The notes under the pieces are model-generated. The model was not told the DNA's origin, made no database searches, and saw only the letters and a list, made by a program, of their open reading frames with translations. This document shows positions 1 through 64,000 of a stretch of DNA of 64,000 nucleotides, one piece after another. This DNA is from Microbacterium sp. Its GTDB lineage: Bacteria > Actinomycetota > Actinomycetes > Actinomycetales > Microbacteriaceae. Each line of letters begins with the position of its first letter. Positions within the stretch are counted from its first letter, which is position 1. The position numbers were made by a program, and so were the translations under genes. The stretch covers positions 1-64,000 of the forward strand of contig JAQZBG010000002.1 in the NCBI GenBank assembly GCA_029239165.1, written 5' to 3'.

Positions 1-1
1 G

Positions 2-175
2 AACACCTACAACCAGAACGTCGGAGCGGTCCTCGGCCGCGTCGTCGACATGAGCCTCTCGTACATGAAGGGCGCCCTGCGCGATCAGGTCGACCCCGAG
101 AAGTGGGACGAGCTCACTCAGGAAGCCCTCGTACTCGCCTGGAACGAGATCGAGAAGAAACAGGTCGAGGCGTGA
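2..175 (+). CDS. 3' end of CDS running in from the left edge; possibly terminase small subunit
   Basis: Open frame from window edge to TGA 173-175 (…MSLSYMKGALRDQVDPEKWDELTQEALVLAWNEIEKKQVEA*), overlapping terL start by GTGA; identity from position only. Confidence 0.5.
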   Translation, partial: NTYNQNVGAVLGRVVDMSLSYMKGALRDQVDPEKWDELTQEALVLAWNEIEKKQVEA

Positions 176-1875
176 CCATCCTCGACACCGCGGTTTTCGA
201 CGCCGCGATGGACGAGATTCGACAGCGCTCCAAGAAGGCGCTCTACCAGCGCGACTTCGCCGCCTGGCTGAGCGACGTGCTCGGCGAGCGGATGTACGAC
301 AAGATGGCCGAGGTCAGCGACGACGTGCTGTTCGGTAAGCACCCGCGCACCCTCGTGAAGTCCGCCAACGGTACAGGCAAGACGCACTCCGCCGCGCGCT
401 GGGTGATGTGGTGGGTGACCGCCTTCCCGAAGGAGGAGTCGCTCGCGATTCTCACCGCGCCCACGCTGAAGCAGGTGCGACTCGGCGTGCTCGCCTACCT
501 CAAAGAGTCGTACGGCTACGTCAAGCTCAAGGCCCAGGCCGAGGGCAAGCCGATGCCGTGGCCCGGTTGGATCAGCGAGCAGGACGAGTGGCGCTACGCC
601 ACCATGGGCGGAAACCAGACTCTCGCCGTCGCCCGAGTGCCCGGCGCCTCCGACGCGATCTCCACCTTCCAGGGTCTCCGCAAGACCGGTGGTCGGAACT
701 TCATCTCGCTCGACGAGGCCGGCGGTGTCTCGCGCGACATCTTCACTGCAATCGACGCCCTGATGACCTCGGGCGACGCGCGCATGGGCGGCATCGGGAA
801 CCCCGACCGCCGCGGCACCGCGTTCTACGACGCCTTCAACGACCCCCGCCTGGCCCGCGAGTACCAGCTCCACACGATCACCGCCTACGACACCCCGAAC
901 CTCACCGGCGAGGTCGTCTACAAGGACGACCCCGACAAGGAGCGCATGCTCCGCAACGGCCTCATCTCGGCCCGCTGGGTCTTCGAGCGAGAGCGCATGT
1001 GGAAGACCGGCGGCGAGGTCGTCTACGACCCGAAGGCGGAGGCCGAGCGCAACCTCACCGGCCGCCCCGACGGTCGCTTCAAGGCGAAGGTCGGCGGCCA
1101 GTTCCCCGACGAGGACGACCACACGTTCTTCCCCGAGGAGCCCATCAACGCAGCCCGTCACCGTGAGCTCCCCGCTGAGCAGATCTCGGCCGCGCCGATC
1201 GTGCTGGGTGTTGACCTTGCGACCACTGGTACGGATGAGTCCGTTGTGATGATGAACAAGGGCGGCCGCGTCCGTCTGTTCGACGGCAAGGTGAAGTACG
1301 ACGACGGAGGTGAAGAGCGCGAGACCGAGGGCACCTGGGCCAAGGAGGACGAGCTCTCGAACGCGCGCCGCGTGCACGCCATCGCGACCTACGTCGGCGC
1401 CACAGAGGTCCGCCTCGACGCAGGTGGTATCGGTGCCGGCATCGCCACGAACCTCGAGCGTCTCGACGAGTTCAAGGGCAAGCAGTACGTCGTCATCCGC
1501 GTCAACGGCGCGGTCGCAGCGACCGACTCCGCCCGCTGGGCCAACGCGCGCGCGCAGAACCACGACCAGCTGCGCGAGCAGCTCGCCGACAACCTCCTCG
1601 ACCTCGACTACGACGACGATGTTCTGAAGGACCAGCTGCTCGCTGTCACCTACGACCTAAACAAACGCGGCGCCGTCCAGATCACCCCGAAGAAGGACAT
1701 GCGGACGGAGATGCACGGCTCTCCCGACCGCCTCGACGCCGTGATCTACGCCGTCATCAACACCGACGCGATCATGAACCCGCCGCTCGGCGACATGCAG
1801 CGCGGAGACGTGCTCTCGATCGACCCGTGGGAACTGCTGCAGTACTCGCGTGAAGACGACGCATACCCGGTCTGA
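172..1875 (+). CDS. terL: Terminase large subunit
   Basis: Walker A-like SANGTGKTHSAA, ISLDEAGGV, later nuclease-like VLGVDLATTGTDESVV; GTG 172 overlaps upstream stop. Confidence 0.9.
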   Translation: MTILDTAVFDAAMDEIRQRSKKALYQRDFAAWLSDVLGERMYDKMAEVSDDVLFGKHPRTLVKSANGTGKTHSAARWVMWWVTAFPKEESLAILTAPTLKQVRLGVLAYLKESYGYVKLKAQAEGKPMPWPGWISEQDEWRYATMGGNQTLAVARVPGASDAISTFQGLRKTGGRNFISLDEAGGVSRDIFTAIDALMTSGDARMGGIGNPDRRGTAFYDAFNDPRLAREYQLHTITAYDTPNLTGEVVYKDDPDKERMLRNGLISARWVFERERMWKTGGEVVYDPKAEAERNLTGRPDGRFKAKVGGQFPDEDDHTFFPEEPINAARHRELPAEQISAAPIVLGVDLATTGTDESVVMMNKGGRVRLFDGKVKYDDGGEERETEGTWAKEDELSNARRVHAIATYVGATEVRLDAGGIGAGIATNLERLDEFKGKQYVVIRVNGAVAATDSARWANARAQNHDQLREQLADNLLDLDYDDDVLKDQLLAVTYDLNKRGAVQITPKKDMRTEMHGSPDRLDAVIYAVINTDAIMNPPLGDMQRGDVLSIDPWELLQYSREDDAYPV

Positions 1876-1919
1876 ACCCCGGCGATACCGGCCCGACCGA
1901 CCCTAGACTCCGCGTCACC

Positions 1920-3434
1920 ATGTCAGACGCTCACGTACACGCCCTCCTCGAGACCTTTGGCGAAGCCGCCGCTGAATCGCCTGCCGTGAAGGAGGCGTTC
2001 GACCGCGCCATGGCGCTGCTCCGTCGCGAGGACCAGGGCTACATCGCGGTCTACGGCGCCGGCGGGGCCCAGAACCTCGACAGCCAGTTCGGCCTCACGC
2101 TCGAGAGCCTGAAGGAGTGGGGCCGCAAGATCCGCGAGTCCGTCGTGGCTGCCCCCTGGATGGGCGCCGGCTTCCGGCGACGCTACGACTACATCTGGGA
2201 AGGCGGCATCCGGTACGGCAACATCCCGGAGCCCACCCGCGGCAAGAAGAACCTCCAGGAGGTCATCGACGACCCCGAGAACCAGCTGCACTTCTTCGGA
2301 GATGACGCACGCCGCGCCCGCGAGGAGTGCCTCTACGCGGAAGGCATCGCCTTCTGGATCGGCCACAAGGGCACGAAGAGCATCGAAGCCATCCCGCTCC
2401 GTCAGATCACCGACCATCTCCTGCAGCCGTCCGGTCTCGGGTACGCCTGGGCCTACAAGCGCGAGTGGTCCGAGGTCGATCTCGCCACCGGCGAGACCAA
2501 GGAGCAGGTGCGCTGGTACTTCACCGACCGCTTCGAGAAGCGCCGCGTCAAGGAGATCGTGCCGAAGGGCGGCGGCGACCCCATCCCCGTCGACCAGGAC
2601 CACGTCATCTTCGACATGATCGCCAACGGATCCACCGGCCTCGTCTACGGCGCCCCCGACGCCCTGGCTGCCTGGGTCTGGAACGGCATCGCCCGCGACG
2701 CCACCATGGACGGCCGCGCGATGACGCAGGCGCTCGCCACCTTCGCGCTCAAGGCCTCCGTCAAGAGCAAGGAGGGCGAGAAGAACACCAGCCTGCAGCT
2801 CGCTACCCCGCACGGCGCCGGATCCACCGCGGTGCTCGGCCAGGCGAACGACCTGGTCCCGCTGTCCACGGCCGGCAAGGGCTACGACTTCAGCCCCCTC
2901 AACTTCCTCACCGCGATCGTCGCCACCTCCCTCGACATCCCGGCCATCCACCTGACCGCGAACCCCGACGAATCCGGCTCCGGCGCCTCGCAGGCGCTCG
3001 ACCTGCCGACCCGCCTCGCCATGGAAGCCCGCCGGCGCGAGCACATCGCGCTCGACAAGCGCGTGCTCACCTGGATGGGCGTCACCAAGCCCGACGTGAC
3101 CTTCGCCCCCTTCAGCTCCGGCGACCAGATCTACCGCCAGGTGCAGGCTCTCGTCCTGCAGCTCGACAAGGGCGCGATCGACATCCAGGAATTCCGCGAC
3201 GCCCTCGACGACCTGTACGCCCGACCGAACGGCAAGGCGCCGAAGACCTCCGAGCGCGCGGACGTGCTGCTCGCGAAGGAGATGGCGAAGATCGAGAAGG
3301 CGAACGCGCCCACGCCGGCCCCCGCGGCTGACGGCGCCGCTCTCCCTCAGGTCGCCAGCCCGAACCAGGGGCGCTCCAACGGCACGGGCGGCCAGGACGG
3401 CGGAAACGCCTCCAACGACATCCGGCGCGAATAG
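1920..3434 (+). CDS. Portal protein
   Basis: Position after TerL and portal-like sequence (DHVIFDMIANGSTGLVYGAPDALAAWVWNGIARD). Confidence 0.8.
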   Translation: MSDAHVHALLETFGEAAAESPAVKEAFDRAMALLRREDQGYIAVYGAGGAQNLDSQFGLTLESLKEWGRKIRESVVAAPWMGAGFRRRYDYIWEGGIRYGNIPEPTRGKKNLQEVIDDPENQLHFFGDDARRAREECLYAEGIAFWIGHKGTKSIEAIPLRQITDHLLQPSGLGYAWAYKREWSEVDLATGETKEQVRWYFTDRFEKRRVKEIVPKGGGDPIPVDQDHVIFDMIANGSTGLVYGAPDALAAWVWNGIARDATMDGRAMTQALATFALKASVKSKEGEKNTSLQLATPHGAGSTAVLGQANDLVPLSTAGKGYDFSPLNFLTAIVATSLDIPAIHLTANPDESGSGASQALDLPTRLAMEARRREHIALDKRVLTWMGVTKPDVTFAPFSSGDQIYRQVQALVLQLDKGAIDIQEFRDALDDLYARPNGKAPKTSERADVLLAKEMAKIEKANAPTPAPAADGAALPQVASPNQGRSNGTGGQDGGNASNDIRRE

Positions 3435-3486
3435 CTGGATACCGAACCCCCTCAGGTAGTGAAAAGTCGACTCTAGACTCCGCGCC

Positions 3487-4461
3487 ATGCCCAAGACCCG
3501 GACTTATGTGCAGGAGGCCTCTCGCCTTGCCGAGAAGCGCGCCGACGGCACCTACCGCGTCGTCCTCATCACCGAGGGCACGGGCTCGACGGGCGTCTAC
3601 TCGGCAGAGCTCATGGACTCCTCGGTCCACGTCTTCGAGAACGCCCCGTCCTACATGGACCACCCGATCGACCCCGAGCACCCCGAGCGGCGCCCCGTCC
3701 TGAGCATCGGTGGTCGCTTCAGCAACGTCGAAGCCGAGGACGGCGAACACGGCCGCCAGCTCGCCGCGGACTTCAAGCCGCGCGAGGAGTTCCGGCCCCT
3801 CTTCGAGGAGTTCGGCGACGTGCTCGGCCTCTCGATCTTCTGCGGCGCGTACGGCGAGAAGGACCAGAGCGGCCGTGTGGTCGTCGAGGCCTTCGACGAC
3901 ACCGACCCGTACCGCTCCGTGGACATCGTCGTCGCTGCCGGCCGCGGCGGCCGCTTCAAGCGCGCGCAGGAGTCGCTGCGCACCATCGAGTCTTCCCTCG
4001 GCATCCCCGAGGGCAACCAGCCTGGGTCAACCTCGGCCCCGGATTCCACCAACCTGCAGGAGAACACCATGGATCCCAAGGCTCTCGCGGAGGCGCTCGT
4101 GCCCCTCCTCGCCGACGCCCTCAAGCCCATGACCGACTTCCTCGCGGAAGAGGGCGCACGTCGCCAGGCCGAGGCTGACGCTGCGGCCCAGACCCCGGAA
4201 GTGAAGGATGCCGTCGAGGCCGCCATCACCTCCGTCGAGGCCATCAAGGCCGCGAAGGTTCTGCCCTCGTTCGAGACGAAGCTCATCGAGTCCGCCAAGA
4301 CGGGCGCCGATGTCACCGCGGACCTCGAGTTCGCGAAGACGGTCACCGCAGAAGCCAAGGGGCCGAAGGCTCCCGAGGCCTTCCCCTCGTCCTACGTCCA
4401 CGAGTCGGCCACCGGCGCCAGCGCCGATGACGACTTCTCGCTCAACCTCGGAGGCCGCTGA
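3487..4461 (+). CDS. Capsid maturation protease with C-terminal scaffold-like region
   Basis: SYMDHPIDPEHPERRPVLSIGGRFSNVEAE and GRVVVEAF..VDIVVAAGRGG typical of phage prohead proteases; Ala/Glu/Lys-rich C-terminus. Confidence 0.75.
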   Translation: MPKTRTYVQEASRLAEKRADGTYRVVLITEGTGSTGVYSAELMDSSVHVFENAPSYMDHPIDPEHPERRPVLSIGGRFSNVEAEDGEHGRQLAADFKPREEFRPLFEEFGDVLGLSIFCGAYGEKDQSGRVVVEAFDDTDPYRSVDIVVAAGRGGRFKRAQESLRTIESSLGIPEGNQPGSTSAPDSTNLQENTMDPKALAEALVPLLADALKPMTDFLAEEGARRQAEADAAAQTPEVKDAVEAAITSVEAIKAAKVLPSFETKLIESAKTGADVTADLEFAKTVTAEAKGPKAPEAFPSSYVHESATGASADDDFSLNLGGR

Positions 4462-4928
4462 TGAGCGCATCTGCAACGAAGGCCCGCGCCACCCAGGCGG
4501 TCTTCTCCCACACCCACCTCGACGGTGAGTCGACGATCTGGGACGTGCCCGCGGGCACCGAGTCCCGGACCCTCGTCCGCGATGGCGACACGTTCGCCGT
4601 CACGCTGACCCGCGCCCCCGGTGGCACCGGTCGTGATGAGCTGGCGATCGGCCCGTTCAAGGTCTCCCGCGAGCAGCTCGTCGGCGTGAGCAACGAAGAG
4701 GCGGTCGCCGTTGGCGAGCACGCCGTCGGCGTCACCCCGCACGGCACCTGGGAGTTCGAGGGCATCGTCGGCGCCACGGTCGACACCCCGCAGAGCACCC
4801 CCGTCTACGTGGAGGCCGACGGCGATCTCACGGTCACCGAGGGCACCAACACCCGCGTCGGCGTCGTCAACTACCCCGGCACCTACACCAAGGTCGCCGG
4901 CACCCTTCCCATCAAGATCGGAGCCTGA
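4461..4928 (+). CDS. Capsid decoration/stabilization protein (DUF2190-like)
   Basis: VAVGEHAVGVTPHGTWEFEGIVGATVDTPQSTPVYVEADGDLTVT resembles DUF2190; lies before MCP. Confidence 0.65.
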   Translation: MSASATKARATQAVFSHTHLDGESTIWDVPAGTESRTLVRDGDTFAVTLTRAPGGTGRDELAIGPFKVSREQLVGVSNEEAVAVGEHAVGVTPHGTWEFEGIVGATVDTPQSTPVYVEADGDLTVTEGTNTRVGVVNYPGTYTKVAGTLPIKIGA

Positions 4929-4930
4929 GC

Positions 4931-6073
4931 ATGGAGAACCTGCTCGAGCAGTACAAGAACCAGTTCACGCTGGACGGCAAGCTGAAGCCGCAGCCCGGCG
5001 TGACCAAGGAGAAGGTGAAGGAGGCCAAGCGCCTCTTCACCGGCGCGCAGGCGGGCTCGTACGTCGCCGAGGGTCAGCTCAAGGAGCTGTTCTCTTCGAC
5101 CGACCTCTCGTTCTCGATGGCGCACCTCCTCAACATCGACCTCATCCCGCAGCTGCCCAAGGAGGCAGAGCAGGTGGAGAACCTCGCCGGCTACCGCCTG
5201 GTGAAGGACTTCAACCCGGTCGTGCTGCGCTCCATCATCGGGCGCGACGGTGTCGAGGGTGCGGGCGTCGACTCGCGCGGTGCGGCTGCGGTCGTCCCCG
5301 AGGGCACGCCCTACCCGATCGTCACCGTGAAGAGCGACGAGGAGTCGTTCTACTCGAAGCTGTCGAAGCGCGGTTTCGCGTTCGACCTGACCTTCGAGGC
5401 GATCATCAACGACCTCATCGGCGAGCTCGAGGGCCTGCCGACCGAGTTCCTGAAGACCACGGGCAAGACGTACTACGCCGAGGTCTTCGACGCGCTGGAG
5501 AAGGCCGGCCAGTTCCTCGAGTCCGTCACCCTGCCGAACGGCGAGTCGACGGTCCCGAACGCTCCGGTCTCGGCCGCGGCGATCATCGCGGCCGCGGTCG
5601 CGTACGAGAACCGTGCGATCAACGGCAACAAGCTGGGCGCCGCGTCGAGCTACAACGTCATCGTCCCGAAGGGCCGCAAGCGCTTCCTGGACTACGACAT
5701 CCTGCAGTACGGCCGCATCATCCAGGTGCAGGACGGCAACCTCACGCTGGCCCCGGACTCCGCGATCCAGGCGCTCTTCCCGAGCATCGAGATCATCGAG
5801 TCCGACCGCGTGACCGGCTCGGAGTGGTACTTCTACCCGAAGCCCGGCTCCACCAGCCGTCCGGTCCTCGAGCGCCTCGGCCTCCGTGGCTACGAGACGC
5901 CGGAGATCCGCGTCCGCAACGACCAGGGCTTCTACCCCGGTGGCGGCCAGGTCGGCATGTGGCAGGGCGGGTTCGTGGCCGACACGGCCTCGTACCGCTA
6001 CCGCCTCATCACCGGTGCGGTCCTCTGGGACGACACCTTCGTGGTCCGCTCCAAGGGCACCGGCCAGGCCTGA
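4931..6073 (+). CDS. Major capsid protein
   Basis: Position and size after protease/decoration protein; HK97-type MCP-like sequence. Confidence 0.8.
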   Translation: MENLLEQYKNQFTLDGKLKPQPGVTKEKVKEAKRLFTGAQAGSYVAEGQLKELFSSTDLSFSMAHLLNIDLIPQLPKEAEQVENLAGYRLVKDFNPVVLRSIIGRDGVEGAGVDSRGAAAVVPEGTPYPIVTVKSDEESFYSKLSKRGFAFDLTFEAIINDLIGELEGLPTEFLKTTGKTYYAEVFDALEKAGQFLESVTLPNGESTVPNAPVSAAAIIAAAVAYENRAINGNKLGAASSYNVIVPKGRKRFLDYDILQYGRIIQVQDGNLTLAPDSAIQALFPSIEIIESDRVTGSEWYFYPKPGSTSRPVLERLGLRGYETPEIRVRNDQGFYPGGGQVGMWQGGFVADTASYRYRLITGAVLWDDTFVVRSKGTGQA

Positions 6074-6096
6074 CCCGGGCCGATAGCTAGCTAATC

Positions 6097-6123
6097 GGGG
6101 GCGGGGCCACGAGCCTCGCCCCC
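6097..6123 (+). terminator. GC-rich hairpin after major capsid gene
   Basis: GGGGGCG-GGGCCACGAGCCT-CGCCCCC; no T-tract, so possible attenuator/processing element. Confidence 0.4.
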
Positions 6124-6144
6124 ATCAGCAGAACAGGAGACACC

Positions 6145-6378
6145 GTGTCCACACCTCGCCCCATCCGCCTCACCACGGTCGCGTCGAATCCGTCGCGCAC
6201 CGAGCCGCAGGAGTACGCCGTGATCGGCGGCCTGCCGACGGCGACCGCGACCAAGGCCGGCGGCATCAAGCGTGCCAGCGCCACCCCGAACTCGACCGCG
6301 ACCGATGTCCCTGGCGTCGTCGCGGACCTCAACGCGCTGCTCGCCAAGCTGCGCACCGCGGGCGTCATCGCGTCCTGA
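6145..6378 (+). CDS. Small head-fiber-like protein
   Basis: EYAVIGGLPTATATKAGGIKRASA..VAGVVADLNALLAKLRTAGVI-type sequence as in head fiber/decoration proteins. Confidence 0.5.
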   Translation: MSTPRPIRLTTVASNPSRTEPQEYAVIGGLPTATATKAGGIKRASATPNSTATDVPGVVADLNALLAKLRTAGVIAS

Positions 6379-6452
6379 CCTTCAGCCCGACTGAAACCCG
6401 GCCCTCTCGGATCACGCCTTCCGAGGGGGCCGGACCAATGCAAGGAGATCGC

Positions 6453-6881
6453 ATGAACAAGGGCAAGGCCCCGCTCGACCCGAACACCCTCCTCGGCCAG
6501 CTCCGCGTCTTCGTGGGCGACGTCCAGAGCTCGCCCCTGGAGCCCGCAGAGGAAGGGTGGGGCAGCTACGCCATCTTCGGCGACGAGTCGCTCCTGGGGG
6601 CACTGGCGGCCGCCGGCGACAACCTCAACCGCGCCGCGGGCAACCTCTTCGCCACCCTGGCTGTCGAATACATGCAGCTCGGCAAGAGCGTGCGCACCGA
6701 CGACCTCGCAATCGACACCCGCGGCCGCGGCAAGGACCTCCTCGAGGTCGCCCGCTCCTTCTGGGAACAGGCCGCGCTGAGCGATGCCGCCACCGGCGGG
6801 GACATCTTCGCCGTCGTCGGCCCCGCCGGCCGCGCCGCCCCCGTGGTGCGCCCGGAGGCTACGCCGTGGCCGATCCTCTGA
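6453..6881 (+). CDS. Hypothetical protein
   Basis: SD AAGGAG upstream of ATG 6453; long open frame in structural operon. Confidence 0.6.
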   Translation: MNKGKAPLDPNTLLGQLRVFVGDVQSSPLEPAEEGWGSYAIFGDESLLGALAAAGDNLNRAAGNLFATLAVEYMQLGKSVRTDDLAIDTRGRGKDLLEVARSFWEQAALSDAATGGDIFAVVGPAGRAAPVVRPEATPWPIL

Positions 6882-7158
6882 GCTGAGGCGAACGCCGCCG
6901 CACCGCGGGGCGCCAGACGGTCACCTGTCGCGTCCCGCGGTCAGTCTCGAAGCGCACGACGCAGACGCGGTCGTTCGAGGCGACCACGAACCCGGGCACC
7001 TGCTCTGCCACGCGATCCGGCCACTGCACCCAGATCCACACGGGCGGCTGCTCCCCCACCGGCTCCCACTCGAGCTCCTGCGGGCCGTGCGCGCGCGGCG
7101 GCAGCGTCACCGGCGGAACCGCCTCGATCACCTGGCGGAGCTTCTCGTCCGTCACCTT
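6859..7158 (-). CDS. Hypothetical protein (start approximate)
   Basis: Minus frame VTDEKLRQVIEAVPPVTLPPRAHGPQELEWEPVGEQPPVWIWVQWPDRVAEQVPGFVVASNDRVCVVRF looks protein-like. Confidence 0.5.
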   Translation of the reverse strand, partial: KVTDEKLRQVIEAVPPVTLPPRAHGPQELEWEPVGEQPPVWIWVQWPDRVAEQVPGFVVASNDRVCVVRFETDRGTRQVTVWRPAVRRRSPQLRGSATA

Positions 7159-7182
7159 GTTCGAGCCCAATCCGTGTCCTCC

Positions 7183-7202
7183 TGCTACACGTTTGCTACA
7201 CG
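7183..7202 (+). repeat. Left pair of TGCTACACG repeats (putative integrase arm sites)
   Basis: TGCTACACG at 7183-7191 and 7194-7202. Confidence 0.6.
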
Positions 7203-7223
7203 CCGGCCCTCGCAGCAATGACG

Positions 7224-7257
7224 AAGGCCCGGACTTCGTTGGAAATCCGGGCCTTTT
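7224..7257 (+). terminator. Rho-independent terminator
   Basis: AAGGCCCGGA-CTTCGTTGGAAA-TCCGGGCCTTTTT. Confidence 0.8.
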
Positions 7258-7260
7258 TCC

Positions 7261-7304
7261 GAGCCACCTAAGGGAATCGAACCCTTGACCTATTCATTAC
7301 GAGT
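7261..7304 (-). other. attP: Putative attP core: 3' part of a tRNA-Thr(CGT) gene
   Basis: Reverse complement ACTCGTAATGAATAGGTCAAGGGTTCGATTCCCTTAGGTGGCTC = anticodon loop, 3' anticodon stem, variable loop, T arm and 3' acceptor strand of a tRNA-Thr; beside integrase. Confidence 0.8.
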
Positions 7305-7421
7305 GCGATCATGGCATGTAGTTCGATGATGCGGGAAGTTGAATCGAGTGTCAAACCGCGAGATTCCGCGGGAGTGACCTCTACCGCTAGTTGAGGGTTG
7401 TGGGGGCAAAAGTAGTCTCGT

Positions 7422-7442
7422 TGCTACACGTTCTGCTACACG
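7422..7442 (+). repeat. Right pair of TGCTACACG repeats (putative integrase arm sites)
   Basis: TGCTACACG at 7422-7430 and 7434-7442, same orientation as left pair. Confidence 0.6.
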
Positions 7443-8461
7443 CGGGGGTCGGTCATGGCGGCCATGAACTTGTCCGACGGCACGAGGGCCAGGTGGGCGT
7501 AGCGCTCCGTCACCCGGATGGAGCTGTGGCCCATGAGCTTACTGACCTCCTGGATTGTGAGCCCGGCCTGCAGCAGCCATGACGCGTACGTGTGGCGAAG
7601 GTCGTGCGGCCGGCCGCCGGTGTTGAGATCGTTCCACACATCCCGGCGCCAGTTCGATGAATTCGTGTGCGGGAAGACGAACGGGCCGCCCTCCTTCACG
7701 AAGGGCTTGATCTCGGCGACCACCCAGTCGGGGATCGGCACATCGCGGATCTTCCGGCTCTTCGGGTACTTCTTGACGACGCCGGTCGCCTGGTCGCGAA
7801 CGTGCGTCACGCGGATCATCCGGCGCTTCAGGTCCACCCGCTCGGGCGCGAGCCCGGCCATCTCACCCCAGCGCAGGCCGCAGCCGACGAGGAGTGCGAG
7901 CATGGCGCGGTCCCGCGGGCGGTCCTTGAGCTTCTTCATCATCTTCGCGACCTGCTTGCGCGTGAAGAATCGCATGATGTCCGTCTCCCCCGGCTCGAGG
8001 CCGAGGCGGAAGGTCGGGTTGGCGCGGATGATCTCAGCGTCGACGGCCGCCGACAGGGACATCGAGAAGACGCGCACGTTGCGGGTGACGCTGGACTCGG
8101 CGAGCCCCTTCTTCTGGAGCACCGTCACCCACTCCTTCACGGCGAATCGGGTGATGTCCACGAGGGGCACGTTCTCCCAGTGCGGCATGAGGTGGTTCTT
8201 CACCGCGGAGGCGTCGGCTCGCTTCGTCGACGGAGCCGGGTTGTGCGACGCCCACCAGGTCTCGTACCAGTCGCCCCACGTCCGCTTCCCGGAGGCCGGG
8301 TCGCGCCAGCCCGGCTTCGACGCCTCGTTCTCCGCGAGGGTCGCCTCGGCGATCGCGCGCTTCTCGTGCGGGAAGGTGCCGGCCGAGCGCGCCTTACCGT
8401 CCGGCCCGCGATACAGCGCGCGCCAGTTGCCAGAGGGGAGAGATTGCGTCCAAGCCACCAT
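7436..8461 (-). CDS. int: Tyrosine recombinase/integrase
   Basis: C-terminal RPHDLRHTYASWLLQAGLTIQEVSKLMGHSSIRVTERYAHL catalytic motif; N-terminal arm/core-binding region. Confidence 0.95.
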   Translation of the reverse strand: MVAWTQSLPSGNWRALYRGPDGKARSAGTFPHEKRAIAEATLAENEASKPGWRDPASGKRTWGDWYETWWASHNPAPSTKRADASAVKNHLMPHWENVPLVDITRFAVKEWVTVLQKKGLAESSVTRNVRVFSMSLSAAVDAEIIRANPTFRLGLEPGETDIMRFFTRKQVAKMMKKLKDRPRDRAMLALLVGCGLRWGEMAGLAPERVDLKRRMIRVTHVRDQATGVVKKYPKSRKIRDVPIPDWVVAEIKPFVKEGGPFVFPHTNSSNWRRDVWNDLNTGGRPHDLRHTYASWLLQAGLTIQEVSKLMGHSSIRVTERYAHLALVPSDKFMAAMTDPRV

Positions 8462-8493
8462 TGCACCGTAGCATTTAGCTAGCTAATGTTGAA
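8461..8493. promoter_or_regulatory. Overlapping divergent promoters with shared operator-like palindrome
   Basis: +: TTGCAC-17-TAATGT (8461-8489); -: TTCAAC-17-TACGGT (8493-8465); TTAGCTAGCTAAT lies in both. Confidence 0.6.
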
Positions 8494-8520
8494 GATCCGA
8501 GACTTAAGAGAGGGGACACC

Positions 8521-8724
8521 ATGAGGTTTCTGACGATGGATGAGCTGGTGAAGGAGTCGGGCATCTCCCGCTTCACGCTCATGCCGGCGCTGCAGCGCGG
8601 CGATCTGCACGGCTTCCAGCGCGTGAAGCGCGGGACGTGGCGAGTTGACCGCCCGTGCTTCGACGCCTGGATGGCCGGCGAGAAGTGCGAGCACCAGACC
8701 GCGAAGAAGGGGAAGGCCGCGTGA
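8521..8724 (+). CDS. HTH DNA-binding protein (excisionase/MerR-like)
   Basis: FLTMDELVKESGISRFTLMPALQRGDLHGFQRVKRGTWRVDRPCFDAWM; divergent from int. Confidence 0.75.
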   Translation: MRFLTMDELVKESGISRFTLMPALQRGDLHGFQRVKRGTWRVDRPCFDAWMAGEKCEHQTAKKGKAA

Positions 8725-9449
8725 AGTTCCTGGATCTGTTCTGCTGCCAGGGCGGCGCATCCACCGGGTACACGCGAGCCGGGTTCACCGTCTACGGCGT
8801 CGACATCGACCCGCAGCCGCACTACCCGTTCCCCTTCCACCAGGGCGACGCGTTGGATGTGATGCGACGACTGATCGCTGGCGAGGCGATTCCCTTCACG
8901 CACCCAAGCGGCCTGGTGGAGCTCCTGTGGCTGCACGACTTCGTCGCCGCAGGAGCCAGCCCGCCCTGCCAGGGGTACACGGCCCTGAAGGCCGTCCACG
9001 GCAACGAGTGGCCGCTGCTCATCGAACCGACCCGCGACCTGCTCGACGAAATGGGCATCCCGTACGTCATCGAGAACGTGCAGGGCTCGCCCCTGCGCCG
9101 TGACATGACTCTCTGCGGGCTGATGTTCGGCCTGCGCGTCTTCCGACACCGTTACTTCGAGCTGGGCGGCTGGGCGGCCGCCGCACCCGCGCACCCTTCT
9201 CACAAGGGCCACCGAGTCTCGGGGTGGCGGCACGGTGTCCGTTACGAGGGCGACATGGTCGCGGTCTACGGCGAAGGCGGCGGCAAGGGGTCAGTAGCCG
9301 ACTGGCAAGCCGCGATGGGTATCGACTGGACCAGCGACCGGCACGGCATCGCTGAGGCCATCCCACCTGCCTACACCGAGCACATCGGTCTGCAGTTGCT
9401 CGAGCACCTCGCCCCGACGCGGGCGGTCGATGTGGCGGTGGCCGCGTGA
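8721..9449 (+). CDS. C5 cytosine DNA methyltransferase
   Basis: VKFLDLFCCQGGASTGYTRAGF (SAM motif), GASPPCQGYTAL (PC motif), YVIENVQGS (ENV motif). Confidence 0.9.
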   Translation: MKFLDLFCCQGGASTGYTRAGFTVYGVDIDPQPHYPFPFHQGDALDVMRRLIAGEAIPFTHPSGLVELLWLHDFVAAGASPPCQGYTALKAVHGNEWPLLIEPTRDLLDEMGIPYVIENVQGSPLRRDMTLCGLMFGLRVFRHRYFELGGWAAAAPAHPSHKGHRVSGWRHGVRYEGDMVAVYGEGGGKGSVADWQAAMGIDWTSDRHGIAEAIPPAYTEHIGLQLLEHLAPTRAVDVAVAA

Positions 9450-9958
9450 GTGCGCTCAGCGACGCCCAGGCAGCGCTCAAGGCGTACGACGATGTCCCGG
9501 GCAAGGGAGTGGACCGTTCGGGGTGGACCCGGGACGATCGCGACTTCGCGCGCGAGCAGCAGCGCGCCCACTTCATCCGCACGGCGCCACGGGTGGTCGA
9601 CACCCTCCGTGCTCTGCTGTCGGCGACCACCGAGCCGCCCACCGCCGACGCGACGATCGTTGATTGCGTGGCTCAGGCCATGTGTTCAGTCGAGGCGCGA
9701 TCGAAGGGGGCAACGCTCGAAGAGGTGCAGACCGGGATCCAGCGGTGGACCCGGCACCGGTACGAGGCTGAGCGCATGGTCGAAGAGCTTCGCGACTATG
9801 GGCTCGAGGTCCGGCGCCCGTCCCCACCCACCGACGCCGAAGTGAACGCCGTCGCGCTCGAGCTCTGGGGAGTATCGGCCCCGTACGACCGGGAGAAGCT
9901 ACGCGCGGCACTCGAAGCTGGGCGACAGGCTGCCGCTCAGGTTGGGGGTGCGGCATGA
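9446..9958 (+). CDS. Hypothetical protein
   Basis: 4-nt overlap with methyltransferase stop. Confidence 0.65.
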   Translation: MSALSDAQAALKAYDDVPGKGVDRSGWTRDDRDFAREQQRAHFIRTAPRVVDTLRALLSATTEPPTADATIVDCVAQAMCSVEARSKGATLEEVQTGIQRWTRHRYEAERMVEELRDYGLEVRRPSPPTDAEVNAVALELWGVSAPYDREKLRAALEAGRQAAAQVGGAA

Positions 9959-10197
9959 GCGACACCACCTACGCGCATGCCCTGCTCGAGCTTCGCGCTG
10001 TTGCTGTGGGGAGTGTGGTCCTCGACGGCGACGGCGACGCCTGGCAGCTCGGGCCACGCGGGTGGTCGAGCGTCGTGCACGGGGTCAACACGGCGGACAT
10101 GGACGCGTCGTCGGTCGCGATCCTGACGCCGATCACGGTCATCCACCGGGCCCCCGCGCCGCCCGATCCAGACCACACGAACGGAGATAGCGAATGA
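9955..10197 (+). CDS. Hypothetical protein
   Basis: 4-nt overlaps both sides. Confidence 0.6.
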   Translation: MSDTTYAHALLELRAVAVGSVVLDGDGDAWQLGPRGWSSVVHGVNTADMDASSVAILTPITVIHRAPAPPDPDHTNGDSE

Positions 10198-10448
10198 AGC
10201 TGACCGAACTGCAGCTGGAGGTGCTCGACCAGGTCGGCACCCGATGGCTCCGACCGATGGACATGGGCGCGCGCGATGGATCGCATCACAGCGCCGTGCT
10301 CGCTGCCCTGGTCCGGAAGGGGCTCGTTGAACGCACGCAACGCGGAGGGTTGGCCTATGCGCGCGGGTCCTACGTCTACCGCATCACCACGCAGGGTCTC
10401 GCGACGCGCGCGAACGCCCCCCGACTGACCGCGGAGCAGAACCGATGA
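10194..10448 (+). CDS. Winged-helix-like DNA-binding protein
   Basis: LTELQLEVLDQVGTRWLRPMDMGARDGSHHSAVLAALVRKGLVERTQRGGLAYARGSYVYRITTQG. Confidence 0.6.
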   Translation: MKLTELQLEVLDQVGTRWLRPMDMGARDGSHHSAVLAALVRKGLVERTQRGGLAYARGSYVYRITTQGLATRANAPRLTAEQNR

Positions 10449-10681
10449 CGAAGGCGATGGTGGTGCTCAAGACGACTCTGCTGCTGACACTCCTCGCCGC
10501 GGCCGCGTGGATAGTCATCTCGGCGACGAGCTACAACACGAGCCGCGGTGATCTGTGTGAAGAGCAGGGGTTGGCCTTCGGCAGCGAGTACATGGGTGAG
10601 TACGGCTGCGTGGAGTTGCATCCGTTCGAGGAGTTCGAGCAGCCATCCTCCGGTTCGACCGATACGGATGGTGCCTCGTGA
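10445..10681 (+). CDS. Small membrane protein
   Basis: N-terminal TM segment VLKTTLLLTLLAAAAWIVIS. Confidence 0.6.
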   Translation: MTKAMVVLKTTLLLTLLAAAAWIVISATSYNTSRGDLCEEQGLAFGSEYMGEYGCVELHPFEEFEQPSSGSTDTDGAS

Positions 10682-10917
10682 GCCGGCAGTGGGCAGTGAT
10701 CGTGCGGCCTGATGCTACGCACGTTGCCCGTGCGCTCGGCCCCATCGCCACCAAGGAGCGCGCGGATCGAGTAGTCGAGCGCATCGTGGCGTGGGAGGAG
10801 CGTGAGGAGGCGAACGACCGCTACGGGCTGACCTGGCTCCCGCAGGCCGTCGAGCTAGAGAGTGTCGCTGCGTTCATGCGCGAGCTGGACGCCAGCTCGA
10901 CCGGACGGGAGGAGTGA
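10678..10917 (+). CDS. Hypothetical protein
   Basis: 4-nt overlap with upstream gene. Confidence 0.55.
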   Translation: MSRQWAVIVRPDATHVARALGPIATKERADRVVERIVAWEEREEANDRYGLTWLPQAVELESVAAFMRELDASSTGREE

Positions 10918-11036
10918 TGACCTGGGTCATCTGGCCTCGAGTCGGGCAGGCAGTCTCGATCGTCTACAGCTTCGGGCGGGTGGCGCTGTCGTCGTGCGAG
11001 CTGAACTGGCGCATGGAATGGGAGGACTCCCGATGA
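10917..11036 (+). CDS. 39-aa hypothetical peptide
   Basis: MTWVIWPRVGQAVSIVYSFGRVALSSCELNWRMEWEDSR*; start/stop overlaps. Confidence 0.45.
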   Translation: MTWVIWPRVGQAVSIVYSFGRVALSSCELNWRMEWEDSR

Positions 11037-11158
11037 GCCTCTTGACCTGGTTCTGCCCGGACTGCGGCTACCTGCGTGCACAGATCCACGTCTGCGCTCG
11101 GTACGTGTCCAGCACATCCACGGCGCCCACCGACCCGGACGGACGGCGCGGCCGATGA
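11033..11158 (+). CDS. 41-aa Cys-containing small protein
   Basis: MSLLTWFCPDCGYLRAQIHVCARY… ; ATGA overlap. Confidence 0.5.
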   Translation: MSLLTWFCPDCGYLRAQIHVCARYVSSTSTAPTDPDGRRGR

Positions 11159-11385
11159 CTGACTGGTGCGCCCTTCATCGAATGCAACACGCGGGCGACT
11201 GGGAGAAGGAGTGCGCCGAGCGCCAGGCGAGCGAAGGTCCCGCCGAGCAGCTCGCTCGCGCGCACTATCAGCGCTCCGCCGTATACCGGGAACGGACGCC
11301 GTGGGATGAGCTGCCCCTCGCATACCGGCTCAACCGGATCTTGGAGATGCGCGACGCGCTTCGCGACAGCGCCCGTGGCAGCTAG
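11155..11385 (+). CDS. Hypothetical protein
   Basis: ATGA overlap; ends in operator-like AGCTAGCTAAT. Confidence 0.55.
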   Translation: MTDWCALHRMQHAGDWEKECAERQASEGPAEQLARAHYQRSAVYRERTPWDELPLAYRLNRILEMRDALRDSARGS

Positions 11386-11421
11386 CTAATCCCGGACGGA
11401 GCGCCCCTAGACTGCGCGGAC

Positions 11422-11871
11422 ATGGCGCTCCGTCCGATCCCCCGAGACACCGACTGGCCCGAGGAGATCCTCGAGCTGGCCCGGGAGGAGTTCTGGGCGA
11501 CCATCGACGTGATCGACCCCAGCACCGAGAAGGTCGGCAAGTACGACCCGAAGACCGACTCCCGCCCCATCATCACTCCCGCCGCCGTTGTCATCGAACA
11601 CCGGGCCGCGCGCGTGCAGCACATCCGTTCCGGCCTTGACCAGGGCGGCTCCTTCGAGTGGGGCCAGAAGCGCCCGTACCGCGTGCAGTACGAGCCGCGC
11701 CCCGACGACCCCCTCATCACGAAGGGCATGGTTGTCCGCGTGCGGACCACCCGCCGCAACCCCGTCATCCTGCGCTACGCCTTCCAGGTCACCGGCGCAC
11801 CCGGCTCCGACCACGCAGCCGTCGGCCTGATCGACACCGTCTCCGAGTACGGGGTGATCGGTGATGAATGA
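11422..11871 (+). CDS. Head-tail connector-like hypothetical protein
   Basis: Position between capsid and tail genes; TAGACT box 8 nt before ATG. Confidence 0.6.
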   Translation: MALRPIPRDTDWPEEILELAREEFWATIDVIDPSTEKVGKYDPKTDSRPIITPAAVVIEHRAARVQHIRSGLDQGGSFEWGQKRPYRVQYEPRPDDPLITKGMVVRVRTTRRNPVILRYAFQVTGAPGSDHAAVGLIDTVSEYGVIGDE

Positions 11872-12289
11872 GCCGTTCGCCGATGTCGAGATGCTCATCG
11901 AGGGCTGGCGCGACGGCGTCTACCGCGATGCACTGCAGGCCATGGAGGACACCGCTGACGACGGCGCCGAGCGTGTCCGCGAGATCATCCACCTGTCGAC
12001 GACCGACTGGGGCTACGCGCGCACCCAGGGCGTCGGCGGCGAGCCCCGCCCCTACCCCGGCCGCATCGAGAGCGGCGAGATGCTGAACGACGTGGACAGC
12101 CGCGTCGAAGAGCTCGGCGACGGCGTCATCGAGGCGAAGTGGGGCTGGGCGGACCCCGAGGACTACTACTACATCCAGGAGCACGGCTTCGACGCCTTCG
12201 AGACGAAGATCGCGCCCATGCACTCCCTCGCCACCTCCCTCGATGAAGCGGAGATCGCACTGCAGGAACGCCTCGGGGAGATCTCGTGA
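11864..12289 (+). CDS. Neck/tail-component protein (HK97 gp10-like)
   Basis: Order and sequence AEVLIEGWRDGV..YYYIQEHGFDAF. Confidence 0.55.
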   Translation: MNEPFADVEMLIEGWRDGVYRDALQAMEDTADDGAERVREIIHLSTTDWGYARTQGVGGEPRPYPGRIESGEMLNDVDSRVEELGDGVIEAKWGWADPEDYYYIQEHGFDAFETKIAPMHSLATSLDEAEIALQERLGEIS

Positions 12290-12744
12290 CCTTCATCGAC
12301 GGCCCCACCGACGCGACCGGCCTCACCGAGCGCGCGAACATCGAGGATCGCCTCTCTGAGCTGGCCGGCGGCCGCATCTGGAAGACCCAGGTGCCGGACG
12401 ATGTGGACCTGGCGCGCGAGACTGACGGCGGCGTCCTGCCGTACATCATCATGCGCTTCGCGAACCCGCTCTCCATCGCGGGCGGCCGCAGCATCGCGTC
12501 TGGTGAGCAGCAACAGCCGCAGCAGATGACCTTCACCGTGTCCGTGATCGGGGGCGACGCCGACTCGGTCGAGTCGACCATGGCGGCCGTGAACCGCCTC
12601 CTCGTCGACTTCCACCCCTCGGACTCCGCGAACAGGATCCGCTCCCGCGGCGGGTTCGCGTACCCGAACGGCGACACGTCGTCGAAGCCCACTCGCTACC
12701 AGGAGGCGGGCTTCTACCGGTTCACCTGGAACCCGGCGGAGTAG
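12286..12744 (+). CDS. Tail terminator-like protein
   Basis: Position before tail tube; LPYIIMRFANPL..VTVSVIGGDADSVESTMAAVNRLL-like. Confidence 0.55.
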   Translation: MTFIDGPTDATGLTERANIEDRLSELAGGRIWKTQVPDDVDLARETDGGVLPYIIMRFANPLSIAGGRSIASGEQQQPQQMTFTVSVIGGDADSVESTMAAVNRLLVDFHPSDSANRIRSRGGFAYPNGDTSSKPTRYQEAGFYRFTWNPAE

Positions 12745-12785
12745 ACCCCCTCGGTCGCCTCCGAACCGACCTTAGACTCCGCCGC

Positions 12786-13007
12786 ATGTCACAGACCAGG
12801 TCCTTCCGGGACACCCTGACCGGCGCCACAGCCGACATGCATCCCCGCGTCGCCGCCGTGTTCCCGAACCTCGTCGAGGTGCCGGAGGGCACGAAGCCCC
12901 TGGCGTACACCCCCATTCCCCAGGACGCGATCAAGGCCCTCACCACGGGCCGCGAGAAGTCCGCCGCCACCGATCTCACCGAGGACGAGGACTCCGCCCA
13001 TGAGTAA
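12786..13007 (+). CDS. Hypothetical protein
   Basis: TAGACTCCGC box exactly 7 nt before ATG. Confidence 0.6.
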   Translation: MSQTRSFRDTLTGATADMHPRVAAVFPNLVEVPEGTKPLAYTPIPQDAIKALTTGREKSAATDLTEDEDSAHE

Positions 13008-13581
13008 GACCCGCATCGGCTACGAGCTGCTCATGCTCGTGCCGGCCGTAGAAGTGAATGGCGTGCCGTGGATCGTCACGCCGACCGGCCTCGTGAACTA
13101 CGAGACGCCGACCGTCGCAGCGCTCAACGTCTGGCACGGCATCACCAAGCCGAGCGACACGTACGCCTCCCAGGGCGGCAACATCTCGTGCGCCGTGCTC
13201 GACGACCTGAACCTGGGTCTCACCGACTCGGAGACCGACGACACGAAGACGATCTGCTCGAAGGGCAACAGCGCCGCGCTGACGCTCTACAACTACGACG
13301 CCGAGCTGAACTTCAAGCGCGACAAGGACATCACGGCCGACTCCCTCTGGAACCTCGCCCGCGACCTGACCCGCGCGCCCGACCTGTCGTACTTCATCGT
13401 GCACCGCGTGCGTGGCGAGAAGGACTCCACGGAGCCCCTCGCGATCGGCGACGAGATCGACCTGTACTACGTCCACACCGACTTCCCCGTTCCCGGCTAC
13501 AGCGACGACGACCCGATCCAGACCCAGTCTGCGTTCATCCCCAAGGGCATCGTCAACGTCGGCTACGATCTCGCGGCCTGA
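13000..13581 (+). CDS. Tail tube-like protein
   Basis: Position and size; tail-tube-like sequence. Confidence 0.6.
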   Translation: MSKTRIGYELLMLVPAVEVNGVPWIVTPTGLVNYETPTVAALNVWHGITKPSDTYASQGGNISCAVLDDLNLGLTDSETDDTKTICSKGNSAALTLYNYDAELNFKRDKDITADSLWNLARDLTRAPDLSYFIVHRVRGEKDSTEPLAIGDEIDLYYVHTDFPVPGYSDDDPIQTQSAFIPKGIVNVGYDLAA

Positions 13582-13593
13582 TAGGAGACCGAC

Positions 13594-14373
13594 ATGGCAA
13601 ACACCGAAGTGAGCACGACGGGTAACGTCGCGATCCTCGCCGGCCCCGACACGGCCATCCCGTCCGCGAACTGGAGCTCCGGCCCCACCTTCGCCCAGAT
13701 CTCCGCCCTGCTGAACGTCTCCGCCGGCGTCAAGATCGACGGCACCGACTTCAACGTCGAGGCCTCCGAGCAGGTGGACGACCGCTCCTTCGCGGACCAG
13801 GCCGGCTCCCAGAGCCGCGGCCCGATCCAGGCGAGCGGCAGCATCGAGGTCTACACGCCCGGCAAGGGCGACACGACCAGCCCGCACGCGAAGGCGTACG
13901 ACGCGTTCGGCACCCCGCGCACCAAGCTGGTCGTCGGCCAGCGGTTCGCGAAGGCGCAGGGCGGCCCCGTCGCCGCCGGCGACGAGGTGAACCTCTTCCG
14001 GGTCCAGACCGACGCTCGCGCCCACAACCGCAACGACAGCTCGCGCACGCTGGGTGTCGGCCTGGTGTTCCAGGACAACGCGCTCATCAACTACATCGTG
14101 CCCGCCGCAGCCCCGACGATCCCCACCGTCGCCGTGCAGGGCGGCGTCAGCCTGACCACGCTCACCCCGACCAAGGTCGCGATGCTGAAGGTGACCTACC
14201 ACGGTCGCAACATCACCGCAGGCGCCACGTACACGTCCAGCAACGAGGCCGTCTTCACGGTCACGAAGTCGGGCATCATCATCGCCGTCGGTGTGGGCAC
14301 CGCGACGCTCAAGGTCTCGTACCCGGGCGCCGGCACCATCGTCGACCAGACCATCACCGTCGTCGCGGCGTAA
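13594..14373 (+). CDS. Major tail protein with C-terminal BIG2 Ig-like domain
   Basis: C-terminal VAVQGGVSLTTLTPTKVAMLKVTYHGRNITAGATYTSSNEAVFTVTKSGIIIAVGVGTATLKVSYPGAGTIVDQTITV. Confidence 0.7.
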   Translation: MANTEVSTTGNVAILAGPDTAIPSANWSSGPTFAQISALLNVSAGVKIDGTDFNVEASEQVDDRSFADQAGSQSRGPIQASGSIEVYTPGKGDTTSPHAKAYDAFGTPRTKLVVGQRFAKAQGGPVAAGDEVNLFRVQTDARAHNRNDSSRTLGVGLVFQDNALINYIVPAAAPTIPTVAVQGGVSLTTLTPTKVAMLKVTYHGRNITAGATYTSSNEAVFTVTKSGIIIAVGVGTATLKVSYPGAGTIVDQTITVVAA

Positions 14374-14387
14374 GCCCGACACAGGGC

Positions 14388-14407
14388 GAGGGGGCTTCGG
14401 CCCCCTC
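14388..14407 (+). terminator. 8-bp stem with TTCG tetraloop
   Basis: GAGGGGGC-TTCG-GCCCCCTC after major tail gene. Confidence 0.6.
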
Positions 14408-14449
14408 CCCTGCATTTGCTAGCTAATCCCCTAGAGAGAGGGCCGCTCC

Positions 14450-15130
14450 ATGAGCACCGACATCCCCGCCGAGATCCAGCAGATCGCCGACAACGCCCGC
14501 GACTCCTTCGACCTGGGCACCCGCCTGCGCGGCCGCTCGAAGCGCACGAAGAAGGTCCGCGTCTTCACCGACGAGGTGACCGGCGAGCGTCTCGGTGGTC
14601 ACGAGATGGTCGAAGAGATCAACCACCTCGGCCTCCGCATGACGAAGCCCCGCGTCTGGGGTCTCATGGGCGACATCATCAAGCTGCAGGCGACCCCCAA
14701 GTCGGCCGAAGAGAACGCCGAGCAGATCGCCGAGATGAAGAAGGAGGTCGGCGCGCTCGCGCGCACCCTCGAGGAGAGCGCGCTCGACATCGAACTCCGA
14801 GCCATCCCCCGCGTCGTCAAGAAGGACGCTCACCGCGCGGCCCGCGAGGCCCTCGGGATCAGCGAGAAGATCTCGCCCGACCACGCGCGCTACGACGATT
14901 ACGTCGACGAGCACGACGCCCAGATCCTCGTCCGCACGGTGGTGTCGATCTTCGACGCCGAGGACGACCAGCTGCGCAAGGGCATCACGGTCGAGAACGC
15001 CCGCGCCCTGAAGGAGCTGCTGCCCGAGTGGGAGTACGCCAAGATCAGCCGCGCGCTGAACGAGCTCCTCTGGCAGAACTCGATCGCGGAGAAGGCGGTC
15101 GAGGACGCGGATTTCTCGCTCGGTATCTAG
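14450..15130 (+). CDS. Tail assembly chaperone (gpG-like)
   Basis: Between tail tube and tape measure; SD-like AGAGAGGG. Confidence 0.75.
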   Translation: MSTDIPAEIQQIADNARDSFDLGTRLRGRSKRTKKVRVFTDEVTGERLGGHEMVEEINHLGLRMTKPRVWGLMGDIIKLQATPKSAEENAEQIAEMKKEVGALARTLEESALDIELRAIPRVVKKDAHRAAREALGISEKISPDHARYDDYVDEHDAQILVRTVVSIFDAEDDQLRKGITVENARALKELLPEWEYAKISRALNELLWQNSIAEKAVEDADFSLGI

Positions 15131-15600
15131 CATCGTCGGCCGGCGCCGGATACCTGCTGCAGATCAAGGCCGCGAAGGCGTGGGGGTTCCTCCCTACGTC
15201 GATGATCCTCGGCAAGCAGAAGCGGGGCACCCCCGGTAAGTGGGACCTGCTGCTCGCCAACGCTGAGACGATCCTCGACCTCGAGCGCTGCCCGCAGTGC
15301 AACCAGCCGAAGTACGTCTGCCAGAACTCCGACCCCGATATCGACTTCCGCGTGTACGAGGAGGAGTGCCACGCCATGCTCGCCAAGGCCAAGCACGAGA
15401 AGAAGATCAAGGACAAGGACAAGGAGAACCGCGCGCACATCTCCGTCGGCGTCGAGGCGTACACGCACAGCAAGACCGACACCGTCGAATTCCGTGGCCC
15501 CTTCTACCAGGAGCAGGCAGTGCGCCGCGAGAACCGCGAGCAGTCGCGTCCGCTCATCCCCCGCGAGCATCCGCCGGGCTGGACCCCCGAGGCCGAGTGA
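14450..15600 (+). CDS. Tail assembly chaperone frameshift product (gpGT-like)
   Basis: Downstream -1 frame open through 15600 (…LARYLASSAGAGYLLQIKAAKAWGFLPTSM…) with no start near 15131. Confidence 0.7.
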
Positions 15601-15623
15601 TTTCCGACCCTAGACTCCGCGCC

Positions 15624-15683
15624 ATGTCACCCCGGGTCCATGCGCGGGAACACGGCATGGAGAGCCCGGAGGAGGTGCGATGA
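15624..15683 (+). CDS. Possible 19-aa leaderless leader peptide upstream of tape measure
   Basis: ATG 15624, 7 nt after TAGACT; MSPRVHAREHGMESPEEVR* with ATGA overlap to tape measure start. Confidence 0.45.
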   Translation: MSPRVHAREHGMESPEEVR

Positions 15684-18600
15684 GCGACGGAATGGAGTCC
15701 GAGGCCACACTCCGACTTCGCGTCATCGAGGACCTCACCGCCTCGATCCGCAAGGTCCACGAGTTCAACGAAGAGGTCGGCTACTCCGACCAGGAGATGA
15801 AGCGCCTCGGCAAGACCGCCGACAAGCTCTCCGACCAGCTCGACGGCGTCGGCAAGTCCGCAGACCGTGCCGGCAAGGGCGTCTCGAGCGCGGCATCCAA
15901 CGCCGGGTCGAAGGAGTGGTCGCAGCTCGTCGACCGCATCGGCGCCGCGCAGGCCGCCTACCGCAGCTTCCGCCAGGAAGTCGCCCTCGGCAAGTACGCC
16001 GACATGGGCTTCGACGACTGGGTCGGCCGCTACAACGAGTCCGGCCGCGGCAAGCTCAACCGCACCGACCTGGCGGCCTACCGCGACGGCACGGCCGCCT
16101 CCATCCTCGGTGACGACACCGCTGACCTGCGCGAGCAGCAGCGCCTCCTTGACCAGATCTCCGCGTCGCACGATCGCAACGCCAGCCGCCGCCGCGCAGA
16201 CGACCAGCGCGACCAGCAGGCGCAGTGGACCGCCATCCAGAACGCCCGCCAGCTCGAGTCCGAAGAGGCACGCGTCACTGCGGAGCTCGCGCGCCAGGCC
16301 GACATGCGCACGAACGCGAGCCGCGCCAGCGCGTTCCGCTCGAGCGGCGTCGACACTCGCCTCGGCGCTGCGCCCACCGGCATCCGCGCGGCCGACACCG
16401 GCCTCGCCGCCATGCTCCTCGCCGAAGAGGACCGCTCCAAGCGCGCCCGCAAGGCCCTCGCCGACTACGACTCGCAGCTCAACTCCAACGCCGTCAGCTA
16501 CAAGGCGTCCACCAGCGCGCTCGCGAACATGCTCGTCGCCGAAGAGGAGCAGATCAACGCCCTCCCCCGGCTCCGCTATGCGCTCTACGACGTGGCGACC
16601 ACCGCCGGCGTCATGTCCACCGCGATCCTCGCTGCAGAGGCCGCGGTCGTCTACTCCGCCGCCTCCTTCGAGTCCTCGTTCACCGCCGTCGAGCGCACCT
16701 CGCGCACCTCCGGCGAGCAGGCAGCCCTCCTTCGCGACCAGCTGACCGGGCTCACCCGCGACATCCCGGCCGCATTCTCCGAAGTCGCCAGCGTCGCCAC
16801 CCTCGGTGCGCAGCTGGATATCGCCTCCGGCGACCTGGCCGAGTTCAGCAACCAGGTCATCCAGTTCTCCGCCACCACCGGCGTCGCCGCGGAGCAGTCC
16901 GCCGAGGGCTTCGGTCGCATCGGCCAGCTGCTCAAGGTCCCCGCCTCGGAGTTCCAGAACCTCGGATCGGCCATCCTCTACGCCGGTAACACGTCTGTCG
17001 CGACCGAGCAGGACGTGCTGAACTACGCGCAGCGCCTCTCGATCGCCGGCCACGAAGCGGGCCTCACCGCCGACCAGGTCATCGCCCTGTCCGGCACGTT
17101 CGCATCGCTCGGCATCGGCCTCGAGGCCGCGCAGGGTGCCACCCAGCGCATCTTCCAGCAGATCAGCCGCGACATCTCGCTCGGCGAGGACGCGCTGCAC
17201 AAGTACTCCGCCCTCACCGGCATGACGGCGCAGGAGTTCGCTACCGCGTGGTCGCAGGAGCCGCAGAAGGCCCTCAACCAGCTCATCGGCGGCCTGAGCC
17301 GCGCGAGCGACCTGACCGGCGCGCTCGACAGCCTCGGCATCACCGAGACCCGTGAGGTGCGCGCGCTCACCGCGCTCGCGAACAACACGGAGCTCTACAA
17401 CACCCTGCTCACCGAGACGAACCAGGCGTACACCGACGGCACCTACCTCGCCGACTCGTACAGCAAGGTCGTCGACGACCTGGCCTCGCGCTGGCAGATC
17501 TTCCTCAACTCGCTGATGGAGTTCGGCGCGGCCGCGGGCACCGCTCTCCTCCCGACCCTCGGCGCCATCCTCAGTGGCGTGAGCGATGTCATCAACACGA
17601 TGACGGACCTCATCAGCACCCCGGCCGGCCAGTGGTTCGCAGGCATCTCGCTCGCCGCGGCCGCCGTGATCGGCATCCTCGGCCTGGTCACCACCGGCGC
17701 CACGATCACCGCCGCCTCCTTCCTCGCCCTCCGCACCGCCATCGCGGAGCTCGGCTGGACCGCAGCGACCGGCGGCGCCCGCGGCTTCGCGGCCAGCCTC
17801 CTCGGCGCGAGCGGTGCGGCCACCACCGCCACGGCCGGAGTGAACGGCTTCAAGGTGGCGCTCGCGAGCACCGGCATCGGCCTGGCCGTCGTCGCGCTCG
17901 GCACCCTCGCCACCGCATTCGCGCAGTCCGGTGGCGCCGCGAAGCAGACCTTCAACGACTTCATCGGCTCCACGGCTGGCCTGACGGAAGCCATCGCGGC
18001 AGACGCCGAGGCTGGCTCGAACGCCCTCTTCGTGATGACGGCGGCCGCGCAGGAGAACGCCCTGGCCTCCGACGCGCAGGCGCGCGCCATCCAGGGTGCC
18101 GCGATCATCGCCGGAGCCGACATGCCCTCCGGGATGGGCGCCTCGACCGGCGCGATCCAGGACAACACGTTCGCGATCGGCGAGAACACCCTCGCGTGGA
18201 TGCGCAACCAGCTCATGCAGAGCGACGCCTTCAAGCAGCTCGGCGAGAACACGGAGCTGGTCGAGTACTTCCAGGCGACCGGCGCCAGCATCGACGACAT
18301 GCTCGCTGCGCAGGTGCAGAACGGTGAGCAGGGCCTCCTCGACTACATCCAGCGGATCGAGGCGTCGGCATCCGCGCGCGCCGCCATCGCGTCCGGCCGT
18401 ATCAAGTCCGCGCTCTCCGACGGGTGGGGCATCCCCTCCACCCAGACCTCCTCCGGCTCGCAGCAGCTCAACACGGGCCTGTGGGGCCTGCAGGGCGTGA
18501 CGGGCAACAACACCGCCCGCGGCATCCAGAAGCTCGCCGAGTTTACGAAGGGCATGAGCGGTCAGCTCGCCATCATGGGCGGCGCCGCGAAGAAGTCCAG

Positions 18601-19927
18601 CACCGCGCTGAAGCAGGGCTTCGACGAGGGCACCGACTCCGCAGTCAAGCTCGGCAACGCCATCGGTGGCGGCGGAGGCGGCGGCGGCAAGGGAGGCGGC
18701 GTCACCGAGAAGGTCCGCACGCTCGTCGACTACGCCGGCGATCTGGGCGGCGTCATCTCCCGCGCCTTCGACATCCGCTTCGGCCCCGAGCAGTCCCTCG
18801 ACTCCATCACCGGTGGGTGGAACCGGATCGCGAAGGCCTCCGAGGACGCGCGCACCAACATCGAGGAGTACCAGCGGAAGCTGGGCGAGCTGAACGCCGA
18901 CAAGGCGATCAAGGAGTACTGGCTCAGCGTCGCCGAGATGTACGGCGACGAGCTGCGCGCCATGAAGCTGCGCGAGGAGCTCGCGAAGGTCTCCGCCGAC
19001 CAGGCCGCCGAGCAGAAGAAGCTGGCGATCGAGCAGGACAAGGCGTCCATGTCGCTCACCGGCAACAGCGACGCCGCCCTGCAGAACCGCGCCACCATGC
19101 TCGGCCTCGTCGGCGAGTACCAGGACTACATCAACGCGCTCGCATCGAGCGGCATGGGCCAGGAAGAGCTCGAGGCGAAGGCCGCGCAGCTCAAGCAGGA
19201 GTTCATTCGCCAGGCGACCCAGATGGGCTTCAACCGCGGCGAGGTGGACCGCTACTCCGTTGCGTTCGACGGCATGACGCTCGCGATCAACCGCGTGCCC
19301 CGCAACATCACCGTCTCGGCCAACGCCAACCCCGCCCTGCAGGCTCTCGCCGAGTTCGAGGCGCGCGGTATCGCCGCGGCCAACGCCGTGCGCAGCGCCG
19401 TCGGTAACGCGCTCGGCGGCGCCATGGACACCTCGGCCGCCGACGAGGCTGCTCGCAAGGCTGCCCGCCGTTTCCAGCTCTCCGCGCAGATCGCCCTCCT
19501 GCACGCGCAGGCCATCGTCGCCGGCCTCAACGGCAACGTCGCCTCCGTCATCGGCTACAACGCAGCCATCGACATCAAGCAGGCCCAAATCGCGACCGGC
19601 CGCTACGCCGACGGTGGCTACACCGGCTCGGGCGGCAAGTACACGCCGGCCGGCATCGTCCACAAGGGCGAGTTCGTCTTCTCGAAGGAGGCCACGGCGC
19701 ACTTCGGCCCCGGCTTCCTGAACCGCATGCACGAGGCCGGCAAGGCGGGCATGACGCCCGTGGCCGCGCCGTCCTCGGGCTCTCGGGTGATGGAGCTCGG
19801 CCCGTCCACCATTCAGGCGATCGTGCAGGGCTTCATGGCCGCCGGCGGGACCTACCTCGACGGCCGCCAGCTCGCGCGCAGCGTCGGCGCCGCGTTCACC
19901 GCCAACAACGTTCTCGGAGGTGCCTGA
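15680..19927 (+). CDS. Tape measure protein
   Basis: 1415 aa, coiled-coil and hydrophobic segments, position. Confidence 0.95.
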   Translation: MSDGMESEATLRLRVIEDLTASIRKVHEFNEEVGYSDQEMKRLGKTADKLSDQLDGVGKSADRAGKGVSSAASNAGSKEWSQLVDRIGAAQAAYRSFRQEVALGKYADMGFDDWVGRYNESGRGKLNRTDLAAYRDGTAASILGDDTADLREQQRLLDQISASHDRNASRRRADDQRDQQAQWTAIQNARQLESEEARVTAELARQADMRTNASRASAFRSSGVDTRLGAAPTGIRAADTGLAAMLLAEEDRSKRARKALADYDSQLNSNAVSYKASTSALANMLVAEEEQINALPRLRYALYDVATTAGVMSTAILAAEAAVVYSAASFESSFTAVERTSRTSGEQAALLRDQLTGLTRDIPAAFSEVASVATLGAQLDIASGDLAEFSNQVIQFSATTGVAAEQSAEGFGRIGQLLKVPASEFQNLGSAILYAGNTSVATEQDVLNYAQRLSIAGHEAGLTADQVIALSGTFASLGIGLEAAQGATQRIFQQISRDISLGEDALHKYSALTGMTAQEFATAWSQEPQKALNQLIGGLSRASDLTGALDSLGITETREVRALTALANNTELYNTLLTETNQAYTDGTYLADSYSKVVDDLASRWQIFLNSLMEFGAAAGTALLPTLGAILSGVSDVINTMTDLISTPAGQWFAGISLAAAAVIGILGLVTTGATITAASFLALRTAIAELGWTAATGGARGFAASLLGASGAATTATAGVNGFKVALASTGIGLAVVALGTLATAFAQSGGAAKQTFNDFIGSTAGLTEAIAADAEAGSNALFVMTAAAQENALASDAQARAIQGAAIIAGADMPSGMGASTGAIQDNTFAIGENTLAWMRNQLMQSDAFKQLGENTELVEYFQATGASIDDMLAAQVQNGEQGLLDYIQRIEASASARAAIASGRIKSALSDGWGIPSTQTSSGSQQLNTGLWGLQGVTGNNTARGIQKLAEFTKGMSGQLAIMGGAAKKSSTALKQGFDEGTDSAVKLGNAIGGGGGGGGKGGGVTEKVRTLVDYAGDLGGVISRAFDIRFGPEQSLDSITGGWNRIAKASEDARTNIEEYQRKLGELNADKAIKEYWLSVAEMYGDELRAMKLREELAKVSADQAAEQKKLAIEQDKASMSLTGNSDAALQNRATMLGLVGEYQDYINALASSGMGQEELEAKAAQLKQEFIRQATQMGFNRGEVDRYSVAFDGMTLAINRVPRNITVSANANPALQALAEFEARGIAAANAVRSAVGNALGGAMDTSAADEAARKAARRFQLSAQIALLHAQAIVAGLNGNVASVIGYNAAIDIKQAQIATGRYADGGYTGSGGKYTPAGIVHKGEFVFSKEATAHFGPGFLNRMHEAGKAGMTPVAAPSSGSRVMELGPSTIQAIVQGFMAAGGTYLDGRQLARSVGAAFTANNVLGGA

Positions 19928-20829
19928 TGGGTGCACAGATGTGGTTCGGCACCGAAGAGTACATGCAGTGGGTGCCTGCCCCGATGTCGGGCGCCGACAT
20001 GGGCGCGAAGGGCTGGGCCACCAGCGGCACCCTCCTCAACGGCGGCGGGTTCGGCGCCGGCTCCTTCGGCAGCCACAAGAACTACTCGTTCAGCTGGAGC
20101 GCAGCGTCGTCCCCCGAGGCCGCGCTGCTCATGCAGGCCTACCAGGCCGGGACCTACGGCCGCGGGCACATCCAGCTCGTCGACCCCACTGCGTACGGCA
20201 CGAACATCCTGCCCGCGCATTGGGCTGACCCGTCCCTCGCGCTCGGCAACGAGGCGCCCACGCTTCTGCGCACGCGCAACCTGCCGGTGACCCCGTCGGT
20301 GACCAGCAACTTCCGGGCCAACCGGCTGCCCGTGCGCGGCGCAACGTACGACCTGACGGCCGCCGCGGTCGGCTTCCCGGGCGCGCGCGACTCTCTCTTC
20401 ATCCCGGTCCCGCCCGGCTACCAGCTCCGCCTCGGCGCGTTCTACTCCGCCACGGCCACCGCCGGGCTCTTCGCGGCCCCGGTGGACGCGGCTGGCTCCG
20501 CCGGCACTCCGATCAAGCTCACGCCACTCGCCGCGGACGCCTCCGTCATCATCCCCGACGCCGTCCCTGCCGGCGCGCTCGGCGTGCGCCTCTGGCTCGG
20601 CAAGACCGCACCCGGCCCGGCGTCCGCCACGCTCCGCGCGCTCATCGCCCGGCTCGTCCACGGCGCCCTCCCCGACGGCAAGGAGCTCTACGGGCCCTGG
20701 GTGGCAGGCGAAGGCCACTCCGGCCTCATCTTCAACGGCCCGCCCACCTATGTGAAGTACAACGGCGTCGACGGCGGCCAGGTCGGGTACGCCGCATCGT
20801 TCAAGGAGACCGGATCATGGGCGTACTAG
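19927..20829 (+). CDS. Distal/minor tail protein
   Basis: Immediately after tape measure. Confidence 0.7.
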   Translation: MGAQMWFGTEEYMQWVPAPMSGADMGAKGWATSGTLLNGGGFGAGSFGSHKNYSFSWSAASSPEAALLMQAYQAGTYGRGHIQLVDPTAYGTNILPAHWADPSLALGNEAPTLLRTRNLPVTPSVTSNFRANRLPVRGATYDLTAAAVGFPGARDSLFIPVPPGYQLRLGAFYSATATAGLFAAPVDAAGSAGTPIKLTPLAADASVIIPDAVPAGALGVRLWLGKTAPGPASATLRALIARLVHGALPDGKELYGPWVAGEGHSGLIFNGPPTYVKYNGVDGGQVGYAASFKETGSWAY

Positions 20830-22439
20830 CCACTGTCGACGGCGACCCGATCGAGCTGCAGGCCTACTCGGTCGTCGAGGCGAGCACGCCTCTGTCGGTC
20901 GATGACTCCACCGGCCAGGTCGGCTCGTTCACCATGGCGCTGCCCACCGGATCCGACGCGCGCACGCACCTGCTCATGCAGGGCGCGCCCGTGCGGCTCG
21001 CTGACACCCGCAACGGCTTCACGGTCGGCACCCTGCAGGGCGTCGGCCAGACGGCGGACACCCACCTGACCGCCCTCACCAGCCTGTCGCGGCTCGCCGA
21101 CCTGAACATCTACTACGTGACCGCGGCCCCCTTCGCCGGCACGCTCGGCGCGGCCTTCGCCTACTACTTCAGCCTGGCCGGCATCACGTCCGGCTTCCGG
21201 ATCGAGCCCGCCATCGCCAACAAGCAGGTCGCCATCATCGGATGGAGTGGGGAGCTGTGGTTCCACCTGAAGTCCCTCGCGGCCGCTCACATGGCGGAGA
21301 TCTCTCTCGTCTCGGGCTCGATCATCGTTCGCCCCGTGCGCCAGCGCGAAGCCATCCCTGGCCGCGACACCGCGCGCGCACGAGCGCTCCCCGGCACGCA
21401 GCTCGCGCGCGCCATCGAGGTCTACCACTACGAGACCGAGGAGATCTTCGACCGGCTCGTATACCCCATCGGTGGCTGGAGCACTGAAGCCCCGATCCTC
21501 TCGGTGAACGCCGGAGAGGTGACCGAGCAGACGCTCGAGATCGAGGGCTCGCTCACTTCGGTGCGCCAGCCGCAGTTCCGCGCCTCCGTCGGCCCGCAGT
21601 ACGACGCGGAGAGCGTCTACACGATCGTCGGAGACGACGGCCTCCCCGTCACCGAGGCAGCCTGGAAGGCGGGCGGCGGCTACCTCGAGGTGAGCATCGC
21701 CGAGGATACCCAGTCGCTCATCCTGCGCGCGCGAGGCGCCACCGGCGTCGGGAACCTCAACAAGGAGGCGATCAAGGTCTTCTCGATCGCGATGGCATCG
21801 AACTCGGGCAGCAACAGCTACTCGAGCCTGCGCATCCTCGGCAGCGGAATCGCCTTCCGCAAGACGAAGTACACCATCCCGACCGGCGTCGCCCCGCAGC
21901 GCACCTCCCAGGAAGTCGGCATCACTGTCGACAACCCCTTCCTCACCTCCATCGGAGACGTGTACGCCGCCGGCAACCGCGTCGCCCGGAGATACAGCGG
22001 CCGCGCCCTCGGCCTCTCCGGCTCCGTCACCGCGATCAACCAGATCGGCGACCGCGGCGTAGCGAAGCTCCCGACCGTGCGCGAGGTGCAGGCCACCTTC
22101 GAGGGTCTCACCAACGCGCAGGTCGAGGCGCACCCCATCAACGCGGGCAAGACCAACGCCCAGATCCGCGAGTTCTGGCTCAGCACCATGCAGGGCGAGT
22201 ACGAGAACCAGACCTTCGGCAACGTCGGTGGAGCGCGCGTATGGGACGAGGGCAGCCGCCGCTTCTACCGGATCCGCAACGCCACCACGACACCGGACGG
22301 CATCTCTTTCGACGCCGAAGACGACCTGACGAACGCCGACATGCAGGCCCGCCTGCAGGGGCTCACCAACGCGCAGGTCACCGCGCTGTTTGCCGGCAAG
22401 ACGAACGCGCAGGTCGTGCTGGGAGGCGTACCCCTCTAG
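20817..22439 (+). CDS. Minor tail protein
   Basis: Position; size 540 aa. Confidence 0.7.
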   Translation: MGVLATVDGDPIELQAYSVVEASTPLSVDDSTGQVGSFTMALPTGSDARTHLLMQGAPVRLADTRNGFTVGTLQGVGQTADTHLTALTSLSRLADLNIYYVTAAPFAGTLGAAFAYYFSLAGITSGFRIEPAIANKQVAIIGWSGELWFHLKSLAAAHMAEISLVSGSIIVRPVRQREAIPGRDTARARALPGTQLARAIEVYHYETEEIFDRLVYPIGGWSTEAPILSVNAGEVTEQTLEIEGSLTSVRQPQFRASVGPQYDAESVYTIVGDDGLPVTEAAWKAGGGYLEVSIAEDTQSLILRARGATGVGNLNKEAIKVFSIAMASNSGSNSYSSLRILGSGIAFRKTKYTIPTGVAPQRTSQEVGITVDNPFLTSIGDVYAAGNRVARRYSGRALGLSGSVTAINQIGDRGVAKLPTVREVQATFEGLTNAQVEAHPINAGKTNAQIREFWLSTMQGEYENQTFGNVGGARVWDEGSRRFYRIRNATTTPDGISFDAEDDLTNADMQARLQGLTNAQVTALFAGKTNAQVVLGGVPL

Positions 22440-22502
22440 AGCGGCCCGCCGCGCCCTTAGACTCCGCAACCACCGCGACCGTCATGAGTGGGGAGGATCT
22501 TC

Positions 22503-23696
22503 GTGAGCGACATTCTGCCGCGCCGAAACCTCCCGCCCGAGGCTGAGCCCTGGGGTCGCGGCATCCAGAAGCTGCTCACGGACCTCCTCAAGGATGTAGC
22601 GAAAACCCAGAGTGCGGCCACCGCCAACCAGGCCCGACATGCGGGCATCCTCGGCGCGGTCGCCGGCCAGGCCAAGGTCATCGCGACCCAGACGGATGTC
22701 ATCGACGGCCACGAGGCAATCCTCCTCCCCGTCGCGGCCCCCGAGGCACCCACGCCTCCGTCGCTCACCTCTCAGCGCGGCAGCATCACCGCGGTGTGGG
22801 ACGGAGAACTGGTCAACGACGAAGGCGTCAGCGCGCCGCCGACCACCGGCTTCAAGGAGGTCTTCGCCGAAATCGCGGAGGCCGACTCCGCGACCCCCGA
22901 GACGATCTGGACCCGCGTCGGTCAGCCCCTTACCGACGCGGGCGACACGGTCATCACCGATCTCCCCGTCGGCGCGCGCCGCTGGGTGCGCTTCGTGGCG
23001 GCCTCGAACTCGGGCCTGACATCGCGAGCCTCCGCCGACGCCTCGATCGTCGTGACAGGGGTCGCGACGGAGGACCTCGACGAGTCCGTGGCGGGAGCGA
23101 TCAGCGACGCGAAGTCCGCCGCCGACACCGCCACATCCGACGCGCTCGAGGCGGCACAGAAGGCCGAGCAGGCCTTGTCTCAGGTCGAGAAGACGATCCA
23201 GACCAGCCTCGACGAATACTTCGTCTCGAGCTCCTCGACTACCCCGCCGCCCGCCGGCGCCGCCTGGAGCTCCGATACCCCCGACTGGACGCCCGGCGAG
23301 TACGTGTGGCGACGCACGAAGAACACGCACATCGACGGCAGCATCAGCTACTCGTCCCCCGCCGTCATCACCGGGGCGGACGGAGCGCCCGGCGAGGATG
23401 CCGTACTGCTGCGCATCTTCTCGACCCGCGGCACCGCCTTCAAGAACAACGCGATCTCCACGACCCTCTACGTCGTCGTCTACGCGGGCGCCCGACAGAT
23501 CACTACCTTGACCGACCTGCGAGCCGAGCTGGGCACCACGGCTTTCCTCGAATGGAGGTGGCGACGCTCTCAGGACAGCGAGTTCGGCGTCATTTCCTCT
23601 GCGGACCCCCGGCTGTCGCTGGGCGGCTTCGCGCTGACCATCTCGCCTGCCGAGGTGGATCAGCAGACCCTCTTCGAGTGCCACCTGCGCACCTAA
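22503..23696 (+). CDS. Minor tail protein
   Basis: SD GGGGAGG 6 nt before GTG 22503. Confidence 0.65.
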   Translation: MSDILPRRNLPPEAEPWGRGIQKLLTDLLKDVAKTQSAATANQARHAGILGAVAGQAKVIATQTDVIDGHEAILLPVAAPEAPTPPSLTSQRGSITAVWDGELVNDEGVSAPPTTGFKEVFAEIAEADSATPETIWTRVGQPLTDAGDTVITDLPVGARRWVRFVAASNSGLTSRASADASIVVTGVATEDLDESVAGAISDAKSAADTATSDALEAAQKAEQALSQVEKTIQTSLDEYFVSSSSTTPPPAGAAWSSDTPDWTPGEYVWRRTKNTHIDGSISYSSPAVITGADGAPGEDAVLLRIFSTRGTAFKNNAISTTLYVVVYAGARQITTLTDLRAELGTTAFLEWRWRRSQDSEFGVISSADPRLSLGGFALTISPAEVDQQTLFECHLRT

Positions 23697-23716
23697 TCCG
23701 ATTGGAACACTGAGCC

Positions 23717-24763
23717 ATGCCACAGAGAGCCGCTGACGCGATCACCCTCATCGACCTGACCGACGGTGTGTCCGTCGTGATGTCGAGCGAGTCCTACAAC
23801 TTCCCGGGCACCACGACGGCTGCCATCGCGGGCTCCACGAGCACGAAGATCCAGGCGCTCATGGGTGGCGAGTACGTGGCCGCGTCGGTCAACGTCGCGA
23901 ACATCACGAAGCCCGCCGGCGTCACCGTCACCTCCGACAACCACGCCACCTCGCCCACGCTCACGATCGCGGTCACCACCTCCGTCACTGCGGGCGGCGA
24001 GATCTCGATCCCCGTGGTCGTCGACGGCCTCACCCTCGAGAAGAAGTTCTCGTTCGGCATCGCCTACAAGGGCACGACCGGCGACCAGGGCCCACAGGGC
24101 GGCCAGGGACCGCAGGGACCGCAGGGCCAGGCAGGCGTCTCGGCCACTCTCGTCGGCCTGAAGAACGAGGCGCAGTCGATCGTGACGACTGCGGCCGGCG
24201 CGGCCGTCGCAGCCACGACCATCCAGGTCGACTTCTACGGATACGTGGGCGCCACTCGCTCCGCCGTGACGGCTGCGGTCGGAACGCTGCCCAGCGGCAT
24301 GACCGTCGGCACGAACACCGCCGGCACGGCCTCCGCGGACGGCGTGCTCACGCTCGTCGTGGCGAACGGCTCCACCCTCGGCGGCGTCGACCAGGGGACG
24401 GTCCCGATCACGCTGACCGCCAACGGCATCCCGCGCGTCGCCCTCTTCTCCTGGTCGAAGGCGAAGCAGGGCGCGCAGGGCAACACGGGCGGCACCGGCG
24501 CGGCTGGCGCGGCCGCGGTCACGCTCGAGGTGTCCTCCGCCCAGGGCCTCGTCTTCAAGAACACGCAGGTCGCCACCACGCTGACCGCGCGGGTCTACCA
24601 GGGCGGCGTCGAGGTCACCGGTGCCGCGCTCACCGCGCTCGGCACGATCCGCTGGTACAAGGACGGCAGCGCGACGGCGCTCACCACGACGGGGACCACT
24701 CTCACCATCTCCGCGGGCGACGTTGCCGACAAGGCCAACTACGAGGCGAAGCTGGAGTACTGA
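23717..24763 (+). CDS. Minor tail protein with collagen-like repeat
   Basis: GDQGPQGGQGPQGPQGQAG. Confidence 0.7.
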   Translation: MPQRAADAITLIDLTDGVSVVMSSESYNFPGTTTAAIAGSTSTKIQALMGGEYVAASVNVANITKPAGVTVTSDNHATSPTLTIAVTTSVTAGGEISIPVVVDGLTLEKKFSFGIAYKGTTGDQGPQGGQGPQGPQGQAGVSATLVGLKNEAQSIVTTAAGAAVAATTIQVDFYGYVGATRSAVTAAVGTLPSGMTVGTNTAGTASADGVLTLVVANGSTLGGVDQGTVPITLTANGIPRVALFSWSKAKQGAQGNTGGTGAAGAAAVTLEVSSAQGLVFKNTQVATTLTARVYQGGVEVTGAALTALGTIRWYKDGSATALTTTGTTLTISAGDVADKANYEAKLEY

Positions 24764-24766
24764 GCC

Positions 24767-26215
24767 ATGCCTGTACGCGCCTCGGATCGGGTCACCCTCA
24801 CGGTGCTCCCCGCTCCGTCGTACGTGAGGACGTTCTACCTCCTGCAGGCGTCCACACTGAATCCGCCCGCAAAGCCCACGACCAACCCGCCGGCGGCACC
24901 TTGGACGACGACGGAGCCGGGCTACACCGCGGGGGCTACGAACACGCTCTACCGGGTCGAGCTGGTCGCGTACGGCAGCGTCGCGTTTGAGTACGGCGAC
25001 GTGCAGAAGGTCTCGGCCTACGAGGCGGCGAAGCAGGCCTACAACCTCGCCAACCAGGCGGCCACCACGGTCGACGGCATGCGGCGCGTGCGCACTGGAG
25101 TGACGCAGCCGGCGACACCCGCGAGCGGGTGGGTGAACGGCGACCAGTGGTTCGTCACCAACGCTGCCGGCCAGTGGATCGGCGTGAAGGTCTGGAACGG
25201 CACGACCTTCGTCGACATGCAGCTGGCCGCCGACTCCATCCTGGTCCCCGGCTCCGTCGGAAACGTCCAGATCAAGGACGGCGCGATCGACGGCAAGACG
25301 GTCACGGGCGCAACCATCCAGACCGCCGCGTCGGGCACCCGCCTGGTGATGGACAGCCTCGGCCTTCGCGCGATCGACAGCTTCGGCGCAACGACTGCGA
25401 CGCTGGGCCCCTGGGCCAACGGCCTCGATCTCGACGGGCAGATTCGCGTCAAGAACGCGACCGGGAAGACGGAGCTACCCGGCAAGTCGGTGAACCTCTT
25501 CTACAAGAGCGGAGACGCCGCGCCGGCGGCTCGGATCTCCATGACCGGACCCGACGAGACCCCGCTCTACACGACCCCGAGCGTGTCCCTCGTCACTGAC
25601 TCCGGCAGCATCGAAGTCGGCGTCACGGAGCCCGGCGGGAAAAAGGTCGACCTCCGGGCCACGCGCAGTCAGGTCCAGGACCTCGAGGTGAACGGGAACG
25701 TCTGGCTCACCGGTGGGGCGCATCGACTCCTTCCGCCCGGTGTCATCATGCCCTGGGCCGGGACCGACAGCGGACTCTACTTCGGCGGCGCCTGGCTGCC
25801 GTGCGACGGGTCCGCCATCTCGCGCACGGCCTACGCCGCCCTCTTCGCCGCCATCGGCACCGCGTACGGCGCCGGCAATGGCACGAGCACCTTCAACCTC
25901 CCCAACATGAAGGGGCGCATCCCGGTCGGCCTCGACGCCACGCAGACGGAATTCAACACCGTCGGCAAGTCGGGCGGCGCGAAGGATCACACCCTGACCA
26001 TCGCCCAGATGCCGCAGCACCAGCACTCGCACAACCAGGCGGAAGGCGGCAACCTGTCGTACTCCGAGGGTGGCGTGGGAACCGTCACCGCCTACACCAC
26101 CGGTTTCGGCTCGGGGCGCAACAATACGAGCATCATGACGGGCAACCAGGGCAACAGCCAGCCGCACAACAACCTGCAGCCCTACGTCGCGATGAACTAC
26201 ATCATCAAGACCTGA
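24767..26215 (+). CDS. Minor tail protein with C-terminal phage tail collar domain
   Basis: WLPCDGSAISRTAYAALFAAIGTAYGAGNGTSTFNLPNMKGRIPVG. Confidence 0.8.
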   Translation: MPVRASDRVTLTVLPAPSYVRTFYLLQASTLNPPAKPTTNPPAAPWTTTEPGYTAGATNTLYRVELVAYGSVAFEYGDVQKVSAYEAAKQAYNLANQAATTVDGMRRVRTGVTQPATPASGWVNGDQWFVTNAAGQWIGVKVWNGTTFVDMQLAADSILVPGSVGNVQIKDGAIDGKTVTGATIQTAASGTRLVMDSLGLRAIDSFGATTATLGPWANGLDLDGQIRVKNATGKTELPGKSVNLFYKSGDAAPAARISMTGPDETPLYTTPSVSLVTDSGSIEVGVTEPGGKKVDLRATRSQVQDLEVNGNVWLTGGAHRLLPPGVIMPWAGTDSGLYFGGAWLPCDGSAISRTAYAALFAAIGTAYGAGNGTSTFNLPNMKGRIPVGLDATQTEFNTVGKSGGAKDHTLTIAQMPQHQHSHNQAEGGNLSYSEGGVGTVTAYTTGFGSGRNNTSIMTGNQGNSQPHNNLQPYVAMNYIIKT

Positions 26216-26255
26216 CCCCCTCAATAGCTGGATAACCGCGCCTAGACTCCGCGCC

Positions 26256-26840
26256 ATGCCAGTTACGGACGCGCCGATCAACATCGTCTCCCCAGACGCA
26301 GACGACGAGTTCGACTACGTCCAGCAGCTCCTCACGATGGCGACGAGCATCCACAACGCCATCAAGGCCGCCTCACCGTCAGGGCACATCGTCGCCTTCG
26401 CGGGCGCGACGACCCCGGCCGGCTGGATCCTGTGTGACGGTCAGGCCGTCTCTCGCACCACGTACGCCGCGCTCTTCGCTGCAATCGGCACGACCTATGG
26501 CGTAGGCAACGGCACCACGACCTTCAACGTCCCGAACCTCAAGGGGCGCATCCCCGTCGGCCGCGACACCGCCCAGACCGAGTTCGACGTTCTCGGCGAG
26601 ACCGGCGGCGCGAAGACGCACACGCTGACCACTGCGGAGATGCCCTCCCACCAGCACAACCACGACCAGTCCAGCGGCGGAAATCTGTCCTACTCGGAGT
26701 CCGGCGTGCCCAACCAGTACGTCGTCGCCTTCGGCAGCGGCCGCATGAACACCGGCATCGTGACCGGCAACACCGGTGGCGGACAGGCTCACAACAACCT
26801 GCAGCCGTACATGGTCATGAACTTCGCGATCAAGGCCTGA
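26256..26840 (+). CDS. Phage tail collar domain protein
   Basis: WILCDGQAVSRTTYAALFAAIGTTYGVGNGTTTFNVPNLKGRIPVG; TAGACTCCGC 7 nt before ATG. Confidence 0.8.
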   Translation: MPVTDAPINIVSPDADDEFDYVQQLLTMATSIHNAIKAASPSGHIVAFAGATTPAGWILCDGQAVSRTTYAALFAAIGTTYGVGNGTTTFNVPNLKGRIPVGRDTAQTEFDVLGETGGAKTHTLTTAEMPSHQHNHDQSSGGNLSYSESGVPNQYVVAFGSGRMNTGIVTGNTGGGQAHNNLQPYMVMNFAIKA

Positions 26841-26842
26841 AC

Positions 26843-27067
26843 ATGACCGACGACGAGCGCACGATCATCCAGCAGATCCTCCTTCAGTGGAAAGCGGACG
26901 GCGTGCAGAACCCCATCATCCCCGCCTACCAGGACGAGGACGGCGACGGAGTGCCCGACTTCTACGGTCTCGACGCCGCTGACGCTGTGATCCTCGTGTC
27001 TGGCGTCACCGTCGGCGACACCGTCGCGATCTCCACGGGCGAAGGCATCGAGGGCGGCAGCGAATGA
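26843..27067 (+). CDS. Hypothetical protein
   Basis: Short ORF with 4-nt overlap to endolysin. Confidence 0.55.
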   Translation: MTDDERTIIQQILLQWKADGVQNPIIPAYQDEDGDGVPDFYGLDAADAVILVSGVTVGDTVAISTGEGIEGGSE

Positions 27068-27942
27068 CCGTCCGCTTCGCCAACGGCGCCTACTGCAAGG
27101 CCTCCGGCACGCGCGACGCCTTCGGCCGCGCCTCCGACCAGCTCGAGCGCGAGGGCCACCCCGCGATCACGATCATCTCGGGCGACCGCGAGTACGAAGA
27201 CCAGAAGCGCATCTTCCTCGAGCGGTACGTCACCGCCGGCAACATCCGCGGCCGCCGCGTCTACGACACCCGCAAGTGGCTCGGTGTCACCTGGTATCGC
27301 ATCTCGGCCGCCGGCACCGTCGCCGTGCCCGGCACCTCCAACCACGAGTCCCGTCGCGCCGCGGACCTCGCCGCCCCGTACAACAACCGCCACTCCGCCG
27401 CCCACCGCCGCCTGCAGCAGATCGCAGCGCAGTACGGCCTGAAGTGGACGGGCATCAATTTCTCCGAGGACTGGCACTGGGAGTTCCTCGGCCTCCTCGG
27501 CTCGATCGGCTTCGCTGCCGGCGCGGCCGCTCAGACCCCCGAAACAGATGGAGACGACTTGAACGAGACGCAGAACTACAAGCTCGATGCTGTCTTTGAG
27601 GCGCTGGTAGCCAAGCCCGCCGGTGGCGGCATGTACTACAAGACCGACGCGATGATCGGCGTGATGCGCGACGAGATCGGCAAGGCGATCGCCAGCATTG
27701 CCGCAGGCAACATCAACTTCCCGGGCGCGAACTACAACGCCTTCGTCGCGATCGTCAACACGATCCGCGAGGGGAACGGGCAGCCCGCCCTGGACATCGA
27801 CGAGGCGACGCTCGCCAAGAGCCTCGCCCCGGCACTCGCTCCGCTCCTGCTCTCCGAGGGCTTCGGGCAGGTGGATGACGAGACCGTCGCCCGCATCGCC
27901 AAGGCTGCCGCAGACGAGCAGTCGAAGCGCCTCGCCGCCTGA
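27064..27942 (+). CDS. Endolysin, M15/VanY-like peptidase
   Basis: GTSNHESRRAADLA and EDWHWEF motif of M15 peptidases. Confidence 0.85.
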   Translation: MTVRFANGAYCKASGTRDAFGRASDQLEREGHPAITIISGDREYEDQKRIFLERYVTAGNIRGRRVYDTRKWLGVTWYRISAAGTVAVPGTSNHESRRAADLAAPYNNRHSAAHRRLQQIAAQYGLKWTGINFSEDWHWEFLGLLGSIGFAAGAAAQTPETDGDDLNETQNYKLDAVFEALVAKPAGGGMYYKTDAMIGVMRDEIGKAIASIAAGNINFPGANYNAFVAIVNTIREGNGQPALDIDEATLAKSLAPALAPLLLSEGFGQVDDETVARIAKAAADEQSKRLAA

Positions 27943-27966
27943 CCCTCCTTCCGAACCGAGACGACC

Positions 27967-28332
27967 ATGGCCGACGACGGGATTCCCCCCTGGGTGGAGT
28001 ACCTCAGCAACCTCATCGACCGACGCTTCGCTGAGCAGGGCGCACGGATCGACAAGCTCGTCACCCGCGATGCGTTCTCCGAGGAGCAGAAGCGCGTGAA
28101 CGAGAAGTTCGACGCTCAGCAGCAGCAGATCGCGCAGGCGAACGCCAACATCCAGGCAGAGGCCACCGCGCGCGCTGCATCGGAGCTCGCCGCCGCCAAC
28201 AAGGCCACGCAGGACGCCCAGCAGCAGCAGCGCACGGCACGCCAGACCAACTGGCAGTGGTTCGCGCTCTTCGCCGTGCCGACCGTCGGCGCGATCGTGC
28301 TGTGGGTCATCAACGGAGGGCTGGTGCCATGA
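27967..28332 (+). CDS. Coiled-coil membrane protein, holin-like candidate
   Basis: C-terminal TM WFALFAVPTVGAIVLWVING. Confidence 0.55.
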   Translation: MADDGIPPWVEYLSNLIDRRFAEQGARIDKLVTRDAFSEEQKRVNEKFDAQQQQIAQANANIQAEATARAASELAAANKATQDAQQQQRTARQTNWQWFALFAVPTVGAIVLWVINGGLVP

Positions 28333-29006
28333 GCGACGAGGTAGAGCCGATCACGCCCGCCCCCGGGGCGATCATCCCCGTAGAGCCCCCGCCGGCACCG
28401 CAGCGCCAGTGGGTCCTCATCGCCACAGTCGCGATCTCCTTGATCGCCTCCATCGTGCTCAGCGCGGGATGGATCTCGAACCTCTCGAGCCGGAACCAGC
28501 AGCTCAACGAGCTCGTGCTCGAGCAGCGACAGGAGATCTTCGCCTCACAGGAGAACGCGCAGCGCCTCTACGACCAGCTCCTCGAGCTCGGGGCAGCTCC
28601 CGACGGAGAGGCGCCCGAGAGCATCGCATCCCCCGGCCCCGCCGGCGCGCGCGGCGAGCAGGGCAACGCCGGCCGGCCGCCGACACCCGCGGAAATCGCG
28701 AAGGCTGTCGGCGACTACTGCGACGCCCGCGACTCGTGCCGCGGCCAGGCGGGCAGCAACGGCTCCGCGGGCTCCGTCGGCCCGGCCGGCCCCGCCGGCT
28801 CGAGTGGCTCGGATGGCTCAAACGGGGCCGACGGCGCTCCCGGCGGACCCGGCCCTGAAGGCCCTCCCGGCCCGGCTGGCCCGCAGGGTCCCGCAGGCCC
28901 GTCCTGCCCCGAGGGCTACAGCCTCCAGATCGTGACCGTCCAGGTCCAGAACACCGAGACGGGCGAATCCAGCCCGACTCCCGCGGCGGTCTGCCTGCCC
29001 GCCTGA
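28329..29006 (+). CDS. Membrane protein with collagen-like repeats
   Basis: TM VLIATVAISLIASIVLSAGWI then GSNGSAGSVGPAGPAG..GPGPEGPPGPAGPQGPAGP. Confidence 0.7.
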   Translation: MSDEVEPITPAPGAIIPVEPPPAPQRQWVLIATVAISLIASIVLSAGWISNLSSRNQQLNELVLEQRQEIFASQENAQRLYDQLLELGAAPDGEAPESIASPGPAGARGEQGNAGRPPTPAEIAKAVGDYCDARDSCRGQAGSNGSAGSVGPAGPAGSSGSDGSNGADGAPGGPGPEGPPGPAGPQGPAGPSCPEGYSLQIVTVQVQNTETGESSPTPAAVCLPA

Positions 29007-29040
29007 CGGCAGCAGCGACCCCGGCTAGCAAGGAGAGAGC

Positions 29041-30303
29041 ATGGCTAGATCACCCCTGTGGGACAACCCCGACTTCGTCGCTGACTGCAGGTCAGAGATG
29101 CCCAAGATCGACATCATGGAGAAGTGGGGCGTCTCGTCCGGTCTCGTGGTCGACGTGCGGCGTGACCAGCGCGTGAGGCTCGACGAGGCGCGCACCCGGG
29201 AGGACAAGCTGTCCGCCGGCGAAGAGTCGGAGATCACGGACGGCCCCGACGGCAAGCACTTCAAGTTCATCCGCCACCGCCCGATCACGCTGGATGACGC
29301 CCGCGCCTGGATCCGCTCGAGCGGCGATGACCCGGCGCTCTACAACATCTCCATCCGCGCGATCGCCTACGGCCACGACAGCACGTCGAACCGCATGACC
29401 GCATGGCCGAAGACCGGCATCGCACTCGCGCAGGTCGCTCCGCTCGAGCAGCTGTACCGCGTCGCCGCCGAGGTGCCGCTGGGGCGCGTCCAGGACCAGG
29501 ACGACGACCGAGCCACCGTTATCGTCGTGTCGGACTGGCAGATCGGCAAGACCGGCCGCCGCGGCGGCACGCCGGAGCTCCTGGCCCGCCTCGAGGACTC
29601 CCGCCGGAAGGTCCGGAAGGAGCTGGAAGCGCGGCGCCCGAACCGCATCCTGGTGCTCGACGGCGGCGACGGCATCGAAGGCTTCGAGTCCGGCGGCGAC
29701 CCCGCCTTCACCAACGACCTGTCGTTGCCGGATCAGATCGACGCCTACACGACCGAGCTGTTCAAGTTCATCCGCCTGGCCGACGGCTATGCGGACACCG
29801 AGGTGGGCGCCGTCCCCTCCAACCACGCCGCCTGGCGCCGCAGCAAGCAGAACCTCGGCGTCCCGGCCGACGACTTCGGCCTCCTCGCCCACCGGCAGGT
29901 CGCGAAGGTCGCCGAGGCTGCCGGCATGGACGTGGCCTGGCACTTCCCCGAGCCGTACGACGAATCGCTGTGCGTGGACTTCGCCGGCACCGCGATCGGC
30001 CTCGTGCACGGCAACCAGTTCGCGCCCGGCAAGGCGATCGACTGGTGGCAGGGGCAGACCTTCGGGGACCAAGCCGCCACGCGCGCCGACGTGCTCGTCA
30101 CTGCGCACTACCACTCCTTCGGCGCGGGCGTCGCGGGCCAGAACCCGTTCTCGAAGCGCGAGCGGATGTGGCTCGGCGCCCCGACCCTCGACAGCGGGAG
30201 CGACTGGTATCGCAACATCAAGGGCCGCGACTCCCTCCCCGGCACCATGATCTTCGACGTGACGGCCGAGGGCTTCGACCTCAGCAGCCTCGACATCCTC
30301 TGA
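29041..30303 (+). CDS. Calcineurin-like metallophosphoesterase
   Basis: VVSDWQIGK, LDGGDGIEG, PSNHAAWR, LVHGN, TAHYHSFG metal-binding motifs. Confidence 0.75.
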   Translation: MARSPLWDNPDFVADCRSEMPKIDIMEKWGVSSGLVVDVRRDQRVRLDEARTREDKLSAGEESEITDGPDGKHFKFIRHRPITLDDARAWIRSSGDDPALYNISIRAIAYGHDSTSNRMTAWPKTGIALAQVAPLEQLYRVAAEVPLGRVQDQDDDRATVIVVSDWQIGKTGRRGGTPELLARLEDSRRKVRKELEARRPNRILVLDGGDGIEGFESGGDPAFTNDLSLPDQIDAYTTELFKFIRLADGYADTEVGAVPSNHAAWRRSKQNLGVPADDFGLLAHRQVAKVAEAAGMDVAWHFPEPYDESLCVDFAGTAIGLVHGNQFAPGKAIDWWQGQTFGDQAATRADVLVTAHYHSFGAGVAGQNPFSKRERMWLGAPTLDSGSDWYRNIKGRDSLPGTMIFDVTAEGFDLSSLDIL

Positions 30304-30338
30304 CCTAGACTCCGCCCCACATCGACCAAGGAGGCCCC

Positions 30339-30593
30339 ATGAAGGCACTGTTCGACTCCGCCGTGCGGACGTTTGTCCCCATCGTCGTCGGAGGCATCAT
30401 CACCTGGTTCGTCAGCGCCGGGATCGCGCTCGACTCCGAGTTCGAGGGGCTGCTGACGAACGTCATCTTCGGCCTCGCGACCGGCGCGTACTACATCGGT
30501 GCACGCCTGCTCGAGACGTACGTCGAACCGCGGTTCGGCTGGCTGCTCGGCCTCGCGAAGCAGCCCGTATACGCCAAGGAGGTCGCTTCCTGA
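30339..30593 (+). CDS. Holin-like protein
   Basis: Two hydrophobic segments; SD AAGGAGG. Confidence 0.6.
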   Translation: MKALFDSAVRTFVPIVVGGIITWFVSAGIALDSEFEGLLTNVIFGLATGAYYIGARLLETYVEPRFGWLLGLAKQPVYAKEVAS

Positions 30594-30654
30594 CGCGCCC
30601 CTTGGATGTGCAGCAGTAGCTAGCTAATCCGAGGGGAGCGTGATCCGCATCTCC

Positions 30655-30697
30655 CGAGAGCCCCGGCCCCGCATCAGCGGGCGTGCCGGGGCTCTCG
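30655..30697. terminator. Terminator between convergent operons
   Basis: CGAGAGCCCCGGC…GCCGGGGCTCTCG 13-bp stem with nested CCCGC/GCGGG. Confidence 0.75.
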
Positions 30698-30702
30698 TGG
30701 GT

Positions 30703-30906
30703 TCAGATGCCGTTGGGACTGAAGCCGACGGTGGGGCGATGGAAGTCGTGCTCCACCCATCCCCGCTCCGTTTCCGCGCCGCGCGCCTCGTCGACGTGCG
30801 GCTGGGCGTCCTCCCCCATGTCGTGCCGGTGCGCCTGCCGCCACTCGAGCACACGCCGGCGACGCAGCGTGACGATCATGGCGTTGCAGCTGCAGCGCTC
30901 GATCAT
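30703..30906 (-). CDS. Hypothetical protein
   Basis: 4-nt overlap with upstream minus gene. Confidence 0.5.
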   Translation of the reverse strand: MIERCSCNAMIVTLRRRRVLEWRQAHRHDMGEDAQPHVDEARGAETERGWVEHDFHRPTVGFSPNGI

Positions 30907-31121
30907 GGCCGACTCGCCCCTGAGGGGCCTCGCGGCGGCCGGATGCGGCCATCCCGCACCGCGCAGCTGAACTCTCGATGGTAGGCGATCTCCCAGAGGG
31001 GCATCTGGGGCGCCCCGGCGAATCCGAACGGCGTCAGGTTCGGTCGCATCCGCTTCCGAGCCATGACCTCTCGCGCGGTGACGATGCCGCGGCGGATCTG
31101 GCGCGCGTGCCGGGCCCTCAT
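30903..31121 (-). CDS. Hypothetical protein
   Basis: MRARHARQIRRGIVTAREVMARKRMRPNLTPFGFAGAPQMPLWEIAYHREFSC…; ATGA overlap with RuvC-like stop. Confidence 0.55.
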   Translation of the reverse strand: MRARHARQIRRGIVTAREVMARKRMRPNLTPFGFAGAPQMPLWEIAYHREFSCAVRDGRIRPPRGPSGASRP

Positions 31122-31630
31122 GCCGCCACCGGCCGCGGCGGCCAGAACCGCTTCATCGTCGGGACGTGGCGTCGCTTCCGCAGCGAGACCACAATGTGCG
31201 TGATGGCGTCGTTCGAGTCGTCGTTCTCGGTCCCGGCCTTGAACATGCCGTGCCGCTCGAGGAAGTCGAACCTCACGCGCTGCCGCTGCGCCTTCGTCTT
31301 CGCCGCCGGCGGGTAGCCGACGAGCTCCCCCTTGCTGAAGCGGGTCTGGACGATGAGACGGGCGCCGATCTTGCGGGCCCACCAGGCGAGCACTCCCTCG
31401 ATCGGGATGCCGACGAAGTCCGCTCCGTCCGCCTCCTCGTCGTAGAGGAACTTCTCGTAGACGATCTCGTCCGGGATCTCGCAGACGCCGCTCTCGAGCC
31501 AGTCGATGAAGCCTTCGACCCCGTTGTGCACCTGCCACCGGTCGAGGATCTGGACGGGCGTCGTGGCGTCGTAGTAGGCGAGCGCGACGCCGGTGTTGCC
31601 GCCGGGGTCTACCCCGAGGATGAGGGTCAT
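31118..31630 (-). CDS. RuvC-like Holliday junction resolvase
   Basis: MTLILGVDPGGNTGVALA, YEKF, DSNDAITHIV acidic residues. Confidence 0.8.
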   Translation of the reverse strand: MTLILGVDPGGNTGVALAYYDATTPVQILDRWQVHNGVEGFIDWLESGVCEIPDEIVYEKFLYDEEADGADFVGIPIEGVLAWWARKIGARLIVQTRFSKGELVGYPPAAKTKAQRQRVRFDFLERHGMFKAGTENDDSNDAITHIVVSLRKRRHVPTMKRFWPPRPVAA

Positions 31631-31956
31631 TGCGCGTCTCCCAGCGACTTCGCGAGGGCCATGTATCCGCTCCTGTGATCCGGGTTGCTGCAGGCGAAGT
31701 GGAGGCCGCCGTACGCCTCCTCGACGGCCGCGTGCTGCGCGCGCCCGAGGATCAGGCCGAGACGGTCGTGGAGCTTGCCGGCTTCCTCGTAGGTCATGTT
31801 GAAGCCGAAGTCCTGACTGTCCACGTTCGAGTAGACGTGAACGCGGTGGGGCGGCGTGAGGCTGCTGTCGAAGTCGTGGTCCACGTTGATCTCGTTGTCC
31901 GGGTCAGCGTGAATCGAGAGCGGGATCGTCTCGTTGGTGCGGTCGACGAGGCTCAC
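31627..31956 (-). CDS. Hypothetical protein
   Basis: GTG start overlapping upstream stop. Confidence 0.6.
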   Translation of the reverse strand: MSLVDRTNETIPLSIHADPDNEINVDHDFDSSLTPPHRVHVYSNVDSQDFGFNMTYEEAGKLHDRLGLILGRAQHAAVEEAYGGLHFACSNPDHRSGYMALAKSLGDAQ

Positions 31957-32345
31957 TGGGCCACCTCCGCCAGCTCGAGGCCGTAGTTCGCGCCGCGCTT
32001 CACGGCAATCCAGGTGCCTCGCACCATGCCGTGCTCGAGCGTGACCTGCGACAGCATGTCCACGAGCCCCTGTCCGAAGAACGGGTACTCCGTGCCGTCG
32101 CCCTGGTTGACGAACCAGAAGCGTGCAGCGCTGCGGCCGCGCTCGAGTCGGTCGAGCTCGAGGGAGGCCTCGAAGGGCTCGTTGGGGCGCCACTCGATCG
32201 GGTGACCCCACTCGGTGCTCGCCTCGCCGGGGGCGCCGTAGGTGTACTCGAGGAGCACGCGGTACGGGATCTGCGTCTGGGTCTCGCGGTCGTATCGGGT
32301 GCGGGTGCCGTACGGGACGAGCTTGAGACTGTTCGTCTTCGTCAT
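31953..32345 (-). CDS. Hypothetical protein
   Basis: 4-nt overlaps. Confidence 0.6.
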   Translation of the reverse strand: MTKTNSLKLVPYGTRTRYDRETQTQIPYRVLLEYTYGAPGEASTEWGHPIEWRPNEPFEASLELDRLERGRSAARFWFVNQGDGTEYPFFGQGLVDMLSQVTLEHGMVRGTWIAVKRGANYGLELAEVAQ

Positions 32346-32848
32346 ACCGCCATCTCCTGCTTCACGACGCGGGACGGGTCCTTCACGTTGCGGATCTCGC
32401 GCCAGGCGCGGAGGCTCAGCGGGCCGGTCGGGAAGGGGATGGTCATCTCGTCCAGCAGGGCGTCCTCGGCGCTGCCGGCGATCTGGTCGAGCACGTCGTG
32501 GAGGTGCTGCTTCCAGAGGGAGACGAGCCGGGAATTGTGGCCGTCGAGCCAGGTGAGGCGCCGCTCCGTCAGGTCGATGGAGGCGATCAGGTGGCGGCGG
32601 AACGCGATGGTCTTCTGGTACACCTCGGCGCTGCAGTTCGGGTCCTCGGCGCGCTTGGCGATCACGGAGTCGATGTACCAGAGGTGCTCGATCAGGGCGG
32701 TGAGCGTCCTGCGGATCACCTCGGGGTCCTGGAAGGGACTGCTGTGGCTCGCGGTGTACTTCAGGTCGTCGGTGACGACCTCGGCGAAGTCCTCGTCGTC
32801 CATCGCGATGAGCTGGGGGGCGGTGTATTCGGCGGTGCTTTCGGTCAT
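32342..32848 (-). CDS. Hypothetical protein
   Basis: Operon context. Confidence 0.65.
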   Translation of the reverse strand: MTESTAEYTAPQLIAMDDEDFAEVVTDDLKYTASHSSPFQDPEVIRRTLTALIEHLWYIDSVIAKRAEDPNCSAEVYQKTIAFRRHLIASIDLTERRLTWLDGHNSRLVSLWKQHLHDVLDQIAGSAEDALLDEMTIPFPTGPLSLRAWREIRNVKDPSRVVKQEMAV

Positions 32849-32869
32849 GGTCTTGCCTTTCGTTCGGGG

Positions 32870-33082
32870 TCAGTACTGGATGGGGTTCGGGCCGCGGTGG
32901 CGGCGGAGGTGGAAGGAGCGGCTGATGAGCTGGTCTCGGGCCCACGCCGCGAGGTGCTCGCCGTCTTGCGTCACTGAGGACTCGAGGAGGGCACGCTCTT
33001 CGTCGCTTAGCGCGATATGCAGACGGTGTGGGCGGGTGCGGCCGCGCTTGTAGACGCCCCGGCCCCGTGGCCTAGGTGCCAT
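32870..33082 (-). CDS. Small basic protein, possibly ribbon-helix-helix
   Basis: RPHRLHIALSDEERALLESSVTQDGEHLAAWARDQLI. Confidence 0.5.
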   Translation of the reverse strand: MAPRPRGRGVYKRGRTRPHRLHIALSDEERALLESSVTQDGEHLAAWARDQLISRSFHLRRHRGPNPIQY

Positions 33083-33785
33083 CGCCCTCACCCCTGATGA
33101 GGCGGACGAGCTTCACGGCCTCGCCGAGCCACACGGTGAACTCGGTGCCGGAGGTGATGACCGGGCGGATGTTCTGCCACGACTTGCCGTCGTTGTAGCG
33201 GAGGTCCCGCTCCGTGGCCTCGCGGATCAGGCGGGCGGCGCGCTGCTGGTGCGCCCATGCGGGCTCGTCCTTGATCTGCTTCAGCGCGTTCGCATCCGGG
33301 GCGTAGTCAACGAAGTGTTCGCGGGGTAGGCCGATGGGGTCGGTGACAAGCGCGCTCTCGAAGGTGAAGCCGCGCCTGCCGGCCGCCGTGACGCCCTCCT
33401 TCCACCCAGCCCGGAAGGCGACGTTGGCGCTCGGCTCGACGGCGAGTACCCACCAGTAGCGCAGGAAGTGCGCGGGCTTCTTCAGGTCACCCTTGCGGTG
33501 CTCGGGCGCCTCTTGGCCCGGCTTCTTCACCGAGTCGGCCAGGCGGTACTCGTTCGACACCTGCACGAGGCTGAAACCCAGCTCCACGCGCTGCCAGCCG
33601 GCGTCTCGCGGCGCCTTCAGCGCCTTCCGCACCGAGGCACCCAGGAACGGTTCTGCGCCCGCAGGCGGCAGCGAGCGGCGGAGGACGGTCTGCTTCACCG
33701 GGGGGATGTTGAATGCGGCGCCGGTCGCCGCCTCCTCGCGAATCTGACGGAAGTACGCCGCCCAGTTCTCGGACCCCTCAGTCAT
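33072..33785 (-). CDS. Hypothetical protein
   Basis: Operon context, 237 aa. Confidence 0.65.
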   Translation of the reverse strand: MTEGSENWAAYFRQIREEAATGAAFNIPPVKQTVLRRSLPPAGAEPFLGASVRKALKAPRDAGWQRVELGFSLVQVSNEYRLADSVKKPGQEAPEHRKGDLKKPAHFLRYWWVLAVEPSANVAFRAGWKEGVTAAGRRGFTFESALVTDPIGLPREHFVDYAPDANALKQIKDEPAWAHQQRAARLIREATERDLRYNDGKSWQNIRPVITSGTEFTVWLGEAVKLVRLIRGEGDGT

Positions 33786-34164
33786 CGGACACCAGCTGTG
33801 CGAGCCGGTCGGGCTCCTCGACGTAGATCAGCTTCGTGCCGGCGCCCATGAGCGCCTGCAGCCACATCTCCTCGGTGAACGACCCGGGCGTGCGCGGGGG
33901 CGCGGTGAGGGTGAAGGAGAGCGCGCTCTTGATGCTCTCGTACCGCTCTGCGTTCTCGGGCTTGATGACGACGTGCTCGCTGTAGAACGGCGCCGGCTCC
34001 CCGAAGCACATGATGCGGCCGGGAGACCCGGGCACCGCGGGGACCATCTCGATCAGGTAGGGCAGGTTCAGCTCGCCCTTCGCCTGACGGATCATCGCCT
34101 TCTGGTCCTGTGTGAGGTGCTCGGGGTGCGGCCAGAGCGGGAGCGGGATGACGGTGGCGGTCAT
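33778..34164 (-). CDS. Hypothetical protein
   Basis: ATG 34164 overlaps upstream stop. Confidence 0.6.
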   Translation of the reverse strand: MTATVIPLPLWPHPEHLTQDQKAMIRQAKGELNLPYLIEMVPAVPGSPGRIMCFGEPAPFYSEHVVIKPENAERYESIKSALSFTLTAPPRTPGSFTEEMWLQALMGAGTKLIYVEEPDRLAQLVSDD

Positions 34165-34553
34165 GCCGCGGCCTCCTTCGCCTTGTTCACTCGCCACTTC
34201 ACCGACGACCAGGGCTGCTCGAGGATGCGGGCGAGGAAGCCGGAGCTGGTGCCCATCTCGACGATCAGGGCGGTGAGCTTGGGGTTGGTCTCGTTCTGCT
34301 GCTTCAGCAGGAACTCCTCGAGGATCCACTCGAGGGTCTCGGGGTTGAAACGGCCGCCGGTGTGGTCGGTCTTCTCGACGCGCTGCCGGGCGTAGAAGCG
34401 CGAGACGCGGGCGAGGGCCGAGATGTGGCTCAGCGACCAGATGCCGTGCTCGGCGAGCAGGCGCACAGCTTCGGCCTTCTGGAACTCGTCGAAGCCGGCG
34501 CTGCGCCTGTAGATGTCGAGCGCCTCGCGGATCGCTCGCTGGTTGTCAGCCAT
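34161..34553 (-). CDS. HTH-like hypothetical protein
   Basis: IWSLSHISALARVSRFYARQRVEK. Confidence 0.6.
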   Translation of the reverse strand: MADNQRAIREALDIYRRSAGFDEFQKAEAVRLLAEHGIWSLSHISALARVSRFYARQRVEKTDHTGGRFNPETLEWILEEFLLKQQNETNPKLTALIVEMGTSSGFLARILEQPWSSVKWRVNKAKEAAA

Positions 34554-37173
34554 TGGTCAGAACTCCTTTCAAGCGCACGGTCTCGACGCCGCTCTCTGCC
34601 TTGCGCTCGACACGCCCCTGGGCGACGAGCTCCTCGATGAGGTCGATGACATCTCGCCTTCGGTTCTTGAAGCGGGCGAGACGGTGGATGGCGGCGAGCG
34701 GCATGTGCCCGCCGTGGGCGATGACGGCCTGCTCGATCGCGTTGACCTCGCGGGTGCGGAGGGACTCGTCGGTCAGCTCGACCATGGTCAGCGTGTTGGT
34801 GGCCCACTCCTCCGCCTGCTCGAGCGCGATGAGCATGTCGTCCATGCTCATCTGCAGGCGTCCGTCCGAGAGAGCGACGAGCGCGGCGCAGCGCATGACG
34901 GTCTCGCGGAGGCGGCGGAAGGTGGGCTTCAGCCTGTCGGTGTAGGTCGGGTGCTGTAGCGCGATCTTGGTGAGGGCGCGCTTGAACTCGCCGTGTCGGG
35001 CGATGACATCGCGCGGGATCTTCATGCGGTTGGGCTTGCCGTCGGCGCGGGAGATCGCCTGGATGGCGCTGCCGAACTCACTGGCCCACTGCTGGTACAT
35101 CAGGGCGCCGGATGCGACCTCAGGGGTCTCCTCGTCGATCTCTCCGTCGTGGAGGTAGTCGTCGTCGCCGTCGTCCTCGGTCGGCAGCGCGCCGATGGCC
35201 CAGACGAATCGGTTGAGGAAGCCGGACTCCCAGTCGTCGGGGCTCATCACGTCGGTCATCCCTCGCGGGGTGCCCATGAAGTGCGCCGTCATGAACGCGC
35301 GCGCGCTCTTGCCGCTGATCTCCTTCTTCGTCGCACGGTAGACCGCGCCCACATCGCCGTCGTACACGTCGGTCACGACGCCGGGCATCTCCGAGTACGG
35401 GCCCTGGATCTTCTTCCAGACCTGGATCTTGGTGTGCGCCTCGTCCATGTGGAACCAGGTCGCCTGCCCGTCCTTGCCGATCAGCGTCTCCACCAGCGAC
35501 TCGGGGGTGTGGTTGCCGCCGATGTCCGGGGTCTCGGAGAGGAGGTAGTAGGCCTTGAAGATGTGCTTGACGACGCGAAGGGCCTCGGTCTTGCCGGAGC
35601 CGGTGGTGCCGACGATGCCCTGGTAAAGGTTCAGGGGACGGTCGTTGCTACCGGGCCGCGGGAGGACGGCCTGCGGGCTGAGGATGACGGAGAGGACGGT
35701 CCAGCGGTTCATCCGGTAGTACGGGAGGTTGACGGTGTCGAAGGTGAGGTTCGCCCAGTCGATGAACCGGGATCCCCACCACTCGCATGCCGGGCTGGCG
35801 ACCCGCTCGCGCTCGGCGTCGGTGAGGAAGCTGATGCGGGTGGGCTCGTCGTAGTTCGGGCGCTCGCCGACGGGCGCGGCCTCGACGGTGGATCCGTCGG
35901 CCTTCGCGAGGTCCTCGCGCGCCTGGTCGAGCTCGCGCCAGAGGGCGTTCTCGGTGATGCACTTCGAGTCCTCGTCGACGAAGGTCTCGCCGCCGAAGCT
36001 GATGCCGGTGGCGCGCGCGGCCGCGGAGTGCCAGACGACGGTCGCGGCCTCCTGGTCGGTGAACCCGCTGCGCAGGAGGGCCGCGAGCAGCTGGCGCCTT
36101 CTGCCCCAGAGGGCACCGTCGCCTTCCTTCTCGGGGCGCGACCCCCACACGGTGATGAACATCTCCGAGCCGATGGTCGGGAAAGCGCGGTCGAGGGGGA
36201 AGCCGTTCCAGGGAAGGAGCGGCGGCCGCGTCTCAAGCGGGGGCTCCTCGAACTGGCCGGCGGTGGTGCGATCGGCGGATTCCCACTGCTCGATGATCTT
36301 GTCGGCGCCCCACGAGGGGTACGTCGGCGTGTGGTCGAGGAGCAGCTGGACGGCGCGGTCGTTGGTGAGCGCGTAGGCGTTGGAGCGGGCCATGCGGGCC
36401 AGCCAGCATGCGGCCGCGAAGACGGTGTCGTGCCAGCCGGCGCCGGGCGCCCACTTCGCGGGGAGGGCCTGCAGGCTGGAGACGATCGAGCGGAGCTTCC
36501 GCTCTTCGGTCTCGGATGCGACCTCGGGGATGTCGCCGTCCCACTGCTCGGTCTTGTGCTCGTGGTTCCCCTCCTCCTTGCGGAGGTAGTCGATCCAGGC
36601 CTCGGGCAGGTACTCGAGGTCCTCGAGCCGCGGCGGCTCGGCCATGAGCTCGCCCTCGGCGTCGTACCAGACATACTCGGGGTGGCCCTCGGCGTCGGGG
36701 TTTCTGCTGGGCGCGACGAGTGAATAGCGGTGCGAGTGCTGGATGACCTCGATGTCCTTGGCGGCCTTGCCCACCATCTCGACGTGCTCGGGGAGCACGA
36801 AGAAGTACTGGCGACTGGCGCTGTCCTGGCCGCGGGAGGTGGAACTCGGCGTGCCCGGGAGGGGGCCGAGCTTCGCCTCGAGGGCGGCGAGCTGGGCCGC
36901 GCCCTCCTTCGTGCCGTAGTCGTCTACGTCGATGCGAGCTTCGAGGAGGCCGGCGCGGAGTGCGATGTTGGCGGTCTGGGGGTCCTGGTTCCGCCACTCC
37001 TTCGTCTCCGGGTCTTTCCAGAGGAAGCCGTTCTGGATCCAGTCGGCGACCTTCTCGGGGGTGACGGTTCCGTCGGCGCCGGTCGCGCCGAAGGGCACGG
37101 GCCGCTTGTCTCGGACGGGGATCGGCTGGAATCCCCGCTCGAGATAGAAGGGAGCCGCTGCTGAGTAGGTCAC
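34546..37173 (-). CDS. Primase-polymerase/helicase fusion
   Basis: N-terminal PrimPol-like YLERGFQPIPVRDKRPVPFG..ARIDVDDYGT..STSRGQDSASRQYFFVL; C-terminal GIVGTTGSGKTEALRVVK P-loop. Confidence 0.85.
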   Translation of the reverse strand: MTYSAAAPFYLERGFQPIPVRDKRPVPFGATGADGTVTPEKVADWIQNGFLWKDPETKEWRNQDPQTANIALRAGLLEARIDVDDYGTKEGAAQLAALEAKLGPLPGTPSSTSRGQDSASRQYFFVLPEHVEMVGKAAKDIEVIQHSHRYSLVAPSRNPDAEGHPEYVWYDAEGELMAEPPRLEDLEYLPEAWIDYLRKEEGNHEHKTEQWDGDIPEVASETEERKLRSIVSSLQALPAKWAPGAGWHDTVFAAACWLARMARSNAYALTNDRAVQLLLDHTPTYPSWGADKIIEQWESADRTTAGQFEEPPLETRPPLLPWNGFPLDRAFPTIGSEMFITVWGSRPEKEGDGALWGRRRQLLAALLRSGFTDQEAATVVWHSAAARATGISFGGETFVDEDSKCITENALWRELDQAREDLAKADGSTVEAAPVGERPNYDEPTRISFLTDAERERVASPACEWWGSRFIDWANLTFDTVNLPYYRMNRWTVLSVILSPQAVLPRPGSNDRPLNLYQGIVGTTGSGKTEALRVVKHIFKAYYLLSETPDIGGNHTPESLVETLIGKDGQATWFHMDEAHTKIQVWKKIQGPYSEMPGVVTDVYDGDVGAVYRATKKEISGKSARAFMTAHFMGTPRGMTDVMSPDDWESGFLNRFVWAIGALPTEDDGDDDYLHDGEIDEETPEVASGALMYQQWASEFGSAIQAISRADGKPNRMKIPRDVIARHGEFKRALTKIALQHPTYTDRLKPTFRRLRETVMRCAALVALSDGRLQMSMDDMLIALEQAEEWATNTLTMVELTDESLRTREVNAIEQAVIAHGGHMPLAAIHRLARFKNRRRDVIDLIEELVAQGRVERKAESGVETVRLKGVLTNG

Positions 37174-37234
37174 GCGAGCGTGGGCTTCTGGTACTGCAAG
37201 AGGGTCGCGCTCCTTCTCGATTAGCTGGATGATT

Positions 37235-37336
37235 TGGTGGACCGGGGAGGACTCGAACCTCCGACCTTCGCTGGCGGCGAGGGAACCCCCACCCTCTGTG
37301 CCATGGCGACGCTCTGCCGTGCTGAGCTACCGGTCC
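37235..37336 (-). tRNA. tRNA-like gene with enlarged anticodon arm; anticodon not assignable
   Basis: GGACCGG TA GCTC-AGCACGGCA-GAGC … AGGTC GGAGG-TTCGAGT-CCTCC CCGGTCC A CCA: intact acceptor, D and T arms, encoded CCA; about 25 extra nt in anticodon region. Confidence 0.65.
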
Positions 37337-37376
37337 AGGTGGGCGGGGAGGTGAAGCGCTCCCCGCCCGGGTCTTG

Positions 37377-37529
37377 CTACTCGGCCTCGAACTCGATCTC
37401 CTCGAGCGACATGAGCTGCTCGTGGGCTTCGTCCTGGCCTTCGGCCGTGAGGCCGCTCGGGTGGTCGGGATCCAGATGGTCGTCGTTGTCCGGCGTGTAG
37501 TAGCCGGTCACCTTGATGCGGCCGCCCAT
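37377..37529 (-). CDS. 50-aa acidic hypothetical protein
   Basis: MGGRIKVTGYYTPDNDDHLDPDHPSGLTAEGQDEAHEQLMSLEEIEFEAE. Confidence 0.5.
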   Translation of the reverse strand: MGGRIKVTGYYTPDNDDHLDPDHPSGLTAEGQDEAHEQLMSLEEIEFEAE

Positions 37530-38338
37530 CAGAAGCCCTGCCCGCCCGCGGCGGCCGCGTCCTGCAGTGCCGTGTTGGCGGCCGGCGGCGTGCCCCAGCT
37601 CGGAGCCGGTGCGCCGGTCGGCGCGGCGCCACCCGGCTGCGTGGCCCACGAGGGCGCCGGGGCGCCCGCACCAGCGGCGGCGACCGCGGCCGGGGCCTGG
37701 CCGGTCAGCTCGGCGATGTAGGCCTTCGCCTCGGGGGTCTTGAAGGGATACTCGATGATGAGCTCGTCGTCGGCGTTGAGCCACTCGGCGACGGGCACGC
37801 CCTCGGTACGGCGCGGGGTCGTGTTCACGTCCCCGGCCTTGTTGAAGAAGTTCACCTCGTTGCTGCCGAGCGGGTTCCACTTGTCGGGCTCGATCGGGTC
37901 CGAGATGGTCACGCCGAGGCGCTTGCCCATCATGAAGTTCACGTCGGGCAGGCGGCCGGCGACGAGGTCCTCGTCGCTAACGCCGAGCGCACCCCAGAAG
38001 TCGAAGTAGTTCTTCGCCGGCTTGCCCTGGGGGGCGCCGTCCTTGGGGGCGAAGCGCGTGAACAGCGGGATGCGCACCTGGAAGTAGCGCTTCATGCCGA
38101 GCGGCGAATCGTCGACGATCTGCAGCGCGACGCGCAGCACCTTCTTCTTGCCGTTCGGGCCGGTGCCGCCGAAGTCCGCGACCTCCACGCGCTTGCTCGG
38201 GTCGTCCTTCTTCAGCGGGACGACGGCGACCTGATACTCACCTCTGGGCAGCGGGGGGAACTTGCCGTTCCCGCTCGAGGACTGGGACTCCTTGAGGGCG
38301 TCGGCGGCGTACTGGTCGGTTTCAACTGCGAAAGACAT
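37529..38338 (-). CDS. ssDNA-binding-like protein (DUF669-like)
   Basis: PPLPRGEYQVAVVPLKKDD…; adjacent to Sak4-like ATPase. Confidence 0.5.
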   Translation of the reverse strand: MSFAVETDQYAADALKESQSSSGNGKFPPLPRGEYQVAVVPLKKDDPSKRVEVADFGGTGPNGKKKVLRVALQIVDDSPLGMKRYFQVRIPLFTRFAPKDGAPQGKPAKNYFDFWGALGVSDEDLVAGRLPDVNFMMGKRLGVTISDPIEPDKWNPLGSNEVNFFNKAGDVNTTPRRTEGVPVAEWLNADDELIIEYPFKTPEAKAYIAELTGQAPAAVAAAGAGAPAPSWATQPGGAAPTGAPAPSWGTPPAANTALQDAAAAGGQGF

Positions 38339-38353
38339 TGCTGTCTCCTCTCC

Positions 38354-39205
38354 TTAGGCCGCGACTGCGGCGGGCTGTGCGAACGTGGGTGCGGGGGTGG
38401 ATGCCGCGGGGGCGGCGAGGTGCTGGTCGAGCTTGGCGTACAGGTCGAGCAGCGAGAAGTCGGTCATCCGGTTCTCGAGGAACTTGGAGTACCGGTTCTT
38501 CGTGACGTGGATGTCGGACTCGCCGAGGTTGGCGACCAGCTCGGTCTCGTTGCCCTCGCCCTTCTTCTGGAAGGAGAGGTGCGCGACGATCGAGGGGACG
38601 CCAGCGATCGAGTCCTTCGCGCCGCCCTGGAGCTTCGGGACGAGCGACACGGAGCCCGTCTCCTCGGTGGCGACCCGCTCGTGCAGCACGAAGATCGGCG
38701 TGGTGTGCGGGGCGTTGTGCAGTGCCCGCACGATGCGCATCGTCTCCTGGCCGACGAGACCCCAGGCCGCCTGCGTGTCGAGCTGGCCCTTGGAGTTCGT
38801 GGTGGTCGTGGTGAGGTACTGGACCATGACCTCCTGGAACACGTTGAGCGTGTCGATGAGCGTGAACTCGAAGCCGTAGTCGTTGAGGATGATGTCGTTC
38901 AGGATGCCCAGCGTGTTGCCGTAGGCGTTGGCGCCCGTGGGGTTCACGTTGTTGCTCTCGATGACGAGGCGGCCCTCGACCTTGGCCTGCATGATCTCGT
39001 CGTCGTTGATCACGGACTCGGCGCCCTGGTCGATGTCCAGCAGCAGCACGCGCGGGTTGTTCGGGCGCTTGACGAGTTCGGCCGCGAGGCTGGTCTTGCG
39101 GGTGCCCGGGCGGCCGTAGAGCAGGATGCTCTTCGGGTATCCGAAGCTGTCGGTGCCGCTGCCAACGGCGGAGAGCCAAGGCGGGGTTGCGAAAGTAGTG
39201 GTCAT
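38354..39205 (-). CDS. Sak4-like/RecA-family ATPase
   Basis: SILLYGRPGTRKTSLAAELVK, VLLLDIDQGAESV. Confidence 0.75.
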   Translation of the reverse strand: MTTTFATPPWLSAVGSGTDSFGYPKSILLYGRPGTRKTSLAAELVKRPNNPRVLLLDIDQGAESVINDDEIMQAKVEGRLVIESNNVNPTGANAYGNTLGILNDIILNDYGFEFTLIDTLNVFQEVMVQYLTTTTTNSKGQLDTQAAWGLVGQETMRIVRALHNAPHTTPIFVLHERVATEETGSVSLVPKLQGGAKDSIAGVPSIVAHLSFQKKGEGNETELVANLGESDIHVTKNRYSKFLENRMTDFSLLDLYAKLDQHLAAPAASTPAPTFAQPAAVAA

Positions 39206-39264
39206 TTCTGGTGTCCTCTCTCGAGACGGAAGTGTATGGGGCGATTAGCTAGATAAGGCGAGGT

Positions 39265-40251
39265 TCACGCTCCGATCGGGGCAGCCACCTCGATGTCGGG
39301 CACCGCCGTCTGCTCCTTCTCGAAGCTGCAGGCGTAGCAGTCCGGGTGGCTGTCGAAGTCCACGAACGCGGCTCCGGTCTCGAGGCGGGCGAAGATGTCC
39401 GCACCGCGGTCGATGAGCGAGAGCGCGTAGTCGTGGTTGTAGTCGAACGTCAGCATCCAGATGTCGCGGTTCTTCGACGGGTCTTCGTAGCCGGATGCGC
39501 CCGGGTCGTCGAAGTAGCCGTTGCCGTCGCGGTTCAACCACGCGATCGTGCCGCGGACGGCGGGACGCCCCTCGAGCCGGCGCCCGTGCATGTAGAGCGT
39601 CTGCTGGCCGAAGTAGCCGTCCATCTTGTAGACCATCTTCGCCATCTCCTGCTCGTACTGCGTGTACGAGAGGCTCACGACGGCGTCACCGCCGAGGTTC
39701 AGCTTGTAGCCGCCTCGGTAGGCCTTGGTGTCCTTCTGCTTCACCCAGCGGCGAAGCTCTTCCCCGCGCTGGATGGCGAGGAAGTCCTGGAGGAGGGCGC
39801 TCTTCTTGCGCGTCGACCCCTTCAGGTCCACGATCTGCCCGGGCAGGTCGATGTCGATCGTGCCGTAGACCGGGCCGTAGCCGGGGATCTCGCAGATTAG
39901 GATGCGGCGCTCGGAGCGAGTGCCGACAGGCAGGCCGAAGTTCGCCTGGACGATGCGGGCGAATGCCTCACGCTCCGTCTGAGAGAGCTCTGTCTCGCGC
40001 TCCCACTTCGTCACCTCGTTGATACGGGACTCCATGAGTCCGTGTCCCGCAGTCCCCCACTCACGGCCGAACCATGGCCGCTCCGCCTGCGGGCTGGTGC
40101 GCTCGATACCGCGCATCTTCATGGCGAGGCATCTGTCGCAGCGATCGCAGAGATCGCTCGCGCCGATTCTGGTCTGCAGGGTGCGGGCCGTCGGCATCCG
40201 GAAGAGCTGGACGAGTGCGTAGCGCAGCTCGTCATCGCTGAGAACGTTCAT
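39265..40251 (-). CDS. Cas4/RecB-like PD-(D/E)XK nuclease
   Basis: CDRCDRCLAMKMRG, GTIDIDLPGQIVDLKGS, CYACSFEKE Cys cluster. Confidence 0.75.
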   Translation of the reverse strand: MNVLSDDELRYALVQLFRMPTARTLQTRIGASDLCDRCDRCLAMKMRGIERTSPQAERPWFGREWGTAGHGLMESRINEVTKWERETELSQTEREAFARIVQANFGLPVGTRSERRILICEIPGYGPVYGTIDIDLPGQIVDLKGSTRKKSALLQDFLAIQRGEELRRWVKQKDTKAYRGGYKLNLGGDAVVSLSYTQYEQEMAKMVYKMDGYFGQQTLYMHGRRLEGRPAVRGTIAWLNRDGNGYFDDPGASGYEDPSKNRDIWMLTFDYNHDYALSLIDRGADIFARLETGAAFVDFDSHPDCYACSFEKEQTAVPDIEVAAPIGA

Positions 40252-40364
40252 GCCCACCTCCTCCTCTTGAACTTCGGCTTCCCGGGGTTGACCGGGGGTT
40301 TCGTTTGCACCGGGCGCGGTGCGCCCTTCGCTGGCCTCCTTGAGAGACCACCTGCTCGTCGCAT
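40248..40364 (-). CDS. 38-aa highly basic peptide
   Basis: AAAAAGGAGTCAGGATG start; MRRAGGLSRRPAKGAPRPVQTKPPVNPGKPKFKRRRWA*; ATGA overlap with nuclease start. Confidence 0.5.
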   Translation of the reverse strand: MRRAGGLSRRPAKGAPRPVQTKPPVNPGKPKFKRRRWA

Positions 40365-40410
40365 CCTGACTCCTTTTTCTTCGCCGTTCTCGCCGCTTGG
40401 CGATAGCTCA

Positions 40411-40440
40411 AAGGTAGCCGTATTTAGCTAGCTAAATCAA
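40411..40440 (-). promoter_or_regulatory. Leftward promoter with operator-like palindrome in spacer
   Basis: TTGATT-18-TACCTT; TTTAGCTAGCTAAA 40423-40436. Confidence 0.65.
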
Positions 40441-40449
40441 GTGCGAGAA

Positions 40450-40478
40450 CCGCTTAATTTGGGGTCAGTTCTAAGCGG
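40450..40478 (-). terminator. Hairpin overlapping WhiB-like stop
   Basis: CCGCTTA-N15-TAAGCGG. Confidence 0.4.
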
Positions 40479-40800
40479 CGTGTCCGAGCTTGCGGACCCA
40501 CCAGTACTGCCGGCCGTGCTCGTAGACGATGCCTCCCTGCACCCCCCAGTCGGGCCGCGAGTAGGCGGCGGACTTTCGGCAGATATCCAGCAATGGGCAG
40601 CCGGGGTCTTCATCGGTGCCGTCCCCCTCGCACAGGGCGCGGGCTTCGGCTTCGGTCGGGACGGAGCCGTACTCGTAGTCGACGAATTCGTCCGGGCGGT
40701 CCTTGCAGAGCGGCTGCGGGACCTTCGGGTCGTGGGGCTTCTTGTGGGCGATGGCGAGGGCGAGGGCGAACTCCGGGGTATCTCCCCTGTTCACCCTCAT
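40471..40800 (-). CDS. WhiB-like protein
   Basis: LCKDRPDEF…ALCEGDGTDEDPGCPLLDICRKSA…WGVQGGIVY. Confidence 0.75.
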   Translation of the reverse strand: MRVNRGDTPEFALALAIAHKKPHDPKVPQPLCKDRPDEFVDYEYGSVPTEAEARALCEGDGTDEDPGCPLLDICRKSAAYSRPDWGVQGGIVYEHGRQYWWVRKLGHAA

Positions 40801-41036
40801 CGGATCTGCTCGAGCGTGCGCCGGGCGGCCTCGACCGCATCCCGAGCAGTGACCGGGTCGGAGAACTCGGCCTCCTCGAGGATCGTGATCGTGTCGGCGA
40901 TGGCGATCGCGCGCTCCTCCTCGAGCAGGTGCTTGCCGTACTCGCGCACCGCCTCGTCAGCGGTCAGGAAGCCTTCAACTCCATCACGCCATCGAAGGAA
41001 GCCTCTGATGGCATCGAGCTTGTCCTGGGTCCCCAT
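40797..41036 (-). CDS. Hypothetical protein
   Basis: 4-nt overlap. Confidence 0.6.
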   Translation of the reverse strand: MGTQDKLDAIRGFLRWRDGVEGFLTADEAVREYGKHLLEEERAIAIADTITILEEAEFSDPVTARDAVEAARRTLEQIR

Positions 41037-41629
41037 TTGTCGCCCTCTCTCGGCGTGAACTGCTGGTGCAGATCGAGCAGTATAGGGGAATTCATGATCC
41101 TGAACCAGACCCGCTCCCATTCTTTTCGGCTGACTTCGCGGCCGGGGCGATCCTGGAAGCGCTTGTTGATCGCGTGTCTGTTGGGGAGGCCCAGGTCCTC
41201 GGCCACCCATGTCGCCGGCATGCCCTCGTCGATGAGCGTCGTCGCGCGCTGCAGCTGCTCCTCGGTGAGGCGGAGGACTTCGGCCCCTGTCGGGTGCTGG
41301 ACTCCGTTGCGCGCTGCCCACTTGGCGAGCTGCGGCCCGTTCCAGTGCTTCCCGTAGGGCGTCTTCAGGCCTCGGTCGTTCAGCTTGTCGGCGATCTCCG
41401 CGTAGCTGTGGACGGCCACGAGTCGGCGGATGAGCTTCAGGAGGCCGTCTCGGTCATACGAGCGGGCGGGACCATCTAGGGACTCAAGCGCGGGGAACTC
41501 CGCCACCCGCCCGGTCGGGAACGTGATGCGCACGCTTTCGCCGCGCAGCTGATGCCGCTTCTTGCGGTGGTGCGCGATCGACTTGCTGTCGAAATTGCGC
41601 CGGCAACCGTGGCAGTACGCCGCCTTCAT
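40964..41629 (-). CDS. Zinc-finger/HTH DNA-binding-like protein
   Basis: MKAAYCHGCRRNFDSKSIAHHRKKRH; YAEIADKLNDRGLKTPYGKHWNGPQLAKWA. Confidence 0.6.
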   Translation of the reverse strand: MKAAYCHGCRRNFDSKSIAHHRKKRHQLRGESVRITFPTGRVAEFPALESLDGPARSYDRDGLLKLIRRLVAVHSYAEIADKLNDRGLKTPYGKHWNGPQLAKWAARNGVQHPTGAEVLRLTEEQLQRATTLIDEGMPATWVAEDLGLPNRHAINKRFQDRPGREVSRKEWERVWFRIMNSPILLDLHQQFTPREGDKWGPRTSSMPSEASFDGVMELKAS

Positions 41630-41880
41630 CTTTCCTCCTCGAGCGCCGCGACGGCCTGAGCCGCCCGCCACTCCGTCTGCAGGTTCAGCCACACCAGCGC
41701 CTCGTCGAGGCGGGCGTGGGGGTCGCCGATGTGGCGGAGCCAGATCTCGTCGAGCGGGTGCATGAAGACCGTCAGCGGCGAGAAGACCGGCTTGCCGATC
41801 GGGATGCGGGGGTTCGTGATGATGGGGACGCCACCGAGGGCCGAGCGGGCGCCCTCGGTGACGACGTTCCCGACGATCAT
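41626..41880 (-). CDS. Hypothetical protein
   Basis: MIVGNVVTEGARSALGG…; ATGA overlap with upstream stop. Confidence 0.55.
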   Translation of the reverse strand: MIVGNVVTEGARSALGGVPIITNPRIPIGKPVFSPLTVFMHPLDEIWLRHIGDPHARLDEALVWLNLQTEWRAAQAVAALEEER

Positions 41881-42278
41881 GATGCGTCCGCCGATCCAGT
41901 CGAACCGGAGGATGACGCCTCGCACGCAGTGCACCCGGTGCGCAGCGTGATCGCCCCGGGCTGCCAGTGCGGGCACTGGACTCCCTCTGTCGCGGGGTCG
42001 AGCCGGGAGAGGATGCGGCGCGACCGTTGGACGAACACACGAGCGCCGTCTGCCCCTTGCGCGAAGGGCAGGCCGCGGTCGAGGTTGTCGATCTGACCGC
42101 GCACGCCCTCGATGACGGAGGCCTGCTGCTCGATGAGGTCAGCCGCCTGCGACCACGGCGAGCGGTCTTCGCTTTCCGGCGGCATGCCCCACCCCTGCGC
42201 CTTCGCGTTTTCCCGCGACCGCGCGTGAATCTCCCGCAGTTCGCGGACGAGATCTCGCGCCCGTTCTTCTGCGCTCAT
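41877..42278 (-). CDS. Hypothetical protein
   Basis: Operon context; terminal GVQCPHWQPGAITLRTGCTAC. Confidence 0.6.
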   Translation of the reverse strand: MSAEERARDLVRELREIHARSRENAKAQGWGMPPESEDRSPWSQAADLIEQQASVIEGVRGQIDNLDRGLPFAQGADGARVFVQRSRRILSRLDPATEGVQCPHWQPGAITLRTGCTACEASSSGSTGSADAS

Positions 42279-42553
42279 CGGTTCTCCTCACCGGTCGGGT
42301 GGGCGGGCGTGAGCCATGCGGTCAGCCAGTCGCGCACGGCCTGGGCGTCGCTCGCGTCGAGCATCGCTGACGGAGTTCCGGGCGCCCGAAAGACGAAATC
42401 CACGGCCGTCTTCTCGATGTACTCGGGAAGGTTCTCCCCGCCCTCGGCAAGGAAGGCGTAGTTGTAGACCTGCTCGCGGACGCCGTGCAGTTCGAGATGG
42501 TGCGTGATACCGACCACGACTAGGCGGTCCGGCTCGTTGGTGGTGACGGTCAT
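42275..42553 (-). CDS. Hypothetical protein
   Basis: 4-nt overlaps. Confidence 0.6.
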   Translation of the reverse strand: MTVTTNEPDRLVVVGITHHLELHGVREQVYNYAFLAEGGENLPEYIEKTAVDFVFRAPGTPSAMLDASDAQAVRDWLTAWLTPAHPTGEENR

Positions 42554-43050
42554 TGCGCACTCCGATTCGTGTGGTCCGCGGGGGTGACCTGCTCCTCGAG
42601 CGCGTCGGCCCGCGTGACCAGCCAGGCTGCGATCGAGTGCGAGGCCTCGATCTCCGGCGTCGACGGCTCGTGGCCGTAGACCACGTCCCAGTCCATGAGG
42701 CTCGCCGCGATGTCCCGGTAGATCGACGCCGTCTGCACCGAAGCGGCGTCCGCAGCCCGGCGGCTGAAGCCCTGGGCGCCCAGCTCCTTCGCGACGATGC
42801 GCGCACCGGTGACCGAGATGGTCCCCTCGTCACGGCGAGACACGTTCCAGATCACCTGGCCCATCGCGTCGATCTCGGCCTCGGGCGAGGGCGCCAGAAT
42901 GTCGAAGAACGCCGAGACGAGCTGGTAGATGAATTTGTCCCCGACGAATTCGCGCCACGGCTCGCCGTGCCGGAGGACGGTCACCTGCCCGTGCTCCTCG
43001 TCGTTCTGCTGCAGCGTGTACTTGCCGTTCTCGAAGTCGTGGGTGCGCAT
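42550..43050 (-). CDS. Hypothetical protein
   Basis: Operon context. Confidence 0.6.
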   Translation of the reverse strand: MRTHDFENGKYTLQQNDEEHGQVTVLRHGEPWREFVGDKFIYQLVSAFFDILAPSPEAEIDAMGQVIWNVSRRDEGTISVTGARIVAKELGAQGFSRRAADAASVQTASIYRDIAASLMDWDVVYGHEPSTPEIEASHSIAAWLVTRADALEEQVTPADHTNRSAQ

Positions 43051-44378
43051 CAGGCGGCCACCGCTTCTTCCGACTCGAGGTCCACCTCGCCGGCGTCGAG
43101 CTGCGCCGTCTCGTAGAGGTAGTGGCTGTCGTTCTTGTACTTGAACAGCAAGGGCACGCGGCCGCCGCGGTCGACGCGGATCGCGATGCCCTCGTCAGCG
43201 CCCGTCCCGTTCGCATCCAGGGGCAGCGGCCGGTCGAGGTACGGCTCCTCGTCGTGGGCGCCGCTGTAGCCGTACGCGTAGGCGTGGAAGTCCTTCTCCC
43301 GGAAGTCCTCGAGCACGAAGTCGCGCTTGAAGCCGCGCCACAGTTCGGGGACGTGCTTCAGCCCGTGCTCGTCGCAGAACGTCCGCACCTGGTCCCAGGA
43401 CAGGTCGTACAGCTCGCCCGCGTTCGTGATGATCGAGACGCGGTAGACGTACAGCTCGCGCTGGCCGTTGGCGAGCCGGTAGGTGTGGCCCTTCTGGATC
43501 GGGGTCTCATCCCCCACCCAGCCGACGAGCTCTCCGTAGACGATGACGTTCTCGGGGATCCGGTCGCCGATCACCGCGAGGTGCTCCGTCCACAGGTCGC
43601 GCCCGTAGTGGTGCTGCTGCGTCTCCGACTTCGGGTCCTTGATGACCTGACGGGAGCCGGCGAGCAGGTCGAAGGAGCGCTCCTCGACGCGCACGCCGAG
43701 CTTCTGCGCCAGGCGCTCGAGCCAGCTGAGCTGGTTGCGCACGAGCGTGCGGGTGCCGCGCCACGAGGTGCCGTGGAGCTTCTGCGTGGCGATGAGCACG
43801 TCGTCGTCCGACAGCAGGTCCTCGTTGCGGAGGTACTGGTCGGTCTCAATGTGCACGGGGAAGAGCTTCGCGTCGACGCGCTTGAACGCCTTCTTGACGT
43901 TGCGCTCCTCGCGGCTGCCCTGCGAGACCGGCTCCTTCACGCGGAACTTGCGGGAGATCTCGTGACCGTCGATGTGGTCGAACGCGACCCCCTCGGTGAA
44001 GTCGTCGACGTACAGCCCGAACGCCGCCGCGACGACGTGGACGGGCAGCAGGAGGCCGTTGGAGACGGAGCCGCGGAGCTTCAGTGCGCGCACGCGCCGG
44101 TTGTCCTCGAGGTAGCCCTTGTCGGCCGGGTCGTCGTTCAGCTCGGAGTGTCGATACAGGCCGGCGCCGGCGGCGAGGGCGTGACTCAGCTGCGCCTCGG
44201 CCGGGAAGAACACCGCCAGATCACCCTCGTGGATGTCGCCGTCCTTCTGGGTGATGACGGTGTAGCCGAAGATGCCGACGCCGACGAGTCGGTCGGCCTT
44301 GGGGAGCGGGAACGGGGTGGGTACGCGCACCACCTGGGCGGCGTAGTTGCTGCTGTCGCGGATCTCGAACGTGGTCAT
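43050..44378 (-). CDS. RNA ligase
   Basis: TQKLHGTS nucleotidyl-transfer motif, VIVYGELVGW, EGIAIRVD, LFKYKN. Confidence 0.8.
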   Translation of the reverse strand: MTTFEIRDSSNYAAQVVRVPTPFPLPKADRLVGVGIFGYTVITQKDGDIHEGDLAVFFPAEAQLSHALAAGAGLYRHSELNDDPADKGYLEDNRRVRALKLRGSVSNGLLLPVHVVAAAFGLYVDDFTEGVAFDHIDGHEISRKFRVKEPVSQGSREERNVKKAFKRVDAKLFPVHIETDQYLRNEDLLSDDDVLIATQKLHGTSWRGTRTLVRNQLSWLERLAQKLGVRVEERSFDLLAGSRQVIKDPKSETQQHHYGRDLWTEHLAVIGDRIPENVIVYGELVGWVGDETPIQKGHTYRLANGQRELYVYRVSIITNAGELYDLSWDQVRTFCDEHGLKHVPELWRGFKRDFVLEDFREKDFHAYAYGYSGAHDEEPYLDRPLPLDANGTGADEGIAIRVDRGGRVPLLFKYKNDSHYLYETAQLDAGEVDLESEEAVAA

Positions 44379-44394
44379 GATGCTCTCGTTTCTC

Positions 44395-45357
44395 TCAGAA
44401 GTCGTGGTCGGTGTCGCCGACGGCGAAGGTGGTGAGGCCCTTGGCGCGCCACATGCGCAGCACGCGCGGCCGGTCGTCGAGGATGCCGACGATGTTGTAC
44501 CTGCCGGCGATCTCGGTGTCGAAGATGTTGGCCTTGACGATGTCGTCCGGGGTGCCAGCCTGCGCGTCGGCGAGGCTGCGGAAGTGGAACTCGTCGGGGC
44601 GCACGCGCACGCGCTCGAGCCACCACTGCTCCGTCACGGCGCGGAACTCCTCGCTGCGACCGGAGACGCCGATGATGTAGGCGGAGTCCTGCAGCAGGGC
44701 GACGAGTCGGGCGACGTTCTCGAAGAGGCCGTCCTGCGAGTAGAGCGCGGCGTCCTTCGCGTACGGCGAGCGGTGCGACAGGTCGGCGACCGTGCCGTCG
44801 GTGTCGACGATCCAGGCGTCGGGGAGGTCCGGGTTCCAGGCGGGCGCCGGCTTCCACGGGACGGCCGATCCACGCTTCCCGGGGGTGGTCTGCAGGTGCA
44901 GCTCGGGGTTCAGCTCGTAGGCCGGGAGCGCTCCGTGCGCGGGGATCCCGAAGCGCTGCGCCAGCTCGGTGATGACGGCCACGCCGACTCCGCGCTCTCC
45001 TCGAGCGACGCGGAGCTCGTCGGCCTGGATGCACTCGGCGACGGGCTTGACGCAGTCGAGCAGCTCCACCGGGGCGATCTTCTCCCAGCGCTTCACGTAG
45101 CGCGCGCGGAGGTGCATGGCGTCGACGATCACGTCGCGCCCCTCCTTGAGGGCGGCGCGGACGAGGCTCTCCTCGGCGCGCGTCACAACCTCCTCGTCGC
45201 CGTGCGTGAGCTGGCCGGCGGGCTTGCCGAACAGCATGGCGCGGATGTCGTCGCGGTTCACGCGCGCACGCCTGTCGGGCTCTTCGGCCACCCAGGCCTT
45301 CGCGAGGGTGGTCTTGCCGGAGCCGGGCAGGCCCCTCGTCACGATGATCTTGGTCAC
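44395..45357 (-). CDS. Polynucleotide kinase/phosphatase (T4 Pnkp-like)
   Basis: IIVTRGLPGSGKTTLAKAW kinase P-loop; WIVDTDGTVADLSHRSP HAD-phosphatase motif; GILDDRPRVLRMW. Confidence 0.85.
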   Translation of the reverse strand: MTKIIVTRGLPGSGKTTLAKAWVAEEPDRRARVNRDDIRAMLFGKPAGQLTHGDEEVVTRAEESLVRAALKEGRDVIVDAMHLRARYVKRWEKIAPVELLDCVKPVAECIQADELRVARGERGVGVAVITELAQRFGIPAHGALPAYELNPELHLQTTPGKRGSAVPWKPAPAWNPDLPDAWIVDTDGTVADLSHRSPYAKDAALYSQDGLFENVARLVALLQDSAYIIGVSGRSEEFRAVTEQWWLERVRVRPDEFHFRSLADAQAGTPDDIVKANIFDTEIAGRYNIVGILDDRPRVLRMWRAKGLTTFAVGDTDHDF

Positions 45358-45608
45358 TGCTGGATCCTTCCGATGGGGCGGAACGCGGTCGCGTTCGCGT
45401 GGATGCCGTACTGGACGAGCTGGATGGCGCACTCCTTCGAGCACGTATAGATCTCGTCGGTCAGGTAGTGGTTGTGGGCTTCGGTGACTCGGCGGATGGT
45501 GAGGTAGACGCCTTCGGGCATGTCGGTGGAGAACGGCGATGCTGCCTGGGCGACTGTGCCGCATCCGCCGCACTCGTAGCCGGTGACGGTCTTCGTGATG
45601 CGCGTCAT
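45354..45608 (-). CDS. Small zinc-ribbon-like protein
   Basis: GYECGGCGTVAQ…YTCSKECAIQ. Confidence 0.6.
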   Translation of the reverse strand: MTRITKTVTGYECGGCGTVAQAASPFSTDMPEGVYLTIRRVTEAHNHYLTDEIYTCSKECAIQLVQYGIHANATAFRPIGRIQQ

Positions 45609-47320
45609 GCGGCGATGCCTCCCTGCATGGCGTTGCGGACGGCCCAGGCCTTCTCGATGAGCTGGGCGAGCGAGATCTCGTCGACGGAGTCCTTCATCAC
45701 GAGCTTGACGTGCTGGAATCCGCCCCACTCCTTCGTCATGCCGGGGCGGAAGTAGCGGCGGATGGCCTGCTCGTTGAGCGCCGGGTTGCCGTCGGCTTCG
45801 CTGATCCAGATGACCTTGTTGGCGCGGCGCTGGAAGCCGTCGAGGCCGGTGCCGAAGGACTGGATGGTCGAGATGAGGTAGGGGAACTCGCCGCCGATGA
45901 AGGCCTGCTTGAGCTTCTCGCGCTCGGGGCGGCTGAGGTCTCCGGTCCAGGCGCGTGCGTCGTAGCCGGCGCGGCGCATCCGCTGGGCGATGAAGTGCGC
46001 GCCGATCTTCGAGTCGGTGTAGATGGCGACGGGCTGGCCGGCGTAGGCGATGTCGAGGAGGTTCCGCAGCGGCAGGAGCTTCGCGCTGGCGGCGTCGTCG
46101 GCCATGAAGACCGTCTCCTTGCCGGTCTCGGGGTCGACGCCCATGGAGAGCTCGGCGATCGCGACCTGGCGCAGGCGCATGCGGAGGATCGGCGGCATGT
46201 CCACGACGAGCGGCATCTCTTCGCCCTGCCAGTCGCGGACCCACGTCATGAGGTCCTTCTGCAGGTCGTCCATCTGCTCGCGCTGGCGCGGGGTGGCGTC
46301 GCAGTAGACGACCTCGGGCGCCGGAACGGGCTCGTTCTCGCGGCGGATGTAGCAGGGCAGGGTGGAGACGAACTCCCCCGGCACCTTCTCCCCCACGACC
46401 CGGGTGACGCCGGTGCCGCGCTTCGTCTCGATCTGCTTGCCGCCGCGGCCGGTGACGGCCTCCGACTCCAGGAAGCGCGCCTTCCAGCGGTCGTGGCTGC
46501 TCTCAACGTAGGGCAGGCCGGTGGCCGGGTTCTCGCCGGGCCAGACCCAGCGCGCGACCGACCACATGTTCTCGAGCGCGTTCAGGAACCAGGTGCCCGA
46601 CAGCGCGGCGCGGTAGCTCGCCTTGATCGAGAGGATCGTGCGGCGGGTGTTCGAGGACTTGTTCGCGATGGCCTGGCACTCGTCGAAGATGACGGCGTCG
46701 AGGGGCTTGCGGGCGAACTTCCGGTAGACGCCCTTGTGATCGCTCTTCGTCTTGTAGACCGGCTCGAGCGCGGGGCCGATGACGCCCTTCGCGGTCTTGC
46801 GCTTCTCGAGCTTCGGCGTCTGGGCGGGACCGATCTGGCCCTCGGCGCGGTCGATGAGCAGCAGTTCACCCTGGAATGGGCCCGACTTCCGAGCCTTGAA
46901 GACGCGGTCGCCGGACTTCTTGTCGAGCTCGGGGCGCGGGCGGCCCTGGTCGTCGCGGAGGGTGATGGTCTCCCAGTCCTTCTCGCGGAGGAAGTCGGCG
47001 GTCGCGATGAAGATCCCCGGCTCGTGGCGCATGAACGCCTCGAACTCGGCGCGGCCGGCGGCGGATCCGTTCATGATCCGCACGCCCCGCGCGCCGTCGC
47101 TCTGCGCGCGCAGTCGCTCATCCCACTGGGCGTGGGTGTCGCCCAGGCCGATGAGGAGGACGCGCTGCCAGCCGGCACGGAGGATCAGCTCGGCGCCGAT
47201 CGTCGTCTTGCCGAATCCGGGCTCGTCGCCGATCAGGACACCGTCAGAGGTGCCGATCTGTGCGAGGCCCGCCTCGATGGCGATTTCCTGGTCTGCGCGC
47301 GGGGTGTGCTTCTCGGTCAT
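45605..47320 (-). CDS. SF2/SNF2-like DNA helicase
   Basis: GVLIGDEPGFGKTTIGAEL, VIFDECQA, LSGTWF, FGTGLDGFQRRANKVIW. Confidence 0.85.
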   Translation of the reverse strand: MTEKHTPRADQEIAIEAGLAQIGTSDGVLIGDEPGFGKTTIGAELILRAGWQRVLLIGLGDTHAQWDERLRAQSDGARGVRIMNGSAAGRAEFEAFMRHEPGIFIATADFLREKDWETITLRDDQGRPRPELDKKSGDRVFKARKSGPFQGELLLIDRAEGQIGPAQTPKLEKRKTAKGVIGPALEPVYKTKSDHKGVYRKFARKPLDAVIFDECQAIANKSSNTRRTILSIKASYRAALSGTWFLNALENMWSVARWVWPGENPATGLPYVESSHDRWKARFLESEAVTGRGGKQIETKRGTGVTRVVGEKVPGEFVSTLPCYIRRENEPVPAPEVVYCDATPRQREQMDDLQKDLMTWVRDWQGEEMPLVVDMPPILRMRLRQVAIAELSMGVDPETGKETVFMADDAASAKLLPLRNLLDIAYAGQPVAIYTDSKIGAHFIAQRMRRAGYDARAWTGDLSRPEREKLKQAFIGGEFPYLISTIQSFGTGLDGFQRRANKVIWISEADGNPALNEQAIRRYFRPGMTKEWGGFQHVKLVMKDSVDEISLAQLIEKAWAVRNAMQGGIAA

Positions 47321-47327
47321 GGTGGTG

Positions 47328-47927
47328 TCAGGCCGCCTTCTCGACGAGGTTGTCTGCGGCCCAGTTGCGGGCGCGCTTGCCGAAGATGCTGTCGGGCTGC
47401 GTGACGAGCGCGACGACGGGGTGGCGGCCGACGGAGGGGACGAAGGCCTCGGTGACCGGCGCGATCGTGCCCTTCTCGGCGTCGTACTGGAAGACGGCGC
47501 TCTGCAGGGCGGCGTCGCCGGCGTAGGTCTCCTCGGAGATGCTCAGGACGGTGAGGATCGGCAGGACCTCGGCGTTGGACGGGGTGATGCGGAACTGCCC
47601 GTGCTTGCCGACCGCCTCGAACTCCTTCGCGACCGGTGCGACGATCTCGTCGGCCGAGGCCGGCTTCTCGAGGTAGCGCTCCCCGTCCGCGATGGCCTGG
47701 TAGGCGGTGACGGTGGCCTTGGTGTGCAGGCCGATGTTCGCGATCTTCGTGACGGAGATCTCGGCGGCCTTGGCTTCGGCGGCGCGGATGTTGCGGCGCA
47801 CGAGCGCGGCGTCCAGCTCCTTCCGCAGCTGGGCGCGGAGGCGGGTCTCCAGGGTGGACTTCAGCTCGCGGTACTCGTTGTCGGCTTCGGCGACGGCCTG
47901 AAGCCTGCGTTCCTGTTCGGGGGTCAT
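47328..47927 (-). CDS. Hypothetical protein
   Basis: Operon context, 199 aa. Confidence 0.65.
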   Translation of the reverse strand: MTPEQERRLQAVAEADNEYRELKSTLETRLRAQLRKELDAALVRRNIRAAEAKAAEISVTKIANIGLHTKATVTAYQAIADGERYLEKPASADEIVAPVAKEFEAVGKHGQFRITPSNAEVLPILTVLSISEETYAGDAALQSAVFQYDAEKGTIAPVTEAFVPSVGRHPVVALVTQPDSIFGKRARNWAADNLVEKAA

Positions 47928-48037
47928 GCGTTCGTGCTCCTGTCGGTGGTCTTGGCGGGCGGGGTGGAGAGGGCTTCTCCGAGGACGGGGATGGCGAGGA
48001 GGGCGAGGGCCGCCCAGATGAAGGGCCAGGCGATCAC
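47924..48037 (-). CDS. 37-aa membrane peptide
   Basis: VIAWPFIWAALALLAIPVLGEALS…; overlaps neighbours. Confidence 0.5.
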   Translation of the reverse strand: MIAWPFIWAALALLAIPVLGEALSTPPAKTTDRSTNA

Positions 48038-48288
48038 AGGCGCCCGTACTTCTCGCGGATGGCCTCGCCGGCCTTCGCGATGAGGACGGTCACGTCGTCG
48101 CCGTAGCGATGTGTGAAGGTGGCGATCCGGTCCTGATTGCCGCCAGAGATGAGGGCGGTGTAGCTGCACTCCTGGTCGAGCGAACGGAAGCCATTGGCGC
48201 CGAACTCCACCTCCGTCGTGATGTTCTCGATGTGCAGGTGTCGGCGCGCCGAACCGTCTGCGATGTTGATGTCGACGATGACGCTCAC
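48034..48288 (-). CDS. Hypothetical protein
   Basis: GTGA-type overlap. Confidence 0.6.
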   Translation of the reverse strand: MSVIVDINIADGSARRHLHIENITTEVEFGANGFRSLDQECSYTALISGGNQDRIATFTHRYGDDVTVLIAKAGEAIREKYGRL

Positions 48289-48551
48289 GCGGCCACCTCG
48301 TAGACCTCGTCGTAGTCGAGTCCGAGCCGGTCGAGCACGCGAGGCAGGAGCCACTGGCTCCACACCTGGTCGTTGTCGAGCGGGGGCCAGCCGGCATTGT
48401 CGGAGAAGAGCTGCGCGACCGCGCCGATGGCGTCGTCCACCTCCACGAGGGAGGGGCTGTGTCCGGCCAGCGGGGCCTTGCGCACGATCGCGTCGAACAG
48501 GTGGTGCGCGCGGTCGGGGGCGAACATGACGGGGGCGTTGGGGTCGGTCAT
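48285..48551 (-). CDS. Hypothetical protein
   Basis: 4-nt overlaps. Confidence 0.6.
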   Translation of the reverse strand: MTDPNAPVMFAPDRAHHLFDAIVRKAPLAGHSPSLVEVDDAIGAVAQLFSDNAGWPPLDNDQVWSQWLLPRVLDRLGLDYDEVYEVAA

Positions 48552-48772
48552 CGCGCGTCCTCCTTCTTCGGGTTGAGCCAGCCGTTCGCGGTGCCGAGAC
48601 TGACGAGGCGGTGGTAGATCTGGGCGAGCAGGCCCGGGGCGTTCTCGGTGACGTAGGAGTACTCCTCGCCGCTGGCGTCGACGCCGTACGCGACCCACGG
48701 GCGAATGCGGGCGGCGATCTGCTCGAAGTCGGAGGCCCAGGTGTCGCGCTCGGTGAGGACGGGGACGCTCAT
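48548..48772 (-). CDS. Hypothetical protein
   Basis: 4-nt overlaps. Confidence 0.6.
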   Translation of the reverse strand: MSVPVLTERDTWASDFEQIAARIRPWVAYGVDASGEEYSYVTENAPGLLAQIYHRLVSLGTANGWLNPKKEDAR

Positions 48773-49170
48773 GCCGTCCGCCTCTCTTCGAGCGTGCGCT
48801 CGTACGCGTCGAGGGCCAGGCCCCAGGTCTCGCCGGTGTCCTGGTAGCTCTGGGCGGCGGACGCGGCGAGCTGCACAGCCTGCGGCGCGCCGTACCCCCG
48901 CAGGTAGTGGTCAGCGCCGACGACGCTGCCGTACTCGGGCACGAGGGAGGGGTCGATCTTCGAGAGGGCGAGGCCGATGAGGCAGGCGGGTTCGCCGGCG
49001 GCGTTCTGGTACTGGCACTGGCCGGTGTTGTCGCGCCAGCCCTCGGCGCGCGCCACCTCGTCGTCCACGGCGGGGTAGGTGTAGGCCGCACCGCGCTCTT
49101 CGACGGCGGCCCTCATGGCGGCGGTGAACGCCTCTTCGGTGATCGGGGTGGTCAGGGTTGCGATGCTCAC
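48769..49170 (-). CDS. Hypothetical protein
   Basis: 4-nt overlaps. Confidence 0.6.
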   Translation of the reverse strand: MSIATLTTPITEEAFTAAMRAAVEERGAAYTYPAVDDEVARAEGWRDNTGQCQYQNAAGEPACLIGLALSKIDPSLVPEYGSVVGADHYLRGYGAPQAVQLAASAAQSYQDTGETWGLALDAYERTLEERRTA

Positions 49171-49331
49171 TGGGACTCCTCCTCGGGGTCGTTTTGCTGG
49201 ATACTGCGGGCGTAGCGGGTGCGACGGGAGCCGACGTAGCTGAGGCGGGTGAAGATCGTGCAGGACACGACCAACAGGAAGAACGCGGCGATTATCGTGC
49301 TGGTGACGACGGTCTCGACCATGTGGTCCAT
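49167..49331 (-). CDS. 54-aa membrane protein
   Basis: MDHMVETVVTSTIIAAFFLLVVSCTIFTRLSYVGSRRTRYARSIQQNDPEEESQ*. Confidence 0.55.
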   Translation of the reverse strand: MDHMVETVVTSTIIAAFFLLVVSCTIFTRLSYVGSRRTRYARSIQQNDPEEESQ

Positions 49332-49651
49332 CAGGCGCACATCTCCTTCGCGTTGCGGATGGCCTGGAGGATGTCGTCGCCCGTGGGGTCGGTGCAGTCG
49401 GCGGCCGCGCGGCCCAGGGTGAGCGGGACGCCGTTGACGGTGGTGCCGACACGGATCTCCTTCACGACCCGCCAGCGGGCGCTGTACTCGGCGCGGTAGT
49501 CGTACGGGTCACCGGCGCCGGGGGCGGCGTCGATGGCGCCGAAGATCACGGCGCGCTGCATGTCGGTCAGGCGCGGCAGGAGGTCGAGCGTGGCGAGGAT
49601 GGTGTCGAGGCGCGAGTACTCGGCGCTGACGAGCGGGTCTGCGAGGCTCAC
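49331..49651 (-). CDS. Hypothetical protein
   Basis: GTG start overlapping upstream gene. Confidence 0.55.
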   Translation of the reverse strand: MSLADPLVSAEYSRLDTILATLDLLPRLTDMQRAVIFGAIDAAPGAGDPYDYRAEYSARWRVVKEIRVGTTVNGVPLTLGRAAADCTDPTGDDILQAIRNAKEMCA

Positions 49652-50118
49652 AGTCCACCTTCCTCGATCGCTCGGCGCGCAACGGCGGCCAGGCGGTCGC
49701 CGCTGAGCTTGTCGCTCCACGCCTCCCCTTCGCCCTCGAATGCGAGCCGGATGGCGCCCTCAATGCGGTCGTAGCGGGCCTCTTCGACCAGGCCGGGCGC
49801 ATTCTCCGGCTCCCAGGAGTTCCAGCCGAGCTGGATCCCGGCCTGGACGGCGTGCGCGAGGACCTGGCGGAGAAACTGCATGCCGTCCTTGTCCCCGGCG
49901 ACGCGGAACGCTACCTCCAGGCGCTCAGCGTTAATCTCGCGCTCCACCCACTCGTCCACGGACTCATTGACGGCGGCGGGCTCGACCACGGCGCGGAGGG
50001 CGTCGGCGAGCGTGTGCGGATTGAAGTCGTCCTTGATGACGTTCGGAGTGCCATCGAACGCCGCGAGAAGCGCACGGGCCTCGTCGTAGCGGTCGGATGC
50101 GGAGGTGGCGGTGCTCAC
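49648..50118 (-). CDS. Hypothetical protein
   Basis: 4-nt overlaps. Confidence 0.6.
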   Translation of the reverse strand: MSTATSASDRYDEARALLAAFDGTPNVIKDDFNPHTLADALRAVVEPAAVNESVDEWVEREINAERLEVAFRVAGDKDGMQFLRQVLAHAVQAGIQLGWNSWEPENAPGLVEEARYDRIEGAIRLAFEGEGEAWSDKLSGDRLAAVARRAIEEGGL

Positions 50119-50411
50119 TGCGTGATCCCTTCGATGATGAGGTCCTGCGACGTGTAGCCGTCGGCGATGTAGCCGTGGATCGTGTCGAGCAGGTCGGCCA
50201 CGGTGTTGCCGCCGATCCAGGTGCGAACGCCATCTGCGGGCGCGGACACGACGATGCGCTCTGCGATCAGGGGGCGGAGCAGGTCGAGCCACTGGCGCAC
50301 GTCCGACCGAGTGATGAAGCTCATGGGGTCCTGTGCGCCGATCTGCTCGAACGCCTTCTCGATGATCCGGTCGTCCGCGAGGCGGGCGGCCTCCTGCGCG
50401 GCGGCGCTCAC
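50115..50411 (-). CDS. Hypothetical protein
   Basis: 4-nt overlaps. Confidence 0.6.
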   Translation of the reverse strand: MSAAAQEAARLADDRIIEKAFEQIGAQDPMSFITRSDVRQWLDLLRPLIAERIVVSAPADGVRTWIGGNTVADLLDTIHGYIADGYTSQDLIIEGITQ

Positions 50412-50890
50412 GCGGCCACCTGCCAGACGGTGAGGTCCCCCTCGGGGCTGAGGCTGTAGTGGCGCGCCACCTGCCCGTCCGAGAAGTCGACCGCGATGGC
50501 GTCGAAGTACTCGCCACGCTGGCCGCCGTGCGGCACGTAGACACCCGGCTCGTCTGTCGGGAAGTCGGCCTCGATGGCATCGGTGATCGCTGCGGGCACC
50601 GGCTTCTCGGCGGACTCGCTCTGTTCTGCGATCCGACCGGCGCGGAACGCACGCGATGCGACGGTGCGGAGCGACTGCTCGAAGTCGACCCAGCGCATGT
50701 GGGCGATGTGCCCGCTGTACCCGCCGAATTCTTCGTCCGCGATGGCGCGGGCCGTGTCGAACTCTTGCGCGCGGTCGACCTCGATGGCGGCGGCCATCAT
50801 CTCGACGACGGCCTCGCCGCTACCGCGGTGGAAGCCGGTGCCTTCTCCCCACGTCTCGTGGGCGATCTGCTCGGGGGTCTTCAGTGTCAT
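50408..50890 (-). CDS. Hypothetical protein
   Basis: 4-nt overlaps. Confidence 0.6.
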   Translation of the reverse strand: MTLKTPEQIAHETWGEGTGFHRGSGEAVVEMMAAAIEVDRAQEFDTARAIADEEFGGYSGHIAHMRWVDFEQSLRTVASRAFRAGRIAEQSESAEKPVPAAITDAIEADFPTDEPGVYVPHGGQRGEYFDAIAVDFSDGQVARHYSLSPEGDLTVWQVAA

Positions 50891-51195
50891 TCGGGGCGCA
50901 CCTTTCGGGCCGTGGTGAAGGAATTGGGCGTCACGTTCACCAGGCGAACCGACGCGGCATGCCGCTCGATGAGGCGGTGGATGGCGAGGCTGTCGACGGT
51001 CTCGTTGACGTGCGCGAGGTTCATGAGGATGTAGCCCACGACACTCTGCACGGCTCGCTCACCCACGGCCTGAGCAACTGCGGCGGGGTCCGTCTTGTCA
51101 ACTCCTTCCCGGGCGGATTCGTACGCGAGGAAGTCGCGCAACTCTCGGTTCACCCGCTCTGCGAGCGTGGAGTTGACCATTCCGTTCATGCTCAT
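50887..51195 (-). CDS. Hypothetical protein
   Basis: 4-nt overlaps. Confidence 0.6.
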   Translation of the reverse strand: MSMNGMVNSTLAERVNRELRDFLAYESAREGVDKTDPAAVAQAVGERAVQSVVGYILMNLAHVNETVDSLAIHRLIERHAASVRLVNVTPNSFTTARKVRPE

Positions 51196-51581
51196 GCGGG
51201 GACTCCTTCTGCGAGGCGGGCGAGGCGGGTGAGGACGCGGCGGGCGTGGTCGATGTGCTCCTCGGTCACGGTCACGTCGGCATATGCCCGCGCCGTGACG
51301 GCGCGCTCAACGACGCGCAGGATGTATGCCCACCCTTTCGGGTTGTTCATCTTCAGTCGCAGCGCTCGGAACTTGCGCACGTCGACCAGGATCGGGTTCG
51401 GCTCGTTGTGCTGGACGTGCTCGTACTCGGGGCGGGGTTCGTAGCGACTCTTCCACCCGTCGGCCTGGGGGAGCTGGAGTTCACCTCCCGTTCTGCCGCG
51501 CCGCTCGCCGTGCTCAAGCCAGACCCACGGCGCGGGGTCGCGATTCAGGTCGCGCGGGGTGCGCGAGGAGAAGATGTTCAC
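51192..51581 (-). CDS. Hypothetical protein
   Basis: 4-nt overlaps. Confidence 0.6.
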   Translation of the reverse strand: MNIFSSRTPRDLNRDPAPWVWLEHGERRGRTGGELQLPQADGWKSRYEPRPEYEHVQHNEPNPILVDVRKFRALRLKMNNPKGWAYILRVVERAVTARAYADVTVTEEHIDHARRVLTRLARLAEGVPA

Positions 51582-51775
51582 GAGACCACCCACTCTCCGA
51601 CGATGGAGCCGCTCTTCGGGTCGATCACGGCGCCGCCGTCCTCGGGGAGGGTGAGCCCGTCGAACGTGTTCGCGAGGGTCGTAGCGAGGCTGCGCAGGGC
51701 TGCGGCGGCGTCGTCGCCGGAACGCATGGTGTCGTCGTTCAGGTGAACGGTCACGGTCAGATCGTGCGCACTCAC
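51578..51775 (-). CDS. Hypothetical protein
   Basis: 4-nt overlaps. Confidence 0.55.
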   Translation of the reverse strand: MSAHDLTVTVHLNDDTMRSGDDAAAALRSLATTLANTFDGLTLPEDGGAVIDPKSGSIVGEWVVS

Positions 51776-52041
51776 TGGGCGATCCTTTCGAGGATGGAGA
51801 GGAGGACAGGGCGGGCGCCGCAGTCGGCGCACTGCAAGAGGGTGTCCCCCTGCACGGCTTCATTGTGGCGGTGGCGCACGCGCTCGGCGTGCGGGGCGCA
51901 CAGGAGGTCAACGCATCCGCATGTGGACTCGGCGCGGAACTTGGCCTTGTGCGGGGTGGCGTGGTCCTGGGTCACGTCGCACGGGATGACCGGGGTCGGG
52001 AAGTCCAGCGCGGCGAGGGTGTCGGGGGTCGTGGCGTTCAT
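51772..52041 (-). CDS. Cys-rich hypothetical protein
   Basis: STCGCVDLLCAPH…LLQCADCGARP. Confidence 0.55.
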   Translation of the reverse strand: MNATTPDTLAALDFPTPVIPCDVTQDHATPHKAKFRAESTCGCVDLLCAPHAERVRHRHNEAVQGDTLLQCADCGARPVLLSILERIAQ

Positions 52042-52259
52042 CGTGCGGCCTCCAGTCCAGCGCGCGCGGCGGCGGTCGCAATGGCGCGGTACACCATCAC
52101 CTGCGCCATGTTCGGCGCATCCGGGTGCAGCTCGCGGGCGATCTTCTCGGCGTGGGCCTGTCGACGGCGCTCGATGCCGGCGCGGCGGTCCCGCTCGCGG
52201 ATGGCTTCGCACTCTTCCCAGGTGTGGAACGTGTCGTGCGTCGCGCAGTGTCCGGGCAT
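52038..52259 (-). CDS. Hypothetical protein
   Basis: 4-nt overlap downstream. Confidence 0.55.
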   Translation of the reverse strand: MPGHCATHDTFHTWEECEAIRERDRRAGIERRRQAHAEKIARELHPDAPNMAQVMVYRAIATAAARAGLEAAR

Positions 52260-52546
52260 CAGTCCGCGTCCTCTCCGTTGTCGATGGCTTCGGCCTCGTC
52301 GCGGGCCTCGTAAGCCTCTGCCAGGTTGGCGAATTGCCCGTTCTCGATGCCTGCGGCGGGGTTCCCCTCACCGGGGATCGGGGAGGCGATGATGGTCCAG
52401 CGGTCGCCGTCGGCCGTGCCGTAACGCGGGAGGATCATCCAGCGGCGGTGCCGGCCTTGCGTCTCCCGCTCGCGGCGGGTGCTCTGATCCGCGCCCGTCA
52501 TCGCGAGGGATGCCGGGAAGATCGGCGCGAGGGTGGCGGCGCTCAT
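52259..52546 (-). CDS. Hypothetical protein
   Basis: Overlaps neighbours. Confidence 0.55.
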   Translation of the reverse strand: MSAATLAPIFPASLAMTGADQSTRRERETQGRHRRWMILPRYGTADGDRWTIIASPIPGEGNPAAGIENGQFANLAEAYEARDEAEAIDNGEDAD

Positions 52547-52893
52547 GCGCGACCCTCCGCCCACTCGATCATGCGGGCCAGCGTGGGCGCGTAGGCGAGG
52601 AGGATCGTCCCTGCCGACTTGAGGTGCTGCGCCTCCGAGTACCGGCCCACCTTGGCGGACTGGAAGCTCTGGAAGCCGGCCAGCTCCGCCTGACGCGGCA
52701 GCGTGTAGCCCTCCCCGCCGCCCGGGTACAGCGTGACGGCGCGGACCCAACTCACGTACTGCCGTGCGCCCTTGTCGTAGCGGACCATCACGTCGAGCGC
52801 GCGCGCGGGGTTACCGGTCGCGTAACGGCTCTGGACGATGCGGTGCGAGCGGTTCAGGGTGCTGACCGGCTCGGGCGCGGTTGCGGTGCTCAT
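52543..52893 (-). CDS. Hypothetical protein
   Basis: 4-nt overlaps. Confidence 0.6.
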   Translation of the reverse strand: MSTATAPEPVSTLNRSHRIVQSRYATGNPARALDVMVRYDKGARQYVSWVRAVTLYPGGGEGYTLPRQAELAGFQSFQSAKVGRYSEAQHLKSAGTILLAYAPTLARMIEWAEGRA

Positions 52894-53324
52894 GCGTCGG
52901 TCCTCTCGGCGTCGTTCTCGGTGTCGGCGGGCAGTTCGCCCAGCGCGCGCAGGAGGGCGCGGGCGGCGGGGATAATGCGGCGGGCGGCGTTGATCTTCTC
53001 GCGCAGGATGAACGCGGGCCCATCCGCGGGGGTCGCGCCCCACGCGTCGACGGCCTCGCGCAGTTCGTACGCGGCGCCGCTGACGTGGTCACGCCAGTTG
53101 ATCGCGACGGTCTGCGGCGTCATGCGCCCGCCGCCGGTGTGCGGGTTCTCGACGGCGGCACGCTCCATCCCGGCGCGGGCGTTCTCGCCCCATTCGGAGA
53201 GCGGCAGGCGGTCTGCGGCCCGCTGTGCGATCGGCCCGTTGATCGTGCTTGCGGTGTCGTAGTCCGCCAGGGTGCGGACGAAACCGCGCGGCGGCTCGGT
53301 GCCGGTTTGCTGGATAACGCTCAC
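52890..53324 (-). CDS. Hypothetical protein
   Basis: 4-nt overlaps. Confidence 0.6.
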   Translation of the reverse strand: MSVIQQTGTEPPRGFVRTLADYDTASTINGPIAQRAADRLPLSEWGENARAGMERAAVENPHTGGGRMTPQTVAINWRDHVSGAAYELREAVDAWGATPADGPAFILREKINAARRIIPAARALLRALGELPADTENDAERTDA

Positions 53325-54022
53325 TGGGCGGTCCCTTCGTCGACGCGTCCGAACGTGCGCAGCTCCTTAGCGAGGGCGGCGCGGTAGTGGGCCGTTGCGG
53401 CGTCCAGGGCGGCGGTCAGGTCGCGCGCTCCGTCGTCGCCGGTGAACGCGTCCAGGATCGCGGTATCCGCACCCGATCCGCGCAGGTGGTACAGCTTCGG
53501 CGCGCGGCTGATGGCCTCACGGGCGGCGCGGTCGGCGCTGTAGTCGTCCGCGATGAGGCGGATCACGCGGCGGCGGATCTCTTCGGGCGACAGCGGCGGC
53601 AGGTAGAACGACAGCGCGAACACGTCGCCCGCGTCGCGCTCCAGGGCGGCACTCTGCGCGGGGGTGAGGTTGGCCTCATAGGTGCCCGTCGTGGCGTTGG
53701 GGCGCAGCTGCCAACCCTCGCCGTCGTTGGCCTGCTGGACGCCGAGCCGGATCACGACTCCCACGCGCTCGGCGCGCCCGACGCGGATCGGTTCGTCATA
53801 GGGCACGGGGGTCGGCGTGCCGTGCGCCTGTGCCCGGTCGGCGTCCGTGTTGTTCGTGGGGTCGGCGGCGGCGGGGGCGCGGTACGGGCGCAGTTCGGCG
53901 CGCGTCTCGGACGGCGAACCGGCGCGCTCCAGCTCGCGGGTGTCGCACACCTTCCAGAGCACGTCCGGGGTGCTGGGCAGGGTGATGAAGTCGCCGTAGG
54001 TGGCGCGCTGTGCGGCGGTCAT
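53321..54022 (-). CDS. Hypothetical protein
   Basis: 4-nt overlaps, 233 aa. Confidence 0.65.
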   Translation of the reverse strand: MTAAQRATYGDFITLPSTPDVLWKVCDTRELERAGSPSETRAELRPYRAPAAADPTNNTDADRAQAHGTPTPVPYDEPIRVGRAERVGVVIRLGVQQANDGEGWQLRPNATTGTYEANLTPAQSAALERDAGDVFALSFYLPPLSPEEIRRRVIRLIADDYSADRAAREAISRAPKLYHLRGSGADTAILDAFTGDDGARDLTAALDAATAHYRAALAKELRTFGRVDEGTAQ

Positions 54023-54723
54023 GCGGACACCTCCCCGCGGGCGATGCGGGCGGCCTCTGCGAGCATGTCGGCAAGCTGTCCAGGGGGCATGCTCTGCGGG
54101 CGCTCCAGGTTCCAACGTCGCATCACGTCGGCGGCGATCTGGCCGGGGGTGAGGGCGGGCGCGTCGTCCGCGCTCCAGGTGTCGGGGCACGCCTGGCACC
54201 GGTAGACGGTCGCGCCGTTCGGCTCGGTGCCGATGCTCTCCGATGCGAGGTGCGCGCATCCTGCGGCGGCGTGCGCGTCCAGAACGGCGGTCGCGTAGAG
54301 GGCCAGGGTCATGCCGCGTGCGTGCTCGATCTGCTCCCCCATCGCCCACCCGAGTGCGGCAAGGGCGGTTTCGCCTTCCGTGCGGTCCAGTCTGCGAGCG
54401 GTCACCACGCGGGCAGCGGCGGCCTCTGCCAGGTCCGACGGGGTCATGTGGCGCGGGGCCAGGGCGGGCGCGCCGTCCTTGACGTTCCACTCCCCCACGC
54501 GGTCGCCGTTGGCGTCCAGCAGGGTCATGCTCAGGGCGTCCGCTCCGGTGAGGACGGGCGGCGCGTAGTCCTCTGCCCATTCGGCGGCGCGGCGCAGGGC
54601 GTCGGCCACGTAAGCGGCGGTCAGGGCGCCGGCGGGGGCGTGCGTGATCCTGAGGGCGAACGGGGCCGCGACGGGCGCGGGGGCCTGTGCGGGGTGCTGC
54701 GTGGGGTTCTGCGTGCCGGTCAT
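54019..54723 (-). CDS. Hypothetical protein, first gene of leftward small-gene operon
   Basis: MTGTQNPTQHPAQAPAPVAAPFALRITHAPAG…. Confidence 0.65.
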   Translation of the reverse strand: MTGTQNPTQHPAQAPAPVAAPFALRITHAPAGALTAAYVADALRRAAEWAEDYAPPVLTGADALSMTLLDANGDRVGEWNVKDGAPALAPRHMTPSDLAEAAAARVVTARRLDRTEGETALAALGWAMGEQIEHARGMTLALYATAVLDAHAAAGCAHLASESIGTEPNGATVYRCQACPDTWSADDAPALTPGQIAADVMRRWNLERPQSMPPGQLADMLAEAARIARGEVSA

Positions 54724-54764
54724 GGCGGGTTCCTTTGGGTTCGGGCGGCGGTGCCGCTGTGTCG

Positions 54765-54811
54765 AGCGTAGGGCGGGCCTTAAGAGTCTGTCAAGCGCTT
54801 TAGCTAGATAA
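54765..54811 (-). promoter_or_regulatory. Strong leftward promoter with upstream operator-like site
   Basis: TTGACA (54794-54789)-18-TACGCT (54770-54765); TTATCTAGCTAA 5 nt upstream of -35. Confidence 0.75.
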
Positions 54812-55198
54812 TCTGCGCGGCCCGTGTGTGCAGTTGTGGAGGGGCGAGTGTGGCGGGGCCACAATCGGGAGGTGTCGAAGCTTCAACCGTATTTCTACGA
54901 TTCGCCCGTATTTCAACCCCGGCAGTTGCGTACTCAGTTGCCGATCCTGCCTAGAATGTCTGCACATTGTGTGCGGCAGGTAAGCGTGTCCTAAGTTGGC
55001 GACACGCCGTGATAGTGCGATGTGCAACAGCTAAATACGGGGAGGGGTTTGAGGCAGGAAAAGGGAACGGGGGGTGTCCCCTATCTCTCTCTACCTCATC
55101 TATCAGTATCTATATATCTAGATATTCAGTTATACGGGGGTGTAGGGGGTGGCGTGCGGGGCGGGGTGGTTCTGGAGGGCGCCGGGATTGTGGGATGC

Positions 55199-55387
55199 CT
55201 ACAGCACAGCGGCCGGCATGGGGGCGCGGGCGGGGGTCTCGAGCTCGGGGATGTAGGCCAGGGCGTCGCGGCGGATCCGGCCGGACGGGGTGAGGGCGGC
55301 GGCGGCGTGCATCTTCGCGTGCCGCGCACAGCGGCGGGCCACGGTGCGGGCTTTGGCGGCGTCGTTGCGGGTTCGGTCGTTTGCCAT
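55199..55387 (-). CDS. Small basic hypothetical protein
   Basis: MANDRTRNDAAKARTVARRCARHAKMHAAAALTPSGRIRRD…. Confidence 0.45.
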   Translation of the reverse strand: MANDRTRNDAAKARTVARRCARHAKMHAAAALTPSGRIRRDALAYIPELETPARAPMPAAVL

Positions 55388-55440
55388 GGTGTGCGGGTCC
55401 GTTCTGTGTGGAGGGGGTGAGGGGTGAGGGGGTGGAAGGG

Positions 55441-55785
55441 TCAGGCCATGATTCCGACGTTGATGCCTGGGACCCGGGCGGCGTGCTCAGCGACCATGTG
55501 CGGCCCGAGATTGCACCATGAGGGCATGGGGCCGTCGGTGAGGCTGTACGCGTCGCAGTAGCCGCACGCGCTCAGCCATTTACCCGCGCCGATGTGCCAG
55601 GATCGGCCCGCGCACGCGGCGCGCTTGTCGGGGTCGGCGGCGAGTGTCTCCAGGATCATCCGCGCATCCCATGCCGGCGTGGCGGTGTACTTGTCGCGGG
55701 CCTCATCAGGAGTCGACCATGATGCGACGTGCACGCGGACGCCGGGGAGGGTGTCGGGCGGGGTGAGGGTGGCGCACGCGCTCAT
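55441..55785 (-). CDS. Hypothetical protein
   Basis: Conserved CTGGAGAYAC leader upstream. Confidence 0.6.
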   Translation of the reverse strand: MSACATLTPPDTLPGVRVHVASWSTPDEARDKYTATPAWDARMILETLAADPDKRAACAGRSWHIGAGKWLSACGYCDAYSLTDGPMPSWCNLGPHMVAEHAARVPGINVGIMA

Positions 55786-55812
55786 GGTGGTATCTCCAGT
55801 GTGGGGAGGGGG

Positions 55813-55935
55813 TCAGTACGGGAACTGATAGCCGACGATGGGGGCGGCCATGACAGCGGCGAGTAGGACACCCGCGGCGAGGGCGGCGAGGGTGAACGCG
55901 TGGCGGCGGTACAGGCGGCGGGCGGCGCGGATCAT
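55813..55935 (-). CDS. 40-aa membrane peptide
   Basis: MIRAARRLYRRHAFTLAALAAGVLLAAVMAAPIVGYQFPY*; ATGA overlap. Confidence 0.5.
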   Translation of the reverse strand: MIRAARRLYRRHAFTLAALAAGVLLAAVMAAPIVGYQFPY

Positions 55936-56210
55936 CGCGTGACCTCCACAAACCGGAGGGCGTCGGACTGATAGCCGCGCCCGGGTTCGGGCTTGACGCG
56001 CACGCGATAGCCGGGGCCACGCTCTCCGCGCATGTCCAGTTCGTCCCGGATGAGAGCACGGGCGATGCGTTCGGGGTTGTCCCGGCCAGCGGGGATGACG
56101 GCGTGCCAGGTTCCGAATCCGTCGGCGTAGGCGTAGGGGGTGCCCGCGTCGCGCCGTTCGCGGTTGTGGGGGTCCAGGCGGTCAGGCTGAATGTCGGATG
56201 CGGTCATCAT
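55932..56210 (-). CDS. Hypothetical protein
   Basis: CTGGAGACAC leader; 92 aa. Confidence 0.6.
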   Translation of the reverse strand: MMTASDIQPDRLDPHNRERRDAGTPYAYADGFGTWHAVIPAGRDNPERIARALIRDELDMRGERGPGYRVRVKPEPGRGYQSDALRFVEVTR

Positions 56211-56254
56211 GGCGGCGTGTCTCCAGGTGGGGTTTAGCTAGATACGGGCGGCGG

Positions 56255-56488
56255 CTAGGCGCAGGCGGTGGGGGTGAGCACTTCGACACCACGCACCACG
56301 GCCCACCGGGGGCCGCTCAGGTGGTTAGCGGGGCCGCATCCGCACACTTCAATGCGCCCGTCGGGGTGGTCGATGCGGTGCGTGCCGCTCTCGCGCCATT
56401 TGGCGGCAGTCTCGGGGGTGTAGCTGGCGGGCGGCGGGGTGATGGTCAGCCCCGCGAATGCTTCGGCGAGATAGCGCGTGCGTGCCAT
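56255..56488 (-). CDS. Hypothetical protein
   Basis: CTGGAGACAC leader; 77 aa. Confidence 0.6.
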   Translation of the reverse strand: MARTRYLAEAFAGLTITPPPASYTPETAAKWRESGTHRIDHPDGRIEVCGCGPANHLSGPRWAVVRGVEVLTPTACA

Positions 56489-56527
56489 GGTGGTGTGTCT
56501 CCAGTGGGGGCTAGCTAGATACGGGGG

Positions 56528-57190
56528 TCAGTTGGCGTCGACGGCCGGCATGATGACGCGCGCCAGGAGAGCCGGCGGGATGGCGTCAAAGTGCCATGAC
56601 ACAGCCTCACGTTCGCCAGTGGCGTAGTCGATGACATAGGAGTGATCGGGGTTAGCGGCCCAATCGGTGCCCGTGGCGTCAAACCGCACACCATCCCGGC
56701 GGACCGCGGCGACTAGCTCCGCCATGGTGTCGAATTCGAGGGCGTCATCCTCCACGCGGTGAGGGGTGGCGTCCACGTTGAAGGTATCCCCGGGGGTGGC
56801 GTCATCCTCCCCCACGTACTCAAAGTATCGGGCGGCGATACGTGTAGCGGTGTACGTGCGGGGTCCCACGGGGGCAGGCGTGGCGGCCGGCACGGGGTCA
56901 GCATCCACCATCAACGGATGCACACCATCGACGCGATAGACGGGCTGGCCTACTCCATCCATGCCGACAAACTCACCCCGTTCACCGAAGGTCATGCGTG
57001 CAGCGGCACCAGCGACAGCGGGTGACACATTCGCCGGCGCGGTGAATCGCGTGCCCGTACCATCCAGGGTCACGGTGCCACGCGCGCGGGCATCCACCAC
57101 AGCATCAAGCGTCACACCGCACGCCACCTCCACAGCGGATAAGGCGAAGGAGTCAGCGGGCCGGGCGGGGGTTTCGGTGGGGTTGTTCAT
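56528..57190 (-). CDS. Hypothetical protein
   Basis: TATCAT box 6 nt before ATG 57190; operator-like TTTATCTAGATAAA upstream. Confidence 0.65.
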   Translation of the reverse strand: MNNPTETPARPADSFALSAVEVACGVTLDAVVDARARGTVTLDGTGTRFTAPANVSPAVAGAAARMTFGERGEFVGMDGVGQPVYRVDGVHPLMVDADPVPAATPAPVGPRTYTATRIAARYFEYVGEDDATPGDTFNVDATPHRVEDDALEFDTMAELVAAVRRDGVRFDATGTDWAANPDHSYVIDYATGEREAVSWHFDAIPPALLARVIMPAVDAN

Positions 57191-57440
57191 GGTTCAATGA
57201 TACCACGGATCACACATTTATCTAGATAAAATACGCGATCCGGCTAAGCAATTTCCACGCCAGAACGGGCACGGTCACCCCCACCACGGCCGGCACCACA
57301 CACCACCACCAACCACGCCGGCACCTTGAGTCCAAACCACTCAAGTTGCCCACAGCGGCGCGGAGGCGGAATGGGGTGGGGCGCACCCGCACACGATTTT
57401 TCTTTCCCCTCCCGATCGAGCGACCGCTACCATCACCCCT

Positions 57441-57695
57441 ATGAAGATCGCCGGCATCATCCTCACCGCCCTCGGTGTCCTCCCCCTCATCGCCTTCCTG
57501 GCGAGCGTCGTGGCCCTGCTCAGCAACATCGCTCAGGTCGGCCTCCCGACAGCCATGGCGAACTACGCGCTCCTGCCCGTCATCACCTTCCCCGGCTTCG
57601 CCATGTTCCTCACCGGCGTCATCCTGCTCATCGTCGCCCGCGGCCGCTCCCCCAAGGCCGCCCAAGCCCCTCAGCAGCTCCAGCCCACGCCGTAG
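57441..57695 (+). CDS. Two-TM membrane protein
   Basis: IILTALGVLPLIAFLASVVALL…FPGFAMFLTGVILLIVA. Confidence 0.65.
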   Translation: MKIAGIILTALGVLPLIAFLASVVALLSNIAQVGLPTAMANYALLPVITFPGFAMFLTGVILLIVARGRSPKAAQAPQQLQPTP

Positions 57696-57708
57696 ACTCC
57701 GGCTCACG

Positions 57709-57739
57709 CCCCCGACTGGTCCTCTCTCCCGGTCGGGGG
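57709..57739 (+). terminator. Hairpin downstream of membrane protein
   Basis: CCCCCGAC…GTCGGGGG. Confidence 0.6.
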
Positions 57740-57855
57740 CTTCGTCATACCCGGGCGCAGCCCGCTCCTTCCGAAACCACTCGGCCCTCCGCCTTATCAA
57801 CGCCGAACATCAGCCATCGCCTAATTTTTCTTCCAAATTAAGCGGGGCTCGCACC

Positions 57856-57884
57856 TTGTTAGCTAGCTAAATCCTCGGTAACCT
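57856..57884 (+). promoter_or_regulatory. Rightward promoter with operator-like palindrome in spacer
   Basis: TTGTTA-17-TAACCT; TTAGCTAGCTAAA 57859-57871. Confidence 0.65.
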
Positions 57885-58055
57885 GGACCTATTCGGGCCC
57901 GCAACTCAGCCCAACCGCCAGGTGCGAAGCCCATCCCGCACCTCAACCGCCCCTTCATCGGCCGGTTCTCACACCACCTTCCGCGAACACCCGCCGCACA
58001 CCGCCCTCGAGGCGCGACGCCGGCGCCCGCACCGTCCAGAGAGAGGACCACCGCC

Positions 58056-58358
58056 ATCTCCGCATACCCGTTCGTACTCACGGCCACCGCCTACACGCAA
58101 GCCGAGCTGCTGCTGTTCGCCGACGACGCCGAAGCCGCCCACCAACTGCTCCACGAGCGCACCGACGAGCTGATCGACGCCATCCACGCGAAGCACCCCG
58201 CGCTGCGGGACGCCGACGGCATCCTCTTCCAGCTGAACGTCGAAGGCGCCTACGGCTACCAGGTGATCGGCGACAACGCCCTCACCCCCGGCCTCGTCCG
58301 CCTCTCCACCACCGAGCACGACTGCGCCGACCACGACCACGAGGAGAACCACGCATGA
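58056..58358 (+). CDS. Hypothetical protein with apparent ATC start
   Basis: ISAYPFVLTATAYTQAELLLFADDAEAAHQLLHERTDELIDAI…HEENHA*; SD AGAGAGGA upstream, ATGA overlap with next gene, no ATG/GTG/TTG in frame nearby. Confidence 0.55.
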   Translation: MSAYPFVLTATAYTQAELLLFADDAEAAHQLLHERTDELIDAIHAKHPALRDADGILFQLNVEGAYGYQVIGDNALTPGLVRLSTTEHDCADHDHEENHA

Positions 58359-59113
58359 CCCGCGAATCCCGCAAGCAGCTCGAGGAGAGGCTCGCCTCGG
58401 CCCTCACCGAGAACAGCAAGCTCAGCAACAAGTACTCCTACGCCTCGATCAAGCTCGACGCGCTCGGCTACGACTACGAGGAGCGACCGCTCTCGTTCAC
58501 CACCCACAACGGCGAGACGACCGAGCCCCACTGGGTGCTCTCCGAAGGCGCCGCCGCCGAGCAGCGCGCCAAGGCCGAAGCGGCCGCCGCCCAGCACGAG
58601 AAGGACATCGCCGCCGCCATCGAGAACACGCGGCGCGACACCCTCACCGCCGTGATCGACGCCCTGGGCATCAAGGGCTACGCCAACGGCGGTTACCTCG
58701 TCATCGGCCGCCCCTTCCAGGCCACGACACACGACACCGACCGCTTCTGGTCCGATCTGCAGACCGCCCTCGCCGTCCGCGTCGAGAAGAAGACCGCCGA
58801 CGAACGCGCCGCCATCGCACGCCGGGTCAAGGACCTCACGCGGCCCACCCTGATCGGCGGCATCGCCCCCCTCACCCCGGCGGAGATGCCCCGCTTCGAC
58901 CATGTGACCATCTCCGGCGACGCGATCTCCGCCGCGATGGCCCGCCCGGACGGCAAGGACCGCAGCGCCCCCGGACCCCAGGGTCCTCCCGGCGCACAAG
59001 GCCCCGCCGGCCCGAGCGGCCTCGTCGCCCTCGCCCCTGAGTCGATCGAGCACCTCGCGAAGGCGCTGCGCGCCGAGACGAAGCCCGCCAAGAAGAAGGG
59101 CGGCCAGAAGTGA
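58355..59113 (+). CDS. Hypothetical protein with collagen-like segment
   Basis: GPQGPPGAQGPAGPSG. Confidence 0.65.
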   Translation: MTRESRKQLEERLASALTENSKLSNKYSYASIKLDALGYDYEERPLSFTTHNGETTEPHWVLSEGAAAEQRAKAEAAAAQHEKDIAAAIENTRRDTLTAVIDALGIKGYANGGYLVIGRPFQATTHDTDRFWSDLQTALAVRVEKKTADERAAIARRVKDLTRPTLIGGIAPLTPAEMPRFDHVTISGDAISAAMARPDGKDRSAPGPQGPPGAQGPAGPSGLVALAPESIEHLAKALRAETKPAKKKGGQK

Positions 59114-59289
59114 CCGCCCGTGGCGTGGAGCTCTACTGGCTTGCTGCGCTGGCTGTGCTCTTCATCGTTGGCCTTGTGCTCCCGAACAACGAAGGCGTCA
59201 TCCTGACGCAGTGGTTCGCAATGGCCGCGGCCGTGTTCTACGGCGGCATCGACTTCATCGTCCAAGCGATCGAGCGGGGGCCGAAGTGA
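59110..59289 (+). CDS. Small membrane protein
   Basis: LYWLAALAVLFIVGLVL…WFAMAAAVFYGGIDFIV. Confidence 0.6.
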   Translation: MTARGVELYWLAALAVLFIVGLVLPNNEGVILTQWFAMAAAVFYGGIDFIVQAIERGPK

Positions 59290-59735
59290 GGATCCTCGAC
59301 TACCGCCCCCACGCCGGCAAGACCACGGAGCTCGTCGAGCTCATGCTCGAGCCGGGCAACGAGGACGTGATCTACGTCGCCCCCACCATCGCCCAGGCCG
59401 ACAATGCGAGTCGCATCGCCGCCCGGATCCTCCTGCAGCGCATCTCTGACCTGCTCGGCTACGACCTGACGGCCCTCGCGGGCCGAATGGAGACCCGCGG
59501 CCCGAAGCTCCGCCGCCGGTTCCTCGCCGCGCACCAGGTCGTCAATCGACCCCGCCTCGCCGCCGGCTCCCGCTTCGTCGTCGACGAAACGGATGGGGTG
59601 CTGGGCGGCCTCCTCGGCGGCACGATCCTCGCCGCGGCGCTCACCAGCGACAAGGCCGCGGCCGAGCACAAGGCCGACCGGGACGCCGTCTTCCTCGACC
59701 AGCACGTCGGCCCGAGGAAGCTGTACGCGCTGTGA
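59286..59735 (+). CDS. Small P-loop NTPase-like protein
   Basis: RPHAGKTTELVELML and FVVDETD. Confidence 0.6.
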   Translation: MRILDYRPHAGKTTELVELMLEPGNEDVIYVAPTIAQADNASRIAARILLQRISDLLGYDLTALAGRMETRGPKLRRRFLAAHQVVNRPRLAAGSRFVVDETDGVLGGLLGGTILAAALTSDKAAAEHKADRDAVFLDQHVGPRKLYAL

Positions 59736-59959
59736 CCGCCGCATCCGCCGACGCGAAGCTCGTCGCGCGTGCCCTCAACAACCTCGCCACCGCCCAGCAG
59801 GAGGTCGCGAAGCAGGCCCGCGCCGCCAACCTGCTGAACCTCGCCCGGTTCGACTACGCCGACCGCGAGGGCCGCGCCCTCTACCTCCCCGTGCCCGTCG
59901 CCGGCGTGCACCTCGACGCCGCCACACTCCTCCTCACCGAAGGGAACACTCCCGCATGA
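59732..59959 (+). CDS. Hypothetical protein
   Basis: 4-nt overlaps. Confidence 0.6.
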   Translation: MTAASADAKLVARALNNLATAQQEVAKQARAANLLNLARFDYADREGRALYLPVPVAGVHLDAATLLLTEGNTPA

Positions 59960-60228
59960 ACCCCACCATCGACCCCGCGGTGATCGCCGTCATCGACGCC
60001 GCCATCGAAGGCCTGCGCACCACCGAAGCGAACTTCGCCGCCCAGGTGACCAGCCTCGACAACGCGCTCGACGATGCCCGCTCGCAGGGCACCCAGGCCA
60101 CGGCCGACCGCGAGGAGCTCGAGGCCGCCCGCGACGCGCTTTACGCCGCGCTCGGCTACGTCCCGCCGGCGCCCGAGCCGGAGCCCACCCCCGAGGAGTC
60201 GCCCGACTACGACGAGTCGCAGCCGTGA
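59956..60228 (+). CDS. Hypothetical coiled-coil protein
   Basis: 4-nt overlaps. Confidence 0.6.
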   Translation: MNPTIDPAVIAVIDAAIEGLRTTEANFAAQVTSLDNALDDARSQGTQATADREELEAARDALYAALGYVPPAPEPEPTPEESPDYDESQP

Positions 60229-60632
60229 CCTCCCGCCGCCGGCGCCAGACCCGAGCCCTCGCCGCCCCGTTCACCGGAACCGACCCGTCCGTGCACAACT
60301 TCCGCGTCGCCGTGCGCAAGGCCCGCCGGAAGGCGGAGCTGGCGCGCATCGAGCGCATGCGCCTCTCGGCACTGCGGGGCCTGCACGCGTTCACGAAGCT
60401 GCAAGAGGCATTCCGGGCCGCCGGCGGAGCGTTCGCAGCGTTCCAGGGCTCGGTCGGTCGCAGCTTCGCCCAGCAGATCGAGGCCCGCAGCGACCACGAA
60501 CGTCGCCTCGCCATCGTCGACGAGTCCCCAGGCGTCCGCGACGAGATCATGCTCGCCCTGAAGGCGCGCTACGGCGCCGGGCTCACGGTCGTGCACCCCA
60601 CCCGCCCGATGACCACCCTCCACAACGCCTGA
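60225..60632 (+). CDS. Hypothetical basic protein
   Basis: 4-nt overlap. Confidence 0.6.
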   Translation: MTSRRRRQTRALAAPFTGTDPSVHNFRVAVRKARRKAELARIERMRLSALRGLHAFTKLQEAFRAAGGAFAAFQGSVGRSFAQQIEARSDHERRLAIVDESPGVRDEIMLALKARYGAGLTVVHPTRPMTTLHNA

Positions 60633-60669
60633 CCACCCCAGCTAGTCCAGAGAGAGGAAATAGCTAGCA

Positions 60670-60843
60670 ATGAGCGTCACCCCGTACACACCCCGAACGC
60701 CGCTGCAGACGGAGATCTCGAGGCTCGGCGCCCGCGCCGCCTTCCAGATCGCATCCGCGAAGCGCGAGATCCGCGAGTCGAAGGACGAGACCTTCACGAA
60801 CACCATCGAGATCGACGAGAACGGCAAGGAGGTCTGGCAGTGA
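60670..60843 (+). CDS. Hypothetical protein
   Basis: AGAGAGGA SD and TAGCTAGCAATG start context. Confidence 0.55.
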   Translation: MSVTPYTPRTPLQTEISRLGARAAFQIASAKREIRESKDETFTNTIEIDENGKEVWQ

Positions 60844-61046
60844 GCCGCGACGCAGGCGACCTGATCGAGGACGCAGGCGAAGCGCTCTCCGGCATCGACG
60901 GGGACTACCTCGACGACCTCGAGGCGCACATCAGCGTCGCGCCGGCCGCCGACGACCCGAGCACGCTCGTCATCGAGATCACCTACGCGGACGGCCAGGC
61001 CGCGACGCTCGAGGCGAAGCTGACCGTGACGGAGGTGGCCCAGTGA
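60840..61046 (+). CDS. Hypothetical protein
   Basis: 4-nt overlaps. Confidence 0.6.
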   Translation: MSRDAGDLIEDAGEALSGIDGDYLDDLEAHISVAPAADDPSTLVIEITYADGQAATLEAKLTVTEVAQ

Positions 61047-61264
61047 GCGCCGTCAACGTCACGGTCGAGGAGTTCCTCTGGGTCCGCGAGAAGGTCGCCC
61101 AGGCCCTCAAGGAGGACTCTTCCACCCAGGTGCCCACCCGAGTCCGCCAGGCCGAGAACCTGATGCGTGACGGCTTCATCGACATGGCCGCCGTCCTCGA
61201 GCGCCGCAATCCCACCACCCCCGCCGAGCAGCCGGCGGATCCCACCGAAGGAGCCGCCGAGTGA
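61043..61264 (+). CDS. Hypothetical protein
   Basis: 4-nt overlaps. Confidence 0.6.
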   Translation: MSAVNVTVEEFLWVREKVAQALKEDSSTQVPTRVRQAENLMRDGFIDMAAVLERRNPTTPAEQPADPTEGAAE

Positions 61265-61530
61265 GCGACCGCATCCACAAGTCCATCGCCCTCCCCCAGG
61301 GCTACAAGGCCCACCCGGCCACGATCGCGGCCGCCGTCGCCGCGGCGCTCACGGAGCTCGAGGACAAGGTGAAGGCCCGCGGTCTCCGCCCCGTCTGGGA
61401 CACCGTCGAGATCTCCACCGAGACCGACATCATCGAGAACCGCACCCTCGGCGGCGAGACCGACGCCACCCACGTCACCACCGGCGAGGTCTCCGTGCTC
61501 GCCGTCGACCCCCAGGAGGTCCAGGCATGA
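61261..61530 (+). CDS. Hypothetical protein
   Basis: 4-nt overlaps. Confidence 0.6.
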   Translation: MSDRIHKSIALPQGYKAHPATIAAAVAAALTELEDKVKARGLRPVWDTVEISTETDIIENRTLGGETDATHVTTGEVSVLAVDPQEVQA

Positions 61531-61784
61531 CCATGCTCGACAGCGAGACCATCAACGTCCTCAACGCTCTCGAGGCCCTCGAAGCGACCGGCCCGGTGTG
61601 GCGCGTAACGCTCGAGGTGAGCGAGAAGGGTGACTTCAGCGACTCCGTCCGCTACGGCACCCAGTTCGCGCCCGAGTTCACGATCAACCCGTCCGAGATG
61701 GGCGCGATCATCGCCAACACCATCCATCAGCACGAGGGCTTCACCCTCCCGCCCCAGACGCTCGCAAAGGAGCCCACCGCATGA
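61527..61784 (+). CDS. Hypothetical protein
   Basis: 4-nt overlaps. Confidence 0.6.
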   Translation: MTMLDSETINVLNALEALEATGPVWRVTLEVSEKGDFSDSVRYGTQFAPEFTINPSEMGAIIANTIHQHEGFTLPPQTLAKEPTA

Positions 61785-62338
61785 CCACCATCGACACCGA
61801 CTACGAGTTCCAGGTCCTCAACTCCCTCCAGGTCGATGCGATCCGCTCGCTGCAGAAGCTCATCGGCGCCGGCAACGCCGAGAAGGGCTTCCACAACGAG
61901 GGGCGCGAGATCCTCGGGCTGCCGCAGTTCCTCTCGGGCGCACACCCCGAACCCGGGTTCTTCCATCGCCTGATCGCGAAGATCGTGAAGCTGGTCCCTG
62001 CGCTCGAGCGCAACTACTGGACCGCCCGTCTCTCCCTCATCACGACCGAGGTGGCCGAGGCGATCGAGGAGCTCCGCAACGGCCGTGGCGTCACCGAGAC
62101 GTGGTTCTCTGCGAAGACCGCCATCGGCACGATCGCGTGGAACGCTGGCGAGGAGCCCAACCTCATCCTCCCGGAGGGCGTCATCGGCAAGCCCGAGGGC
62201 GTGCCCTCGGAGGTCGTCGACGTGGTCGTCCGCTCCTTCGACTTCGCCGAAGAGGCGCAGTTCGACCTGGCCGAGATTCTCGACCGGAAGCTCGCGTACA
62301 ACGCCTCCCGCGGCAAGATGCACGGGCGGAAGTTCTGA
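61781..62338 (+). CDS. MazG-like nucleotide pyrophosphohydrolase
   Basis: LITTEVAEAIEELRNG … VPSEVVDVVVRSFDFAEEAQFDLAEILDRKLAYNASRGKMHGRKF. Confidence 0.75.
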   Translation: MTTIDTDYEFQVLNSLQVDAIRSLQKLIGAGNAEKGFHNEGREILGLPQFLSGAHPEPGFFHRLIAKIVKLVPALERNYWTARLSLITTEVAEAIEELRNGRGVTETWFSAKTAIGTIAWNAGEEPNLILPEGVIGKPEGVPSEVVDVVVRSFDFAEEAQFDLAEILDRKLAYNASRGKMHGRKF

Positions 62339-62553
62339 GCCCTCAGATCGCGGTCGGCCAGACCTGGCGCCGTAACCGCGACGGACGCCTCGCGAAGGTG
62401 GTCGGGATCACCGACAACGCGCGCGGAGATGTCCTCGCGCTCGCCTACCGTTACGTCGACGACAACGGCACCTTCACCTCGCCCCGCCGCGAGAACCTCC
62501 CGTACACCTTCACCCGCAGCTACACCCTCACCGACAAGGAGAACGCCACATGA
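62335..62553 (+). CDS. Small hypothetical protein with apparent CTG start
   Basis: LSPQIAVGQTWRRNRDGRLAKVVGITDNARGDVLALAYRYVDDNGTF…; CTGA overlap with upstream stop. Confidence 0.5.
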   Translation: MSPQIAVGQTWRRNRDGRLAKVVGITDNARGDVLALAYRYVDDNGTFTSPRRENLPYTFTRSYTLTDKENAT

Positions 62554-63179
62554 GGCGCATCACCAAGACCATCGCGGCCATCGCCGCCGCCGGCGCGCTC
62601 GTCCTCGGACTCGCCGCCTGTGACGGCGCCGCCCCGGCTCCCACCACGCGCGATTCGCAGCTCGCCGAGTCCGAAGCGAACTTCGAGTCCCGTCGCGCCC
62701 CCGACGTGACCGGCGACGCCGAGTACCAGAACTACATCAAGGCGCAGGAGGAGGTCTACGACGACCCCGCCAGCATCATCTGGTGCACCGCCGCCTTCCC
62801 GAGCGCCGCAGCCCCGATCTTCACGGTCCCGATCGCCGGCAAGCTCACCTCCAGCTCCGTCTCGTTCTACCCGAACCAGACGCTCGAGCGCGCCGACCTG
62901 GGCGAGTACAACGGCGACATCCTCGTCGAGGCCCAGTCCGTCGACGGCATGTACCACGGCAGCCCCGGCCCCTACCGCTACGGCTTCACGCCGGGCGGCC
63001 AGTACGTCGACTTCACTGGCCTCTCGACCTTCTGCACCACCGCTCTCACCGAGTTCCAGCGCCAGACGCTCGAGGTGTCGGCGGCCGCGGACAACGGCGT
63101 CACCGACCAGGCCGAAGAGGCGCTGCGCAACGGCGACCCGACCAAGGCGCAGGAGATCACCGATGGCGCTGCTGGATAA
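62550..63179 (+). CDS. Lipoprotein
   Basis: Signal peptide and lipobox LGLAAC. Confidence 0.7.
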   Translation: MRRITKTIAAIAAAGALVLGLAACDGAAPAPTTRDSQLAESEANFESRRAPDVTGDAEYQNYIKAQEEVYDDPASIIWCTAAFPSAAAPIFTVPIAGKLTSSSVSFYPNQTLERADLGEYNGDILVEAQSVDGMYHGSPGPYRYGFTPGGQYVDFTGLSTFCTTALTEFQRQTLEVSAAADNGVTDQAEEALRNGDPTKAQEITDGAAG

Positions 63180-63645
63180 CCCGCAGGGGCCCCGGGGTCG
63201 CCGTACCGGCCCCGGGCTCCTGCTCGCCCTCCTCGCCGCGATCTTCGTCGTCGTCGTTCTGGTCTCCGGCTGCTCCACCGCGGCGGGGTACGTCCAGAAG
63301 GGGCAGGACATCATCTCGGCCGACAACCTCGAGGAGCAGCACGACCGCGTCATCCGCGAGTGGCGCTCGCTCACCACCGCGGCCGACAACGCCTGCGCCG
63401 CCCAGGCGGAGCAGGATCGCGACCCGAACGCCCCGGTCCTCGTCGAGGGCCCCGCACTCGCCTACGCCGCCACCTACCGGACGGTCTGGGCCGAGTACAA
63501 CGCCCGCACGGAGAACATCTTCGAGGCCGGATTCGTCGGACCCCTCGGCTACCCGAAGGACATCCCGAACTTCGTCACCGGCCCCACCCCCGACTTCTGC
63601 CAGGTGAGCGTCAAGCTCGCCGAGCTGAAGGCCGCCGCAGAGTAA
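63163..63645 (+). CDS. Lipoprotein
   Basis: Hydrophobic LLLALLAAIFVVVVLVSGC lipobox. Confidence 0.65.
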   Translation: MALLDNPQGPRGRRTGPGLLLALLAAIFVVVVLVSGCSTAAGYVQKGQDIISADNLEEQHDRVIREWRSLTTAADNACAAQAEQDRDPNAPVLVEGPALAYAATYRTVWAEYNARTENIFEAGFVGPLGYPKDIPNFVTGPTPDFCQVSVKLAELKAAAE

Positions 63646-63658
63646 GGAGCACCACCTC

Positions 63659-63841
63659 ATGAACACCAACCTCCCCCAGGCCTCCGCGGACGCAGCGATG
63701 CGCTTCGCCGCCGCGGCCCGAGACCTGAACAGCCTCGCCGAAGAGTTCGAGACGGCCGTCGCGGCCGCCCGCGAAGGCATCCGCCCCGTGCTGGACGCCC
63801 TGCAGCTCCTCGCCCCGATCGACCTGAACGGCGGTATCTGA
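63659..63841 (+). CDS. Hypothetical protein
   Basis: Short ORF in operon. Confidence 0.5.
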   Translation: MNTNLPQASADAAMRFAAAARDLNSLAEEFETAVAAAREGIRPVLDALQLLAPIDLNGGI

Positions 63842-63842
63842 G

Positions 63843-64000
63843 ATGTCGGCGCGCGTCAGCTTCGAGCACAACACCTCCGGCGCCCGCGTGGAAGGCGAGT
63901 ACATCGCCGACACCGGCATCGCCTGGATGGTGAAGGCCGGCAACCTCCCGGTCCTGGTCCTCTCGCAGGACGAGTGGTCCTCGGTGCCGGCGCGCGCCGA
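63843..64000 (+). CDS. Partial CDS running off right edge
   Basis: MSARVSFEHNTSGARVEGEYIADTGIAWMVKAGNLPVLVLSQDEW… open to edge. Confidence 0.55.
   Translation, partial: MSARVSFEHNTSGARVEGEYIADTGIAWMVKAGNLPVLVLSQDEWSSVPARA

Follow-up and report, generated by a model that had tools for sequence, protein, structure and literature searches.

Background

In the eukaryotic long non-coding RNAs MALAT1 and NEAT1, the 3′ end of the upstream RNA is shielded by a structure, a triple helix, located just before the cut. The tRNA-like parts of these RNAs (mascRNA and menRNA) are released by the tRNA-processing machinery, as outlined in PMC12941219. The phage element described here is similar in that a tRNA-like sequence follows a structure just upstream of the presumed cut site; that structure, however, is a hairpin, and the upstream RNA would be an mRNA. 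As for bacterial RNase P, it uses the T loop, a 12-bp ruler and RCCA, and cleaves acceptor/T minihelices, phage RNAs and mRNAs (PMC11143913), with phage M3 RNA, C4 antisense RNA and T4 gene 32 mRNA cut by the host enzyme. As described there, however, the latter substrates are not 100-nt modules resembling a tRNA gene with T loop, D arm and CCA, and do not occupy a slot beside a primase gene.

The tRNA-like domain of tmRNA shares with most relatives of the present element a G3:U70 acceptor, a T arm and a longer helix in place of the anticodon arm. In contrast to tmRNA, the class considered here has neither a reading frame nor pseudoknots, measures about 70-120 nt, and includes an element, that of the window, with A3:U70. 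Bacillus cereus tRNAOther is presented in PMC3399842 as a pseudo-tRNA that does not serve translation and yet has a phenotype. In this respect it is like the phage element as we propose it, a tRNA-like RNA outside translation, but it is chromosomal and lies beside a genomic island, whereas the phage element belongs to a replication operon. Regarding Microbacterium phages themselves, a published survey credits several EA subclusters with "a single tRNA-Ala" and records no tRNA at all for the EG phages (PMC7302621). The cluster EA element (Zepp, Neferthena and Koji), which precedes DNA polymerase I and was published simply as tRNA-Ala, is placed here in the non-decoding class, as are cluster EG elements, which that survey counted as zero tRNAs.

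Structure of the element

The window, i.e. the whole 64,000-nt stretch analysed (Microbacterium sp., assembly GCA_029239165.1, contig JAQZBG010000002.1, part of a genome bin), belongs to a tailed phage of actinobacterial type, and its relevant features are collected in Table 1. The preliminary description placed a tRNA-like gene at 37235-37336; the span holds, with the correction that the gene lies on the minus strand. The 102-nt element is read from 37336 to 37235 in the order GGACCGG-TA-GCTC-AGCACGGCA-GAGC-G, extended arm (TCGC CA TGGC ACA GAGGG TGGGGGTT CCCTC GCC GCCA GCGA), AGGTC-GGAGG-TTCGAGT-CCTCC-CCGGTCC-A-CCA.

Table 1. Features of the tRNA-like element and its surroundings in the window
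Feature	Coordinates	Strand	Evidence or remark
tRNA-like RNA gene, CCA encoded, read as not a decoding tRNA	37235..37336	-	Rfam RF00005, ARAGORN, shuffles
Acceptor 5′ strand GGACCGG; A3:U70, not the alanine pair G3:U70	37330..37336	-	7/7 pairs with 37239-37245
D arm GCTC-AGCACGGCA-GAGC, stem 4/4	37311..37327	-	
Extended arm replacing the anticodon arm	37268..37309	-	computed fold
T arm GGAGG-TTCGAGT-CCTCC, stem 5/5	37246..37262	-	near-identical in L154 and L165 (alignment)
Acceptor 3′ strand CCGGTCC, discriminator A and encoded CCA	37235..37245	-	
10-bp GC hairpin GGGCGGGGAG-CGCTTCAC-CTCCCCGCCC	37341..37368	-	-22.0 kcal/mol
Prim-Pol / DUF3987 primase, downstream, start 61 nt after CCA	34546..37173	-	PF09250, PF13148; phrog_10514
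Short acidic ORF, 50 aa, upstream; stop 8 nt before hairpin	37377..37530	-	read from sequence
269-aa protein in the slot of ssDNA-binding protein in other phages	37529..38338	-	position only
Sak4-like AAA_24 ATPase	38354..39205	-	PF13479, phrog_124; gene order as in distant L190
RNA ligase	43050-44378	-	PF09414, phrog_968
PNKP-like kinase-phosphatase	44395-45573	-	PF25109, PF13671

The acceptor stem, D arm, AGGTC, T arm and CCA, noted earlier as intact, are all confirmed by pairing (7/7, 4/4 and 5/5) and by the Rfam tRNA model (RF00005; 51.2 bits, E 4.6e-8). This covariance scoring, which had been suggested as a check, gives a clear tRNA match and yet leaves the element without a standard anticodon arm: the alignment skips 34 nt between the two halves of a 4-bp stem, and the ARAGORN call is tRNA-???. 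Dinucleotide shuffling of the slot, repeated 2000 times, never produced an acceptor and T arm of equal quality. An identical copy of the element is found in IMG/VR contig 3300042934_000727 (same phage), which makes an assembly slip unlikely.

The distance from D arm to T arm, 48 nt as described before, compares with 23 nt in class I tRNA. According to the computed fold, the extended arm consists of TCGC/GCGA, a CA bulge, TGGC/GCCA, a 3x3 internal loop and GAGGG/CCCTC closed by the 8-nt loop TGGGGGTT, which bears out the earlier reading of an extended arm in place of the 7-nt anticodon loop. The outer and GAGGG/CCCTC helices are those first proposed; the second helix, however, has 4 bp (TGGC/GCCA, formed with the second GCC) instead of GGC/GCC.

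When the element is compared with a decoding class I tRNA, the acceptor, D arm, T arm and CCA are all present, and a 7-nt anticodon loop with U33 on a 5-bp stem is absent. A class II tRNA is rejected, in agreement with the first reading, because the variable loop is just AGGTC and the additional nucleotides are found between TCGC and GCGA. A tmRNA reading frame or pseudoknots are likewise absent from these 102 nt, the window has no RF00023 match, and ARAGORN finds no tmRNA. The element is regarded as a genuine tRNA-like one, and its non-decoding character, predicted from this structure, is well supported.

An intron-bearing tRNA, which the preliminary description had also offered, proves a weak candidate and is quite improbable. 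Under this explanation, a tRNA-Ala(GGC) would contain a 25-nt intron at 37/38, spliced perhaps by the phage kinase-phosphatase and RNA ligase, the genes of both being present in the same phage. Every excision restoring a class I anticodon arm was enumerated, an approach that works well for other phage tRNAs, some of which do look intron-bearing. Excising CAGAGGGTGGGGGTTCCCTCGCCGC leaves the loop ATGGCAC with U33, anticodon GGC and A37, the start of this loop matches host-genus tRNA-Ala(GGC), and a bulge-helix-bulge-like fold can be drawn. That fold, however, differs from the minimum-energy one, C31 and A39 remain mismatched after excision, shuffling the middle gives an equal score in about 13% of cases, and A3:U70 is not alanine identity. 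Moreover, tRNA-splicing endonuclease (PF01974) was found neither in the 83% complete host genome nor in the phage contig (archaeal controls positive), repair-gene matches were not found in slot relatives in searches run without a positive control, and in the related locus L154 the D arm is replaced, so no excision could yield a normal tRNA there. As for ARAGORN with introns allowed, it proposes a 4-nt intron and a 98-nt tRNA-Ala for the element, which is implausible.

In the same excision scan, the top score was reached by 43 of 94 long candidates of all kinds versus 1.1 expected in shuffles. Insertions of 39-50 nt occur in tRNA genes of IMG/VR contigs L033, L040, L047, L057, L067, L077, L093, L103, L105, L115, L131 and L133, where they interrupt the anticodon stem on its 5′ side, near 29/30; their removal mostly restores a perfect 5-bp stem, a 7-nt loop, U33 and purine 37, and most share a stem-loop and an ACAGCAA motif. 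These insertions look like an undescribed, putative mini-intron family. L067 and L057 have several more tRNAs of about 112-127 nt, and L057 carries at 7967-8218 a tmRNA of the cyanobacterial/permuted type within a viral contig with dozens of tRNA genes. In L034, L054 and L062, tRNA-likes have anticodon-loop insertions of about 45 nt holding a second T-arm-like sequence (GTTCAACTC).

Genomic setting

The element sits in a minus-strand replication module, between the gene in the SSB position and the primase gene. As an SSB homologue, the 269-aa protein is rejected by similarity: it does not resemble the Tempo SSB and has no Pfam or PHROG match, and the assignment is made by position only. No Pfam match was obtained for the 50-aa ORF. 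The GC hairpin ends 4 nt before +1 of the tRNA-like element, a search after it for a T-tailed terminator found none, and a consensus promoter scan of 37100-38400 was negative, actinobacterial promoters being poorly covered by consensus. Because the hairpin is too near +1 for a promoter between them and has no T run, the tRNA-like element is presumably transcribed by read-through from upstream.

The adjoining RNA ligase and PNKP-like genes form a T4-type RNA repair pair; in connection with it the element might be a decoy for host anticodon nucleases, as the preliminary description had suggested, or serve as a repair substrate. We consider this very improbable, the least probable of the explanations weighed here, because such nucleases act on the anticodon loop, precisely the part lost by the family. 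In addition, the repair genes have no full match in records of the relatives bearing a tRNA-like element or in the Squash genome, the sole exception in these searches (made without a positive control) being one partial match to the C-terminal part of PNKP in the L183 contig.

The same slot in related phages

A DNA similarity search of the locus against phage records gave no relatives, and protein searches were therefore used. The decisive comparison is that of the slot contents in Microbacterium phages 53-76% identical in the adjacent primase. The closest, L020 (76%), has the same hairpin followed by an ordinary tRNA-Asn(GUU), and L022 also has a tRNA-Asn. L154 carries a 111-nt tRNA-like element in which the D arm is replaced by CAAC-GCG-GTTG and the middle is a long stem (L163 and L166 are identical to it over this stretch), and L165 carries one of 121 nt with yet another middle; ARAGORN detects neither. 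The hairpin is kept in L154, L165 and L020, and in L164/L155 a hairpin stands without a tRNA-like element. In L021 the slot contains two structures: a tRNA whose loop has 6 nt and, just upstream of it, a mini acceptor/T hairpin (L021 4717-4775). The latter, a minimal acceptor and T arm with TCCA, resembles a minimal RNase P substrate.

The elements of the window, L154 and L165 have the T arm and ACCA in common, near-identical acceptors and unrelated middles; owing to the shared parts they are taken as homologous. The search for the same insertion in related phages, suggested earlier as a check, shows that a tRNA or tRNA-like element recurs in the slot; neither the sequence nor the length of the extended arm is conserved across orthologous slots. 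Of the roles first suggested, a noncoding tRNA mimic is supported, as these slots carry differing tRNA-likes that are unable to decode, one with its D arm replaced. The ordinary tRNA-Asn of L020 in the same hairpin-tRNA-primase arrangement indicates that the position persists, not the isotype.

Comparable elements are present in more distant phages. The order in L190 is AAA_24, DUF669, hairpin, a tRNA-like element with a degenerate anticodon arm, and DUF3987 primase. The gap between the SSB-position gene and the primase contains two tRNA genes with aberrant loops in Arthrobacter phage Molivia, one such gene beside a tRNA called Val in Arthrobacter phage Gorgeous, a hairpin, an unannotated 96-nt tRNA-like element and tRNA-Leu in Curtobacterium phage Yappy, and an unannotated 99-nt tRNA-like element with a long arm followed by tRNA-Leu in Microbacterium phage BarnCat. 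Nonagon and JustBecause have only the hairpin, and in the gap of about 375 nt before the CMP1 primase no convincing tRNA-like element was found. The hairpin without a tRNA-like element in L164, Nonagon and JustBecause implies that the element is dispensable.

Four more genera have comparable slots. In Squashvirus and Gillianvirus (Squash, Tempo, Fizzles) the element lies between the SSB gene and the next gene and has 4- or 6-nt loops, with a hairpin inserted in the D loop of Squash; in Neferthenavirus and Kojivirus (Zepp, Neferthena, Koji) it precedes DNA polymerase I and has a stunted anticodon arm or a 15-nt loop. GenBank labels such elements tRNA-OTHER, tRNA-Tyr, tRNA-Ser, tRNA-Phe, tRNA-Ala, or not at all. 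Most of these further tRNA-likes are without a usable anticodon, and several are unannotated. These comparisons give good support to placing the window element in a class that recurs in the replication operons of actinophages and is largely unannotated.

Conserved features

In nearly all members the 7-bp acceptor abuts the 5-bp T stem to form a 12-bp stack, and the T loop is TTCRANN; A73 occurs in most. Alterations are frequent in the D arm and all but universal in the anticodon arm. Encoded CCA is missing in Squash (ACCC), Tempo (ACAC), BarnCat (ACTT) and L190 (ACAT). Most members have a strong hairpin whose end lies 3-9 nt ahead of +1: with a threshold of -18 kcal/mol or below and a distance within 8 nt of +1, it is found in 11 of 16 members, and of the GC-rich ordinary phage tRNAs 11 of 60 have one (Fisher p 2e-4; here as elsewhere, p-values overstate independence since the members are partly related). 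L183, L173, L171, L021 and L022 have no strong hairpin at this place. The tRNA fold, the missing anticodon loop, the conserved slot and the hairpin spacing kept in most members can all be read off the sequences directly.

A decaying tRNA pseudogene without function would account for the varied broken anticodon arms in one slot and for the absence of the element in L155/L164. Such decay, however, would hit both halves of the molecule, and would not repeatedly yield 4- and 6-nt hairpin loops and new long arms. Almost all members retain unbroken acceptor and T stems, and compensatory changes are seen in the Neferthenavirus T stem and hairpin (read from the alignment, without a formal pair count) and at acceptor pair 5-68 between Tempo and Fizzles, which makes a pseudogene unlikely. 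In the same Neferthenavirus alignment, the degenerate anticodon-arm region is unchanged in five isolates, a hint that the arm may matter there too.

The alanine signal

Bacterial alanine identity consists of A73, G2-C71, G3.U70, G4-C69 and G20, with no anticodon element, and alanylation by insect or human AlaRS is reported to be lost when the pair is changed to A3:U70 (PMC9976931). G3:U70 with A73 is found in Squash, Tempo, Fizzles, Zepp, Koji and BarnCat, as well as in L154, L165, L168, L171, L183, L190 and a marine family. Among ordinary tRNAs of the loci, by comparison, G3:U70 occurs in 11 of 648 non-Ala versus 33 of 34 Ala genes, and it is present in 4 of 10 members found by synteny alone (binomial p 2e-5). 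In a T-arm/acceptor scan of viral contigs, which fixes U70 and A73, the aberrant elements have G3 except that of the window, and the ordinary non-Ala tRNAs have A3 (G3:A3 of 9:1 versus 0:8, p 2e-4, counted by type and by hand with the uncertain calls L172, L185, L186 and L187 excluded).

These counts favour an action in trans, in which the element would be an aminoacylated tRNA mimic without an anticodon, accepting alanine in most relatives. As one example, it might act as a decoy, whether for a defence directed at tRNA ends, for AlaRS/EF-Tu or for tmRNA/SmpB; the last of these likewise uses a G3:U70 tRNA-like domain without anticodon. The window element itself, however, combines A73 with A3:U70, and alanine charging therefore cannot be claimed for it. 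G3:U70 is also absent from Yappy, Molivia, Gorgeous and L021, it may merely record descent from tRNA-Ala, and a role in trans needs neither the hairpin nor a fixed operon slot; we consider this explanation doubtful. What G3:U70 in many relatives suggests is either alanine charging or descent from tRNA-Ala. A broader and equally tentative possibility is that actinophages and some marine phages encode widespread anticodon-less tRNA-likes that would be charged by host AlaRS and act in trans, as decoys for tRNA-end-targeting immunity or tmRNA/SmpB rescue, in addition to marking a processing site. Charging of the G3:U70 members, if it occurs, would make them tRNA mimics of phage origin that accept an amino acid without an anticodon, of which we found no report.

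An RF00023 match occurs only in the marine family, below the cut-off and resting on acceptor and T arm only. A separate tRNA-like family of about 79 nt (GGGCGTG..CACGTCC; L167, L173, L174, L176, L181, L191, L192, L193 and L200) has G3:U70, A73, no anticodon and a sub-threshold Rfam tmRNA match. Its extended stem covaries (TGCTGA/TCAGCA, TGCAAA/TTTGCA, TGTTGA/TCAACA), and a tRNA-Met gene is called near the element in several contigs.

Proposed role

Bacterial RNase P recognises the T loop, the 12-bp ruler and RCCA, which are also the parts conserved in the class, and for this reason punctuation of the transcript by RNase P/Z is proposed. The window element has the features of an RNase P substrate (contiguous 7+5 bp acceptor/T stack, TTCGAGT loop, ACCA), a fixed operon position and structure before +1. 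These parts are kept while the rest varies, with lengths of 102 nt in the window, 111 nt in L154 and 121 nt in L165. The ordinary tRNA-Asn in the L020 slot supports a role based on position. We estimate a probability of about 0.5 that the element is a non-decoding tRNA-like sequence letting RNase P/Z cut the replication transcript and leave a hairpin-capped mRNA end. The intron and anticodon-nuclease explanations both fall well behind this one, which, for its part, does not explain the excess of G3:U70 among the relatives, and against which stand the missing CCA of several members, the loci with a hairpin alone and those lacking a strong hairpin.

According to this proposal, transcription probably passes the weakly terminating hairpin into the tRNA-like element. 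Host RNase P would measure the 12-bp acceptor/T stack, read A-CCA and cut at +1, leaving the 3′ end of the upstream mRNA 4 nt behind the GC hairpin, which would shield it from exonucleases, and the primase mRNA would be released by 3′ processing behind CCA. Since decoding is not required of the remainder of the molecule, its anticodon arm would be free to be lost or lengthened. From the arrangement we infer RNase P/Z cleavage, protection by the hairpin and separate expression of two mRNAs; processing, not translation, is probably the role of such tRNA-likes in phage mRNA.

Gene finders give these elements the label "tRNA-OTHER" or a wrong name (tRNA-Phe, -Ser, -Tyr), or overlook them, and it seems that an RNA component recurring in phage replication operons has in this way escaped recognition. 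If the element is a processing signal, the host tRNA-maturation machinery would set the ratio of SSB to primase, much as with MALAT1 in animals.
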